Part shown: positions 1-64,000 of the stretch, piece by piece
Numbering within the stretch: position 1 is the first letter of the stretch
Layout of the letters: each line of letters opens with the position of its first letter
Assembly: GCA_009733575.1 (NCBI GenBank)
Contig: ML769486.1
Coordinates: 1 to 64,000, forward strand
DNA from: Gymnopus androsaceus JB14
Taxonomy: Eukaryota > Basidiomycota > Agaricomycetes > Agaricales > Omphalotaceae
Direction: 5' to 3'
DNA: 64,000 nt
Made by a program: the position numbers and the translations under genes
Notes under the pieces: model-generated
What the model was told of the DNA's origin: nothing
Database searches by the model: none
The model's input: only the letters and a program-made list of their open reading frames with translations

Positions 1-200
1 TTTCACAAGTTATATCATCTGTATTGAATTGTGGGCCAAATCATCCCTTTTCAGTCAGAGTTTCCACCTGGGTGAAAATCTGTGTTTTGGTCTGGGTTTT
101 GATGTGATTGAAACAGGGACCAATTGCTTGTGTATCAGTCCAAAAATCTGCCGAGCAGATTTTTGTTACTTCACAGTAATTGGTAATGTGGCCAGCTGCC

Positions 201-372
201 TACATCAGCAAAACCTGGGTGATCCCATAGCAAGGTCCCCCTCTGTGCAGCTCTGCACAGTGCTGTACAGAGCTGTACAGCAACTGATCTATATCAATTC
301 CCGATCAATTGCTGTACAGAGCTGCACAGAGGGGGACCTTGCTATGGCGAACACCCAGGTTTTGCTGATGTA
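201..372. repeat. Imperfect inverted repeat (hairpin), about 80 bp arms
   Basis: The left arm begins TACATCAGCAAAACCTGGGT and runs through a stretch rich in CAGCTCTG/TACAGAGC. The right arm is its reverse complement and ends GGTTTTGCTGATGTA. The arms meet near 285-300. The pairing is seen directly. It could be a small foldback or MITE, but no target-site duplication was found. Confidence 0.7.
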
Positions 373-429
373 TGTACATAGCCTATGTTGGTGTATTTTC
401 ATTTAAATATATGTCTTATATATATATAT

Positions 430-1000
430 TTATAGTGTAGCACTAACTAAGATAGGCAGCTGCCCACAGCAATAATTCATGTATGATTGTATCCTTTCAT
501 TGATATATATATTACAAGTAACAGTGTGGGGTTGCTGTTGATCAGGTAAATTCACTAAGGTCTTGGGATATACTATTGTGGCCATATTCATTATTGGTGT
601 TGTGCATGTAATGAAGGATAAGGTCATCCATTGCTGGATCCATGGCCAGGAATATGGGAAGCTGCCTTGAAATATCAAGTAGTATTGTGTCAGTAAGATA
701 ATGTATGTACTCATAAAATTCATGAAAAATATATGAAAAAATGATAGGGGGGAATTCAGGACCAAATTGGTGAAAAATGGCAGGCAGCTGCCCAGTGGGA
801 CCCCAGACACCTGTGACATGTGACAACTTGGGCATCTGCCCAGCCCTGACCAGGCAGCTGCCTGGTAGACAGGGCAGTGATTTTTATCAAGACAGGATTG
901 GTGGGTTGCTGCCTGGAAAAATTGAGCACAGGTGGGCAGCTGCCTCACTGAAATATTGGCTGGGCAGAATGCCCAAAAAAGCAACCTCTTAGGATAGTTT
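430..1000. other. Non-coding stretch with a cluster of GGCAGCTGCC palindromes
   Basis: The perfect 10-bp palindrome GGCAGCTGCC occurs at 455-464, 783-792, 853-862 and 935-944, with degenerate versions near 660 and 905. The minus strand is open for 192 codons, but its translation resembles no family I know and the open frame probably reflects composition. No gene is called. Confidence 0.5.
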
Positions 1001-1397
1001 AGGTACATCAGTTTTCTATCCTAACTAGGTCATATGTAGTGGTTGCCTGAAGTGTACAGTCCTTTGCAGTCCATCTACGTCCGCGTCCATATAATCTTCC
1101 AACAGCGCAAAAGTTATGCTCCAGCGTCCAATACCACTGCCGATGACAATTATGTGAATGGAGACCTCGCGACTCAAATAATGTCCCTTCAACGCGACTT
1201 CTCAAATCCCAACTTTCATGGGATAAAGATGAGTTGGCGAAGAGTAGAGGGGAACTGCGGATGAACAGTGAATGGATGGAGGTTGAGGTGAGGATGAATG
1301 GCGGAAGGCGTTGGAGGAGGAGTTGGAGAGTGAAGAGGTGAGTGACGCGTCTCCGTCTCCCTGTATTTATCTCTTTTCTTCTTTTGTTCCCTTCGTA

Positions 1398-2119
1398 TTA
1401 ACCCGCTTCCTCATACAGACGAGCAACATGGTCGCTATCAAGCATAAACTCTGCACTTAGTCCGAGCCAAATCTCCACCAGCAGCAGGAAAAGCTGAGGG
1501 AAGAGAGGGAGGCACAAGCACAGAGGCGTTGAAGAGCGTGTTGAGGGTTGTAGAGGGCAACGAATACCCCGGGTGTTGGACCCATACGCATACGGATCCC
1601 TCCGGGGACAACGATGTTTCCGCAACCTCGGACTCCTACGCTCTCCTCCCACAGACTGGGTCTACCATCTCTCTGTATCATTCTACGCTGCAGAGAGGGA
1701 GGGATACGTTCGTGTCCGGGTCCATGTCGAGGTCTAGGCCCTCATCCAGCAACGGGATCAAGTCTTCTTCGTGGCCAGGTACACCTCATGAGAGGTTAGA
1801 GGTGGATTCACGAGCTTTGAATTTGTACGCGAAGGTGGAGTTGAGCTTTGTGGACCCTTTGACAACATCAACATTGAAGGGATCATCAGCAGGGACGGAA
1901 TCGAGTGCTTCTTCCTCTGATGCACCTCTAGCACCTTTATTGCCTCTCTCTCCTCTGAATCCAATCCGAACCAAAGTCCTGCTTTAAGAGCTTCAGCACC
2001 CCATACCCATCCAACGAGTCTCCTCCATCACCTGCGCATTCCACACCCGTATCACTCATCACCGCCCGCAGAATCAGAATCAGAATTCTAATTGGAGGTA
2101 GAGGTGGAGGCAGAGTCAC
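1398..2119 (+). pseudogene. Low-complexity hypothetical coding remnant
   Basis: The plus strand carries an open stretch at 1529-1987 rich in Ser, Thr and Pro. A second frame just upstream has a charged coiled-coil-like run (QQQEKLREEREAQAQ) that ends in stops. The two frames interleave, as expected of a decayed gene with indels or of unrecognised short introns. No domain was recognised and no start or splice site stands out. It may equally be non-coding DNA of biased composition. Confidence 0.25.
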
Positions 2120-2367
2120 AGCAGGATCATACTCTGGATACTCTGGTGCAGGAACAGGAACAGGCGGGGCTAGCTTTTGGAGGGGCGGTGGTGTAAGTAT
2201 ACCAGGGATAGAAGAACGGTATTAGGTTAATTATGGCTTACGGCTTATATGTATAGTTTTTCGACATCGAATTCAGTATCTTTTCATTCATTGGAGTAAC
2301 TAAGCTACGCTGGGATTAGAAAGAGCTTTAATAAATACAAGAAAGGCAATGATGCACAAATCTTAGT

Positions 2368-2461
2368 GGTTCGACCCGGGCTTGAACCAGGGACCTTGTA
2401 TGAAACATGCAAGCACCCTTGATCACTACTACAGACTCGATAACCAATATGCCATCAAACC
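2368..2461 (-). repeat. tRNA-like element (tRNA-derived SINE head or tRNA pseudogene)
   Basis: Read on the minus strand, the first seven bases GGTTTGA pair fully with TCGAACC at the 3' end (acceptor stem). They are followed by a box-A-like TGGCATATTGG and a box-B T-arm in which CCTGG and CCGGG flank a 7-nt TTCAAGC loop. A hairpin CTTGCATG-TTT-CATACAAG lies where a long variable arm would be. The D-stem pairs poorly and I could not fit a convincing anticodon arm. A degenerate class-II tRNA or a tRNA-derived SINE head is more likely than a working tRNA. Confidence 0.55.
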
Positions 2462-4820
2462 ACATTCATGGAGAAATAGCATGTGTCTTTATACTGAAAC
2501 CAGAAGCCACTGCTCACAAGTAGTATTATCTCCACTATCACCTGGACTATCCTAACACTCTTTGAGTGGAGCCAATCCTGCCATCTCTGCACTACAAAAT
2601 TGCGATGAGGGTCACCTAAAGGTGACCCCAGTCAACCCCCCAATGGGCTGTTGCCAGTATCATTACTGAATGCAGCTTAGTTCCAAAGAGATATAGACTT
2701 GGCTGCATATCACACTATCTGACTATCACACTTAATTAGTGCAAGCAAAAACAAAAAGCAGGGATTTATGTAGGAGTAATAAAAGAAGTACAGGTGTAAG
2801 TAAATGTGGTATATATTATAGACTTTAAAAGAAAACAAATCAGTCAAATACCTAGTTTGCAGTGTACACCTAGCACAGCAAAGCTGAAGGGTGAGGACTG
2901 AACCATATCCATCCAGTCACAAAGGCAATGAGAGCCCTGAATCACATTGATATGACACCATAGCCCATCGATCAATGACCTGGGTAATCTGACTACAGTT
3001 TGAACTTTACGAGGAACTAATATGTAAATTCATCACTCACCTATATTTTTTTCAACTTTCAAAGTTTGATTGCTTTCTGGTGTTGCATTGATGAGTTAGA
3101 TTTGTGCTAGGTATGAAAACCAACCAAACAACAATCACCCCAATCAGATATAATCCAAAAGGTTTAATTTAATGCGAGGAAGGAGGTTGTCAAAGGTTCC
3201 CTTGACTACTAATTGATTCGAAGAGAAAAGCACTTGACAGTTGACACAGATAGTGCGCGATGAACAAGGTTTTATATTTGGAGGGAGGTTTTGAAAAGCC
3301 AACTAACGTACGACGATGCGCTGAACTAATCGAGGGGAAAGCAAACACCAAAGCACGGGTCAAGTACGCCGACTCAACAAATGACTTTGCGTATCTCGGG
3401 AGCCTTTACGTCGCCGCGCAATGATACTCCAACTCTCAGGGATTCCCGCGAGTTACCTAACAAGCTTATACGACCGCCGGGCAAGTCACTCGAGTATGTG
3501 TTTTTAACACACTCAGCGAAGAGTGGGCAAGGGGTAGAATCTGTTGGTAAAGCTAGGTAACACTCCGAGAGGCTTCCTCCCTAAAACTAGACCAAGCCGA
3601 CACTTGGGTCCAAGACCTTTCCTAATCAACAACGGGCTCGTCGAGGTGTGCACGTTAGGCTCCACCTGCGGTCCTAAGACTGATGTGACCTCTCTTCGAG
3701 ATGAAAACCAGGAATGCTCGACTTAATAGCCGGGAAGTAGAATGAACAGCCTCAGTATTGTCGAGGTTACAAGAAGGCCACCTGTTTCAAAGGTTGTAGA
3801 GGACGATGCAGACGCGTCTGAGCGTGTACGAATCACTACAGGTCCTAAGATAGAACTGTGTTTCAGGTATCAAGTCTAACTTGTCATTCCGAGATAGAAT
3901 AGCTACCCTTATATACTGAGCGAGATATATGAAAATAGGAAAATGAGAGAAACTGAGCGAGATAGGATGAAACAGAGTAAGTAAAATAGGAAAAGATAAA
4001 TAATGTCCATATATGCGTGTATACTATGGTTTTGCCTCGACGTTTTCCTGCCTTGTTTGTTTGTCTTCCTTGATTGGGTCGACTTTGGGATTTTGGTCCG
4101 AATCGACTTGAGTCATTTGCTTTTTTACAAGGCTCGCCAGTTCCTTTAGCAGAACAGCCCTCGGAAGTATTTCTATGTTTTTCCTTGCCAATGGGAGACT
4201 GGTTATTATCCCTAGTTCCGCGCGGTCTCGAGTCTAGATGCCTGGTAGCATATGGATCTCGGTAAAACGCTGAGGCTCGGATAGAAACACTCCTTGGTCC
4301 TTCCGTGCTCTAGCAGTAGCTACAGCAAGTGGGTCATGTGGCCGCGTTGGACTGCCGCGGCTATCTGCCTGGGCACTTTCCAGCGAGCATCAACTTTGAG
4401 GGCACCCGTTAGTGTACTTCCTCATCTCGGTCCACCTTGCTTCGTTTAATAAACTTGAGTGTTGTTTAGACTCCTCGGTGAGCTGATCGCGGAAGTGATG
4501 CCTCATTAAGACTTCAATCCCTTGGGTATATCCTTCGATGACCTAGCCTAGTATAACTGGTATGTGGGCTCGTTTATCTGCCTCGGTAAGCAACTTGTTA
4601 TCCAGCAAGCTTGCCTCGCTACACCATACCGCGCATAGGACTTTGATCGAGGCGCATTCACAAAGTTAAGTATGGTACCATTGCGCGTACCGTTACTCTG
4701 CAACCTCTTGGGTAGAATAGGTCCTCGGTAGATTTTAACTATCAGCTCGGGCTCACTATAGTTCTCTTATTGACCGTGTTTTGTTACTAACAGAACCTAG
4801 GATTATTGGTTCTGCGCAGT
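2462..4820. other. About 2.4 kb without a recognisable gene
   Basis: No reading frame here gives a familiar protein. From about 3170 to 4800 the composition changes to a CTCGG/CGAGG-rich sequence. A short AT/GA-rich simple repeat (variants of GAGCGAGATA) lies near 3915-3990. The CTCG-rich part may be an old retroelement remnant, but I saw no LTR, PBS or pol motif. Confidence 0.4.
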
Positions 4821-4827
4821 TCTAGCC

Positions 4828-7800
4828 TTAGCCGAAGAATCGGCGTATCAGCATGGCAGTAGCTAGTAGCTTGCAAATTTTGTAATGCTCATGTTTATGC
4901 GAAAAATCAAAAGCAGTAAATCCATCATCAGTCTGTGCGTTCACATTTGCCCCTTTTTCCAAGAGGTAATGCACAATTTCCAGATGACCATTTTGAGCAG
5001 CAATTATAAGGGGGGTTGAATTTCTCAAACCAGGAATATTCATGTCTGCCCTAAAATTTAGTAGAACCATTTTGGGATGCTAGTCTTAAAGCAGTGGAAC
5101 CATTCTCATTTTGTGCATTTACATTGGCCCCATGGTCCAGCAGGAGAGAAACAATATCAAGATGTCCTCTTTGAGCAGCAATAACAAGAGGAGTAGTTTT
5201 GTGAAAGCCTGGGAGATCTGGATCAGCCTCATGGTCAAGTAAAATTTTGACAATTGTGACATGACCATTCTGGGATGCTTGTCTTAAAGCAGTGGATCCA
5301 TTTCCAGCTGGGCCATTTACATTTGCTCCCCTGTCCACAAGGAAGGAGACAATATTCAAATGCCCATTTTGAGCAGCAATTACAATAGCAGTTCCACTTT
5401 GGATTGATGTAATATCCATGTCTGCCCCAGAATTGACCAGAAGCTTGACAATTTCAAAATGGCCATTTTGTGAGGCTAATCTCAAAGCTGTGGAACCAGC
5501 TTCATTTTTTGCATTCACATCTGCCCGATGCTCAATCAGGATAGAAGTAACATCCAAATGACCTTGTTGTGCAGCAATTATAAGTGGTGTGTATTTCCTG
5601 AATCCAGGAATATCCTTTTCTGCTCCATGGTTCAGCAAAAGCTTGACAATTTCAAAATGGCCCTCCTGTGATGCTAGTCTCAAAGCAGTACTACCATATT
5701 CATTTTGTGCATTCACATTTGCCCCATTCTCAATCAGGATGGAAACAACATCCAAATGACCTTGTTGTGCAGCAATTATAAGTGGTGTGGATTTCTTGAA
5801 TCCAGGAATATCCTTTTCTGCTCCATGGTTCAGCAAAAGCTTGACAATTTCCAAATGGCCCCCTTGTGATGTTTGTGTCAAAGCAGTACCATCATATTCA
5901 TCTTGTGCATTCACATTTGCCCCATTCTCAAGCAGGATGGAAACAACATCCAAATGACCTTCTTGTGCAGCAATTATAAGTGGTGAGACTATTCCTGGAA
6001 CATCTATATTTGCCCCATGGTTAAGTAAGAGCTCCACACTTTCAAAATGACCATTGCATGACGCTTGAGTCAAAGCAGGATAACCATCTTCATCTTGTGC
6101 GTTTACATTTGCTCCATTCTCAATCAGTAAGGAGGTAATGTCTAGATCTCCATCGTAAGGCAGCAGTTAGAAGTGGAGTGTATTTTCTGAATCCTGACAA
6201 TCTCCTTGTCTGCCCCATGGTTCAGCAAAAGCTTGACAATTTCAAAATAGTCATTTTGTGCTGCCAGTCCGAACATAGTGTCACCATGTTCAGCTTGTGT
6301 TTTCCGCCCTATGAACTGCCGCACTTAATGCTGATCCATACAATCCTCCTTTGGCATTTACATTTCTTCCATTCACCAGCTGCTTGACCATATCTTGGAG
6401 TCCACACCAAGCAGCATAATACAATGGTTGAGGCATAGCCCAGCTCTTCTGTTTCCTTTCAAAACTCGCTAGTTTCAAGCAATTAATATATGTGGTTCCA
6501 CCTGCTTGGATTATCTTAAAGGCTTTCTGATATACATTTTCACTGTTGCCCCTTTTTGCATGCTTATACCAGTGTTGAGCAGCGTATCTAGAGATCGGAT
6601 ATTCCTCATTCCATTGCACAACATCTGCTATTTCTGTATTGAACAGTAGCAGATATGCCAAGGAGCTTTCTGCTATTAATCTGTGACTCAAATATTCATT
6701 CATGTGGAACTGTGATGCTGTAGTGTTCAAATTTGATTTGAGGTGTTCAGATAAGAGAAATTCCCTGACAGATGTATGTGCTAGCTCCACAGTATTTCTG
6801 TTGTGGTCGACATGTATAAGTGTTGCACCAAGGAAGGTGATACGTTCTGGATCAACTCGGTACTTCTTTTCAAATCCAATTCCGTCATCCTCTCTTACAA
6901 AAGCAATGACTTCCCCTAGTGCATCCAGTGTTAAAGGTTCCATTGAAAAGCAAAGCCACTGAAGAACCTGCTTTGTGTCCTCAATGCGAGAGGCTTCGAT
7001 TGATTGAAGTGCTTGAATATACGTATCATTCAGATTCGCAGGAAGTTGATTCAAAACAGAATCAACTGCCTTCAGACCTATGCATGATTGCAGAGCAATC
7101 AATTGACAATCAACCCAGCGGAACCTAGCATAGCAATCAGGATTTAATCAGGATGACTATTCAACCAGGAATAATTTTGAGACTCACATTCCATTTGCCC
7201 TTCCAGTTAGACTGTTTACAATTTGACTTTTCTCCTCGTCACTATGTTGACCGAATGCATTGTCATTCTTCATGGTATAATCCAGGAAGATTTCCACATC
7301 TGTGTTTACATTTTCTTTATCAATCAGAACAACTTTTGAACAAAGTTGCTCCAATTCACGGGCATAAAAAATATGTGGTCGACTTGCTATGAGCATATGC
7401 AAATGGGAGTATGCCACTGTGCTAAGCTCCTCCATAAGTTGGAACAGAGGCTTAAAGCTTTGAGTCTCCATTTCATCAAGTCCATCGATTATAACAAATA
7501 GTGAATTTACTTTGAGAATTGAAATGACGTCTTTTAAGGTAGCTATCAACTCTCTGTCACTTGGCTTGCTTTTGAAATTCTCATGAATATTATAGAGTTT
7601 CCATATAGCCAAATATATTTCTTCTTGCATGGTTGTAGAGAGCAGCTGTGATAAAAGAGTTGAGACTAGGTTATTGAAATTTTGTTTGGATGCATCTCTA
7701 GAATCAAAAAAGTAGAATGCCACCAATTGGTTTTCATAGGCATCCAAACCTCTTAAATCGTTGATTACAGTGGATCTTTAAAAAAATGATTAGTGTGCTT

Positions 7801-8305
7801 TAATTGGTGTAAGTTTCCGTAACCCATTTGACATACACTAGCACACTTTTTCCAGAGCCCACTATATATTTTTATCCCGGGATTTAGAACGCAATACGAA
7901 TTATGATCTTGAGACCTACCATCACCCTGCAGCCAGAGAAGTGAGTTGGGAATTTGCTTCCACTCATCTAATTCCCTTCCTTTCAGAAACCATTCACCAG
8001 TTCCAGCTGTTCTTTTGTGCAAAAACAAATCTTGGCTCTGCAAAGCATTGGAGGGACTCAACCATCTGATAATCTTTTTCACTTCACTCATTATTTCAGT
8101 GTCACTCATTGAAGTTTGAGCGTCACTTGGATCTTGAACTTCTGATCAGCATCACTAGCATAGTCCCACTGAGGGCCAAAACAGACTCACAATGGTGAAT
8201 ATGTAAATTATGCATGATTTGCGCATTTTGGAAGGTGGGATGCTCCATCCTAAAATCATTAGCTCCAGTGAACATGTGGGAAGCATTACTGACGGAAGAG
8301 GTCAT
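4828..8305 (-). pseudogene. NACHT-ankyrin (NLR-like) protein gene, frameshifted
   Basis: The gene encodes a STAND-type NTPase with C-terminal ankyrin repeats, the fungal NLR-like architecture thought to act in non-self recognition. Exons can be traced on the minus strand: 8305-8191 (N-terminal MFTGANDFRMEHPTFQNAQ, typical of mushroom NLRs), 8140-7920, 7861-7837, 7775-7188 and 7124 onward. Introns of 50, 58, 61 and 63 bp have good GT/AG ends. Splicing rebuilds a Walker A motif GDVGSGKS from two exons. Walker B is LFVIIDGLDE. After the NACHT module and its helical linker come roughly ten ankyrin repeats (motif TPLIIAAQQGHLDVVSIL). The repeat region breaks frame near 6310, 6160-6210 and 5060, where the next repeat resumes in another frame. 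As sequenced it cannot encode a full protein without those errors being corrected. It could be a recent pseudogene, an unusual spliced allele or assembly error. Confidence 0.85.
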
Positions 8306-8533
8306 TCGGTGCTCACAATATGTGGGAGCGATGCTGACCGAATCTTTCTCTTATAAAGGGTTTCCAACAAAATGATCATCTGATTCTTTCAATATATTTT
8401 GAGACAGTCATAGCCCCATGACCCTATGCAGTATGCTGCAAATAGAGTCGCTTAGGGTATATTGACAGCGAAAATGGGATGTAATGACAGGCAGGTCAGC
8501 CGATAAATATTGATTCTGCTTCTGCTCACACAT

Positions 8534-9642
8534 CACACCGCCAATGATTATACTTCAGTCAGGCTGAAGTACTTTGGGAAATGAATTATTTCAGTACGTA
8601 AGACAAATGTACTTTTTCATACAAGTAGATAAAATAAATATTTCAATGAACTTACGAAGGAATTACATCCAGACCCTCTGAAATTTAAATTTTAATCAGT
8701 TATCTGTAAGGATGGACACGAGTCCAGCTCCTTAACAGGTACCGGCAGGTAAACCTGTGGGAATACCGGCCGGTATTTTAACCTGCGGGTCCCGGTACCG
8801 GTTTCCCATGGGTTATGCAGGTTGCAGGTCGCAGTTTCGCTCAAAGTTGGCAGGTTTACCTGCAGGTACCTGTGGACCTGGAATACTAGACACTAAAAAT
8901 TAGTCCATTTACAAATAAATTTGGTATAATTGTGACTGCAGTTTGATGTAGGGCTACTTTGTAGTGATACCTATGCCATTTTAATATAAAACATGTACTT
9001 ATTCATTTAAATTTGTGAATTTATAGGCAGGTATAAATAGTGGTGCAGGTTTGCAGGTACCTGCAGGTAAACCTGCACAGGTCTTGTGCAGGTCGCAGGT
9101 CAAGGGTTTGGATGCCCAGGTACCTGCACCACAGGTGCAGGTTTACCGGGACCCGGAGTCATGTCCACCTTTAGTTATCTGAAAGAACATTTTTCAATTT
9201 AGCTCTGAAAGCGATAGTTTTGATGTAGACTGAATACTTTTATTTCACAATAAGTGTGAAAGTAACTATTTCGAAGAACCTTTAAACTGGTTCCCGAAAG
9301 ACAATACTTCGATTCTCGGGCCGGACCGGGCCGCCGCCAAACCGCACAGCGAAAGGCAATCTATTGAATTGTTTTTCGAAACAATTACTTTTACTCTTAT
9401 TGTGAAAGCAGGGCTTTCAAGTCCTCATTGAAACTATTGTTCTTAGAGTCCAATTGAAAGCTTTCCTTTTGTACATCTATATAAGGTTCTAAATTCAGAA
9501 TGTCGGAATTTAATTTATTCTCTAATCTATTGAAATATACCTCTTCTGTATTTGTCTGAAAAAGTACGCTTCATATATGGATTGAATTTATTTATTTCCC
9601 ATTATGCTTCAGCTTGACTGAAGCATAATTATTGGCGGTGTG
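8534..9642. mobile_element. TIR element, about 1.1 kb, containing a nested MITE
   Basis: The left end CACACCGCCAATGATTATAC and the right end (reverse complement CACACCGCCAATAATTATGC) form matching terminal inverted repeats. Each is followed by a short CTTCAGTC-GGCTGAAG-type palindrome. Similarity continues inward for about 100 bp at lower identity. No transposase was seen, so the element is non-autonomous. No convincing target-site duplication was found. Confidence 0.65.
8707..9172. mobile_element. hAT-like MITE, 466 bp, with 9-bp target duplication
   Basis: Direct repeats AGTTATCTG at 8698-8706 and 9173-9181 flank a segment whose ends are inverted (AAGGATGGACACGAGTCC against AAAGGTGGACATGACTCC). 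An 8-9 bp duplication fits the hAT superfamily. The interior is dense in repeated CAGGTAAACCTG, CAGGTACCTG and GCAGGT words. It lies inside the larger TIR element, so it inserted later. Confidence 0.75.
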
Positions 9643-9744
9643 CATGTGGCCAACTGCTCTTTGCACCGGAATTACACCCGTGGTCATACACTCCGAGACG
9701 GAAACCGTAAAAGGTCGAAAGAAGTGATGGTAGTTAAAGGTGGA

Positions 9745-10060
9745 AAACATTATACTGTATCTCCCATACTGTGGAAGGCGCTATGGTGCCCTGAGTACGT
9801 GCTGCGCGCATCTGGGTAAGCTACCTGCATTTAGGAATACATCATTTGCCCAAAATGCACTGATCTAACCAATTAACGCTCTCAAATCCAAGCCCAAGTT
9901 AATTCAACCTTTCCCCGGGACACTTCATCCCAACGTTCGGATGATCCCGATGTTGATATTGAACTACCTCATCATCAACGTTCCTCCACGCCCAGCATGA
10001 AGGCAAGAGCAAAGAAAGAGTTGGCACCTAAGCAAGGAGGTGCCATGTCATCGACACACA
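9745..10060 (+). pseudogene. Possible two-exon fragment of a Cys-containing protein (plus strand)
   Basis: A possible exon with Cys residues (CGRRYGALSTCCAHL) ends at a GTAAGC donor. An acceptor near 9892 leads to an acidic, Ser-rich tail (SSQRSDDPDVDIELPHH) that stops near 10070, at the terminus of the neighbouring CACTA element. It may be a truncated N-terminal piece of a transposase-type gene. This is inference from splice signals and composition; no family was recognised. Confidence 0.3.
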
Positions 10061-10061
10061 A

Positions 10062-10072
10062 GCCACTATAGA
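10062..10072. repeat. CACTA-type terminus of the Plavaka element
   Basis: CACTATAGACC starts here, followed by a subterminal block containing CGGTGACCGAGGGAAAG. The same terminus in reverse orientation ends the related fragment at 57532. CACTA ends are established for Plavaka/En-Spm type elements. The opposite end was not located. Confidence 0.65.
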
Positions 10073-10279
10073 CCCCAGACAGGGTGAACACAACTCGGTG
10101 ACCGAGGGAAAGTAATCTACAGGTGCAAAAACGGATTATCGTACTGTATTAATTTCACTCGGTAGTTTCCATCGAGTTAAGAGAACAAGTTAAATTGACG
10201 AGTCAAAAAATTAATCCAGTTCGAAGTAGAAAAGACGGCTATGCCAATCAACACGATTGGCATGAAGTATACATACATA

Positions 10280-13200
10280 CTATTCACCTGGTACAAAATA
10301 TGATTCTTGTAATGCGCCGCTGCGGTCAATGATGAAGTGACACATATCATTGATGGCTCGAACACGAGCAACCAGGCATTGCACCACCGCCATATCCACT
10401 ACCTCAAGTACCCCCATGTCCTCGTAATATGGTGTGCCCTTGCAATTCTGGCCTTGAATCTTGCAGCGTTTGACAGCTGCGAGAATGAGAGTAGTTTCCG
10501 ATTCCAATTGGAGGTCCACGGTCGCAGGTAGGATAACAACGAAAATATTCTGTAGCTGGCCATAGAAAGTCTTCTTCACGTATTCTTTGGGCGCATTCCT
10601 TCTGCGAGCGTTCTTGTTCACCAGCATGTCATACTGTAACATGTTTTAGTAGTAATCAGTGAACTAGGAAGGTCAACTCAACTTACCCGGATAAAGGTAG
10701 CATCCCTACGATCTTCAGCGTACGAGGCAAGCTCGGGTGCTAGCATGTCATTGCCACCACCGAGGCGGCGCACCTTGGCCCACTGAATGACATTATCAGG
10801 GTTGAAGTGGCGTCGGACCGCCGATACGTGAACATTAAACCATGTGGCCAGCGGAACAACAATCTTGGTCTTCAGGCTTGCTGAAACTGTTGAAGAAGGG
10901 CGCTGAGGAGGAATTAGAATGCAAGACGGATCTACCAAAGATATCAGAATGGCATTGAACATAATCAAACAAGTATAAACATACAATCGGGGTGTGCAAA
11001 GGCACCTTTGGGAGTGGAATTTTGAGGAGGTTTGAATGAAAGGACATCTTCGAGACTGTAGATGAGTTTGATTTGAGAGAGGGTAGCATGGAGAACAAGA
11101 TAATTGTCAATAGCAGCAAATGGATGTCGGCGGCTTTTGATGCACGGCTGAAGCCATCCACAAAAACGCTCCATTGGATATGCCCAGTATGCCCAGACAG
11201 GACCCATCTCAATGATAGATTCCACGATGTGCAAGATTCCATGGAGTGTCACGGGGCATGCACTAGCTCGCTCGGGATCATACTGGTAATAAAGTCTATA
11301 TTAAAATGTCAGAATCTTGAAGTAGCGTGAAGTAAATAGAACATACCTTTCAAATTCTTTGACCCACTCTCGACAAGCATCACGTATGGCATCCATATCC
11401 TCACGGGTGTATTCAAATTGCCTGCACATCTCCACGATGGAAGAGAATGCAAGGAAGTGGTGGTAGTAAACCGGGTTTTTGAACTTTTCTTCAAGGAAAA
11501 CAGGGCCAAGGTGAAGTAACCAGAATGACGAACTGTCAGCCGTAGTTGCCTATTTATCATCTGCTATGTTCAGCGGATGTGCGCCAAATGCACTCGGGAT
11601 CATAGGTCCTGCAGCAGCCGTGGCAGCTCTGATAGCCTCCCAGACACCCGGGTTTAAATGATATGACCCTGATCCTTCATCGAGACCTTTGAAAGTTCCA
11701 GTCCACAATGAAATGAGATTTTGGAAATTATTCTCGAAGATTAGGTGCATAAAATCTTGCGGAAAGGATTGCAGGAATGAGAGAGATGAATGCGCCATGA
11801 GTGACAAGGTTCCTTTAATGCCGTATTCTGTTGTGAGGGATTCTGAATGAGTGGTATTGGGAGCGGAATTGAACTTCCTCCACTTGGCGCTTCATTTCCG
11901 CATGCAAACGAAGAGGAAGATTGGCAGCATCATATGAGTGGATGAATGAGGAATCGTTGTCAGCGTCAGGATGATTGGAATGATCTAGTGGCACATAGTT
12001 GACTTTACCACCAGGAGGTTTGACTCCTCAAATGTTGCACATGCAACATGGTCGAACACCATTGTGACCTTTCATGTGCATGACCATGGAGATTGCTGGC
12101 ATATCTCCAAAGACAAGTACAAGATATGCATGAAGTGTAAAAAGTTCTCGGGCACTGACATCAAATGCCCGGACACCATGCACAAGTTCCAAAAACTCTT
12201 CAATGACCAACCAGAGAAAAGAGTCAAAGTCTTTTGGTTTTTTGGGACCTGGGATAACCCCGAGACATAGAATGTACTCGAGATGGAAGTGGATTTCAGG
12301 AAGGAGATTGTAGTTTAAAAGAATGATGGGCCAGCAAGTCTTTTTGTGGTGCTTCCAAGGAGCAAAACCATCAGTTGATAAACCAAACATCACGTTGCCA
12401 GGGTCGGAAAAGAACTTATGAGAACATTCGCTCCCATCTACAACTACCTTCTCCTGCCATAAGCATTGGTAGTGGCAACCATCCATCACATCCCAAATAG
12501 ACCCATCCTCCAATGCCATGAAAGATGTACAATACTTGAGTTTGTTGATCATTGAGAGGCTAGAGTAGTAAGCACGTAGGCATGGAATGATAGGGAGGTA
12601 GGTGAACCATTTTTGAGGACAATCACTATTGGGATGAAATCAGGGCTCCTTGCAATATGGAAATGCTGGTTCATCTGCATGTGGTCCAACATAGCACATG
12701 CATGAGTTGATGCAGCAGTCATAGATACTGGGTTTGAACTGAGAAAGAGACTCAGCATAAGCCTTTGTCAATTTCCAGGAAGCAACATCATCATTTGGGA
12801 AGGCAAATGCAAGCTTTGCGAAAGCTTTTTCAGTTGCATGTGTCTGGATCTTATAAGCAAATTGATGGAGCTTTGGTAGGTCAACATCAGAAAGAGTTGG
12901 AGCTACATGAAATCCAATGAATATCAAACAAAGTTGAGAAGACTACAAAAACACATACCATGTTCAGCGAGTTCCTGTTCTAAGGTCTCATCCATGAGAT
13001 TGTCAATGGACAGGCCTTGGTTGAGCTCATCAGCAAGGTCAGTGAGGTCATCATCTGAATCTAATTCCTGCTCCCAGTCAACATTGTGCAATCAATCAAG
13101 CTCAGCATCACCTTCAGGATCTGGATCGTCATCTTCATCAGGAACATCTTCAATGGTAATTCCAGTGTGCAGAGGTGAACTGGCATGGGATGTTGGGTCA

Positions 13201-13630
13201 GGTTGGATGTTTTCATTCTGGGCAAATTCATGTGTGCTGCCAGTCTGTATTCATTCAAGATTAGAACTAAAGGAAATCAATAGAAGAAGATAATACCTCA
13301 TCGACCATCTCAATATCACTATCTATATCTGCACTGTCAGATACATAAGGATTATCAAAAAGAGAGTGCACATTCTTGCTTGCTTTGGAGAGACAAGGGA
13401 CTACCCTTCCACTGAGATGTCAACATGCTGTACGAGAGGAGCAAAGTTTGCCACAGTGGTCACAGATGACTTCAGGAGACTTGGCACGTTGCGGGTTGTA
13501 GGAGGAGCATGCTTTGCTGGCCTGCCCATAGTTAATTTGCACTTGGAGAGTGCGGAGAATCTGCATCTGGAGGCAAAAGGAGAGTACGCGCATGGTCATG
13601 AGCAGTGGCAGTGTCAAAAGTTCTGTTGAA
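10280..13630 (-). pseudogene. Plavaka/Tnp2-like transposase (CACTA superfamily), decayed
   Basis: The central reading frame (12905 down to 12028) carries the Tnp2-like core: FGLSTDGFAPW, VIPGPKKPKDFDSFL, a fungal-type FGDMPAISMVMHMKGHNG and CCMCNI. The N-terminal part near 13420-13620 has a zinc-finger-like CDHCGKLC. The C-terminal exons (about 10980-10687 and 10633-10280, joined across a 53-bp intron) read VRRHFNPDNVIQWAKVRRLGG and then FYGQLQNIFVVILPA. In-frame stops occur at 12640 and 12028, and more lie between 11000 and 12000, so the element is not autonomous. It lies just inside a CACTATAGACC terminus, on the opposite strand to the hypothetical gene at 13770. Plavaka elements are common in mushroom genomes. 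Confidence 0.8.
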
Positions 13631-13769
13631 AGTGTTCAATGCGTTCTGAGACATTGGAGACAAGAGCAGCTTACCTATAAAGGACGAGTCAAAGTGGTGG
13701 GAAAGTTCAACTTGAACATTCCCCAAATCCCCCAAGTTCCCTAACTCTCTGCTGTAATCGCATACTCAA

Positions 13770-14765
13770 TATGCCAACCAATTCTGCCAATCCTGCTCCT
13801 GAGCTGAAGACTCCGGCCCCCAAAATTAAAGGACCAGTGAAAAGGCCTGGTTGACCTTCAAAGAAAGCTCCAGTCTTTGTTGATGACTTGGAAATCTCTG
13901 GAAATGAAGGCAAAGGTCTGTATCTTGGAATGTTTGCTATATATTTGCACATTGGACTGACTTTGTTCAATGACAAGGTCTTCCTTTGAAGTGAATTACC
14001 AATAAGCAAAAGAGCCCTGTTTTGGAAGCCAAGGGTGTATACCATTTATCCCTTTTTGAAACATATACTCACTATCTCATTCGCAGATACTCCAACCCAA
14101 GTACCAGTCAAGAAGGCCAAGGGAGCAGCTCAGAAGAATGCTGATCCTCGAACTCCCAATGATATCATTGCCAAAATTGCTTGTCTCCAAGCTCTTCAAG
14201 CTGAATGAATGAAGGCTGTTGAAGGTTTGTTAGCATTTTTTTAATTTTGATTTTATCTTTGACTCATGTAACTTTCCAAGAACATGTTGATGACCTCAAC
14301 CATGCTCAGAAGGCCCAAAAGCCAGTCATCAAAGCCGTTTCAAGGGAAGCATCAGTGAAGGCTCTGGCTCTGAGGTCCTCCAAGAGTGCTAGTGTTGGCC
14401 AATCTCAACCTTCTGCTTCCAAGGCACATTCCACTCAACCCAGTGGACCTTCTGCCTCCTCCAAGGCAGATTCTGGTGGTTCCATCATCCCAGGTCCCAA
14501 GGTTCCAAAGGATCTTGAGGAATTCTTGCAACACTTCACAGATAATGAAGACACCCTTGGTTACCTCCAGGCTCTCATGAATATCAACAAGGCCAGTGAC
14601 AATGGGGTGAAAATCAAGAAGGAGAAGGAGAAGACTAATGAAGAGGCCATTCTTCATCCAAAGGGTGAAGCAGGAGATGGTAAACACGGCTTTAATCTTG
14701 CAGAGGCTGTTGGGCTTGGTGGTAACAATGCTGAAAAGGGCGAATTGTACACACACGGGATTTAG
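13770..14765 (+). pseudogene. Hypothetical Lys/Pro/Ala-rich protein, divergent from the transposase
   Basis: An ATG at 13770 opens a basic, Pro/Ala-rich protein (MPTNSANPAPELKTPAPKIK). It continues through apparent introns near 13917-14085 and 14225-14280 to a last exon ending at 14765 (core KVPKDLEEFLQHFTDNEDT). An in-frame TGA near 13850 and another near 14205 interrupt it. The start lies a few hundred bases from the transposase N-terminus on the other strand, so it may be a second gene of the same transposon. I recognise no domain. Confidence 0.45.
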
Positions 14766-15700
14766 AAAAAAATCCATCGAGCATATTTTTAATCTAAAAT
14801 TTGACATTTTTACACATGTATCATAACTTTCGAAAGAGTGGACAAAATATTATCTTTCTATTATATTGAAACAAGAACTAAAATGTACAGTTTCAACTTA
14901 GATATTGAGCTGTATGAAATACCACCCAAAATATCATCTATCCTATCAGCCAAAAGACCAGTGGAAAAATATACTGTATGAAGATGTTTCAACTCAAGTG
15001 GAATACTATATATACGCCCAGCAGAAAGCAAAGCTGAAATGAGGACTATTAGAAAGATGGAAATCATTATGGAAATACCAAGTTTCTACCAACCTTTCGT
15101 AGAAAATGAAAGTCCAGGTGAAAATTCCAGTTTCCGATGAGTAGAAATATCGCAGCTGCATCTGGCCAGTGATGCAGCTGCGTTTTAGCGTCAGCACCAT
15201 TGGCGGGCAAGCGATCTGCGTAATCATGCATTCGTAGTTTTAGGTTGTTCTGAACCATTGAACGGACTCTGTAAGTAACACAAATCTGGAAGGGAAATCA
15301 GTGTTAGTGCTCACAAGCATCTGTCTTCTCATCTGACCACCTGCGGCAAGTGAGCGAAACAAAAATAGACAAAGAGAACAACTTACAATGACATACAAAT
15401 GCTGAACAAATGGGGTAGGTTGGTTGAGAGGATTGCCTAGAAAGATGATCAGAAACTCAAAGCATGGAAGCTCATAGTTTAAGGTCATTGCGGACCACTG
15501 AAAAACCACCGGTGACAGAGAAAGACAGCTCTTCCATTTCTATATACTATCACCAGTACATTGGCATGTTTGACTAGCTCAATAACATCACTACTAGGTG
15601 ACAAAACAAGAATTTCAAGAATGAGAAATCATTTGAGATGTCCGAGTGAGCAGAGACTAGCAAAGCCAGAATGAGCAACCCATAGCGTGAACAACAACTG
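14766..15700. other. Mostly non-coding; possible minus-strand exons
   Basis: AT-rich sequence to about 15060. On the minus strand a stretch near 15130-15260 reads plausibly as protein (MVQNNLKLRMHDYADRLPAN). Another stretch at 15380-15500 is flanked by possible splice sites. No domain is visible and the two do not clearly join, so I do not call a gene. Confidence 0.3.
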
Positions 15701-18075
15701 AAACTTACTGAGGCTCAATTCCCCATTTGCATCTGTTCACCATCTTCATCGCTCTCTGAATCTGAGTTTGCTTGCATGGTCAAAGCCCACTGCTCAAAGT
15801 TAGGTAGATCCATCGGTGGAATCTCAAGCCCCTCTCTGGCAGGATCAGAGAGCTGCGAGAGGAAGCGACGATGATAAAGAGAGGCAGGGAGTCCCTTCTT
15901 TACTGTTCGGTTGCTCTTTGTCCAGTCCTACGACGAAGAAATTTTGGACGCGGCCTGTTGTTCTTGGATCGTGATCTTCAAGGACTGTTTTGGAGTCCCT
16001 ATCAAGATCACTCATCATCTGGGATACAATTCGTTGTCTGGTAGTAGGGAATTGTGACTATCAATCCTCCCTTGTTGTGGACTCTTCCGATGACATCCCT
16101 TCATGGTCAAGGCTATCGAGAACTTGTCGAGTTTGATGTAGCTTGGTGAGATCAATTTGGCTGGCCAACAGCGGTAGTATGCTTCTCCAGTAGACTCATG
16201 CCTAGCCTCCGACGAGCAAGTTTCTAGGTGATGGGCAAGAAGTCAGTCTGTGTAGGTGCAACAGGTCAGAATGAATGAATGCTTACCGCATGTTTTTGAC
16301 TGCTGATTCGACAGCTTTCCTTGTGAAGCTCAGAGTACTGATCAGCTTGCTCTTTGGCCTCCTGACTAGTCTCGAGGTTATCATCCTTGCCGATGCGACG
16401 ATCGTAACGTGCCCAAGATGTCTGGGCTTCTTTGATAAAATCCGAGAAGAACGCCTTCAAAGCTTCATTGTCGATATCGCCTTCCATCCTGTACGATCCT
16501 TTCCCCTCAGCAGTAAACGTCAACATGTTGGCAATGATGACTTTGTTCCACCTGCGATTTGTGATAGCCATTGCCAAAATGAAGGCGATATCGAGTCAGA
16601 TTCGGTGGGGCCCGGTCCCTCGCCCTTCTCGAATGCCTCAGCAATGGCATCGTCAATTGGGGAATACGAACGGAAGTCCGTGATATTTGTTTGTTTAGTC
16701 ATTTCACGGAAGCGCAATCGTAAATAGTCCTAGGTCCATATGTCAAAATTGACGAAAAGCTACCGAACGGAGGCTTTGACTTACCCTCCACAGTTTTTCA
16801 TCTTCTTTAGAAAGTTGGTCAAGAGCTGTTTTTTTGATTTCGCGTCTGTGAGCCGAACTGCCTGGTTTGGGAACTTGACTCCTTCGCTGGTGACTACAGA
16901 GGCGTAGCCGGAGATGATTGAGGTGTCACGGGTGGAGACTGAGATGCAAATGCCGCAGCAACTGCTGCGGCGACTGAGTCTCTAACAAGGGTAGCAAGAT
17001 CGGGAGCATTCGGAGTGGCATTCTGAGGGGGGGCTTGTGAGGAGGAGGAACCTTCACTCATGTTGACATCTTCATGCGGACGGTTCTGAGTAGCGTCCTG
17101 GAACGAAGCTTGTGAGGAGGGCTCTCCCTGAGGATGACTCTGTCCAGACGAACGCTTTCTGTTGCGCAAGTTGAAGATCTCAGCGTCACGTTCCTCCTGA
17201 GTGAAAATTAGCCCTTACATAGGGTTTCAGTAGATGGCTAGAATATACCTTTTCTTTCTGAACCTGGTCGCGTTGGCGCTTCTACAGTTGCATTTAGATA
17301 AGTTAAAATCAGATATTGATTGACATACCAGCTCCTCGAGTTGCTGCTCAAACCAAATTCTTTGTTGATCCAAGGCTTCTTGCTGCGCCCTCCGCTTTAG
17401 CTCTCCATTAGATAGATGGCAGTGACACATTTAAGAAATATACCATTTCTGCCTCGGCGTTGGCCTGAATAAAGCTTGTCAGCGCGAACCTGATCATAGA
17501 CAGTGGGACTCACAGCTTCGGCCTGGGCCTTCTCTTGAGCGATCTGGAGAAAAATCAATACAAGACCACGGACGGGAGCAATGGAGGGAATGGGACTCAC
17601 TCGAGCTTGATTGGCGTTGGCTTGCTCCTGGAACGGGGTGAGTACAAGTTTAATCATGGAACAGAGATGAATGCAACTAACTTGAGCTTGTCGCTGTGCC
17701 TCTTTCTGGGCGGCTTCATTCTGCTTTCGATTAAGCTCGTCCACTGTTTCTTGGCCGAGGCGTTTGAGCTTTTCTATCTCCTCCATGAGCATCTTGTTTG
17801 TCGCGATGGCTTCTCTATTTGCCTTCAGTTGCTACAACATTATCAGTCAACCACTATTGCAGACCGTGGCTGTTTACACGTACCCTATCATACTCTTCCC
17901 GGCGGGGACCGGCCACCGCTCGCGCTTTGTCGGGTTGGTCATAGGATCTGGGAGCAGGAGCATGGCCCTCCGCCTCCTCAAGATCCTTAGGTCGTTTACG
18001 CAAATAGGGCGTGTACGTCGGTTGTTGTGGGGATGTTTCAGTTGGGCGCAGTAGGTTATTCAAGAAAGAAGTCAT
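15700..18075 (-). CDS. Micro-exon coiled-coil protein, unknown function
   Basis: The start ATG at 18075 (MTSFLNNLLRPTETSPQQP) opens a 192-nt exon (18075-17884). It is followed by exons 17831-17682 (150 nt), 17627-17601 (27 nt), 17543-17514 (30 nt), 17464-17444 (21 nt), 17400-17329 (72 nt) and 17281-17249 (33 nt), then a longer exon from 17196. All internal exons are multiples of three and join in phase 0. Together they encode a Glu/Gln/Ala/Lys-rich coiled coil (EEIEKLKRLGQETVDEL, EQANANQAR, IAQEKAQAEA). A Ser/Pro-rich linker with an Ala-rich helix (SVAAAVAAAFASQ) follows, then a C-terminal module near 16740-16290 (TWARYDRRIGK type). The 3' end is uncertain and stops appear after about 16200. 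Family not recognised. It heads a minus-strand series leading back to a KDZ transposase. Confidence 0.55.
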
Positions 18076-18149
18076 CGCTGAAGTTCGTGTAAAGTTTGTA
18101 AAGGAGCGTGTATCTGCGGGAACAAGGAGAGTGAGATGGGGCACCAGGC

Positions 18150-18747
18150 CTTGAGGACGATATGGAGAAAAATTTCCAAGGGTCCTGCTTAAAACCCTTT
18201 GGCCAGTCCGCTGCGCTAAGAAATTTCAATAGACAATTAGTGCTCCAGATTTGGTAGATTCAAAGGGAGTACTCACCACACTAAGGTGCTTTAGACAATC
18301 AATACTCACCGGATAATTGTTCTTCGGGAACGTGAACCGGATGAGCATGTGGAACTCATAATTGAGGAGCATCTAATTGTCTTTTGACATGTCGGGCCTT
18401 TCTGTAGACAATTAATGAGTATTAGGCTATTAGCATAATTTGAATAGAATACTCACCGAATAATTGTTCATTCAGGAACATCAGTCTGAAAATGGAGACT
18501 GTATTCATGGCGTGATTTTGCGTTGAGGCGCGTCTTATTGTCTTTTGAGAGATAGACGCGTTAGACATACAAAACTGACGCATTTGATAGCGATCGTTAT
18601 AATTATAAGATAAGTAAAACTAGCAATCGATAGGCAGCCTTTTAACGGTTTATACAAGAAATAGTGATACACAATAGCGAGGATAACATGTATGAGTATA
18701 CGAATGAGAAGATATCTTGGTAATAATGAGTATGATAGCAAGCAATA
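18150..18747. repeat. Two diverged tandem copies of about 140 bp plus spacer
   Basis: Blocks near 18300-18420 and 18450-18560 share ACTCACCG-ATAATTGTTC, a GGAAC word and TAATTGTCTTTTGA in the same order. On the minus strand each could be a short exon followed by a GTGAGT donor, suggesting a duplicated exon. The rest to 18747 shows no gene. Confidence 0.4.
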
Positions 18748-21270
18748 TCAGCGGATGACATACCAAGAGTCAAAAGTATCCTCGTAGATCGATTTCGAGC
18801 ATTTGGTGAGGTCGATCGCGGTCTCTTTAGTTCGTCCACCTACACCGCCAACAATAACATGACGTTTCTTCCAGCCCATGTAGAGAATCTCATCAGGTTC
18901 CTCCTGCTCCGACCCGCCAGCGAGAGTTCCGCATGCATTGATGCCGGTGAACACCTCCTCTTCTTCTTGCTTTGTCAAATCTCCTTTCTCAGTCTTCTCC
19001 GTCGAACCAGTATTAGCTGTATGTCTGTTTGTTGGCTCAGCATCACCAGAGTCTTGGTCAAGAGACTCTTGCTCGGAGGCGGTATCCGCTCCCCCGCAAC
19101 CCCTGCCCCTGCCCCTGCCCCTACCCCTACCTCTTTCCAATTCTGTACCTTCGGCATTGACAGTGAGCATTTCGCCAGTGCTTGTCGGAGTTGTGGAGCG
19201 AGGAGGGACATTGTCTTCCTCGAGCAAAAGATCTTTAACAATTGCAGTGGTGCTTGCCATAGACTCCTCCACGCTATCCTCAACTGTCAGAGGGTCACAA
19301 TCCTCAAGCAGTGCCGTAGTGCTAGGCAGCAATGCTTGAAAATTGACGAGTGGAGAATTGGGCAGCTGACTAGATGTGCCTGGCTTTACATGCTCGCTGG
19401 CTGAACATGGCTGGGAAGCCGAGGAAGCGGGAGAGATGGTAGGTGTTAGGGCCAGATGGGAGGCGGAAGAGATGGCAGGTGCTAGGGGTGGACAAGAACT
19501 TGTAGTTGGAGTGGGTTCTGGTAGGGAAACCACAGCACTTGTTGGTGCAAGATGGCGTTCAGCAGCCAAAGATGAGGAAGGTACCGCCGCTGGCACAGGA
19601 ACAACACAACAACAGTAGTTGACGAAGGTTGAGAAGGTGCTGCCGCTGGCGTAGAAGTAGTAATAGTGGTTGATGAGAGTTGAGAGGGCACTACCATTGG
19701 CGTAGGAGCTACAGCTTTCTCCTCGTTTCTGGCTGTCTGTTCCAAGAAACGGAACAAAGAACCAGGACCTTTGAGGTACTCAGCGAATATGAAGACCCCC
19801 GCACCCATGTTTCGAGGGTGACTGAGTTTGATGGGCAAGTCAAAATTCTGCTTGTCATAGAAGTTCATGGGAGATTGAGAAACATCCTCCCATGATAGAG
19901 ATTCCCCGTTATGCTGTTTCTCTGAAAAATCAATCAGTCCATGATTCCTCTGAGATCGATGACACAATGCTCACCCCACAGCAATTCAAGGAAGGTTTGA
20001 ACACACGCAACCAACTCTTCTCCTGTACACTGCATAACATCCACTTGAGGAAATATTGGATAGCCATGCTTCGTCTTCAGTAAAGTGAGTTTTGAGAGGA
20101 TTGCCCGGGATTACCAAGTTTGGCCATTCCATGAATGGTCGCAGGACAATCTCTTCAAAATGCTCAGTAACATACGTTTCATCATTCTCACCAACCATCC
20201 AAGTCTTGTGATATTCTTTACCACTTGTTCCAGCATTGAATCTATCAAAATGTCAATGAAATTAGTAGAGCGACAAACTACATGAACTCACTGTTGTGTA
20301 ACAAGTTCTGCATCCGGACTTCAGTAAAGCGAGCATTACAAAACATTCTATGCTTCCCATCGTGACCCAACTTGGCCAAAGCATGCAAAAGGACCTCGAA
20401 GAGCAATCTTGAGAGCAGCTTGGTTCCTATTTGATAGTCAATGGTGTAGAAAAATGAATGGTCAATGGCGGATGTACTCAGCAATGTTATTGGGCTGCTT
20501 TCTTCGCATTTTCCTCCCACTGCACTCGCTCCTCTGGTTCCAGTCCATCCCAGAGCATCTTTGCTGCAGCCTGGTAACTGCCCACCAGGATTGTTGCCCT
20601 TGACTGTAATGGTCTCCTGAATTTGGAAAGATTATTGATCTCAGCATGTTTGCTGAGCCTGAAGAGAGATCTACCACATCGAAGTGGAGGACAACTTGTA
20701 GGACAGTATCGATAATCTTGCAGGGCATCCTTGGATGACATCATCATAGCCTTAGACACATTGCTCGAGGACTGGGTTGAAGGCTTCAGTCAAAGTCTTG
20801 GTCAAAGACTCAGTGGCTCCAACCTTCGGCTTTATAACATGGTGAGCACGATTGGTGAAGACACGATGAATGGCCTGAGTACAATGAGTAGGGATACGAG
20901 GGATAGTGCAACCAGACCTACCACTATGTCTTTCTTTCGCGAGACCTGGTACGATCACAGGAACTGATGCAAATACTCCTTCTCTCGCTTTGATCATGTG
21001 ATAGATTTCCTCTGCTTTCTTCTGATGCCACGCATCAACCTCCTTGCTACCTTTCAAGTTCGGATCATGCTTTAGAACGACAGTCTTGAAGTCATCCAAA
21101 AAGTTGTTGGTAATGATCTTGGCCACTGCCCTAGAGATGTTGTTGCATTTAGTTGGAACCTCTGGAGGAGTGTACTGGGGAGGTGGAGTGTTGGGAGCAG
21201 AAGGCATCGGGGAGGGTTCAGAAAAAGCATGTATCTTGCAATGCGTCTCGCTTTTATCCTGGTAGGACAA
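18748..21270 (-). CDS. Ser/Pro/RG-rich hypothetical protein with HMG-like helix motif
   Basis: Several minus-strand exons belong together. The N-terminal exon at 21270-20950 includes WHQKKAEEIYHMIKAREG. An exon near 20640-20490 has YQAAAKMLWDGLEPEERVQW, which resembles the helix of HMG-box-like proteins. Then come a stretch around 20200-20080 (EIVLRPFMEWPNLVIPGNPL), one at 19970-19730 (MNFYDKQNFDLPIKLSHP) and a long low-complexity exon at 19600-18748. The last has Ser/Thr/Pro repeats, a GRGRGRGRG tract (19090-19135) and a basic end (MGWKKRHVIVGG). Frames change between segments, by introns or by decay around 19600-19640, where a frameshift is needed. No enzyme domain was seen. A DNA- or chromatin-associated role is only suggested by composition. 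Confidence 0.4.
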
Positions 21271-21679
21271 AAGATATCATGAGAGTGGCCCTCTTACCTG
21301 CTTTGACTGGAGCCTGTACATGGACAATGAGTATAACATGTGGCCACAGTCGGACAATGAACTCACCAGAGGCTACCGGTCAAAGAGATTACCGTTTATG
21401 CAGGTTCAGCACATCTGAAAGATGAGTCAAGCAACCCAAAATTTTGCGGGATATCCACCGGAAAGCAGACATCAGTTCACACTAGAATCGAATATGAAAG
21501 TCAAAGATAGTCATTTTGAATACCAAATTACACAAACACCGACAAAGTAGACACTACTTATCCCAAGTCCGCATCTCCATTAGGTATGGAACTTGAGTCT
21601 TCGTGCACTAGATGACTGTATTACTGTGGTTGGTGGAACTTGGAGACAATCATGAGCGCAGATTCACAATGCGACAAAT

Positions 21680-22745
21680 CAGCTCACCACAACCCTATAA
21701 CGCTCCCTTCCTTCGTCACGTACTGGCATATAGAATGCAGGAACAGGGTACAGTGGCATGCGTGAACCTTTTTTGGGAGGAGATCTCGGACTGAGCATCC
21801 CAGGACTACCACGGTTAGGAACGAGTAGCGTAGGCTCAACAGATGCAGGAGTTGGCGCCAAGTTGGGTCAGCTGAGTCAGTCAGCTACTCGCGAGAACTA
21901 AGACAACAATTCACTCACGTTGCCAAGTCGCCCAGCTTCGAGTCACTTGCGTTCGAGGATCCATACCAGTGATTGTCGGCACATTGGGTCCAGGTGGTGG
22001 TGGAGCAGTTTCCTTCTTCTTTTTACGAGTTTGCTGGGTAACTGAACGCCAGCCAGGCCTTGCGGGTGGAATTTCTGGTGCAATGGGCGGTTCAGGTGGG
22101 GGCGGAGGGTCAATGGAGGTCCCCTGGGTGCACCCGGTGCAGGTTTCCTGGACATAATTAGTCTATGTCAAGTGTTGGTTCAACTTGTGAAACATACCAG
22201 TCTGGCTCGAATTCTCCTCCGGGACCATACTTTGATCTCATGCATAAGAGATATCCGATTTCACTGTGATGAAGTAATTTATAAGTTTCTTGAGATGCAA
22301 AAATACAGGAGACATACTGTTGAAGAGCTCTCCTTTCTTCTCTCGACTTCCCGACCTCTCCCAGAAGCATACATACTTCGGAAGCCAGAGCTTTGCTGAA
22401 TTCGTCAAGGTACTGTGATGTTAACATTATAATAAGATAATGTTTTGCAATCAGCTATAGATAGTGGACGTACCCCTTGAATGTTGCACGGAATCTGCTC
22501 ATTAGCAGTTTCTCGGACAACACTGATAATTTCAGCGTGATGTTGTTCACACTTGTTGCGCCAAGCTATGGTACAGTAGGCGTAAGACAAATAGTTCACC
22601 AAGAGAGAAAGAGAGACTCACTGTCCGAGAATGCTCTCAGCGATTCCTCACAAACCAGCTCACCACAACCCTATAATGCTCCCTTCCTCCGTCGCGTACT
22701 GGCATATAGATTGCAGGAACAGACTACAGTGGCATGTGTGGACCT
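21680..22745. repeat. Duplicated segment of about 90 bp (21680-21770 and 22655-22745)
   Basis: Both copies contain AGCTCACCACAACCCTATAA, then CGTACTGGCATATAGA and CAGTGGCATG in register with a few substitutions. They lie in the same orientation within the BAH-PHD gene region, so the downstream part of that gene may have been rearranged by a local duplication. Confidence 0.7.
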
Positions 22746-23780
22746 TTTTCGGGAACAAGAGAATCTCCAGAGGGAAAGGCTGCAGTGGCTGATTGATATT
22801 CTCCCTGGACTCGTAGGGGCATTGGATTTGAAGGAGGGAGGAAATGTCAATGTGGTTGATATTGGTTTGGATCCTCCAGCGCCGTTTACATCCGTAATAC
22901 CATTCTGGCTAGCAGGGATGGGTCCGTTAGTGGATCCAGGACCGGGACCGCTTGTCCCTGTGCCCACGTTGTAGTTCAAATTAGTAGGACCGGACGCTCC
23001 AGCACGCATCTCAACAACCTCCTCCTCATGTCTCCTTGAACATGGCGCACATGTCCATCCGTATCCTCTCAAAGGCTTCGCTTGAAGAGGCAGTTGAACA
23101 CAACACATGTGGATCGCATTGAACGGAGTCAGGGCTGTGCGCAAAATTGAATCCAATTTAATAAACTTCAGTAATTTTCGAGATGAGAGCATACCTTGGG
23201 CACCATTCACTGCAAGTGGGAGTAGCACAGATATGAATAGTATCTGTAAGATCTGGGACAACTTCTTTCTCTGCTGCTGTATTCGTAGCGTTCTTGGAGT
23301 GTTTTTCGCACAATTTCTGGGACTGTTGATGCGTGAATAGGGAGGAATTATTAGTGACTGGTCACTAGATGCATTCGCACTCACCATTCCTAACATCCCC
23401 AACCCTCAAAACCTCAAACTCCTTCTTGATATATGGATCAAACAACCTACTAAAGTAAAATCTATTGCCCCGCTTCTTCCATCCTATGTACCACATGGCA
23501 TTTAGCCCTGGCGTGATTGAGAGGAAGGACTTTGGAATAAATTGAAGCCAAGAGGAGACAAGAGTCTTTGAGAGGAGGCCGGTCGAGGAAGTCTCGCAGG
23601 CGGTAGTACCAGGCCAAACAGACGCAGGTGAACAATGATGAATTAGGTGGGGATCCCTCGAGTCCAAGAAACTCCATAATTTGAGCAATAGAGTATGGCA
23701 TCCTGTCTCTGATTGACCACAAAGGTGAGACGTAGACATGGTCTATGAGGGGGATTCTCGCGCTCAGGCAAAGGATGGGA
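21930..23780 (-). pseudogene. BAH-PHD chromatin-type protein, damaged
   Basis: Minus-strand reading from about 23750 gives a BAH-type domain: DHVYVSPLWSIRDRMPYSIA, then LAWYYRLRDFLDRPPLKDS and PLNHARAKCHVVH. This matches the usual order of BAH conserved blocks (start, WYYR, final KCHV). A frame change at about 23480 precedes RFYFSRLFDPYIKKEFEVL, which often follows BAH in mushroom BAH-PHD proteins. A PHD-like half-finger follows at about 23100-23020 (CCVQLPLQAKP, GYGWTCAPCSRRHEEE). Downstream exons are helical (YLDEFSKALASEVCMLLGEV) and end in a Pro/Lys-rich tail near 21950. BAH and PHD modules bind nucleosomes or histone tails. The frameshift and the 90-bp duplication suggest it is not intact. 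It sits between the KDZ gene and the RG-rich gene, all on the minus strand. Confidence 0.6.
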
Positions 23781-24059
23781 GCTTTGGTGGTAAGTGGCGG
23801 TAAAAAAGAAAGAGGTTACCTCAGCATCAAACAAGCACTAATAAGCGTCAAATTGCTTCACTCAAATTCCAACTCTTTCGCTACTGCATTTGCACTCCAA
23901 ACCTTAAACTGCAGCTCTCAATATATGAATCTTTGTACAAGAATGAATGAAACCAGAGATACTAGTAAAGTAAGTAATGCAGAATGACTACATGATTGCT
24001 GAACTGACTCGGAGGCCATAAGTTAGTCTATGAGTTGGAGTATACCGTTGCGTCAGTGA

Positions 24060-27000
24060 GCAAAGGAGTCCACAAAGGATAAAAGACATACCTGGCGTCA
24101 AGATGTCCCCCGCCCACTCAGACATTCTGTTCCTCACTTCTTCTATTCGTTCCAGTTGCTCCTCAACGTAAGCTTTATCCCATTCTGCACATATCGCCCG
24201 CTGTTTCTGAATCAGATTTACAAGTGTTTCTCCTTGAGCTATTGGGTCAAAACCACAACTGTCGTATGTCTTCTTGGCAGTGATGTATAGCTGTTCATAT
24301 GTTTTTGCTTGGCATCAAGCAAATGCAATGTGCCCAAAGGAATACTTCTTCAGGTCTGCCAATGTTTTCAATTCCACCGCCTTTTTGGACCACTTCTCCT
24401 GCATCATGCCAAATGCGCAAATGCAGTTACCAAATTCAGCTTGGTGTTTTTCGCAGACTTCACGCCATTGTTCCATCTCCTTGGCATGAAACCAGGTGAT
24501 ACGGTCACCTACAGAGATAATGAGCAAGTTATATCTATAGATAAACAATAAATTGCTCACTTTCCTCTTCGTATTGAGCTAAGTCTTCTGATTGTCCACT
24601 CACACCAAACGTTAGTCTTGTAGTCCAAATCCATCCGTCTTCGGTATTCTTCTCTTTGCCTTTGCCTTTCCTGTCCTTGTTGGGCTTGCGGATACCTGAA
24701 AACAAGTTAAAAAAGCGGGGTATTCACCAAGAACATAATACATACCTTGAGCTTGTCGATTGCTTCGTGTACCGGCCATAGATGCAGCCTCTTGGAGTAC
24801 ACCACCTTCATCATCTTCAATCATGTTGTCTTCTGTTGTGAAAGTGGTGCTATAAAGTTGTCCATCTGTTCTACGAGAATCTCCTAGCTTGCGAGGTTGG
24901 AAGGTTGAACGGCGGACAGTGTCGGATACAACCATAATTGGGAGCTCCTCCGAGGTAGCACAGCCAAGAGCAATCAGTGCTTGTCGTGCTCGGTTGTAGT
25001 CTGCAATGCAGCAGTCTCGCTCAACCTCAATTCTCTTAAGCTGCAGTGTTGACCTTAGTCCAGCATTTGTACCTCTCTCGTTCTCCATCTTCTGCGTATG
25101 AGTGATGGAGTAAGCCTTTGCAGCTTTTTGAACTGCCTTCATGCCATCATACAGCTCACCCTCCTGCAACTTTGCCTCGATGTCAACAAGGGTTAGTCCT
25201 TGACAAACCTTGGGATCCGAAGGTGGAATGAATGTATCTTGATCAGAGGATGGGATGTCGGATGGAAGATATAGCTTCTCCTTCTCCACTTCACCCGAAG
25301 CAAGGCTGCTAACTAAATCCTCAACGCTGGGCATGACCACCACTTGAATCTCCCGGAAAGTTGTAATCTGGTCGGCTAATTTTGTACGCTGCGATTGGAT
25401 TTCTTTCTGAACAGTTTCCGTTTGATTCAGAGTAAGTCTTCCACAAATTTGTTCCCTAGAGAACAGATAAATCAGAATCAATTCACTGGTTGACAATACA
25501 AGTAACAAACTACATATATTGGATAGTGAGACCTTGTTGAATAAGGTATGCTGGCTTGTTGACTTCCTCAGTTGGCCTATTCCCTTTTGTCGACATCGCC
25601 GGCTTCTCCAAAATTTCCTCCGCTTCATCTTCACCTTCTGCACATTCTTCACCGGCAATGAGCTGCTGGTAAACCTGTTGTCTGGATGGAGCTAATGTTT
25701 TACTCAGTTATCTGCTGGAAGCTTGAGAAATAAAATCACCATTTGAGGAGCTATGCTGATAGATGCCTTGGATACTACCGTTTGGTAAGCGCTTTGCTTT
25801 GTTTGCCTTTTGCATCCAGCCATGAATGCGTTCATGATATGAAATGGTAAGCGATAAGAAGACCTGCCGTTGAGCTTGAAAAGCTGCAAAGCTTGCTTGT
25901 AGCCTGTCACATGCGTGATGTGCATCTTGACAATCTTCAACCAATTCCAGTATGTGTAATGAGCAGTAACAACCCCAATGCGATGCCCAGAGTTCATCTG
26001 CCTGACTGCCCCACCAAGTTGATTCATCTCCACCCATGGCATTTCTGCCATTTCACCATGAAAGTGCCCAGCGCCCGGGATGTAAGCTGTGTTGAAATTG
26101 TATTTACAGCTGTCTTTGTGGTCTTCGATATGCATTGCCAGTATGGAGCAGCGCATACGGTTGATGATATGGACGAAATCAGGGAAATTGGTTTGGAATC
26201 TTTTCGGAAGATTCACGCAGTACTGACAATTGCAGTCATACGAGAGCATGAAATCAGCGGTGCCATAGTGGTTGTGATCGTGTTTGTGTCGTGTATGTGA
26301 GAGAGCATGCTTGAGAGAATAATCGGTATAGGCAAAACTGATCGAATTATTAGTTCATGAAATGATACGAAGTGCTTAACTTACCCTTCTCCTTTACGAA
26401 GATTTACTGAAGATGATATAATGATGTGAGAGCATGCAATGTTCACTACACCTGAATAGCGCATGTTCTTGAATTTTTTCTTATTCTGGTTGTTGACGAT
26501 GTTGAGGTAATTGCAGGTGGATTTCTGAAAAAAGCTTCAATGCATCAATATCAGAAATAACATGGATGAACAAACCTCCTCAACCTCTGGAATTGTCTTC
26601 AGATATTCGTCAAAATCGGCTTGGTGTGGAAAGTATCCTATCCCATTTGCTGTCTCCAGCGATATGTCATTTGGATCGTTGTTCTTCTCATATTCATTCA
26701 CATGGAAATTGCCATCTGCAGTAAGCTGCTTCTGGTAGATGTGCCTATGTGTTATGAATCAGTATCAATATGTAGAACAGGTCTAAAATATAAACTTCAG
26801 CTCTTCTGGAGTCTTCTCCCAACCCCTTTCCATATTAAAACCATCTTTGGGACAGCTCGGACAATATAGCACCAAGGATCCTGGCATGCAATGAGGAAAC
26901 TCTTCACTCATGCTGAATGCCTGCCCAGTATGTTTGTCAAGACACAGTCGGCGCCATATATGGCCAGCCAGAAGGAACTGTTTGTAAGGATCCTAAACAC

Positions 27001-28004
27001 TTACTATATTAGATACAAGTAAGTTAGAGATGTTCAGACTCACTGGAACCTCGGCGGTAAATGCACCATCTGTAAGACGATGAAGAGCGCCCACATAGTC
27101 ATATGCTGACAGTTTTGAGGATAGATTATGTTCATGGTATTCATCAAGAACGCAAAACATCATCAAGGTTCGTGGATTTTTGGGGGTAGCAGGAAACAAC
27201 CGGGCCATCATACACTGCTTCATGTAGTCGGGGCTTCCATCACAGTAGCAATGTCTAATCCGTATAGCATGGACTCCATTTGTGTGCACTACGGTCATCT
27301 TGTAAGGTGTTGGATCTGGTTCCTTACATACGGAACCATAAGGACAAAGCAATATAGTGTACTGGTTACTGTCAAGGCACGAGATATCCATCTTGTGATA
27401 TAATCCCTCCTCTGGCTGCCAGACTCTCGCCCAATGGAAGGGATTGTTGATATGGTTGCAAATGAAGCAGGTCTCGCAAGAAGTTTGGTATTTAAAACAA
27501 TCGTTGCATTGGAATAAATGAGGTAGATTGGAGCCACACGGACAAGGGGTTGTTACTTCGGAGCCGGCTTCGCCAGAGAGGATATAAAATAGGAGGATAG
27601 GAAGGATAGCTATGAAATCCTCCATGGTTTGCGCATTCTAGATGAATAAGTATCGATGTATTGAACATACAAGCAAAAATCCCTACCCAAGTTTTTGCTG
27701 TCCCTTCAGTTGCCTCAGGATCAATGTCCGTGGATGTACTGGTGTCTTCCATTGACAGCTCTTGATGATCATCTTCTAATGGTAGAGATAGCGGGTCGGT
27801 AGCTAGATGTGATGCCAATTCAGAACCGACTTTAGAAAATTCTGCAATGGGAGGATCTAGCAGCGGAAGATAAGATCGAGTTTTCCGTTGCTCATCACCC
27901 TCCAAAGCTATCCGAGGAACTTTTGAGGGTGGTAGGACATGGGTTATGCCCGTATCTTTGTGCTTCAACTCCTTTTTGAGCTTGTTCCGATCGCTGGCTT
28001 TCAT
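24060..28004 (-). CDS. KDZ-family DNA transposase with CxC-type cysteine cluster
   Basis: The start ATG at 28004 (MKASDRNKLKKELKHKDTG) opens an acidic N-terminus. A 40-50 bp intron near 27690-27642 leads to a cysteine cluster (CPCGSNLPHLFQCNDC, CETCFICNHINNPFH) and then NGVHAIRIRHCYCDGSPDYM and LSAYDYVGALHRLTD. This is the CxC2-like head found on Kyakuja-Dileera-Zisupton transposases. The core follows across several introns: KNMRYSGVVNIACSH, SYDCNCQYCVNLPKRF, AYIPGAGHFHGEMAEMPW and EMNQLGGAVRQMNSGHR. The usual DGE before the core tryptophan reads HGE here, so the first acidic residue may be lost. The C-terminal coiled coil includes DIEAKLQEGELYDGMKAV. A possible stop or short intron at about 25710 needs checking. 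Coding runs to about 24060. It could be the enzyme that mobilises the neighbouring minus-strand genes. Confidence 0.8.
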
Positions 28005-28266
28005 CGTTAGAGGAAAGAAGATGTTATGCACAAAAATTGATGCTGTGCATGCGAATTGTGTCAAGAGACAACAATATAGATTGAGCGCTTGAGCACCCGC
28101 TGATAGAAAAGGCTTAATTACAATGAACAGTTTGCGTTTGACACCGAATCTGATCAAAGGAAAGGCAATGTATAAATGTACATCCTTTACTACGTATTCC
28201 CTCAATCCATCTCAACATTGCTGTCCTCTTTTTCTTCCGAGTCGCTGCTGGTAATATCCTCCTCAT

Positions 28267-28474
28267 TGTAACGCCTCTGATCCCTGATCAGCAGGACCTT
28301 AGTCTCTACAAGTGGCGGCGCATTCCCGCGCCTGCCAATATTCTATATTATAATTATTATATTGTAGACAAACCTTAGCTTTAAACCATCACCTCGCAAG
28401 TATACCTGAAATAAATCCAGTAGTACTCGTTGGCGTGATACTAAGGCTCTAGGCTCCATTTAGGAGCCGTTACA
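28267..28474 (+). repeat. 5' LTR (208 bp)
   Basis: Begins TGTAACGCCTCTGATCCC and ends GGAGCCGTTACA. It is the same length as the repeat at 31961 and differs from it at about six positions. The first and last seven bases are inverted (TGTAACG/CGTTACA). Confidence 0.9.
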
Positions 28475-28515
28475 CTTTTTTGAGTACTAGTGTACTCTTC
28501 AGCGATCCCCGCGAG

Positions 28516-31500
28516 ATGCCGAGTCATTACGACGACTCAGGTTATGGTGACGTGGTAAATGTCGCCAATAACCATTATTGGAATTGCTAAGGCAATTCCA
28601 GCAATGACGATGTTTTTAACATCGTCAACCGTTCAAAAAAGATTCACAGCAGTGAATCTTACAACAGTGACCGTTTTTGTATCACTGGTGCCAGCGCATG
28701 CGCGGGCACAAATGATTTTAAGCCTGACTCGCGTTGGGCTGGAAATAATAATGTTCAGTTTGAACATTCAAATGTGGCCTTGACCACGCTTGAATCACCG
28801 ATTGGGTCATCCCAATCCGGTGATTTCTTTCAATTATGTGCAACAGCACAGTCCACAAGCCAAAAGGCTCTCTGTGAGATTTCGAAGCTCAGGGAAATGT
28901 TAGCAAACGCTAACATAACACAGTCCACTCCTCCGGGAGACGTTCCATACTGGAACGTTAGAGATATTGACGGCGATTGGCAGCCCAGCTACAGCTGGAC
29001 AGGCACAAAGCCTTGCAGTCATCCCCGCACACCTGGGGGTGAATATTCACCTCCAGGTGACTCTCTGACACCTCTGGTGTTCTTGTCTCCCACTCCCGCT
29101 CCTCTTCCTCATCTCCCTTCGTCTCCCACACCTTCCCCTCGTGTCCAAGAAATTGGAAATACCCAATTCCCTGACCAGGGAATTAAAAATTGGGCTGGAA
29201 ACAATGTCAATGTTTATAACATTGTCAAACCAAGTCATTTTCATGACTCGGTGCCCCAGGATGCGTCCCGCATCATACCCCAGCTTGACTCTAGTCAAGC
29301 TAAACGTCCATATGTTCATTCCGAACGTTTTGGCGCAGCTCCCGTTGCGCCTTATTCCCAAATTGGATTAAAAACCCAATTTGGGAAGACACCGAGTCAT
29401 TTTCACGACTCAGTGCCCCATAATGCATCTTGCATTGTGGAAAACACACCCCAGCTCGACTGCAGTCGAGCTGACACTCGAAACGTTCATGCTGAATGTT
29501 TTGGCGTGACTCCAGTTACGCCTAATTCCCAAATTGGATTAAAGCCCCAATTTGGGAATTCTTCTCAATTGTGTGCTTCTGCACATGAAACGAGCCTTCA
29601 TGATGTGAGGAACATCATGAAGAGCTTGTCCCAGCTCGACAGGAGTCGAGCTGAACATCCTCACGTTCCCCCAGAACATTCTGGCATGGTTCTAGCCCCG
29701 CCAAATTCCCGGATTGGAGTAAAAACCCAACTCAGGAATTTTTCTCGATCATGTGGTTCTGCACACGATTCGAGCCCCCATGATGTACCCTGCATCATGA
29801 AAAGCTCACCCCAGCTCGATCCTAGTCGAGCTGATTGTTGATACGTTCAAATTGAACATTTTGGTGCAGCTCCGGCTACACCAAATACCCAAATTGGGTC
29901 AAATACTCAATTTGGGAAGTCACCAAGTCGTGAAAACGATTCGGTGACCCACAATGCTCCCCGCATTGTGCAAAACCAAGTTCAGCTTGACTATAGCCAA
30001 GCTGGACCCTTCTATGTTCTTACGGAACATGTAGGTGTGGCTCCGGCTGCACCCAATTCCCAAATTGGGCTAATACCTCAATTTGGGAATTCTAGTGCCA
30101 GTGTACACGCTGGCACAAATGAGCTGCGACCCAATTTACGTTGGGCTAATGGCAATGCTATTTGCACTGCCAAACCAAGCAACTCGGCACTTCAATCACC
30201 AATTGGGTCATCCCAATTCAATGATTTCTTTGAAGCATGTGCGAAAGCACAGGCTGCGAGCCAAAAGGCTCTCCATGAACTTTCAGAGTTCACGGAAAAT
30301 TTTCAGCTCGACCCACATCGGGCCAATGGCAATGTTTGTTACATTGCCAAACCAAGTCGTTTTCACGACTCGGTGTTTAATAAGGCCAAGGACACTGTCC
30401 CAGGCATGGTTCAGCTTGACTCTGGTCAGGCTGAACATCATAGTGTTCCATGCAAACATCTTAGCATGGCTAATGCCATGCTCACGCACAGTTTTCAGCT
30501 TGACTCTGGTCAAGCTGAGTATCCAAACGTTCTACCTGAACGTTTTAGTGTGGCTAACGCCACACTCAAATCACCGTTTGGGTTACCCCAAAACTTGTTA
30601 CCTGACCAAGTCCATCCTAGGATTGACTCGGGAGGACAAACTCATTGAGGAGAGGACCCACATGGGAACGTCAGAGATACTGACGGAGACCGATGGGCTG
30701 ACATTGCTCAGACAGGCCTAAGACCTTCCTGTCATCCCCGCTCATCTGATGGTGAAATTTCACTGCCAGATGTCTCTCTGACACTTCCCGTGTCCTCATC
30801 TCCCCCTCCCACCCTGGTTCCTCCCCCTTGCATCGATCCACATCCCGAATCAACTCAAGAGGAGAGGTTCACCCCATGGAAGGCCATGCCTTCCAAATTG
30901 ACGGTGGTACATGGTACCACTGTAAATCCATGTTTTGGCACAACCAGGCCCTTGAAAAGGGATTGGATGGACCGAGTCGCTGTCCAGCGACTCCATGACC
31001 AAGATCTCCAAGAAATTGGAGATTCACAATTCCCTGACCAGGGAATTCTTTTTAATATCAATGGGTACCCCATTGATAGACTCCTGGACAGTGGGAAAGA
31101 CCCACCGTCCAGAAATTGTGGGGGGCAAATCTGTCGTAAACTACGATGGATTTCTGAAACTCACGGAGCAAGCTCAAAATGTGTACAACGTTCACAAGCA
31201 AGCTTCTTTTCTCTTTGAGAGGGGGAGGGCCAGTGTAGAAATACACTAGCTCACTCTACATCTCAAGTATGTGAGATTAAAAATCCCTCGAAACACGATT
31301 CGCCAGAGGATTGGGTATGGTACATCCAGATGTACCCCAACCAATGTCCTACTGGCATAAAGTATGAACACAATGATCATACTCTTACCCGTAATGTACG
31401 TGGATGGTTACTAGTAAGTAACCATGCCCCAGTTATAGCAGCGGGGACTTCCAAGGTGAAGCAGCATTGCTTCACCTTACGAACAGCGGAGTTGTTCACA

Positions 31501-31767
31501 ACTCCAGGACTTTATGCATCCATTACCGGATGTGATGAGACAAATATTGTCTCGAATATTTCAACATCACCATATACTGGTGCCATTGATAATGCTACGT
31601 TGTATGATGTAGCCTTGTTTTACGCCTCCCAAGGCATTACCATTGAAATGGGAAAAGACATAACCGTCTTTTCCCTTCAGTGGTTGACTATGTTCCGTAC
31701 AACGGACCCTAGTCTTGGATGCGAGTTACGTGCAACACATGACCGTGTTCTTCACTCCCATTTCTGA
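28516..31767 (+). CDS. Long gag-position reading frame made of hairpin-encoded repeats
   Basis: From MPSHYDDSGYGDVVNVANN at 28516, a single frame runs about 1,080 codons to a stop at 31767. It is broken only by stops at about 28588, 29839, 30646 and 31216. The middle repeats a peptide of about 55-60 residues with blocks such as PSHFHDSVP, QLDSSQA, NSQIGLKPQFG and VHSERFG. The last part (about 31220-31767) is non-repetitive (SPEDWVWYIQMYPNQCPTG). A Pro-rich stretch lies at about 29080-29150. By position it would be a gag, but it matches no gag motif I know. The frame persists although the DNA is almost all hairpin, so the protein may be real, or hairpin words with lengths fitting codons may keep it open by construction. 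The stops imply this copy is dead. Confidence 0.5.
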
Positions 31768-31905
31768 ATACATGGCACGCTACCATGCATTCAAAATCCC
31801 AGGACATATTCACGACACGCTATTGTGAATATGTTCCCAACTTCAACTATCAAGTTGAAGTTCTCACAAATATGCTCCAGCTGGGTTGACACGCTATCAA
31901 ACCAG
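28520..31905. repeat. Chain of dozens of different short hairpins
   Basis: Adjacent inverted repeats with 6-12 bp stems and loops of about 3-8 nt follow one another with little spacing. Examples checked by eye: 28580-28599, 28606-28626, 28639-28660, 28750-28768, 28897-28916, 28940-28958, 29030-29059 (30-nt near-perfect palindrome), 29165-29184, 29208-29224, 29282-29301, 31319-31336, 31404-31425, 31453-31478, 31490-31505, 31537-31553, 31568-31582, 31650-31675, 31771-31787, 31805-31833 and 31839-31862. Stem sequences differ from hairpin to hairpin. The LTRs and the Pro-rich stretch at 29080-29150 lack them. Confidence 0.85.
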
Positions 31906-31960
31906 TTGGGGGCCCCTTTCCTTTTCGATTGAACTGTAGGCTCAATCTGGCTGGGGAGGG

Positions 31961-32168
31961 TGTGACGCCTCTGATCCCTGATCAGCAGGACCTTAGTCTC
32001 TACAGGTGGCGGCGCATTCCCGCGCCTGCCAATATTCTATATTATAATAATTATATTGTAGACAAACCTTAGCTTTAAACCATCACCTCGCGAGTATACC
32101 TGAAATAAATCCAGTAGTACTTGTTGGCGTGATACTAAGGCTCTAGGCTCCATTTAGAAGCCGTTACA
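31961..32168 (+). repeat. 3' LTR (208 bp)
   Basis: Begins TGTGACGCCTCTGATCCC directly after GGCTGGGGAGGG and ends GAAGCCGTTACA. It is followed by the CTCAT target duplication. Confidence 0.9.
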
Positions 32169-32639
32169 CTCATACAATGGATAGTCACTGTCATAGATAG
32201 GAGGAGAGGTGGGCCTTTTGACATTGCTCTCCGCATCCTGCTCCTGAAACCAACGAGTCCTGAAATCAACCTTGCCGTGAATGTTGAAGGCTACTATCTC
32301 AATATCATCTTCAACATCCTCCTCATCATCGCTGACTTGCAACTGATCCAGGGAGAGTCCATTCGAGCTTCTGACACCGTTAGCTGTAAAATTCAAAAGA
32401 TCAGCACAAATATAAATGCACTCAAACTCAGCTCACTGTTTCCGTACAACCTTTGAAATTCAGCAGTTTTAAGCTCATCACGCACTTCAGGCTGCCCCAT
32501 TTTATATCTTCTTAGATAGTCCAAAGTGTAACAATCCAGTAACTAATATGATCAAAATCCACAGGAAATCCAGGGCCCTGGAATCCATACGCCCTGCCTG
32601 GAATCCATACGGCTAGGACCTCTGGCACCCTTTGGATAT

Positions 32640-33480
32640 GGATTCCATGCACTAGTAAATATAGTAGTGTATGGATTCCATGCATGTTGCATGGAATCCA
32701 TGCACTAGTAAAAATAGTAGCATATGGATTCCATGCATGTCGCATGGAATCCATGCACTAGTAAAAATAGTAGGGTATGGATTCCATGCATGTCGCATGG
32801 ATTCCATACACTGGTAAATATAGCAGTGTATGGATTCCATGCATGTCGCATGGAATCCATGCACTAGTAAAAATAGTAGTGTATGGATTCCATGCATGTC
32901 GCATGGAATCCATGCACTAGTAAAAATAGTAGGGTATGGATTCCATGCATGTCGCATGGATTCCATACACTGGTAAATATAGTAGTGTATGGATTCCATG
33001 CATGTCGCATGGAATCCATGCACTAGTAAAAATAGTAGGGTATTGATTCCATGCATGTCGCATGGATTCCATACACTGGTAAATATAGTAGTGTATGGAT
33101 TCCATGCATGTCGCATGGAATCCATGCACTAGTAAAAATAGTAGTGTATGGATTCCCTGCATGTTGCATGGAATCCATGCACTAGTAAAATAGTAGTGTA
33201 TGGATTCCATACATGTCGCATGGAATCCATGCACTGGTAAAAATAGTAGGGTATGGATTCCATGCATGTCGATGGATTCCATACACTGGTAAAATATAGT
33301 ACTGTATGGATTCCATGCGTGTCGCATGGAATCCATGCACTAGTCAAAATAGTAGTGTATGGATTCCATACATGTCGCATGGAATCCATGCACTGGAAAA
33401 ATAGTAGGGTATAGATTCCATGCACTAGTCAAAAATAGTAGTGTATGAATTCCATGCATGTCGCATGGAATCCATACACT
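32640..33480. repeat. Left tandem array of hairpin units (about 58-60 bp each)
   Basis: Roughly 14 units of TATGGATTCCATGCATGT, then CGCATGGAATCCATGCACTA and a GTAAAAATAGTA linker. Each unit is itself a hairpin (ATGGATTCCATG against CATGGAATCCAT). Some units contain point changes or lost bases. Confidence 0.9.
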
Positions 33481-35589
33481 ACTATTTCACTAGTGCCACC
33501 TGATATTACCCCTTGATGGTAACATTACATACAATTGATAGGATTATCTCTGCTATGTAAAGATAGCGTCAAGAGTAATAGGGTAGATATAGCGAGATAC
33601 CTGTAAAGTACTAGTAAATTTACTAATGAGTTCACTGAGGGTAAGACTTGCTGCGTGCATTCGAACCCCAGTAGTGATATATAATTTATATAGGTACGTG
33701 AAGACGCCTTCGGATCCCGGAAATCATGACCAACTCCCTGCCGAAGTCAATCAATGTCACTACCAATCATATGCATATGTCTCCCGCTCATTGATCCCTC
33801 TCTCCCCGCCACCTGATATTACCCAATTATGGTTACATCCCGGTTTCCCGCTCACTGTCCCCGCCTCCCCGCCCATTATGACAATGGGATATGTAGTATC
33901 CCTACTTGTAAAATTAGATAAATAGACACGTAGTAAATAATGACGACCATTGAGTACTTGAACAGTCCACATGACCTGACTGCTAAGGTTCATAGGATGC
34001 ACGGTTTCATGCTAAAAAAAAAAATCGAGCGCCGCCATTATAAAGCACGGAAGCATGCTAACATACCTTATCTTTGTCTGCTCCGTGAAGGAAAACACTT
34101 CATTACCATTTATCGCCTCTAAAATGGACGTTCGAAGATGTCCGGAAATGCGGTCCGTAGGCGCTTAGCTCGTACTCAGTGCTCGAAACGACGAGCTTGA
34201 GCAGTCAGATGATTGTGGATATGTCCCGGACCTATCGGCAACACATCTATAAGGTCTATCGTCATTCCACCAGCTGTTAATTTGGATATTCAGCGGTTAA
34301 AAAATAGGATATTTGTCATTTTGTGTACTGGTTACCCTAAAAACTCGAGTTCATTGCAGATAACAGTGAACTCAAGGAGGAACTAGAACATCTTGCAACT
34401 TATAATGCTATTACCATGATCTAGTAGTGTAGTTGACTTATATACTACAGAACTGTGCTTGTCTGAATACTTGAAGGCATGGTAACAAGTTTCGGTGCAG
34501 TTTGGATACTACATCCATTGACAAAACCTACTTTAATGTTGTATGTAGCCCGCAATTATTTCTATGAGTGTAAGTTTACCATATATGATAGCGATACATG
34601 TCCATAACATGTTGCTCAAGTCTGAGGTGCCACCTATTTCACCTTCTCCCTTGAGCCCATTGCTTCATGCAATGAGCTTGGTGAGTCGATGTCATATCCT
34701 TGGATAGCAATGGGATCAACAGCTTAATTAATGATCTACTGGATTCAAAATGTAAAATATACTGTCTAGATGTGTTCCCGATAGGTCCGGGACATATCCA
34801 CAATCATCTGACTGCTCAAGCTCGTCGTTTCGAGCACTGAGTACGAGCTAAGCGCCCACGGACCGCATTTCCGGACGTCTTCGAACGTCCAATTTAGAGG
34901 CGACAAATGGTAATGAAGTGTTTTCCTTCACGGAGCAGACATAGATAAGGTATGTTAGCATGCTTCCGTGCTTTATAATGGCGGCGCTCAATTTTTTTTT
35001 TAGCATGTAACCGTGCATCCTATGACCTTGCAGTCAGGTCATGTGGACTGTTCAAATACTCAATGGTTGTTATTATTGACTACGTTTCTATTTATCGAAT
35101 TTTACAAGTAGGGATACTACATATCCCATTGTCATAATGGGCGGGGAGGCGGGGACAGTGAGCGGGAAAGCGGGATGTACATATGTCATGGCGGTGACGT
35201 GAGAGGGGTGGTGATGTACTGTCTGATGGCATGAGTGACGGTAAGTCGGTCATGATATCCGAAGGCGCCTGCACAAGCCTTTGGATTTCAAACCCGCGCA
35301 CCCAAGTCTTAGCCTCAGTAAACTCATTAGTATATTACTAGTACTTTACAATGTTTCGCTAAATCTGTCCTATTACCCTTAACGCTATCTTTACATAGCG
35401 AAGACAATCCTATCAATGCTATGTAAAGATACCATCATTGGGTAATATCAGGTGGTGGGGAGAGAGGGATCAATGAGCGGGAGGCATATGCATATGATTG
35501 GTAGTGACATTGATTGACTTTGGCAGGGAGTCGGTCATGATTTCCGGGATCCGAAGGCGTCTTCAGCTTACCTTATATATTATCTATCA

Positions 35590-36412
35590 CTCATACACTA
35601 CTATTTTTACTAGTGCATGGATTCCATGCAACATGTATGGAATCCATACACACTATTTTTACTAGTGCATGGATTCCATGCAACATGCATGGAATCCATA
35701 AACTACTATTTTTACTAGTGCATGGATTCCATGCAACATGCATGGAATCCATAAACTACTATTTTTACAGTTCATGGTTCCATGCAACATGCATGGAATC
35801 CATACACTACTTTTTTACTAGTGCATGGATTCCATGCAACATGCATGGAATCCATACACTACTATTTTTACTAGTGCATGGATTCCATGCAACATGCATG
35901 GAATCCATACACTACTATTTTTACTAGTGCATGGATTCCATGCGACATGCATGGAATCCATACACCACTATTTTTCTAGTGCATGGATTCCATGCGACAT
36001 GCATGGAATCCATACACTACTATTTTTACTAGTGCATGGATTCCATGCGACATGTATGGAATCCATACACTACTATTTTTACGAGTGCATGGATTCCATG
36101 CAACACGTATGGAATCCATACACTACTATTTTTACTAGTGCATGGATTCCATGCAACACGTATGGAATCCATACACTACTATTTTTACTAGTGCATGGAT
36201 TCCATGCAACACGTATGGAATCCATACACTACTATTTTTACTAGTGCATGGATTCCATGCAACACGTATGGAATCCATACACTACTATTTTTACTAGTGC
36301 ATGGATTCCATGCGACATGTATGGAATCCATGCACTACTATTTTTACTAGTGCATGGAATCCATACGCTACTATTTTACTAGTGCATGGATTCCATGCAA
36401 CATGCATGGAAT
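35590..36412. repeat. Right tandem array of hairpin units
   Basis: About 14 units in inverted orientation to the left array (TAGTGCATGGATTCCATGCA, then ACATGCATGGAATCCATACA and CTACTATTTTTAC). Unit variants form runs, such as several successive units with CAACACGTATGG, which suggests local expansion within the arm. Confidence 0.9.
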
Positions 36413-36543
36413 CCATATCCAAAGGGTGCCAGAGGTCCTAGCCGTATGGATTCCAGGCAGGGCGTATGGATTCCAGGTCCCTGGATTTCCAGTGGATTTT
36501 GATCATATTAGTTACTGGATTGTTACACTTTGGACTATCTAAC

Positions 36544-37200
36544 TAGTTACTTTTCCTGGTAGACTGGAATGCTTGCTGACCCCAATGTCAAACAGAATAT
36601 CAAGTGCACGGAATTGCTGCTATCGGTGAATTGGAAGACTTCCACTGGGGACACTGGCCAGAGAAGCAATACGGACATGTCAGTTGGCACCTCTGCTGCT
36701 GCAAGCGTAATATCGATCCGTTAAAGAGCATATTGTGAAGTTTTTTTTTTTTTCAAACTTCTTGAATTCACTCTTGGCAGATCATCCAGGACGATTGTAC
36801 AGATCATCACTCACACCGAAGCTGCTACTCTAGGGAAATCGAAGACTGCTACTAGGACTGAGTCAATGAGCTCATTTAATTTCTTGCTCTCATGTCTCGT
36901 CCGCCGGTCCTTGCGACTCAGCTGATGGGAATGTCTGATCGACTGACAGCAAGGTTTAGCAAACCTTGAACCTTCGGCGATATTTTCCCCTCATAGTCAT
37001 CCGCTGAAACCCCGGTTCCGATGGACCGGTTTGGCCGCTAGTCACATGGTGAACACTTCTGTCAGTCGATCAGATGTTCTGCAGCTGACCATGTCTCTTC
37101 ACATGGATCATTATTCCCTGGGTGTGGGTGCCGCGATCGTGCATCTATCTTTATTGTTATGCAGTTCTGACCTTTTAATTGTTTTTCATTGGACAGCAAC
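36544..37200. other. Weak coding traces, no gene called
   Basis: Open plus-strand stretches around 36570-36710 and 36780-36930 could be exons flanked by a T-rich intron with a TTGGCAG acceptor. Two frames look equally plausible and no domain is visible. They may be the 5' part of the gene that follows. Confidence 0.25.
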
Positions 37201-38136
37201 AGTCGGGGATCAGTGAAAAAATCAGGTGTCCTTCCATCAGCTATCTTCCATACACATCAACGGCGGACGTTCCGACTCATCAAAGAGAACAAGAGCTCGG
37301 CAAGCTTATTGTTCCCTTAATCATGTTGCTAGGCGCTTCTGACCTTTTCATCGTTATTTTAGCACATTTAAAGACCGAGCTTGGTTCTCGTTGTACATGT
37401 CTTTGCCACTACCAAATTGGGCCAAGGGCGAAAGCTTTATTGAGGATTCTGCCCCTTCTTGTGAATCTGATTCTTTCAAATGCAGCTATGACGATACGTG
37501 CACGGGCTGCAGAGGCGTAATTTGGAATCCGGTATGTTATACATGCATGAGTTTCACTGACAGTTAGTCACAGTTGCAAACAGGATGCTCACCCTGCCTC
37601 AAATAATAGCAATCAACCCATAGACTGCTCTCATAGCTCACCGGGATCGCTGGAGCTCCACGACCATTCATCTCCTGGACTTGATGCAATGAAGAATGGC
37701 AATGAAACTTTACCAGGAATCATCAGATGCAACAAGGAACCTTTGGATTGGTGCGTTGCAATCTCTCAATTTACAAGCCAAGTATTTGCTCATGATCAAT
37801 ATTGTCAGCGCAATCGACGGGAATGTTGAATACTGTTGGTCAGGTCATGAGCACAATCACTGCAGTGTCTGCCAGTATAGTGAGGAAACTTTCCGTAAAT
37901 GGATCTGGTACGTGCTTCTCTCATTCACGAGCTCTTCATTTCTGATCAATTGTTAGTGCTGGTGACGCGAATCTCGAGTGCTGGGGCAAGTATTTTGAGG
38001 ACTGCTGGGGGATCCGCTCCAGGCAGAGTCTCACTGGTGTCACTTCTTTATCCTCCAAAGGAGATTCTCCAGGAGACCAGGACCTCGTTGATCCTGAATT
38101 CCCTGATTTAGAAGAAATCTCCTTCTGCGATTCCTG
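37200..38136 (+). CDS. Unidentified Cys-rich protein, multi-exon, apparently intact 3' half
   Basis: Exons can be joined on the plus strand. About 37200-37310 gives SGVLPSAIFHTHQRRTFRLI. From 37371 an exon reads TFKDRAWFSLYMSLPLPNWA and SFKCSYDDTCTGCRGVIWNP. From 37583 comes DAHPASNNSNQPIDCSHSS. A short exon from about 37809 gives AIDGNVEYCWSGHEHNHCSV. The last exon, from about 37959, gives CWGKYFEDCWGIRSRQSLTG and ends PEFPDLEEISFCDS then TGA at about 38136. Introns of about 50-60 bp have GT/AG ends and phases agree. At least ten cysteines and several tryptophans suggest a metal-binding or disulphide-rich domain, but I do not recognise it. The start codon was not settled. Confidence 0.5.
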
Positions 38137-38499
38137 ATTGTGTGTACTAAATTAGCTATAATCGCCAGGAGGGTAGGAGTAGATTAGGTCGATAAGTTCA
38201 AATATAATGTCCTTTGAGACCAAAGCTATCCTTCATCGCGCGCAGCATGCGCATTGCGTGGCCAGTGTTGGTGTCTGATCCAATTATCATGTGTTTTAAG
38301 CGCTTGTCACACAATAGGCTTGTGGCGCGGCAGCTTTGTTCACTTTCAACTCTTACCCCCATCTCTCACTTGTTCACTTCTTTCCTCACTTCTTACTCCC
38401 ATGTTTTTATAACTACCCCTTGCATTTCCACCACACCACACTAAATTGGGCCTAGATATCCAGTTATCGAAGTACAGGCAAATGAAGACAGGTGTATGC

Positions 38500-38960
38500 C
38501 ACTTTGATTCTGGTTCAACTGGTTGAACGCGGTTAAATTGCCCATTCCCTCTGTTTTTGCTTCTACTATTGCATCATTTATGCACTAGTTTAACCTGTTC
38601 GAACCAGGGCTTCTTTCTCTAATATTTTCTCCTTTATCTGGTTCAAACTGCATTTATTTCCGGTCTACGGATTGCGCATTATGCTTGGTTTAAACTGGTT
38701 TAACCATGACCACTGTCTACGCAGTCCAACATAAACAGTTTGTTTGGTTTAAACTGGTTCAACCGCCTACTGACTACGTTGCCCAACATACGGTTATCCT
38801 TGTTTCAAACTGTCTATGCAGCCCAATATACACAGTTTATTTGGTTTAAACTGGTTCAACCACCTGCTGACTACGTTGCCCAATATACGGTTATCCTCAG
38901 TTCAAACCGGTTTAACCACTATTGTATCCTGTCTATGTATGTAGCCTAGTAGTTAGTTTA
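38500..38960. repeat. Degenerate tandem repeats with GGTTTAAACTGGTT words
   Basis: A unit of about 125 bp (GACTACGTTGCCCAA, then CGGTTATCC, then TTTGGTTTAAACTGGTTCAA) occurs about two and a half times between 38690 and 38960. The same GGTTTAAACTGG/CCAGTTTAAACC palindromic word recurs upstream from 38500. This region lies where the 5' exons of the oxidase gene would be expected. Confidence 0.7.
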
Positions 38961-39098
38961 AACTGGTTTGAACGAACAATGAAATCGACCGCCTTGGTTC
39001 AAACCAAGGTAGTCTTATTTCATACTGATTCGTCATTGAAGATTCTGGTACTGCATCATCAATATCTTCATGTATACCTCATCTAATTATTTTTCCAG

Positions 39099-40206
39099 AT
39101 CATTGAAGCTGGCTCACATACACAAGACCTCTATGATCACATCCAACCCAGTTGTTATTTGAGCAACTTGGGGCAAGGACATGCATTCTCTTACCACAAT
39201 TCTGTACCCAGTGAGGTGGAGGATCTAATGTGAGCTGTGAGTAAATGACTTCATCTCAGAAGGACTCCAAGAAAGGGTTTTGAATCTCATGATATCTGGC
39301 AGTCATGATGTACACCCATGCTGCTGCTTCAGACTATGATGATTGGGAAAAGGCAGGTAATCCCGGCTGGGGGTCAAGTGACCTTATTCCTTTGGCAAGG
39401 AAGGTACATCATATCAACTTTTTTGATGTTCCAAATCACAGATCTTAAATATAAGTTCTCCTTCTTTCCTTCCACTTCCCTCATTCTCACCTAGGTCGTG
39501 AGTTACCAAGCCGCCTCCGGTGACCCAGAAGTACATGGGTTCACAGGTCCATCAAGATCTCTCATGGAGGACATGACACAAACATTGGAAGAGAATTTTT
39601 GGAAGTTGCAGCTCAATATGACCAAGACAGACAGGCAAGCTCAGTTATGGATGCTAATGATTTCCATACTGCTGATTTGTATGCAGTGAGTCACTGGTAC
39701 CTCGAGCTAAATGATGACATTCATTGCTTGCTTTCACTCAGCCTTGGCACAAGTATATCAATGGCCATTCAGGAAAACGTTCAGACACGGTGCATTTCAT
39801 TTACAGCTTGGATGCTGAATCCCAGCGCAATGTCCACATCTTGATTAATTGACATGTTGTCGAAGTTTTATTCGAGTATGTCAATATCCTTCCTCTGATG
39901 TTTGACTCAAATGTCTTCCATCTACATCTACAGAAATAACCGTGCAGTTGGCATTGAACACACTGCTCATTCCAATTTCAATGTTGCCAAGACAAAAATC
40001 CCTGCTCAGGTGGTGTATGCCTCTCATCTGGTAGTTCTGTTGAGTGGAGCATTTGGATCACCAGTGATCTTGGAATGGTGCATCTTGGGTCAACTTTTAG
40101 TTGTTATATGTTGACATTTATCCCTCTGTTTCACTTCCATTGTGTCTGATTCCCATCTGTTTCATGGTGTTTCCGCCCCTGCTATCCCATATAAAGATCA
40201 GGGATA
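39099..40206 (+). pseudogene. GMC oxidoreductase (alcohol-oxidase-like), 5' portion before the insertion
   Basis: After a TTTTTCCAG acceptor the plus strand reads IIEAGSHTQDLYDHIQPS. A later exon reads MMYTHAAASDYDDWEKAGNP, then GWGSSDLIPLARK, VVSYQAASGDPEVHGFTGPS and VVEVLFE. After an intron near 39880-39932 comes NNRAVGIEHTAH and LVVLLSGAFGSPVILE. These blocks follow the order of fungal FAD-dependent alcohol (methanol) oxidases, flavoenzymes that oxidise small alcohols with release of peroxide. The N-terminal dinucleotide-binding exon (GxGxxG) and the GGGSS block are missing. A stop lies at about 39849, and a few bases are out of frame near 39550. The gene is dead even apart from the Copia insertion at 40212. 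Confidence 0.75.
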
Positions 40207-40469
40207 GGTTCTGTTGAAGATACTTGATGAATCAGTCAAAGCGTAAGTTATTGATCGAGTCCCACTGGAGATTCCAACTTCTGGTTTCCATATATCCAGT
40301 TCAGTTTTCCCTTTATTTGACTCCATTGACACTTGTTTCCTAGTTTCGATTCTCCATACATGTTTTACCATACCCAAACTTCTCTACGCTCCTCATTTCT
40401 AAATTCCTTTTAGTTACATATTACAACAACCAACTAGCTGTGCAAGATCGGTTGTTACAGACTTTTCTA

Positions 40470-42097
40470 CTTGGGCGCTCGGAAAGTAACGGACCTGGTG
40501 GAGGCTCTTAATCTCATACCACCACCATCTCGTAAAATTCCCACGCTCTGTGTGGCCTCTTTTTGCTGGCTGTTTCTCGAGCAAGGGATGGGCTATAGCC
40601 GCACCCTGCACTACACACAGAAGATTAGCTACCTTCAATCAGCAGGATAGCTCATTAGCTTCAACTCTACCTCCCAAGAGAGGCTCCGAAATGGCAGAAA
40701 CAGGTGGATTCTGCCTCCTAGCTTCGGATTACCTTTCAGTGGCAGTGGTAACCCTTGGACCACTCATCCTTCTCCCCAACCGAACATTATTTCTCCAACC
40801 GCATGCACTCCTCTGCCTTTTGTGCCATGTTCTCCATCCATATCCTGACTCCAGCCACTCTTTCAACTCTGGGTATCGGGTCCATGGCAGCTGTTTGGGA
40901 GGCCACTCACAATCTGTCCAGCACATTCACTGCAGGCACATCAGAAGCTCTTGCCAAAAGCTAGAGGAACATTTGCACCCCCCTATGAGGCACGGCTTGG
41001 GACACCGAAAAATGAGTCACATGATGCTGCCAAGGGATATATCACTGCACTGAGGCAGTGTGTGCCCATCTTCTCGCTATACAAAGAACCTTGGGAAGGG
41101 AAGAGAGGAAGGGGAATATGGAGAATGGGGGGAATGTGGGAAGGGAGAGGGTGTTTTTGGCTTTGGAGAATTTTGTGATTTTCATTCTTTCCTATTTAAC
41201 CTTTGCATGAGCATGAGGGTAAGATAACACCCAGCTCCTGTGTGCACTAACCTCCCACAGGAACCACCTTCTTCACCTGCGCTCTTTATGCGCTATTGCA
41301 GGAACACCACACTTTATATGTTCAGAAAATTATATATATGGACTACTCTACAGTTAGACATATGTGCATCATAAGTTAGTTACTTCGCGCACAATAAAAT
41401 GACCTCAAAAAAAAAAAAAACAAAAAAAAAAAACGGACCTGGTGTTTTTTGACAATATCTCAAGAACAACTTCGAATTTCTATTAGGTCTAAGTTAGAGA
41501 GTTTATCTATAGAATATCTACAATTTCTAGATATAGGTTACAAAATATATACAGGAATTGGCTGCTGTATGAATATTTCTTAAGAATTTCCAAAATCTGC
41601 AGCCATGAATAATTTGTTTCAAGAAAAGCTGTGTTCACCATTGGAAAGAGCAACATCGAAAATGAGGGTTACAGCTTATTCACCAGGAAAATCATTTAAT
41701 TTGACCTCTCCATTATTGCAAGAAGATGCTCTAAAAATGCCAAAAATGGTCAAAATGACCAAAATGAGCCAAAACTTGCACATTTGCAGCTCAGATAGTG
41801 GTGTCAAATTCAATTATTTTTCTAGGGAAAAAGTTGTAACCCCCCATTTTCGATGTCGCTCTTTCCAATGGTGAACATAGCTTTTCTTGAAACAAATTAT
41901 TCATGGCTGCAGATTTTGGAAATTCTTTAGAAATATTCATACAGCAGCCAATTCCCATGTATATATTTTGTAACCTATATCTAAAAATTGTAGATATTCT
42001 ATAGATAAACTCTCTAACTTAGATCTAATAGAAATTCGAAGTTGTTCTTGAGATATTGTCAAAAAACACCAGGTCCGTTACTTTCCGAGCGCCCAAG
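40470..42097. mobile_element. TA-flanked TIR hairpin element (MITE) in the Copia LTR
   Basis: The ends are CTTGGGCGCTCGGAAAGTAA and its reverse complement, with TA on both sides (40468-40469, 42098-42099). The intact 3' LTR has a single TA there, so this is the empty site. Arms of about 300 bp pair with each other. A TA duplication fits Tc1/mariner-type mobilisation. The left arm is interrupted by the retrocopy at 40501. Confidence 0.85.
40501..41431 (+). mobile_element. Poly(A)-tailed retrocopy inside the MITE
   Basis: A sequence of about 930 bp ends in AATAAA (41393-41398) followed by an A-tract from about 41407. It is flanked by an exact 13-bp duplication AACGGACCTGGTG (40488-40500 and 41432-41444). 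These are hallmarks of LINE-type target-primed insertion of an RNA. Overlapping open frames (for example MAAVWEATHNLSSTFTAGTS) match nothing I know, so the source transcript is unidentified. It may be a processed mRNA or a SINE. Confidence 0.8.
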
Positions 42098-42250
42098 TAC
42101 AGTATATATATGGACTTTAGCTATTCATTGCCCTCAGTCTTTTGGCACCGTTATACTTGTGTTGTTCTGGGGGTAAGCTTATTCAAGTACTTCCTGTTTG
42201 TTCACAAAGCTAATTACTTTATTAGATTTTACTTATTACTTTGTTCAACA

Positions 42251-42263
42251 GGTTATGGGCCCC
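42251..42263 (+). promoter_or_regulatory. Copia primer-binding site (initiator tRNA-Met anticodon-arm type)
   Basis: GGTTATGGGCCCC begins right after the 5' LTR. Its complement GGGGCCCATAACC matches the anticodon arm of initiator tRNA-Met (GGGCCCAUAACCC in forms with C at position 33). Drosophila copia is known to prime from such a half-tRNA. The same 13-mer follows the presumed LTR end of the second Copia element at 61286. Confidence 0.7.
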
Positions 42264-42372
42264 GCCTGCTGATCCTATCTATGAAATCGAAATCAACACA
42301 ATTACCCTAGACTCACTACACAAAATCTCATCCTACGTTCACCTCATCCATATGTCTTGAAACCTAAATATC

Positions 42373-43129
42373 ATGGCTGGTAATGGCGCGATTCCACCCC
42401 CTATACCAGAGGTTTCCGCAGACCTGAAGTTTGACAGAGGAGTCAAAGTTGGCTGGGCTCCGGTCAAATGAAGGATTGTGAACTCACTGAAGACCCAAGG
42501 CCTCCTCGGATACACCGATCCATTCTTAAACCCCCTCCTTCTCCTCCTCCTCCTCCACCTCCGCTGCTGCCTGCAGCATCCACTATGACCATGACTATGA
42601 CCACTACTCCAACCACTACTCCAGTCGCATCCACCAAGACTTCTAAAGCGACCCCTGTTTTCTCGGTGACCCCTTTCCTGCAGGAATGGGTGTTTCAAAA
42701 TGATCAGGCAAAGGGTATTATCAAATCCCACATCAATGACTTACCGTCCCTAATGCCAAACGTGGATGATAAGACTGCAAAGGAGGTCTATGAGGCTCTG
42801 GACATGGAGTTTGCCAAGAAGGATGGGATGTGCAAGGTATTCACTGAGCATCATCTCTGTTTCTTTATCTTCCATGAAGCCAAACCTATTGACGAGTTTT
42901 TCAAACAACTCCAGGAGATCAGGAAGGATGCTGTAGAAGCTGGAAATGTGATTGAGGATAAAACCTTCTGAGAAATAATCATTGCAGCTTTCCCTACCAC
43001 AGCATTTGACAGTATCATTCAGAATATCACTGCAAATGAAAGCCAATATCCCTTGTCAGCCTCCATTATCCAGCAGATTACATTCCAGTACTCTCAAGTC
43101 AAAAATCACCCGGATGCTGTCATATCCAG
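42373..43129 (+). pseudogene. Copia gag, first part
   Basis: Starts MAGNGAIPPPIPEVSADLKF and includes VGWAPV, a Pro/Thr-rich insertion, FLQEWVFQNDQAKGIIKSHI and later FDSIIQNITANESQYPLSAS and IIQQITFQYSQVKNHPDAVI. This resembles the Copia-type gag capsid. A stop follows GWAPVK, a frame change precedes the Pro-rich part, and a stop lies at 42969. The reading frame is then cut at 43130 by the LTR-bounded insertion and resumes at 50398 with GDRVAQAHATVFSQAALMLK. Confidence 0.75.
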
Positions 43130-43284
43130 TGGAGAGGGCCAAGTAGCTAAGGCAACCTGGCTATCACGATGCCAGAGGTGGAATGCGGTGGATGAACATG
43201 TTGACCTATGTACATGACAAATGACCAAGATCTACCTAACATGTGACTACATAAGGGCAGGCCTAGCCTGGACCTCCTACTCCA
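43130..43284 (-). repeat. LTR of the minus-strand element (its 3' copy)
   Basis: 155 bp, TG to CA, with inverted ends TGGAG/CTCCA. It is about 93-95 percent identical by eye to 50243-50397 and adjoins the polypurine run. Confidence 0.8.
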
Positions 43285-43399
43285 TGTGCCCCCACTAAAA
43301 AATGTGCGGTGTCCTTGTTGCGCCAGCCTACACACATGAAAACTAAGCACAAATAGGTGACAAGCAACAATCAACCAAAGCGGCGGACCCAACCCAAAT

Positions 43400-43860
43400 C
43401 TCCTAGAAGCTGACTAAGCTGCACCAAGTGAGGATCTCTTGTCCAGTTCAACATGGACTTCTGATCATGTAGCGGAAAGACTGGAGGTCAAACTGGAGGT
43501 TGAACTGAAGCTGTGAATGATGGCACTGGACCAGGGGATGATACATAAAAGATCTCAACAGGCTTCCCTGGTCTGATACCAGCAGGGTGTCGATGGGTGA
43601 TCAGTGGCAAGTTTTGGTATGGTGACAGCGGTGGCATAGATGTGGGTATAGGCTGCATATTTGTATGGAATGAATTGAACAAATTTTGTTGCCATCTTGA
43701 GCCTCGATGGTGAGATCAACAGTTACAATGCTGCAGTGATACAAATGGTGGACCTGAGGATTGCTCCTGATGCAAGGCAGCATTGCAAGCTGCTGGAATT
43801 GGTGGTGGGACAAGTGTAACAGCTGGTAGTGAGTCGGAACCATCCGCCCAGCCACCTGTA
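43400..43860 (-). pseudogene. Gag-like 3' remnant of the minus-strand element
   Basis: Minus-strand reading gives a Pro/Ser-rich linker (PAVTLVPPPIPAACNAAL), then FYVSSPGPVPSFTASVQPP and a terminal SQLLGDLGWVRRFG. Frames shift and stops occur. Its start abuts the inverted repeat at 43857. The gag-like coding on the far side of the block (49460) breaks off at a similar point, so the two were probably one frame. Confidence 0.4.
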
Positions 43861-44165
43861 GCAGCTACCTGATCAATATCAGCCTTGGTGAACTACCCAA
43901 GGTCTGATGTGATCAGCAAGGGTAGTTGCCCAAGGCCTGATTATAGGGCAGCTGGCAGGGCTACAATCCCTTGGGTATTTACCCAAGGGGATCATCTGGC
44001 ATACTGATAAACCGGACCAATGCAATTAAATCATTATCAATTACCATCCTCCGTGATGAGATGGATGGGCCAGATCTGGCCCAGGACGGTGCTTGACCTG
44101 AGTAAAATATTGGCAGGTTGAGGATTAGAACCCTCAGCACTTCCAATATTAATCTCCTGATCTAC
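43857..44165 (-). repeat. tRNA-derived SINE-like repeat, copy 1
   Basis: On the minus strand a box-B motif GGTTCTAATCC (44132-44122) is followed by ACTCAGGTCAAGCACC, several GGGCAAC/TTGCCCAAGG palindromic words and GATCACATCAGACC. It ends near TAGCTGCTACAGGTGGCTGG. The order matches copy 2 at 49040. A clear box A was not found, so the head may be truncated. Confidence 0.6.
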
Positions 44166-44424
44166 ACATAGAAACGGGACACGTTAACATGTTTGCCATT
44201 TGACCAATACTTACAATGGGGTGTAATTAATCTTTCACGCCTACTTCATGTGTCATAAACAGCAATAATTGTAGTAATATATAATTAGTATTATTGAACA
44301 TAGCAAGCCCGCAACCATGAATGATGGACGACATGCTGTTCCCGTTTATTTTACGCACACATGCCCGCACATAAGACTTTTTCTCCATCTCTTCCCAAGT
44401 ACAAAGCCCCCCCCCACACCATTC

Positions 44425-45970
44425 TCATCTGCTCCGTTTCGTATTTTTACTCCCCTTTGGCCTGCCACGAGGTCTTTTCGCTGACGTCGGAGCAACACCT
44501 AGCGCATCCACCACCATACCAGAATCAACCGAATCCAAAGTGCATTTGTTATTGGTATTCATGGTCATTATATTTAAATTTGGGTTGATATTCATGTTTG
44601 CATTCGATATTGGAAGCAGCGGGTTGGGCACTGCTACTAGAGGCAACAGGTTGAGGTTGGGAGGTAGGGTAGGAAGCAGAGGATGGATAATGGGGATATT
44701 TTGTTGTCGCTGTCGTTGTTGGGGCTGATACTGGGGTTGAATGAGTAGAGACTGGAGCTGCAGCGGCGGAGGGACCAGAGGTAGGGTTGGAGTTTCCATT
44801 TGGATGGTGTTCGTTGAGATATCTAGAGAGTGTGTGAGATTAGATTCAAAAAAGGTACCGAAAGGGGCAAGCAACGGGAAGGGCAGAAAACGGTTTAGGA
44901 AATTTGACTAACCAGCAGCCTTTTCGTCCAACATACTTTGAAGCAACGGGAGCGGGTGATGGCCTAGCTCTGCACAAAGACGATCCACGTCAGTCTTGGC
45001 ACTAGCGTAGTCTCCTTCCAAGAGTGAGAGGATTTGAGTGCGGAGATTGGAGCATCTGTAGATGCGAAAGTTGGTAAGAATAATCTTCGAAAAGTATGTA
45101 GGAGAAACAACATACTCTCGCTCCAAATCACCCGCTAGCAAATCAGTCTCATCTCGGTCTTCGTTGACCTGTCGTAATGAATTGAGCAGGCGTACACGTT
45201 CAGATTCCAGTCTTCACAGCTTTATTAGTGGAATGAACCACACGAGGGAGAAACTCAAAACCTCACTTGTTTCGTTGTTCCTTCACATCCTGTATACTTT
45301 TTCCCTTTTGCTCCAGCGACGCATGAGCAGAGAGAATGTGAGCAGTGTGTAATTGGAGTGTGAGGGCGTGTTTTCTGATCGATCATGAATAGGCTGAAAG
45401 GATGGTACGAAAAGGAAAAAGACTCACTTGAGCTCAGCCATCTTGGCTAGATGAACTAAATCTTGTGTCCAGTTTCCGGTTGCTACAAGTGGGCCGTTAT
45501 GTGAAGCTGAGAGAGCTGCAGGCACAGCCGTTGAAGTCGAGGAAGTTGGCAGGAGTAGGAGTTGATGTTGTCGCTCGCAGAGCAACTGTGCTTGCTGGCG
45601 TCATCGATGTTGAAGCCGATGGAGCTTGATAATGACGATTCTCGTATGAGGGCGCATATTGAGGCACGTACTGCCTCTGAGTAGTCGTATCCTGCGGCGC
45701 GACAGCGGTCAGAGTCGAAGGCATTGTCACTCTAAAGGTCAACGTGGAAGACGAAGGCTGAGCATTGTTCAATACAGACTGCGGTGTTGTTTTCGATGTA
45801 GGTGAGTTTACTCTCGGAGAAGAATTGGTCGAGTTCAAATTTGTGTTATAGAGGGAGGAGTTGAAGTCGACTGAGTCTGGCTAGAAGTTGAAGGTCCCAC
45901 ATAGTGCGTGTATTGTCCTTGGTGATGGTTGAGGACATGATGAACCAAATGAGAATGCAGCTGATGCAAC
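44425..45970 (-). CDS. Coiled-coil protein with C-terminal AT-hook
   Basis: Minus-strand exons: a Ser/Thr/Pro-rich N-terminal region from about 45970 (MERMLHQLHSHLVHHVLNHH, later QYVPQYAPSYENRHYQAPSA), then GPLVATGNWTQDLVHLAKMA. Short exons follow with a coiled coil (HILSAHASLEQKGKSIQDV, ESERVRLLNSLRQVNEDRDE, LLAGDLERE), then CSNLRTQILSLLEGDYASAK. After an intron of about 95 bp (44916-44822) comes a Pro/Gln/Leu-rich region ending KRPRGRPKGSKNTKRSR at 44425. The last is a textbook AT-hook, which binds the minor groove of AT-rich DNA. Frame changes in the low-complexity N-terminus (near 45840 and 45540) may be introns or damage. It looks host-type yet lies inside a retroelement-bounded block. 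A nuclear regulator is likely; its targets are unknown. Confidence 0.6.
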
Positions 45971-45999
45971 ATTCTTTCCATCTTCTATTTCATGACAGA

Positions 46000-47215
46000 A
46001 AAAAAATAGGATCGTGGATGTGAGTCCCTGGGGTCGAGAGAGGAAATGGACAACGGGAAAGGGTCGGTAAGGTGGCAGAGGACGAAGAACAGCAAGGAAT
46101 ATTTTGAAACACTTACCGGTATCAGTACTGCGAAAAAAACGGGGCTTTCTTCGGATTTATTCAGGTCTCCAAGTCAAAAGCATATAATTCGAGACCATTC
46201 TCCGTTCCGTGACCAAGCATCCTCTCTGAACAGACTTGTGAATTATACAGAGATACAGAAAGCCAAAATTTGCTCACCAAAAAAATACACTTTTGAACAC
46301 CGTTGTCCAATCAGCCTACAATAATAGCTTGAATAAACATACAGAAACTACTTTCATATCTTTTGAGGAAGACTTGAGACCCAGAGAGCAGCAGACGAAG
46401 TCAGTTGTTGCAATACTTGAGTGAACGAAAGCAAGAAGGTAGCGTGAGAACGCGTTGAACGACGGGCGCTTTGTTGAAGATCGTTGTTCAGCACAATTCA
46501 CTGAGTATGAAGATGATCCTGGATAGCTTTCGGACCCACAGGATAATGCTCTTAGTGATATATTGCACATTCTGAGTGAAAAAAGTATCAAAATTCAAAA
46601 AAAAAAATAGCCCGCAATATGATTATATTGCAAAAATATGTATCAAAACTTAAGTCCGCCATGCATAACAGCGAGCTTGACAATGAACCAATTGAGATAC
46701 GGGCCTCAACGTTTGAGGACGGGATATTAGGTACTATATATAAGCATAACGAGTGAAACTAAAGCGGTTCAGATCGCTCAAGCTAACTCGACTTGATTAT
46801 ACTTACTTTCAAGTAAAGTTACTAGTATACCAAAGACACATTAAACAGTGTCGAGAATTATACCATCACTCAGTAAATAAAATTTTACCGTATAATGTAC
46901 CTACAGTGTATTACTGTTGGTAGAAATCAAAATTGAGTGTATAACTGCCCGAGAGCATTGCAAAATGAGCAGACAAGCCAGCCGTGGTGATATTCAAACA
47001 TATCGGGGTGCCCTTCGGGGAGAATGGCATGCTCACATGCAGTGAATCTCCATTTTCTGGATCTTTAATACTAATATACAAATATTGAAGTGACCCCAGA
47101 GCATCCGGATGATATCTAGTATCATCTCATTCTTTGAGACGGTCGTTTTGAACGACGAGCTCGAAGAAAATGTCTATTAAGCGCCCACGGACCGCGTTTC
47201 CGAACGTGATTTGTT
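46000..47215. other. Intergenic; foldback-related fragment near its end
   Basis: No convincing gene. Short open stretches at 46046-46324 (plus) and 46316-46591 (minus) match nothing. At 47178-47195 the 18-mer TAAGCGCCCACGGACCGC is identical to the right arm of the foldback element (34849-34866) and is followed by a similar TTTCCGAACG, so a fragment of that family lies here. Confidence 0.4.
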
Positions 47216-47219
47216 GGTG

Positions 47220-48600
47220 TTCAACTTTGCTCTCGACATTCATTCCCTGCCGGAATTACTATTCAAGACTCTCCTAAACCTCTTCAGGCCCATGGTACGT
47301 CTTTTTTTTACTTTGTTTCTGGTCCTTATCTAGAAGCCTCTTCCTTGTATAGCTTCACTTTCTCTCAAACTAAATCCCTCTCTGATACGGTGGCTCGAAC
47401 TGACGATCCTTCTTCTCTTCAACAATACCTCTGGAACTGATGGAGCTCTGCAACGACGGTCACCATATACGCCATCATGGTATCTTTCTCTGACAAGGAA
47501 CGTCTGGTCAGTGACATAACCAAGAACGCCTATGCTTTCAACACCTCCGACACCATCTTTGATGCCAGACATCATCCCTAGGCCGTAAATGTTCGACCAA
47601 GACATTCCTCGTGACATTAAGCACTGGCCTTTTAAAGTTCGCGAGAAAGGTGGTAACTACGAGGGCAAAGAAGCGTGATTTCGTGAGTACCTATGAATTT
47701 CGGACTGGAAAACTATTGCTGATATTACTTCAGACTCCCGAAAGAATTTCCGCTATGGTTTTGTTTGGATAAAATGAAGGAGACTGCTGAGACTTATCTT
47801 GGTGAAAAGGTCACCCGCGCCATCGTCACCATTCCAGCCTGTACATCTTCGAATGTTGCCTCACTATCAGTCTTTATAAATTGACTTTTCTCTGTCTAGA
47901 CTTCAATGACTTAGCCTCAGGCCACCAGGGATGCCGGTACCATTGCTGGTCTCCAGGTTCTTTTGTATCATTAACGAGCCCACCGCCACCGCTATTACCT
48001 ACGGTCTGAACAAGCAAGGAGCCTCCCAAGGGTATCAAGGCCGCTGTTTGCGGTACCAATGTCCAAGGTGGTATTCTCTCTGGTGCTCAAGCAACTGTCG
48101 ATGTTGTGCTCATTGATATCTGCCCTCTCACTCTTGGTATTGAGACCATCGGTGGATCCATGACCAAGCTTATCCCTCGTAACACCCTCATCCCTACCAG
48201 GAAGTTTCAAATGTGAATTGATTAATATTTCTCTTTCTTGTAAAACACGTTCTGACGTTTTCTATCTGTTCAGCTTCTTGACAGCCGCCGACAACCAGCC
48301 TACGGTCTTGATCCAAGTTTACGAAGATGACCAAGACAACAACCTCAGTTTGAGCTCTCCGGTATCCCTCCTGCTTCTCGTGGTGTTCCTCAAAACGAGG
48401 TTACTTTTGAAATTGACACCAATGGTATCATAAAAGTCACTGCCACTGACAAGGGAACGTAAGTGTTTACTTTATTCGCATCTTCTGTACATCTCATTAA
48501 AATATGGTATTGAAGTAGTAAATTCGGATTCATCACCATCACCAACGAGAAAGGTCAAGGATGTGTGAAAGTCGGCGGGGCGTGAGTAAAGTGGTATCGA
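47220..48600 (+). pseudogene. BiP/Kar2-type Hsp70 pseudogene, internally deleted
   Basis: Recognisable blocks in order: [96 protein letters not shown], then [20 protein letters not shown] and [55 protein letters not shown] and ITITNEKG. These are Hsp70 ATPase and substrate-domain motifs. The VQGGILSG and PRNTLIPT style resembles ER BiP. The N-terminal phosphate-binding segment and about 150 residues between AYGL and AVCGTN are missing. There are frameshifts and stops. Intron-like gaps with splice signals remain, so it arose from genomic DNA and not from a processed transcript. Confidence 0.75.
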
Positions 48601-48689
48601 GGATAGTATGCAAGCGCAAGGGGGGTTTTGTGCGTTTAGTTTCGGGGTGCGTGGCGTGCCATGGTATCTGTCTGAACTGATGTGTCTGT

Positions 48690-48856
48690 GTTGCTGCAGG
48701 AACACCTCTTCTTTCTTTGCATCTATTGCTACATATGCGTTTTCCCAGCAGGTGTTTCCGCGACCGAATAATATGCCTATGGCATTGGATGTGAGTGCGT
48801 ATATGCATGCTTTGGCAATCAAGGCTCTAGGAGGACCGGAGGCAATGGTGGGTTGA
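48690..48856 (+). pseudogene. Terminal exon of an unidentified gene
   Basis: After a GTTGCTGCAG acceptor, an open exon reads NTSSFFASIATYAFSQQVFP and ends HALAIKALGGPEAMVG then TGA. Nothing upstream joins it convincingly. It may be a captured C-terminal fragment. Confidence 0.35.
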
Positions 48857-49039
48857 GTTAGATGAGTAGGAGGGGTCGAACACATTAGAGGGTGGGAGCA
48901 AGACAGAGTAGGGAATGGCAGGTAGAAGCAGCGGACGAAGCGTAGCTGCTACGCCCACAATTATACAGACAATTTTATAGATTATTGAGGCACCCAGAAC
49001 TTGGGCATATGAGTTAATTATGACCATGAATAATATCGA

Positions 49040-49435
49040 ATTCCTTGATGAAGTGGTCTAGGTGGCTGAATTCAGCGCTTAAGCTGCTTCATTGCTAGAG
49101 CTCCTGGGTTCAATCCTGAGTCTGGCCACTGGATGATGTTTTTACTTGACCCAGGCCGCCCGGATGGGTGGCCGGGCCCGGTGATCTCGTTGTCGGAGGT
49201 CAGTCCAGAGTTGACCCAAATTAGGAATTGATTACTTTAATCTATATCTATTACTGATAGGTTAGATGCGTTGTAATCAGTAATCTGGGCTGTCGGGCAA
49301 TTGCCCAAGGGATTGAATTGGGTGATTTAGCCTATACCTGGGTGCTTGGGCAATTCCCCTTGTTGATCACATCAGATTTAGGGTAGTTCCCCAAGCTGAT
49401 GTGATTCCCTAGCTGCTATGGCTGGCCCAGCTAGT
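49040..49435 (+). repeat. tRNA-derived SINE-like repeat, copy 2
   Basis: Box A-like TGGTCTAGGTGG (49054-49065) and box B GGTTCAATCC (49107-49116) form a pol III head. They are followed by ACTTGACCCAGGCCGCCC, then TTGGGCAATTGCCCAAGG-type words, GATCACATCAGAT and TAGCTGCTATGGCTGG. Copy 1 lies in inverted orientation with the same module order, at perhaps 70 percent identity. Confidence 0.65.
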
Positions 49436-49459
49436 TGATGTGGTTGCAGGTGTATAATT

Positions 49460-50153
49460 ATCAGGTCCGGATAACAACAGTGAATCATCAGGAATGGCAG
49501 GGGTAAGGTTGAAAGTATCCATGGATGTGTCAATTTGTGTCTTCAGCAGGTCAGATGTATCCACAGTGACACTAGCCATGCTACGCATCTCCTTTGCTGC
49601 CTGTTCCAAACCCAACTTCTTCCCTTCCTCAATGCCTGCACTTTTTCCCATACCAGAACCCCAATTAAACTCATTGCCGCATGTGCAATTGTTCGAACCA
49701 ATTTGTCGAGCTGCATCCCACAAAATCTGAAATGTGCGCTCTGTGTCTGTAGATGACTGAAGTTCTTGGAGCCCAACCCAAAAAACTTCCACAGGATCAT
49801 TGATTTCCTCAACAAGTACATGATAGATGGGAAAGGAGGTGGACTGGTTGGAGACATCTGACAATAGATGGGGTAGACAGCATTTTTGAACACTTGCTGC
49901 AAAAAGCATTGTTCCCAATACACTCAATGAAATACGCAACAAAAAGCTCGTGGAGAATAGACCAAACGCTTCGCAGAGATTTTGGCACTGCATTGAACCA
50001 GTCATATGTCATTCCACCCAGTTTGCTCTTGAATTTGGTGACGCAGTCCCAGTCATTATCTCGAATTGCTACCATAGTGTCAATGGCTTCCAAGAACTTC
50101 TCTGCACCTATTCCTCCCTCTCCGTTACCCCAGAAAGCCAGAATACGAGACAT
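49460..50153 (-). pseudogene. Gag-like protein of the minus-strand LTR element
   Basis: Minus-strand reading starts MSRILAFWGNGEGGIGAEKF and continues DNDWDCVTKFKSKLGGMTYD and WFNAVPKSLRSVWSILHELF. This resembles retrotransposon gag capsid (a WF/W pattern and helical layout). A frame change at about 49920 leads to VEEINDPVEVFWVGLQELQS and IGSNNCTCGNEFNWGSGMGK, then a Ser/Thr-rich end. It lies just inside the presumed 5' LTR. No protease or zinc knuckle follows. Coding resumes only beyond the inserted block. Confidence 0.5.
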
Positions 50154-50242
50154 TGCAATGGAAAAAGCTGAGCCACTGAGTAAAGAAGCAAAAAAAGTTG
50201 GCCAAAAGGTGTGTGGCTCAAATCACACTGTCGTCACCACAA

Positions 50243-50397
50243 TGGAGAGGGCTGAGCAGCTAAGGCAACCTGGCTATTGCAATACCAGAGGCGGAATGCA
50301 GTGGATGAACGTGTTGACCTATGTACATGACAAATGACCAAGATCTACCTAACATGTGACTACATAAGGGCAGGCCTAGCCTGGACCCCCTACTCCA
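50243..50397 (-). repeat. LTR of the minus-strand element (its 5' copy)
   Basis: 155 bp matching 43130-43284. Copia gag resumes directly after it (CTGGAGACCGTGTTGC). Confidence 0.8.
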
Positions 50398-51811
50398 CTG
50401 GAGACCGTGTTGCTCAGGCTCATGCAACAGTATTCTCACAGGCTGCTTTGATGCTGAAGATAGAGCAACTGGAGAACATGGTAGCTGTGAAGATAGCAAG
50501 GTCAGCAAATAGTGACAAGAAGTGTCACAACTGTGGATGTACTGGTCATATCAAAGATGACTGCTTTAGGAAGGGAGGAGGAAAAGAAGGCCAATACCCT
50601 GCCTGGTGGTGAGGTAAGAAGGATATCAGTATTCCATCGCCAAATTTGCCCTCTATGTCCATGGCTATAGGCAAACTTACCCAGCACTATGGAATGGCAG
50701 TAATGGTAGACCAAGAAGGACCAGGCGAGCTATTTGCAGACTTGGGTGCCTCTGATCACTTCTTTCGGAAACGCGACAACTTTATAACTTATACTCCATG
50801 CAACCGAGTTGGACACTCATCGGAAAGGTCCACCACTCTAGAGATAAAAGGGATAGGGAGAGCTAAGAAGGTAGTAATTGAGAACGGGAAAGAGATCATA
50901 CTCATTTTTGAAGATGCCCTTCACTGCCTGAATGTTGCATCTGACCTTATTTCCATTGCTAAACTCAACAAACTAGGGTACGAGATCCATTTCGGAAAAG
51001 GTTGCGTCAAGTTTTACTTGCCGGGTGGTACTCATTTCCTCACTGGATTCAGGTCAGGAGGGTTATACAAACTAGAGGAGAAACCTGCTACTCTTACCTC
51101 CACGTCGCTCGTTGCAAAATCCAGGTCCCTCAACAAGCCAACAGATCTTGCTACCTGGCATCGCCATTTGTCACATGTGGGAGCACACCAAATTGATCTC
51201 CTTCTCAAGGAGAACCTGGTTGATGGATTTGTTGTCAAACAAGGGGAAGGCCTTGAGGGGAAATGTGAGAACTGCCTGAAGGGTGCTGCAGTTAGGCGTC
51301 CCTTTGATGCAACAGTTCCTGTGGAAAAGGAGGTATTAGTGAAAGTTCACCTTGACCTCCAATGCGTACCATGGCAAGAGGAGGGTTTTTCTACTCCCTC
51401 CCAGTCATCAATGACTGCTCAGCCTTCAACAAGGACTACTACACTGTGAATAAAGAGGCAGATACCACACTCACCTGCATGAATTCCTATCAGGTCATGG
51501 CGGAAAGACAGATGGGGAAGAAGCTGAAGTGCATCAGGGTTGATGGAGGAAAGGAGTTCATAAACAAAAAATGGCTGAAATGGGCAGACTCACTTGGGAT
51601 CAAGATTGAGCATACACCGGCATATTCATCAGCTGCAAATGGAGTCACAGAATGTAAACATGCCACTACCTTTGCTAAAGTCTGTGTTATTCTTGACGAT
51701 CCGGACTACCTCTATTCCTCTGGGCCATTGCAGCTGCATATGTTGTTTATACCAAGAACCTCCTTCCTACTTCACAAAATGGGTATTGAATCCCTGCCAA
51801 GGTTTTCCTGA
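50398..51811 (+). pseudogene. Copia zinc knuckle, protease and integrase
   Basis: The zinc knuckle is CHNCGCTGHIKDDC (CCHC). A stop follows QYPAWW. Then come a protease-type LFADLGASDHFFRKRDNF (usual DSGAS/DTGAS is DLGAS here), LHCLNVASDLISIAKLNKLG, a GAG-pre-integrase zinc module (ATWHRHLSHVGAHQ and KCENCLKGAAVRRPF) and an integrase core with CIRVDGGKEFINKKW and TPAYSSAANGVTECKHAT. The core keeps an Asp and a Glu, but the front of the catalytic domain is shortened and out of frame at about 51370-51480. Downstream (51850-52070) the LGHEVDG/GYGERGVYLLYMPSG block matches the Copia integrase tail. Confidence 0.8.
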
Positions 51812-52379
51812 GAATCCGCCAGGACATTTCTCACCTCCACCCATTTGGAGTACGTGGTTGGGCAACGATAGTTGATGGGACTCCCGGCAAATTGGACAGT
51901 CATGCTGTTGAGGGGAGAATGGTGGGTTATGGCGAGAGAGGCGTGTACTTGCTGTATATGCCCTCGGGGAAAGTTATTACAAGTAGGGACATGGTTTTCA
52001 AGGAAGGACAGCCTTGTTGCACTCTGTTGCCAGCTGGAGGGGAGGATGGCATGGATGAAGAAGATCAAATTCCGCCTAGTGCCACCAATGCCACATCAAT
52101 CAACAACAGAACGGATATCCTTGATCAATCAATTCCATCCGATCAAATCCGATGCTTTGATTTTGGTGCCTGAACATCCAGCTCCTCAAAAAACCCATAC
52201 CAAATATGTTCCAGACCCCAATGTTCCCCTCTGTTGCTCTGCTCATCACCAAGCTATTGTCTCCAATGAGACTCAACAACCTCAAGCTAGTTTGACAGCT
52301 CTGGTTGAAGGGTTTAACAAAATCTCGATTGAATCCAACTCCGCACTTACCACATTGGGCACTCCTTCTGTCCCCAGGA

Positions 52380-53010
52380 GCTACGCTAAAGCTATGGAAG
52401 ACCCAGATCACTGGCTCCTGGCAATTGAAAAGGAGATACAGTGGATGAGAGAGTTCGGAGTTTTTGGACTCCTGCAGGATCCCCCTCCTTCATGCCACCA
52501 TCCTTCATCCCTTATGGGTCCTTGCTCATAAACTCAACAGAGAAGGCACCATTATCAAGCATAAAGCCCGCCTAGTTGTGGATGGTCAAAAGCAGGAAGA
52601 AGGACATGATTATTACAAGACATTTGTGTCCATACTCTGTTTCAAATCCCTACGCATCCTTATTGCTCTCTGGGTTGCTCTTAGGTACCATATCTGGCAA
52701 ATCAATTTCTCCTCCACTTAACTTAATGCCGATCTCAAAGAGGAGTTGTATGCATGGCCTCCTGAAGGATACCCAGGACAGGGGACTGGAAAGGTGATGA
52801 AAATTCAGAAGTCAATTTATGAGATGATGCAGGCTGGACAAAACTGGTGGAAGACACTTGATGCATCATACAAGGAGATGGGTTTCAAGCGGTCTCAGGT
52901 GGACCAATGCGTTAGGGTTAGGACATTGGAATCAGGGGAGACTATGACAGGAACATATACCAATGACATGCTTGGTGGATCATCATCAATTCAGGAGATG
53001 GAAAAGGCAA
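52380..53010 (+). pseudogene. Copia reverse transcriptase, first part
   Basis: Blocks: SYAKAMEDPDHWLLAIEKEI, GVFGL, then NREGTIIKHKARLVVDGQKQ and GHDYYKTFVSI in another frame, ELYAWPPEGYPGQG, IYEMMQAGQNWWKTLDASY and SQVDQCVRV. The catalytic YVDD box reads YTND (TGTYTNDMLGG), so the first aspartate is replaced. The frame breaks at about 53010, where a segment of about 1.2 kb intervenes before RT resumes at 54265. Confidence 0.8.
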
Positions 53011-53014
53011 AACA

Positions 53015-54262
53015 GGAGATTGGAGAACAATCATCAGCAAATCTGTACAAACCCGTCGAAGCCAGGCCTCAATTGCAAACATGTGCCATTCTGGCAGAAT
53101 GTTGCAAAGCTAGGCAAGACTCTTGCCACATCCCAAAATCATTTGAATTCCTTGCCAACATAACACTCAGTGGCCAAGGTAAACCACCCATTATAAGGTA
53201 ATCATTTATCTCTAATTCCTAATATATGAAAGAACTAATTTGACCATTCTCACTTGATGTAGGTGTGTCCTCAAACCAACGCCCAAGCTATTTGACTCAA
53301 CCATTGTAATTGGATGACTTCCCGTAACAAGTAAAAATAAGAGGATGGTCAATTAATGGAGTGCGCCATGTGGAGGGATGCTAAGCGAGGCTGCCGATTC
53401 AGCGGCTTCGCGCAATTGCCATCAAAAACTGTTTAGAACAGCCTCCCAACCCCTCTGTAAACGTTTCTAAACGGTTTTTGATGGAGTCTGTTGATCGGAG
53501 GGCTCGCTTGGACTGTTTATTGACAATTTTATTTGGAAATAGCCTTACGGGAAGTCATCCATTGCACAGATGGGTGGAAATCCCCGATCCTGGCTCCACA
53601 ACTCCACAGCTCCAATGGCCATTTTACATATAAACTCCCTGCGCATTTCGAAATTTTATTCTTTCTTCCCTTCCCTCTCTCTCTCATCTTGTTCCACTCT
53701 CAATACGTCTCTTGTTCCCCTGCTTTTCCACCCATCCCCCTGCATGCTACCTTCAAGTCACTTATGTTGGGTCAAGCTCTTGTCAATTCCTTCAAGTATT
53801 ACTCCCGCAAGCAGCATGTTACACCTCAATTACTTCAAAACCCCATGCAAACTCATTCAAGATACTACTGACTGGATGGTTACTGGTACGGAAGAGGGCT
53901 GCGAGTTCGTTCGGTTGTATTTATAATCTATAGTAATTGTATTTTGTCAGTATAAATATTCAATTCAGTGTTTCTTATATAAAACTCGTGCGATGCGCAA
54001 TAAAGCAACAAAAACCGAATGAAAGGAATTTAATTGTGTATTCAATGTCTGGCAAGGTGAGGCCAACCCAGAAAGACCTTATAAACATGGAATAGTGTGT
54101 GAAGTTGGACAGATTTTCGAAGATGGCCAACCTCATATCTATGTTATAAGGCCCTTCAAAATTTGGCCAGATATACAACCTTGGCCTCGATTTTCGGCGT
54201 TTGTCAGGGCTTGTATGGGTTTGCCTCCAAATCCATGTTTTGCTGATGATACCGTATAAAGA
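53015..54262. mobile_element. Insertion of about 1.2 kb in the RT, containing a MITE
   Basis: The RT reading stops before and resumes after this segment. Its ends were not resolved by a duplication. The part from 53600 to 53930 has open Ser/Pro-rich frames (none recognised). A small exon-like stretch with a GTAATC donor lies at about 53100-53200. Confidence 0.5.
53312..53560. mobile_element. MITE with 16-bp terminal inverted repeats
   Basis: GGATGACTTCCCGTAA at 53312-53327 and its exact reverse complement at 53545-53560. An inner inverted pair (AAAACTGTTTAGAA, TTTCTAAACGGTTTT) lies near 53420-53480. The target duplication is unclear. Confidence 0.75.
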
Positions 54263-54264
54263 AC

Positions 54265-54483
54265 ATGGATAGCATCGAGTTTGCTTTAGGAATGAAGCTT
54301 ACCCATGACCGAGAACATGGAACCGCTACCCTTTCTATGCCTGCCTACTGGGAAAATCTTCTCGCTAAGCATGGACTTGATTCTTCCAAACCTAAATTGA
54401 CTTCTCTCCCTCCTGGATTGACACTCTCACTTGATTCATTGCCTAAATCTCCCAACAAAATCAAATTTATGCGAGACAAACCA
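54265..54483 (+). pseudogene. Copia reverse transcriptase, C-terminal part
   Basis: MDSIEFALGMKLTHDREHGT, LSMPAYWENLLAKHGLDSSK and LTSLPPGLTLSLDS match the connection between RT and RNase H in Copia (L-G-(M/I)-x-(V/L)-x-R-D pattern). A stop or frame change follows PY near 54487. ALNVLSRFAHDPQQSHWN-type coding continues in another frame. Confidence 0.75.
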
Positions 54484-54659
54484 TATTGAGAAATTCTTGG
54501 AGCAATTCAATTCAGAGCAGGAGCATGTTGTCCTGACATTGCTCATGCAGTTAATGTTCTGTCTCGATTCGCTCACGACCCTCAACAAAGCCATTGGAAC
54601 ACACTTATCCACCTTATCAAGTATATTGGAGGAACTTGAGAATATGGAATTACATTCTC

Positions 54660-55134
54660 AAGGGACACCCCGGTCACCTATGTTGATGCCAACTACGCAT
54701 TGTGTGTAGATACTCGTCGCTCTACCTCCGGCATGCTAACTCTCCTAGCAGGGGGTCCGGTCTTTTGGATGTCAAAGAGGCAGCCAGTAGTGGCCCTGTC
54801 AACAACTGAGACTGAATATATTGCCCTCGCTAAAGGTGTTCAGCAAGCAAAGTGGGTGCACCAATTCCTCTCTAAAATCAGACATTCTGTCTCCCTTCCT
54901 TCCATCCTTTGTTGCAACAACCAAGGAGCGATTGCCATCTCCAAGAATCCGAAATTCCATTCTCGTGTTAAACACATCAACATTCACTATCACTACATTC
55001 GAGAAGCCGTTGAACAAGGGGATATCAAAATTGATTACATACCCTCTGAAGATAATCCTGCCGATGTTCTTATGAAGTTCCTGGGCACTACTCTCCACCG
55101 CCATCAGGTTGGACTTATCCATCTTAACTTGTGA
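54660..55134 (+). pseudogene. Copia RNase H domain and 3' end of pol
   Basis: TYVDANYAL and VDTRRSTSGMLTLLAGGPVF, SKRQPVVALSTTETEYIALA, ILCCNNQGAIAISKNPKFHS, KHINIHYHYIREAVEQGDIK and YIPSEDNPADVLMKFLG follow the Ty1/Copia RNase H order with its acidic residues. It ends shortly before the purine run CAGGGACTAGGGGAG and the 3' LTR. Confidence 0.9.
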
Positions 55135-55156
55135 TCTTCCACAGGGACTAGGGGAG

Positions 55157-55648
55157 TGTTGAAGATACTTGACAAATTGGTCAAAGCATAAGTTATTGAT
55201 CGAGTCCCACTGGAGATCCCAACTTCCAGTCTCCAATATCCAGTTCAGTTTTCCCTTTATTTGACTCCATTGACACTCATTTCCTAGTTTCAATTCTCCA
55301 TACACATTTTACCATACCCAAACTTCTCTACGCTCCTCATTTCTAAATTCCTTTTAGTTACATATTATGACAACCAACTAGCTGCGCAAGATCAGTCATT
55401 ACGGACTTTTCTATATATATGGACTTTAGCTATTCATTGCCCTCAGTCTTTCAACACCGTTATACTTTTGTTGTTCTGAGGGTAAGCTTATTCAAGTATT
55501 TCCTGTTTGTTCATGAAGCTAATTACTTTATTAGATTTTACTTATTACTTTGTTCAACAGGTAGTTATTCTTTATTAATATATATGAGTCTTTCGACACT
55601 GTTATACTTGTGTCTTTCTGAGGATTTTACTTATTACTTCATTCAACA
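55157..55648 (+). repeat. Copia 3' LTR with internal partial duplication
   Basis: The first 403 bp (55157-55559) match the 5' LTR. Then about 90 bp repeat LTR words (GTCTTTCGACACTGTTATAC, ATTTTACTTATTAC, ATTCAACA) before the GGTTC target duplication at 55649. The duplication therefore lies inside the inserted unit. Confidence 0.8.
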
Positions 55649-57015
55649 GGTTCCGCAGATCATCTTGCTAATGCGCATGTGGATCAACTGGTTGATCTTC
55701 CTGGCATTGGAGAAAATTATCATGGTTAGCTTTTTTGCTTCTTGGTCCTGTTGGCTCCCCACCTTCACTTCTTCATCTTTAAGTTCCTACTAATATGTGT
55801 TCTCATACAGACCACATTTTCTGCATAACCCCATACCTATCCTCTGAAGATTCTGATTGTCTGGATGGGATATTTAGTGGTCACAAGGAGGTTATAGAGT
55901 GTATGTATGTGTTTTCTCCCATATTTTCACTACTTATTCATGTGCATTCTAATGATGGCAATACATTGTATAGCCTATCTCGTGGAATGGACAGAGAAGG
56001 GAACAGGCCTTTTGGCACACAAGTTAGGATATCCGGATGTTTAATACTACCATTCACACTCACATATATATTTTTTTGCTTCATGAAGCTCCATAGACTT
56101 GGTGGTTAAGCTACGACCTACTCCCAAGGAACTTGAAGAGCTTGGACCATCTTTCAAGCAATTATGGCAAGACTTTTATGCTGGGCACCAGATAAGCCGG
56201 TTGCAATGATGATTTTTAATGCTGCATGGGTTCACGTTCATGTTACAAGATCGACAGCGAAAAAATTGCTAAATCAAAATTTTGCTATGAAGGAACCTGA
56301 GTTTAACACCATGTCCACCAGGCTCAAAAACGTTTTCAATAACAATCTGTACAGTATGTTTGATTGGTTTTTTTTTGATATTTGCGATCATCTGGTATGC
56401 TGACTGGATTGAACTTTCACAAGATGTACCCCCATGCTATAGGCTACACTCATATTACATCTGGAACAAATCCGTGGACTCCCCTGAGGTTTAATCTGAG
56501 GTTCTTGGAAGAGTACGTATGGCTGGATACTCTGGTAGGATCTCCTATACCAACAGTTCATATTTAATAGCCCCATAGACATTGCCATCTTGCAATGGTG
56601 CTATAAGCGAGGACATGAGCTAGCCCACCAGATCAGGTCATTCAGAGGGGAAATTCCTGCTGGGAATCCTAAATTCCCTCCTACCACTACGACAAATGCT
56701 GCTAGTGCTGCGTCGGTTGTTCCAAGCACCCCTGGTCCCGTTAACATTGACACTCCAGATATCGCATACTCAGTGGAAGATGATAAAGCGATTGACAATC
56801 ATCACAGAGTTAACTGTGAGAACACCTTTCTTCTTGTCCTTTTCATTCAAGTTTTATTCATTGAACTGCATTGGATGTGTACAGTGTTGGGGATGTTCCA
56901 CTCAGTGAATAACTTCGAAGCCTTCGGGAATTGTTGAAAAATATCTCTGTTTATTTTACAGCTTGGTACTTGTGCATCAGCAAGTTGGGAAATTCATGAG
57001 AGCATGAGTGCATAG
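55649..57015 (+). pseudogene. GMC oxidoreductase (alcohol-oxidase-like), 3' portion after the insertion
   Basis: Coding resumes DHLANAHVDQLVDLPGIGEN, then DHIFCITPYLSSEDSDCLDG and IFSGHKEVIE, EWTEKG, LVVKLRPTPKELEELGPSFK, WAPDKPVAMM and GHELAHQIRSFRGEIPAGNP. Next are INIDTPDIAYSVEDDKAID-type and a final LGTCA block of the GMC C-terminal domain. This order continues the 5' portion exactly. Introns are visible, but frames shift at several points (for example near 56190 and 56560), and the catalytic end after LGTCA is lost by about 57010. Confidence 0.75.
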
Positions 57016-57144
57016 CCACCATACCTTCCATACCATAAAGCAACAATTTGATCAAAATTTCTCCATACATCTCTTGAGTATGGGCTTGTATGGAATTTTG
57101 AGTTCGAAGTGACTAGTATTTAATAAATTTGCAATTCTGGCCCA

Positions 57145-57532
57145 GAATTGCAAGGGCACACCATATTACGAGGACATGGGGGTACTTGAGGTAGTGGATA
57201 TGGTGGTGGTACAATGCCTAGTTGCTCGTGTTCAAGCTGTCAATGATATGCATAACTTTCTCATTGACCACAGCGGCGCATTACAAGAATCATATTTTGT
57301 ACCAGGTAGATAGTATGTATGTATATTTCATGCCAATTGTGCTGATTGGCGTAGCTGTCTTTTTACTTCGAACCGGATTAAATTTTCGACTCGTCAATTT
57401 AACTTGTTCTTTTAACTCGATGGAAACTAGCGAGTGAAATTAATACAGTACGATACTGTAATCCGTTTTTGCACCTGTAGATCACTTTCCCTCGGTCACC
57501 GAGTTGTGTTCACCCTGTCTGGTCTATAGTGA
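57145..57532 (+). mobile_element. 3' end fragment of a second Plavaka (CACTA) copy
   Basis: This stretch is a close copy, in opposite orientation, of 10062-10455. It holds the last coding bases (reading PYYEDMGVLEVVDMVVVQCL, ending near HSGALQESYFVPG), the non-coding tail with CCCTCGGTCACCGAG and the terminus GGTCTATAGTG at 57522-57532. The 5' part of the element is absent. Confidence 0.8.
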
Positions 57533-57742
57533 CAGCCATTGCTCCGATCTATGCCCTGGCTCCTTAACGTACATTACCTCCCTCAAATGGTGGATCTAGA
57601 TGTGGCGGTAATGAGCTGCATGAGTGAATTATGACCCTGCAATCTGTACTAATTAAGTTTCCGTCCCCGTATAAAGTTTCGGCGTAACCGAGCATCGGTA
57701 TCCTTTCCACCCCACCCCACTCGAAAACATTATTACTTCAAG

Positions 57743-59402
57743 ATGTCGGGTCTTTCGGCGGCAGAGCAGACCGAGATTAATCTTTCAGTTGGAGCAGTAG
57801 TGGGTCTCTTTGAAGTGAATCTAAATTTGAGGAAGCTAACGGCACTCAACATACTCCAGGTTGTCAGCAACTACCTTTCGGTTCGTATAAGTCTCTAGAG
57901 TCTCGCATGCATTGAGCTCAAGTACTGTTGTTACAGTTTTTAACAATGGGTATCGTGCTTTCTATCAGTGAGTGCTTGAACCCACATTAACCCTCACATT
58001 CGCGATACTTATGCGACTGTCTTTCACCAGCATGGGCCTATTTTTCAAAGTTCGCCAATGATAAATGGTGGTTCAAAGCACTAGTTACTCTGTGCGTCAG
58101 CATGTGCATTGGTGATACCGTTGCAACTGGTGAGTGTTGTCGTCGTGTCACTAATCTGTGCTTCAACCTTACTGATATTTTCCTAGGTATTTGGACTTAC
58201 GACTGGGCTGTCGCAAACTACGCGAGTGAGGCCCGGGAGACATGTTTTTGGTCACTTACTAACCACCCTTACTCATGAGATCCCACTGTATTGGCATTGA
58301 CCCATAGGTCGTTTGCCGTTGAAGGTGTACTCATGTGAGATAGCGGCTGCATTTGTTGTTGCAGTACTGACGCTAATGGTTAACCGGTTACCACTTGCAG
58401 GGCAACGTGCGGTCTTAGTGTGCAGCTATTCTATGCATGGCGCCTTTGGATAATGTCCATGAGAAAGAATTGGATCTTGTCGGTAGTAATAGGATGCCTC
58501 TCCATATTAGGCTGGTGTATGGAACCTTCCCTCTCTTCATCTAACAAACGCGTAAATAGCCTTGAATCTTCACAGGTATCATGTGCTGGGAATCATACAT
58601 TACAGCAACACACAAGCTATTCTCGGAAATCAGCATTGTCCGGTAAGTGCAGGACTTCGTTTAGAACACCAATTAAACTGCCGATCGAATGTCAGACACG
58701 TGGCCTGGATATGGTTGGGGGGTTCCGTGTAAGTTGTTCTCTCCAATAGACTTATCTACAAGTGCCGGAGCTGATGGTTCAGCAGAGGCGCGGATGTCCT
58801 GATCACTAGCTCAATGATTTACTACCTTGACGTCCGTTTCCGATGTGAATTTCAAAAAGCCCAAGTCAGTTATCATGCCCCTCGGTATGTCTGGTCTTGA
58901 ATTGTGCATGGCTGTCTCTCACTTTCTTTCTCATCAGACGTTTCCGTCGACTTATCGTCCGGACAGTAGAATGCAACCTTCTCTCCCTTTTTTCTCAAGC
59001 CATTGCTATTGGTCTGGCCTATCATAACAGCATTGGACTTTACTTTCGTACGTCCAGTCCATCTTCAGGGTATATATACTTAATCTCATTATGCCTTACT
59101 AGTCAGTACAGACATGATGCTCGCCAAAGTTTATACATTCTCTCTACTTGTCTCCTGTATGTTTCCCATTCCTTATTCCTCTCTTTCCAGCGTGATATTA
59201 AATATATATTCCTTCAGTGAACTGTCGTCACTCTGACAATGACCCTGATACCAGCGATGGAGGGTTTTCTTTATCCAGAAGAATAGGAGGCATTGTCAGT
59301 TCGACCGCCCTCCACACCGCTGGCAGTTCCTTTCCAAGCACCCAAGTCTCACACATCCAGTTAGTCCACATATACTCATCTTGCTGGTTCTTCGAGTCCT
59401 AA
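57743..59402 (+). CDS. DUF6534-type multi-pass membrane protein
   Basis: The start ATG at 57743 (MSGLSAAEQTEINLSVGAVV) lies about 70 bp after a TATA-like GTATAAAG. Exons separated by introns of about 50-60 bp give TWAYFSKFANDKWWFKALVT, GDTVATGIWTYDWAVANYA, LSVQLFYAWRLWIMSMRKNW, GADVLITSSMIYYLD, IVRTVECNLLSLFSQAIAIG and NSIGLYF, then a hydrophilic Ser-rich tail (SSTALHTAGSSFPSTQVSHI). The VQ-F-A-RLW and AD-I--S--YYL motifs and the seven or so hydrophobic segments fit DUF6534 proteins, which are very numerous in mushrooms and of unknown function. Some segments look shifted (58840-58900, 58920-59000), so whether this copy is intact needs checking. Confidence 0.65.
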
Positions 59403-60480
59403 TTAAATATTCCCAATTAGACAAGAAACACCCGGCGATTTTCAGGAGCATAGAAAGGGACCAGCGTTCAATGACAATGGTTTTGATAGCCATGTTATGT
59501 TGTCACCAGTATGAGGCGCTAACTCCACCATGGAGATTTCTGCCTTTTGTATTGAGACTCACTAAAGGGATACGTACATATTGCAGGGCGGTGGCATCAC
59601 ACAGTCAACGACTTCCAATTCATATCTTACTTACACTCAATTTTTAGCTGTATTAGTCTGCTTTATAACTCTCAACTAATCGTAGGTAAACCGGTGCGGT
59701 CCCATTGAGAAACAGTTATGTCCAAAGTGAATGGATCTCCTTTCTGCATCAGTATTAATATGTCTCTTGTACCTTATGGACTCAACAATTTGGGCCAGTC
59801 AAGACTCTATAAATCCATGGCTTATTGAACATCACTGAGTATCAGCCCATCGATGGTTCGAACACCACATTAGCCTGAGGCTTGAGCATAGAACAATTGG
59901 TGCCTTCTGAACCCAATCAGATTGAAGTCATTGCAGGTACAGTATTTAACCAATCCTTTGGACAGTCAAAATGAAATCTCTTTGTTGAGGACATCACAGA
60001 GGGTATGATACCAAAATAACTTTCTAGAATCCTTGAGTAGTATCTTAGCTATGGTGGTGCCAAACCGCTTGTACGTAGCCTGCATGTAGCGATGGCAATG
60101 GGCAGTGCACAATGGCAGCCCTAAAACTGGTGTTTCCGGCTCATTTAAACAGCGTGACATTTGGCCGGCAATAACACCGTGACACACATGACATCTGTCA
60201 CGTTTTGTGTTGCATTTTGTTTGCAGGACTTGCAATTCTTCATCCTTTCATGTGAAATTGATATGGATAGTTTACCTTGCTGTGCTGTATAGTGTAGCAA
60301 GACTAATAAGGAAATAGGAAAACGTAAGAGCTGTAGGTAGCTCATTCAAATTTTTGATGATATCTCTCTGACACAGTGAAACAGCATGTAAAACACCACT
60401 AACAGTAAGAGAGAGCATTTTTGTGGAGAAAAATGTGAAACGGACCAATGCACATATAAACAATCCCTTATCAGCCTCCC
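59403..60480. other. No gene seen
   Basis: The minus strand at 60240-59970 has a Cys pair pattern (CHVCHG) and an open run of 89 codons, but no family is recognised. The rest is AT-rich and without structure. Confidence 0.35.
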
Positions 60481-61097
60481 AGTAGGCCATGAAGTTTGAG
60501 AAAATGCAACTGTTTAAATGGTTTGCAGCCACTTCATAATCTATCTGGAACCAGTTCTATATCCAGGATTTGGACCCTCATACTTGGCACAATGGTGTTG
60601 ATGATTGTGTTGCAGACTACTTTTATGCAAAGATGGCTTCAACTTATGAAGAATTCCAGTTCTGTGATGATGGTTGATGGAAGGCTTGGCTGTATGCAAT
60701 CAAGAACTACCCTGAATGGACCTGATCAACTAGGGAGAGTGGTCATTTGCAGCATGCAACTTATCTATCTTAGGTATGCCATGTTCAAGACTTGTCTTTC
60801 TTTCACAGACAGTTGTATATAGTTCTTTGATCTGATATCAAGAAATCAAAATCCCAGCACAATAAATCTGAGCCCCCTCCAAAGAAGAAGTGCAAGATGA
60901 CTGTTAACAGTAACTTTCCTGTAGCTCATTCTCCCTCAGTGGCACCTTCCCCTCTTTCAGTTTCACTATCTTTGCTACCATCTCCAATATCAGCTTCATC
61001 AGGGTCAAATCTTTCCCCAGTAGATGTCCCTATTTCCAGTCATTCCACAATGGCCACCACTACAGACAGCAAAGCCATCACTACTTGTCATAGTTGA
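60480..61097 (+). pseudogene. Hypothetical protein remnant
   Basis: Plus-strand reading gives WNQFYIQDLDPHTWHNGVDD, YFYAKMASTYEEFQFCDDGW and KAWLYAIKNYPEW. After an intron-like gap come a basic stretch KKSKSQHNKSEPPPKKKCK and a Ser/Pro-rich tail ending HS at 61097. A stop precedes SIWNQ, and a TGA follows NYPEWT. I recognise no domain. The basic linker would suit a nuclear protein. Confidence 0.4.
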
Positions 61098-61285
61098 CCG
61101 GCCTTGGCCACATTAGTTTACTTCCATCCAACATACTTAGCCACCTGGGACAGAGCAACCCCTATTGATCTTGTTGCTCTGTACCAGGTATGAACATTTT
61201 ATAGTATACGAACATTGTACTTATCAATCTTGTTGCTCCGTACCAGTTTACCAGAATATACTCTATAGAGCTAGTAGCGTTGACA

Positions 61286-61298
61286 GGTTATGGGCCCC
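61286..61298 (+). promoter_or_regulatory. Primer-binding site of the second Copia element
   Basis: GGTTATGGGCCCC, identical to 42251-42263 of the first Copia element and complementary to an initiator tRNA-Met anticodon arm. The flanking sequence differs, so the match is not just shared ancestry of one copy. Confidence 0.65.
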
Positions 61299-61798
61299 AG
61301 GCTCTAATCACTGCACACTACACAAAGAGCCCCTATATCTTCAAAATCTTCGAAATTCAACTACCCATTACCCACTCCATCCCAATTTATTTTCTAAAAC
61401 ATAAATCCAAAGCCATTCAGTGCTTCCACGAATTCCGACTTGCAGTTGAAAAGTATCTTGGTTACCCAATCTCAGTCCTTTGTGTCAACAACACCAATGA
61501 ATTGATACACGGCATATTTGAAACTTACTGCAAACAGAATGGTATCTCTTATGAACAATCTGTACCTGATGCCTCTCAGCAAAACAGAGTCGCTGAGAGG
61601 ACCATCCAGATCATTGAATGCATGATGTGTGCAATGCTCATAGATGGAAACCTTCCCCATTAGTTCTGGCCTCCAGCCCAGGTGAATCATGTTCCACATT
61701 CTGCTCTCCCATCCAATAAAATGCCTTTCAAATCTTTCCTGAATAAATGCACCAATCTCTCACATTTATGTCCATTCGCAGCTGGTTCCTTAGCAGTA

Positions 61799-62472
61799 TT
61801 AAAATAAACCCTGACAAGTTCTCGGAGGTGCATTTTAATATTTGGGACAACTTGTCAGCACCAAAGTCATAATATCTATACAGAGAGAACAAGAGCCTGT
61901 GGGAAAAAAGGAAACTTTTCTCATGCTTGTACAGGTCACCTGCACCCAGCCCTAACCCTAATGATGACTAATATTATAACAGTAGGGGCAAGCCCCCACA
62001 CCCCCATTTTTATCCTTAGCCCCTAAACCCTAACCACCCTAACCCTAACCTATGTGCACTGTTTATTTGGCACTGTTTTGATCAGGTCTCTATGTTAGGG
62101 TGAGCACAAGCCTGACCAAACCAGTGCGAAAATTTCCACTTCAGTCACCTACTAAAAGATACCTACTTAGGTCCAACTTGAAAGGCAAAAGTTAAGCCTA
62201 AGTAGGTATCTTTTAGTAGGTGACTGAAGTGAAATTTCCTTTTTTGGTATAATTCACTTTTAGGGTTAGGGTTAAATAGATACCACCATCAGAAAGAGGG
62301 CCGAAAATAACGGGGTGTAGCCATTTCCGTTTTTTCTCACAGTCCCTCGTTCCCAAGATATGGCCTCATCTTATCATACTATGGTTAAGATCCCCTGTCA
62401 GTACTGTAGGCTCTATATAGCTGTTGCAAATATTAAAATGCACCTACGACAAGTTGTCAGGCTTTATTTTAA
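61799..62472. mobile_element. TA-flanked MITE carrying telomere-type repeats
   Basis: The ends TTAAAATAAACCCTGACAAG and its near reverse complement are flanked by TA (61797-61798, 62473-62474). TIRs of about 48 bp extend to a shared AGGTGCATTTTAATATTTG. The integrase frame is cut at this point. Inside are CCCTAA-type arrays (about 61960-62050 and 62262-62275) and a long perfect hairpin at 62130-62237. Confidence 0.75.
62130..62237. repeat. Long hairpin inside the MITE
   Basis: CACTTCAGTCACCTACTAAA followed by AGATACCTACTTAGG pairs with its reverse complement downstream, giving arms of about 40 bp with one mismatch and a loop of about 22 nt. Confidence 0.85.
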
Positions 62473-62638
62473 TAAGGCTAGAGCCTCAGGTGCCATTTGG
62501 ATGTCTAGTCACTTCAAGGAAGATGAACTCTAATTCTCTCAACAAAGTTATAGAACATGGAGAGGAGGGTAGATTCATGGGCTATGCCCATAGCTCAAAA
62601 GGGCAAGGGGCATTTGGCATCCAAATGGCAGACCTTAT

Positions 62639-62666
62639 GGTACCTTTCCTAGTTAGGAAAGGTACC
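62639..62666. repeat. 12-bp-stem hairpin in the second Copia integrase tail
   Basis: GGTACCTTTCCT and AGGAAAGGTACC separated by AGTT. A second hairpin CATTTGG-CAT-CCAAATG lies at 62611-62627. Confidence 0.85.
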
Positions 62667-64000
62667 ACGCAATGTTTTGATTATCACGCTCACTGCCCTG
62701 CTTTCCCATACAAATTGGGAATGCATTGACTCTCTTCCACTTTCGTGGTCTTGGGCTACACCAAGGTCTGAGCTGACACTCATTTCTAGTGTCTGATGCT
62801 CTACTTAGCCTCTATAGTCCTTGATTCACCTTATAATCTAATCAGCTGTTGGGGACTTTGGTCCAGCAGATTGGTGGCAATCGCGATACCTTCCATCCAG
62901 TACTTGACAAAGAAATGATGCTGACTGATTCAAACATTGACTCTGTTGTAGTCTCCACTTGCTTTAGCAAAGAGCCCTGGCCCTCTACAACACAAAAAGT
63001 TTGATGTGAATGTTATTAAGCGCCCGAACCAGCATTGCGGCCATTTTGACAGGTCACATTTAGAGCATTCTGTCTGCTATTTGCTGCCAAATGCCCCTTG
63101 CAAAGGGGTACCTAATCTATTTCCCAAATTCAAGGACAATTTGTGTTCATCGTGATGTTGTATTCCACAGATTCCCTACTTCCTTACAGTTACCATCGCC
63201 ACCACCTTCCAAACTTCTCTGGGATGATTTCCCTACAAATTGGAAAAACAATTCGGTGGATTGAAAATTTTTCCATTGTATGCAAAATGGATCTGTAAGT
63301 GATGTGCTTATGATCCAAAACCTTATGCTAAATATCTGTGATGTGCAGATCAAAGCCCTACAATATATCCAGTTCTACTGGTGACATGCCAGTGAATGTG
63401 GAACCTATGAATATGTGAGTAAAACCATTGAAGGTTACTCTCCTGTCCTAATCTGTGACATGCAGACTGGACTGTAATGAATCCCCCAACTCCCATGGTG
63501 ACATGCCATTTGGTTCTGGGGAGAAGTAAGTAACATAACATAGTTACTTAGTTATACGCTAACATGCCCTGTAGCTTTGATCCTGATGGGGACACAGTTG
63601 TGAATGATACGTCAATTGCTGAACATTGCACATGACGTACTCAAAAGCTACCTGCTCAATATGTCCACTGTACACAGGACAAGAGGGGGAACAGCAACCT
63701 CATAGACATCCTTAGCACACAGATTGATGATCTCAACATTGAATGTAACAAAGCAGATTTCCCACTACTAGCTAGAAGCTTTGTACAAGCAGAAGTTGCC
63801 TACGCAGGTGCTGCGCCCACAGACCCTATTGACAATCCAGAAGAAAAGGATCCCCAGTCCATCCTCAAAGCTCAATCATCTATCTACTGGACCCATTGGC
63901 TTGCAGTGATCTATAAGGAGCTTGAGTTGCTAAAAGAAAAAGGGGTTTATGAGGAAGCAGATGAATTACCTCCAGGAAGGAAGGCAGTGGGCTCTAAGTG

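What the first reader, a model, noticed from the sequence alone, without database searches (positions are those of the whole stretch)
28516..31905. LTR element whose interior is a continuous chain of different short hairpins
Between two 208-bp LTRs with an exact CTCAT duplication, about 3.4 kb of DNA is built of successive inverted repeats (6-12 bp stems, short loops) that differ in sequence from one to the next. I checked about 20 by eye, and the pattern covers nearly the whole interior except a Pro-rich stretch. This is not a tandem repeat or one foldback. It looks like a grammar of self-complementary words. The RNA would be an extreme string of stem-loops. Possible roles (all inference): packaging or dimerisation of the RNA, resisting or feeding RNA silencing, or a by-product of template switching in which each stem is copied back from its partner.
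Basis: seen in the sequence. Interest (0 to 1): 0.93.

Follow-up and report, generated by a model that had tools for sequence, protein, structure and literature searches.

The report
Retrotransposon lineage written in hairpins
A virus-like jumping element in a mushroom, and relatives that still carry their own copying enzyme, spell their genes so that the strand can fold into an almost unbroken string of short hairpins, which suggests that folding is maintained along with the protein code.

Summary
The 3.5-kb interior of this LTR element holds 17.2 perfect hairpins/kb (stem >=6, loop <=10; shuffles 1.9, flanks 2.3-2.8), and 13 of 13 tiles fold far better than shuffles on both strands. The host is inferred to be Gymnopus androsaceus JB14. 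The interior is one conserved, here broken, reading frame; its last domain belongs to an ORF that follows Gag-like and Pol genes in Ty3/gypsy-type relatives. Those relatives are hairpin-rich too: one RT gene has 19 hairpins in 1200 nt against 2.7 in same-protein, same-codon shuffles (0 of 200 reach), while control frames stay near baseline. Complementarity stops where a folded strand needs a 3-4-nt loop; sense-strand GNRA/UNCG loops are enriched; third positions in stems are more conserved in 6 of 10 comparisons; a CACGCTA-loop hairpin recurs after the stop codon. Against RNA selection: G.U is no commoner than A.C. Best reading: a lineage-wide demand on single-strand, probably sense-RNA, folding; rival: palindrome-perfecting template switching. 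Six literature searches showed nothing like it.

The parts
28262..28266 (.). target-site duplication CTCAT, left
28267..28474 (+). 5' LTR, 208 bp, TGTAACG...CGTTACA
28421..28428 (+). LTR stretch complementary to the 8 nt at 28482-28489; candidate self-priming partner
   Evidence: lead only
28482..28489 (+). candidate primer site GAGTACTA, just after TTTTTT behind the LTR
   Evidence: in C283 a 5-nt match at the same offset
28475..31960 (+). interior: chain of 72 non-overlapping hairpins
28516..31767 (+). one reading frame of 1083 codons from ATG, interrupted in this copy by four in-frame stops; some sibling copies stay open for longer stretches
   Evidence: pN/pS 0.46-0.63 in ten subfamily comparisons
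29060..29164 (+). Pro-rich stretch, hairpin-poor
29281..30089 (+). five diverged ~175-bp tandem units carrying related hairpins with changed letters
31219..31764 (+). C-terminal domain homologous to ORF3 of Gag-Pol-ORF3 relatives
31762..31796 (+). hairpin with loop CACGCTA (1 of 3)
31804..31834 (+). hairpin with CACGCTA in the loop (2 of 3)
31877..31909 (+). hairpin with loop CACGCTA (3 of 3)
31949..31960 (+). purine-rich stretch GGCTGGGGAGGG before the 3' LTR (polypurine-tract-like, by eye)
31961..32168 (+). 3' LTR, 208 bp
32169..32173 (.). target-site duplication CTCAT, right

Best explanation
The window holds a copy of a non-autonomous LTR retrotransposon family of (inferred) Gymnopus androsaceus. 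It is related to a Ty3/gypsy-type lineage with the order Gag-like ORF - Pol - ORF3. In the pieces of that lineage that I could read, the coding sequence, RT included, is written so that the single strand can fold into a dense chain of short local hairpins. Shown: density above same-protein synonymous controls in the Gag-like ORF, RT, ORF3 and the window frame; an excess that falls from spacers of 3-5 nt to near 1 beyond 20 nt; pairing that stops where a 3-4-nt loop is needed; stem third positions more conserved than the rest in 6 of 10 comparisons; an excess of compensatory changes in 4 of 13. Inferred: the folded strand is the sense RNA (GNRA/UNCG tetraloops clearly enriched on +, at most weakly on -) and the folding is kept by selection, probably because a bead-string RNA packages well or is hard for antisense or small RNAs to invade. 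Individual hairpins turn over over long times while density persists.
For: Synonymous shuffles: RT 19 vs 2.7, 0 of 200 reach; Gag-like ORF 18 vs 3.1, L049 ORF2 24 vs 4.3, L050 ORF3 15 vs 5.1 (maximum 13 of 60 shuffles), window pieces 15/7/10/22 vs 3.5/1.3/1.6/4.8. Inner pair at spacer 3/4 is WC in 9 of 40 and 16 of 65 (0.23, 0.25), at spacers 6-8 in 0.68-0.74. Spacer spectrum: 11-32x at 3-5 nt, 2.2-5.2x at 9-12, 1.6-1.7x at 13-20, 0.8-1.4x beyond. GNRA+UNCG loops, stem >=6: plus 8 of 46 vs 2.3, 1 of 4000 shuffles; minus 4 of 46, 1074 of 4000. Third-position identity stem vs other: window->L049 27/47 vs 26/87 (p 0.003), window->L050 28/55 vs 22/76 (p 0.017), four of six ORF3 directions p 0.0012 or less. 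Compensation: L049->L050 18 vs 8.9 (2 of 2000), L049->L054 16 vs 6.8 (0 of 2000). CACGCTA loop in three families with different stems. Relatives carry RT between the Gag-like ORF and ORF3.
Against: G.T and A.C occur about equally: 677 vs 654 single changes among siblings, 12 vs 17 in one-mismatch stems, 15 vs 11 in commonest states and 9 vs 15 just outside stems, 21 vs 17 and 22 vs 15 between L049 and L050. RNA selection should favour G.T. Energy excess is as large on the minus strand, and minus-strand tetraloops are not flat at stem >=5 (8 of 80, 199 of 4000 shuffles reach). In four ORF3 directions amino-acid identity is also higher in stems, so part of the third-position effect may be regional. 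Two ORF3 directions show no effect (p 0.19, 0.67), nor do the two RT directions. RT hairpins are not shared with the sister RT (WC kept 28 vs 23.8, 164 of 2000; 22 vs 19.3, 281 of 2000). L050 ORF3 has no stem >=8 (0 vs 0.5). No expression data; one species.
Confidence: 0.5

Rival explanations
1. Mutational ratchet: during reverse transcription the enzyme stalls at chance imperfect inverted repeats, switches to the nascent strand and copies the other arm, so hairpins become perfect. Purifying selection on proteins limits how far it goes. The chain is then a by-product.
For: Stems are Watson-Crick with no G.U preference and no strand bias. Perfect stems >=8 are commonest in the window frame, where I suppose the protein is least constrained: window pieces 5.5-10.4/kb, RT 4.2, Gag-like 2.6, ORF3 0-2.1. 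Positions turn over between RT lineages. A folded strand needs a loop, so fits this too. Template switching is known to perfect quasipalindromes in E. coli (PMC7202029, abstract and opening of the introduction read).
Against: It does not predict stems more conserved than loops and than the rest (divergence among siblings stem 0.071, loop 0.108, other 0.093), nor sense-strand tetraloops, nor the shared CACGCTA loop. Among siblings I saw no clear clustered arm rewriting; the variation looks like CpG decay and module swaps.
Confidence: 0.27
2. Selection acts on the single-stranded cDNA (or on both RNA and cDNA), for example to help strand transfer or shield cDNA.
For: Hairpin energy excess is similar on both strands; no wobble bias; loop limit.
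Against: RNA-type tetraloops are enriched mainly on +. Nothing points to a cDNA step.
Confidence: 0.13
3. The hairpins are binding sites in double-stranded DNA or come from insertion of many small palindromic elements.
For: Dense short palindromes.
Against: Palindromes do not close to the centre, stems differ from one another, and they sit inside open reading frames of relatives without breaking them.
Confidence: 0.03
4. Side effect of protein sequence, codon bias or base composition.
For: Some hairpins persist in shuffles that keep protein and codons.
Against: Observed counts are about 3-7 times the synonymous-shuffle mean.
Confidence: 0.02

Closest known systems
Ty3/gypsy LTR retrotransposons (RT fragment matches Ty3 chains 4ol8, 7q5b)
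   Same: relative C164 has RVT_1 and integrase domains downstream of a Gag-like ORF; the 5' LTR of C283 is similar to the window's (65% over 166 columns)
   Different: hairpin-dense coding sequence, an ORF3 after Pol, and a window family without Pol
Non-autonomous LTR elements (TRIM, LARD, TR-GAG; names recalled)
   Same: LTRs, TSD and no pol in the element
   Different: the interior is a conserved reading frame with a domain shared with ORF3, not short or non-coding
[quoted passage not shown]
   Same: folding far above shuffles along the whole stretch
   Different: only local hairpins, little or no excess beyond a spacer of 20 nt, and in an LTR retrotransposon
Quasipalindrome template switching (PMC7202029, abstract and opening of the introduction read)
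   Same: exact complementarity of arms, symmetric between strands
   Different: here stems tend to be conserved at third positions, and there are many different hairpins along a lineage
Helenus/Ajax non-autonomous LTR elements (PMC10886601, passages read)
   Same: non-autonomous LTR elements, some in Agaricomycetes
   Different: those are described as small-RNA-gene-derived (title and abstract start); no tRNA and no Rfam match reaching its gathering score here

Membership tests
LTR retrotransposon | paired LTRs beginning TG, ending CA, with a target-site duplication | tested here: met
Ty3/gypsy, autonomous | own Gag-Pol in the window element | tested here: not met
   no Pfam domain in four frame pieces; none listed at C104 in the RVT_1 search (150 of 285 candidates scored)
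Ty3/gypsy lineage, non-autonomous relative | homology to a Gag-RT-IN element | tested here: met
   C-terminal domain 41-46% aa identity to ORF3 of C164 and C283; C164 has Gag-like 139364-138795, RVT_1 136530-136054, ORF3 domain 131820-131341; integrase
Gag protein | match to a known Gag family model | tested here: not met
   no Pfam Gag match for the Gag-like ORF of L049; the name rests on position and recalled resemblance
chromovirus | chromodomain after integrase | tested here: not met
   no Pfam hit in the 96-aa piece after integrase of C164; resemblance only by eye
Tf1-type self-priming (recalled) | LTR stretch complementary to the primer site | tested here: inconclusive
   8-nt match in window, 5-nt match at same offset in C283
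LARD/TRIM (recalled) | non-coding interior | tested here: not met
   conserved frame, pN/pS 0.46-0.63
GORS | folding energy beyond shuffles along the genome | tested here: met
   13 of 13 tiles
GORS | long-range pairing as well as local | tested here: not met
   ratio 0.8-1.4 beyond spacer 20, up to 120
Quasipalindrome template-switch product | strand-symmetric, wobble-free complementarity | tested here: met
Quasipalindrome template-switch product | observed arm-rewriting events | tested here: inconclusive
   none clear among siblings
Host silencing or packaging function | effect on small RNAs or on particle RNA | not testable with these tools
   needs experiments

The most novel reading that the evidence does not exclude
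A whole Ty3/gypsy lineage of a mushroom, reverse transcriptase included, has co-evolved its protein code with a second code: stretch after stretch is self-complementary to its near neighbour, so the RNA is a string of short hairpins. The second code is kept by selection while individual hairpins turn over, serves RNA packaging or escape from RNA silencing, and is inherited by non-autonomous derivatives together with a CACGCTA-loop hairpin that acts as a recognition signal.
Probability: 0.42. Interest if true: 0.9.

Novelty: new variant of a known kind. Interest (0 to 1): 0.74.

Why it matters
If true, a retrotransposon lineage carries structure-level constraint across coding DNA at a density that my searches did not find described, readable from sequence alone. 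It would give a natural test of what dense local RNA structure does for a mobile element (packaging, shielding from small RNAs) and of how far protein and structure codes can be overlaid. If the rival is true, it would show a reverse transcriptase that rewrites its own genome into palindromes.

Tried and rejected
Compensation among siblings first looked strong (61 of 638 Watson-Crick pairs with a WC-to-WC double change in at least one of 40 copies). Many of these are C-G/T-A changes at CpG sites, and across 57 such sites matched and mismatched states both occur. I read this as decay and do not count it as covariation; the table alone cannot separate the two. The re-lettered hairpins at 28800 and 30201 resemble the unit near 30571-30592 of the same element and may be swaps between tandem units, so I do not count them either. 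Of 285 hairpin copies with three or more stem changes, 131 kept and 154 lost their pairing.

RNA-only selection by G.U tolerance predicted G.T over A.C; not found. Partner site for the CACGCTA loop: three TGGCGTG and one TAGTGTG in the window element, two of them in the LTRs, but none in C283; dropped. tRNA genes: none in the window; two weak Rfam hits far below their gathering scores, taken as chance. Viral collection: 128 pattern matches, no relative of the RT. Protein searches: the window domain found four G. androsaceus proteins and one JGI protein, ORF3 five and one; these searches reach only relatives sharing exact 5-residue words. The third protein search and both structure predictions were not used.

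Discarded: the two rows comparing the window with the tail of L049 were out of frame; redone. One search timed out and was replaced. My note says three stops; the reading is four.
Full report
What is there. The element spans 28267-32168, with 208-bp LTRs (6 differences) and an exact CTCAT duplication. The genome has 83.3 Mb in 934 contigs. Three contig lengths given for Gymnopus androsaceus JB14 proteins (104481, 82809, 18284) are those of C242, C301 and C749, so the organism is inferred. An LTR search scored 40 of 118 candidates and an interior search 40 of 68, so copy number is a lower bound. I fetched 40 stretches of the family.

Perfect hairpins (stem >=6, loop 3-10) number 60 in the interior, 17.2/kb, against 1.92/kb in 20 dinucleotide shuffles and 2.3-2.8/kb in flanks. 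13 of 13 tiles of 250 nt fold better than shuffles on both strands. A non-overlapping set has 72 hairpins. There is also a diverged tandem series, so the chain is partly modular.

The interior is a gene. Frame 28516-31767 is interrupted here by four in-frame stops. Some siblings show longer open stretches in the same frame (498 aa in L014; 705 aa in C56). pN/pS is 0.46-0.63 in ten comparisons of L014 or the window with L009, L011, L022, L027, L031, L032, L034, L044 and L045, 0.47-0.61 in three close pairs, and 0.8 for L044 against L045. CpG decay may bias this, so I call it moderate evidence.

Relatives. The last 182 codons gave 128 matches at E<=1 in the genome, several in long open frames at 37-46% identity. 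In C283 a Gag-like ORF precedes a 795-aa ORF whose end is the homologous domain, with no room for Pol between them; its 5' LTR is similar to the window's (65% over 166 columns), but I saw no matching 3' LTR in the stretch held. 'Gag-like' rests on position and recalled resemblance; Pfam gave no Gag match. A search with it (40 of 40 candidates scored) and an RVT_1 search (150 of 285 scored) place Gag-like ORF, RT and ORF3 domain in order on one strand within about 7-11 kb in C164, C645, C87, C17, C238, C49 and C546. The C164 RT matches Ty3 chains; integrase domains follow. So the window family and the C283 type lack Pol, while others have it. That the former are mobilised by the latter is inference.

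The hairpins belong to the lineage. With protein and codon usage kept, the C164 RT fragment has 19 hairpins in 1200 nt against 2.74 (sd 1.73, 0 of 200 reach); two integrase pieces have 6 against 2.0 (5 of 200) and, in a piece with a stop, 3 against 0.9 (3 of 200). The Gag-like ORF has 18 against 3.1, ORF2 of L049 24 against 4.3, ORF3 of L050 15 against 5.1 (maximum 13 of 60 shuffles); window pieces 15, 7, 10 and 22 against 3.5, 1.3, 1.6 and 4.8. For stems >=8, L050 ORF3 has none (0 against 0.5). A sister lineage, C78, has 5 in 474 nt against 1.2 (1 of 200). Controls: Copia-like pol 10 against 6.9 and gag 1 against 1.6 in L022; five more frames (a Copia-like one in the window, part of the L022 pol, a frame of L023 that holds one stop, an ankyrin-type ORF and a further window ORF) have 4, 5, 2, 5 and 3 against 1.6, 2.4, 1.4, 2.9 and 2.5, with 12, 12, 80, 22 and 90 of 200 shuffles reaching. 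All five lie above their means but none is comparable. The Copia and ankyrin labels are by eye. Over all held DNA, family DNA has 9.39 hairpins/kb (stem >=7, loop <=10), the rest 1.83/kb, unrelated palindromic arrays included.

What acts on it. Complementarity falls to chance at the pair that would leave a loop under 3 nt (9 of 40 and 16 of 65 at spacers 3 and 4; 26 of 61 at 5; 0.68-0.74 at 6-8), so the agent is a folded single strand and not a double-stranded palindrome. The excess is local: 11-32x at spacers 3-5, 2.2-5.2x at 9-12, 1.6-1.7x at 13-20, 0.8-1.4x beyond. On the sense strand GNRA and UNCG loops are enriched (stem >=6: 8 of 46, 1 of 4000 shuffles; minus 4 of 46, 1074 of 4000. Stem >=5: 13 of 80, 0 of 4000; minus 8 of 80, 199 of 4000. 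Stem >=7: 6 of 25, 6 of 4000; minus 0 of 25). Numbers are small, and loops were collapsed only when loop and three flanking bases on each side were identical.

Conservation. Between families I compared 13 directions. Compensatory changes exceed the permuted expectation in L049->L050 (18 vs 8.9, 2 of 2000), L049->L054 (16 vs 6.8, 0), L054->L050 (9 vs 4.3, 8) and L050->L049 (13 vs 7.1, 19). Not clearly so in window->L049 (6 vs 3.2, 102), window->L050 (12 vs 7.5, 78), L050->window (7 vs 5.0, 122), L049->window (3 vs 1.9, 550), L050->L054 (14 vs 9.2, 79), L049->L051 (2 vs 0.4, 85), L054->L049 (8 vs 7.0, 764) and both RT directions (7 vs 5.3, 494; 6 vs 5.2, 732). The directions share sequences and are not independent. 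Third codon positions in stems are more conserved than outside hairpins in 6 of 10 directions at p<0.02 (window->L049 and ->L050, L049->L050, L049->L054, L054->L050, L054->L049), not in L050->L049, L050->L054 or the two RT directions. In the two window directions amino-acid identity is not higher in stems (19/50 vs 42/91; 22/58 vs 35/80), so protein conservation does not explain it there. In the four ORF3 directions it is higher (102/160 vs 203/434, 77/133 vs 195/427, 64/99 vs 241/494, 50/99 vs 226/476), so part of the effect may be regional; among codons with the same amino acid, identical codons are still commoner in stems (71/101 vs 97/196, 53/75 vs 95/187, 36/62 vs 113/235, 38/48 vs 109/218).

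The awkward fact. Stems do not tolerate G.U more than A.C: 677 vs 654, 12 vs 17, 15 vs 11; between L049 and L050 21 vs 17 and 22 vs 15. A 3:1 preference is rejected by 12 of 29 (p 0.0001) and not clearly by 15 of 26 (p 0.07). Much of the sibling signal is probably decay after insertion at CpG. This is the best evidence for template-switch perfection of palindromes, which is why that rival keeps weight.

A shared 3' hairpin. After the stop codon, CACGCTA in the loop of a hairpin occurs three times in the window, twice in L050 (plus one CACGCTC), once in L049, and twice each in L051 and L052 (relatives of L049), with different stems between families. A constant loop on changing stems is how recognised RNA hairpins look; what recognises it is unknown.

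Literature. The listings showed no report of hairpin-chain LTR elements or of this property in G. androsaceus, which required six terms together, returned no paper. The library lacks most subscription journals. PMC3950689 (abstract) describes genome-scale ordered structure and evasion of innate sensing in vertebrate viruses; PMC7202029 (abstract and opening of the introduction) template switching; PMC10886601 (passages) other non-autonomous LTR elements.

Verdict. Real, found in every coding part of the lineage that I could read (weakest in ORF3 of L050), ordered by a folded single strand, and most likely maintained by selection on sense-RNA folding, at about even odds. One inferred species, no expression data, one RT fragment of 1200 nt and one of 474 nt are the main limits.

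Noticed in passing
window 32520-36490: A separate foldback-type element: about 15 copies each of a 53-bp palindromic tandem unit form long inverted ends (32638-33424 and 35592-36364), with a second inverted pair inside seen by eye (about 33880-34250 and 34780-35150). The same left end recurs in L037 from about 5640.
   Followed up: partly
window 8720-9150: Cluster of palindromic GCAGGTACCTGC-like repeats, hairpin-rich, not similar to the LTR family by the mask.
   Followed up: no
window 5051-7147: ORFs that look like ankyrin repeats by eye, with a 198-bp tandem repeat at 5411-6269.
   Followed up: no
L022 3119-7912; L023 3239-8406: Other elements nested between the LTRs of copies of the family; Copia-like by eye, with a 1240-aa frame in L022.
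   Followed up: partly
window 28421-28428 and 28482-28489; L053: Possible self-priming: the stretch after TTTTTT behind the LTR is complementary to an LTR stretch, with different letters at the same offset in C283.
   Followed up: partly
L056 (C78:203256-203729): RT of a sister Gypsy lineage also looks hairpin-rich (5 vs 1.2) but shares no more pairs with C164 RT than expected.
   Followed up: partly
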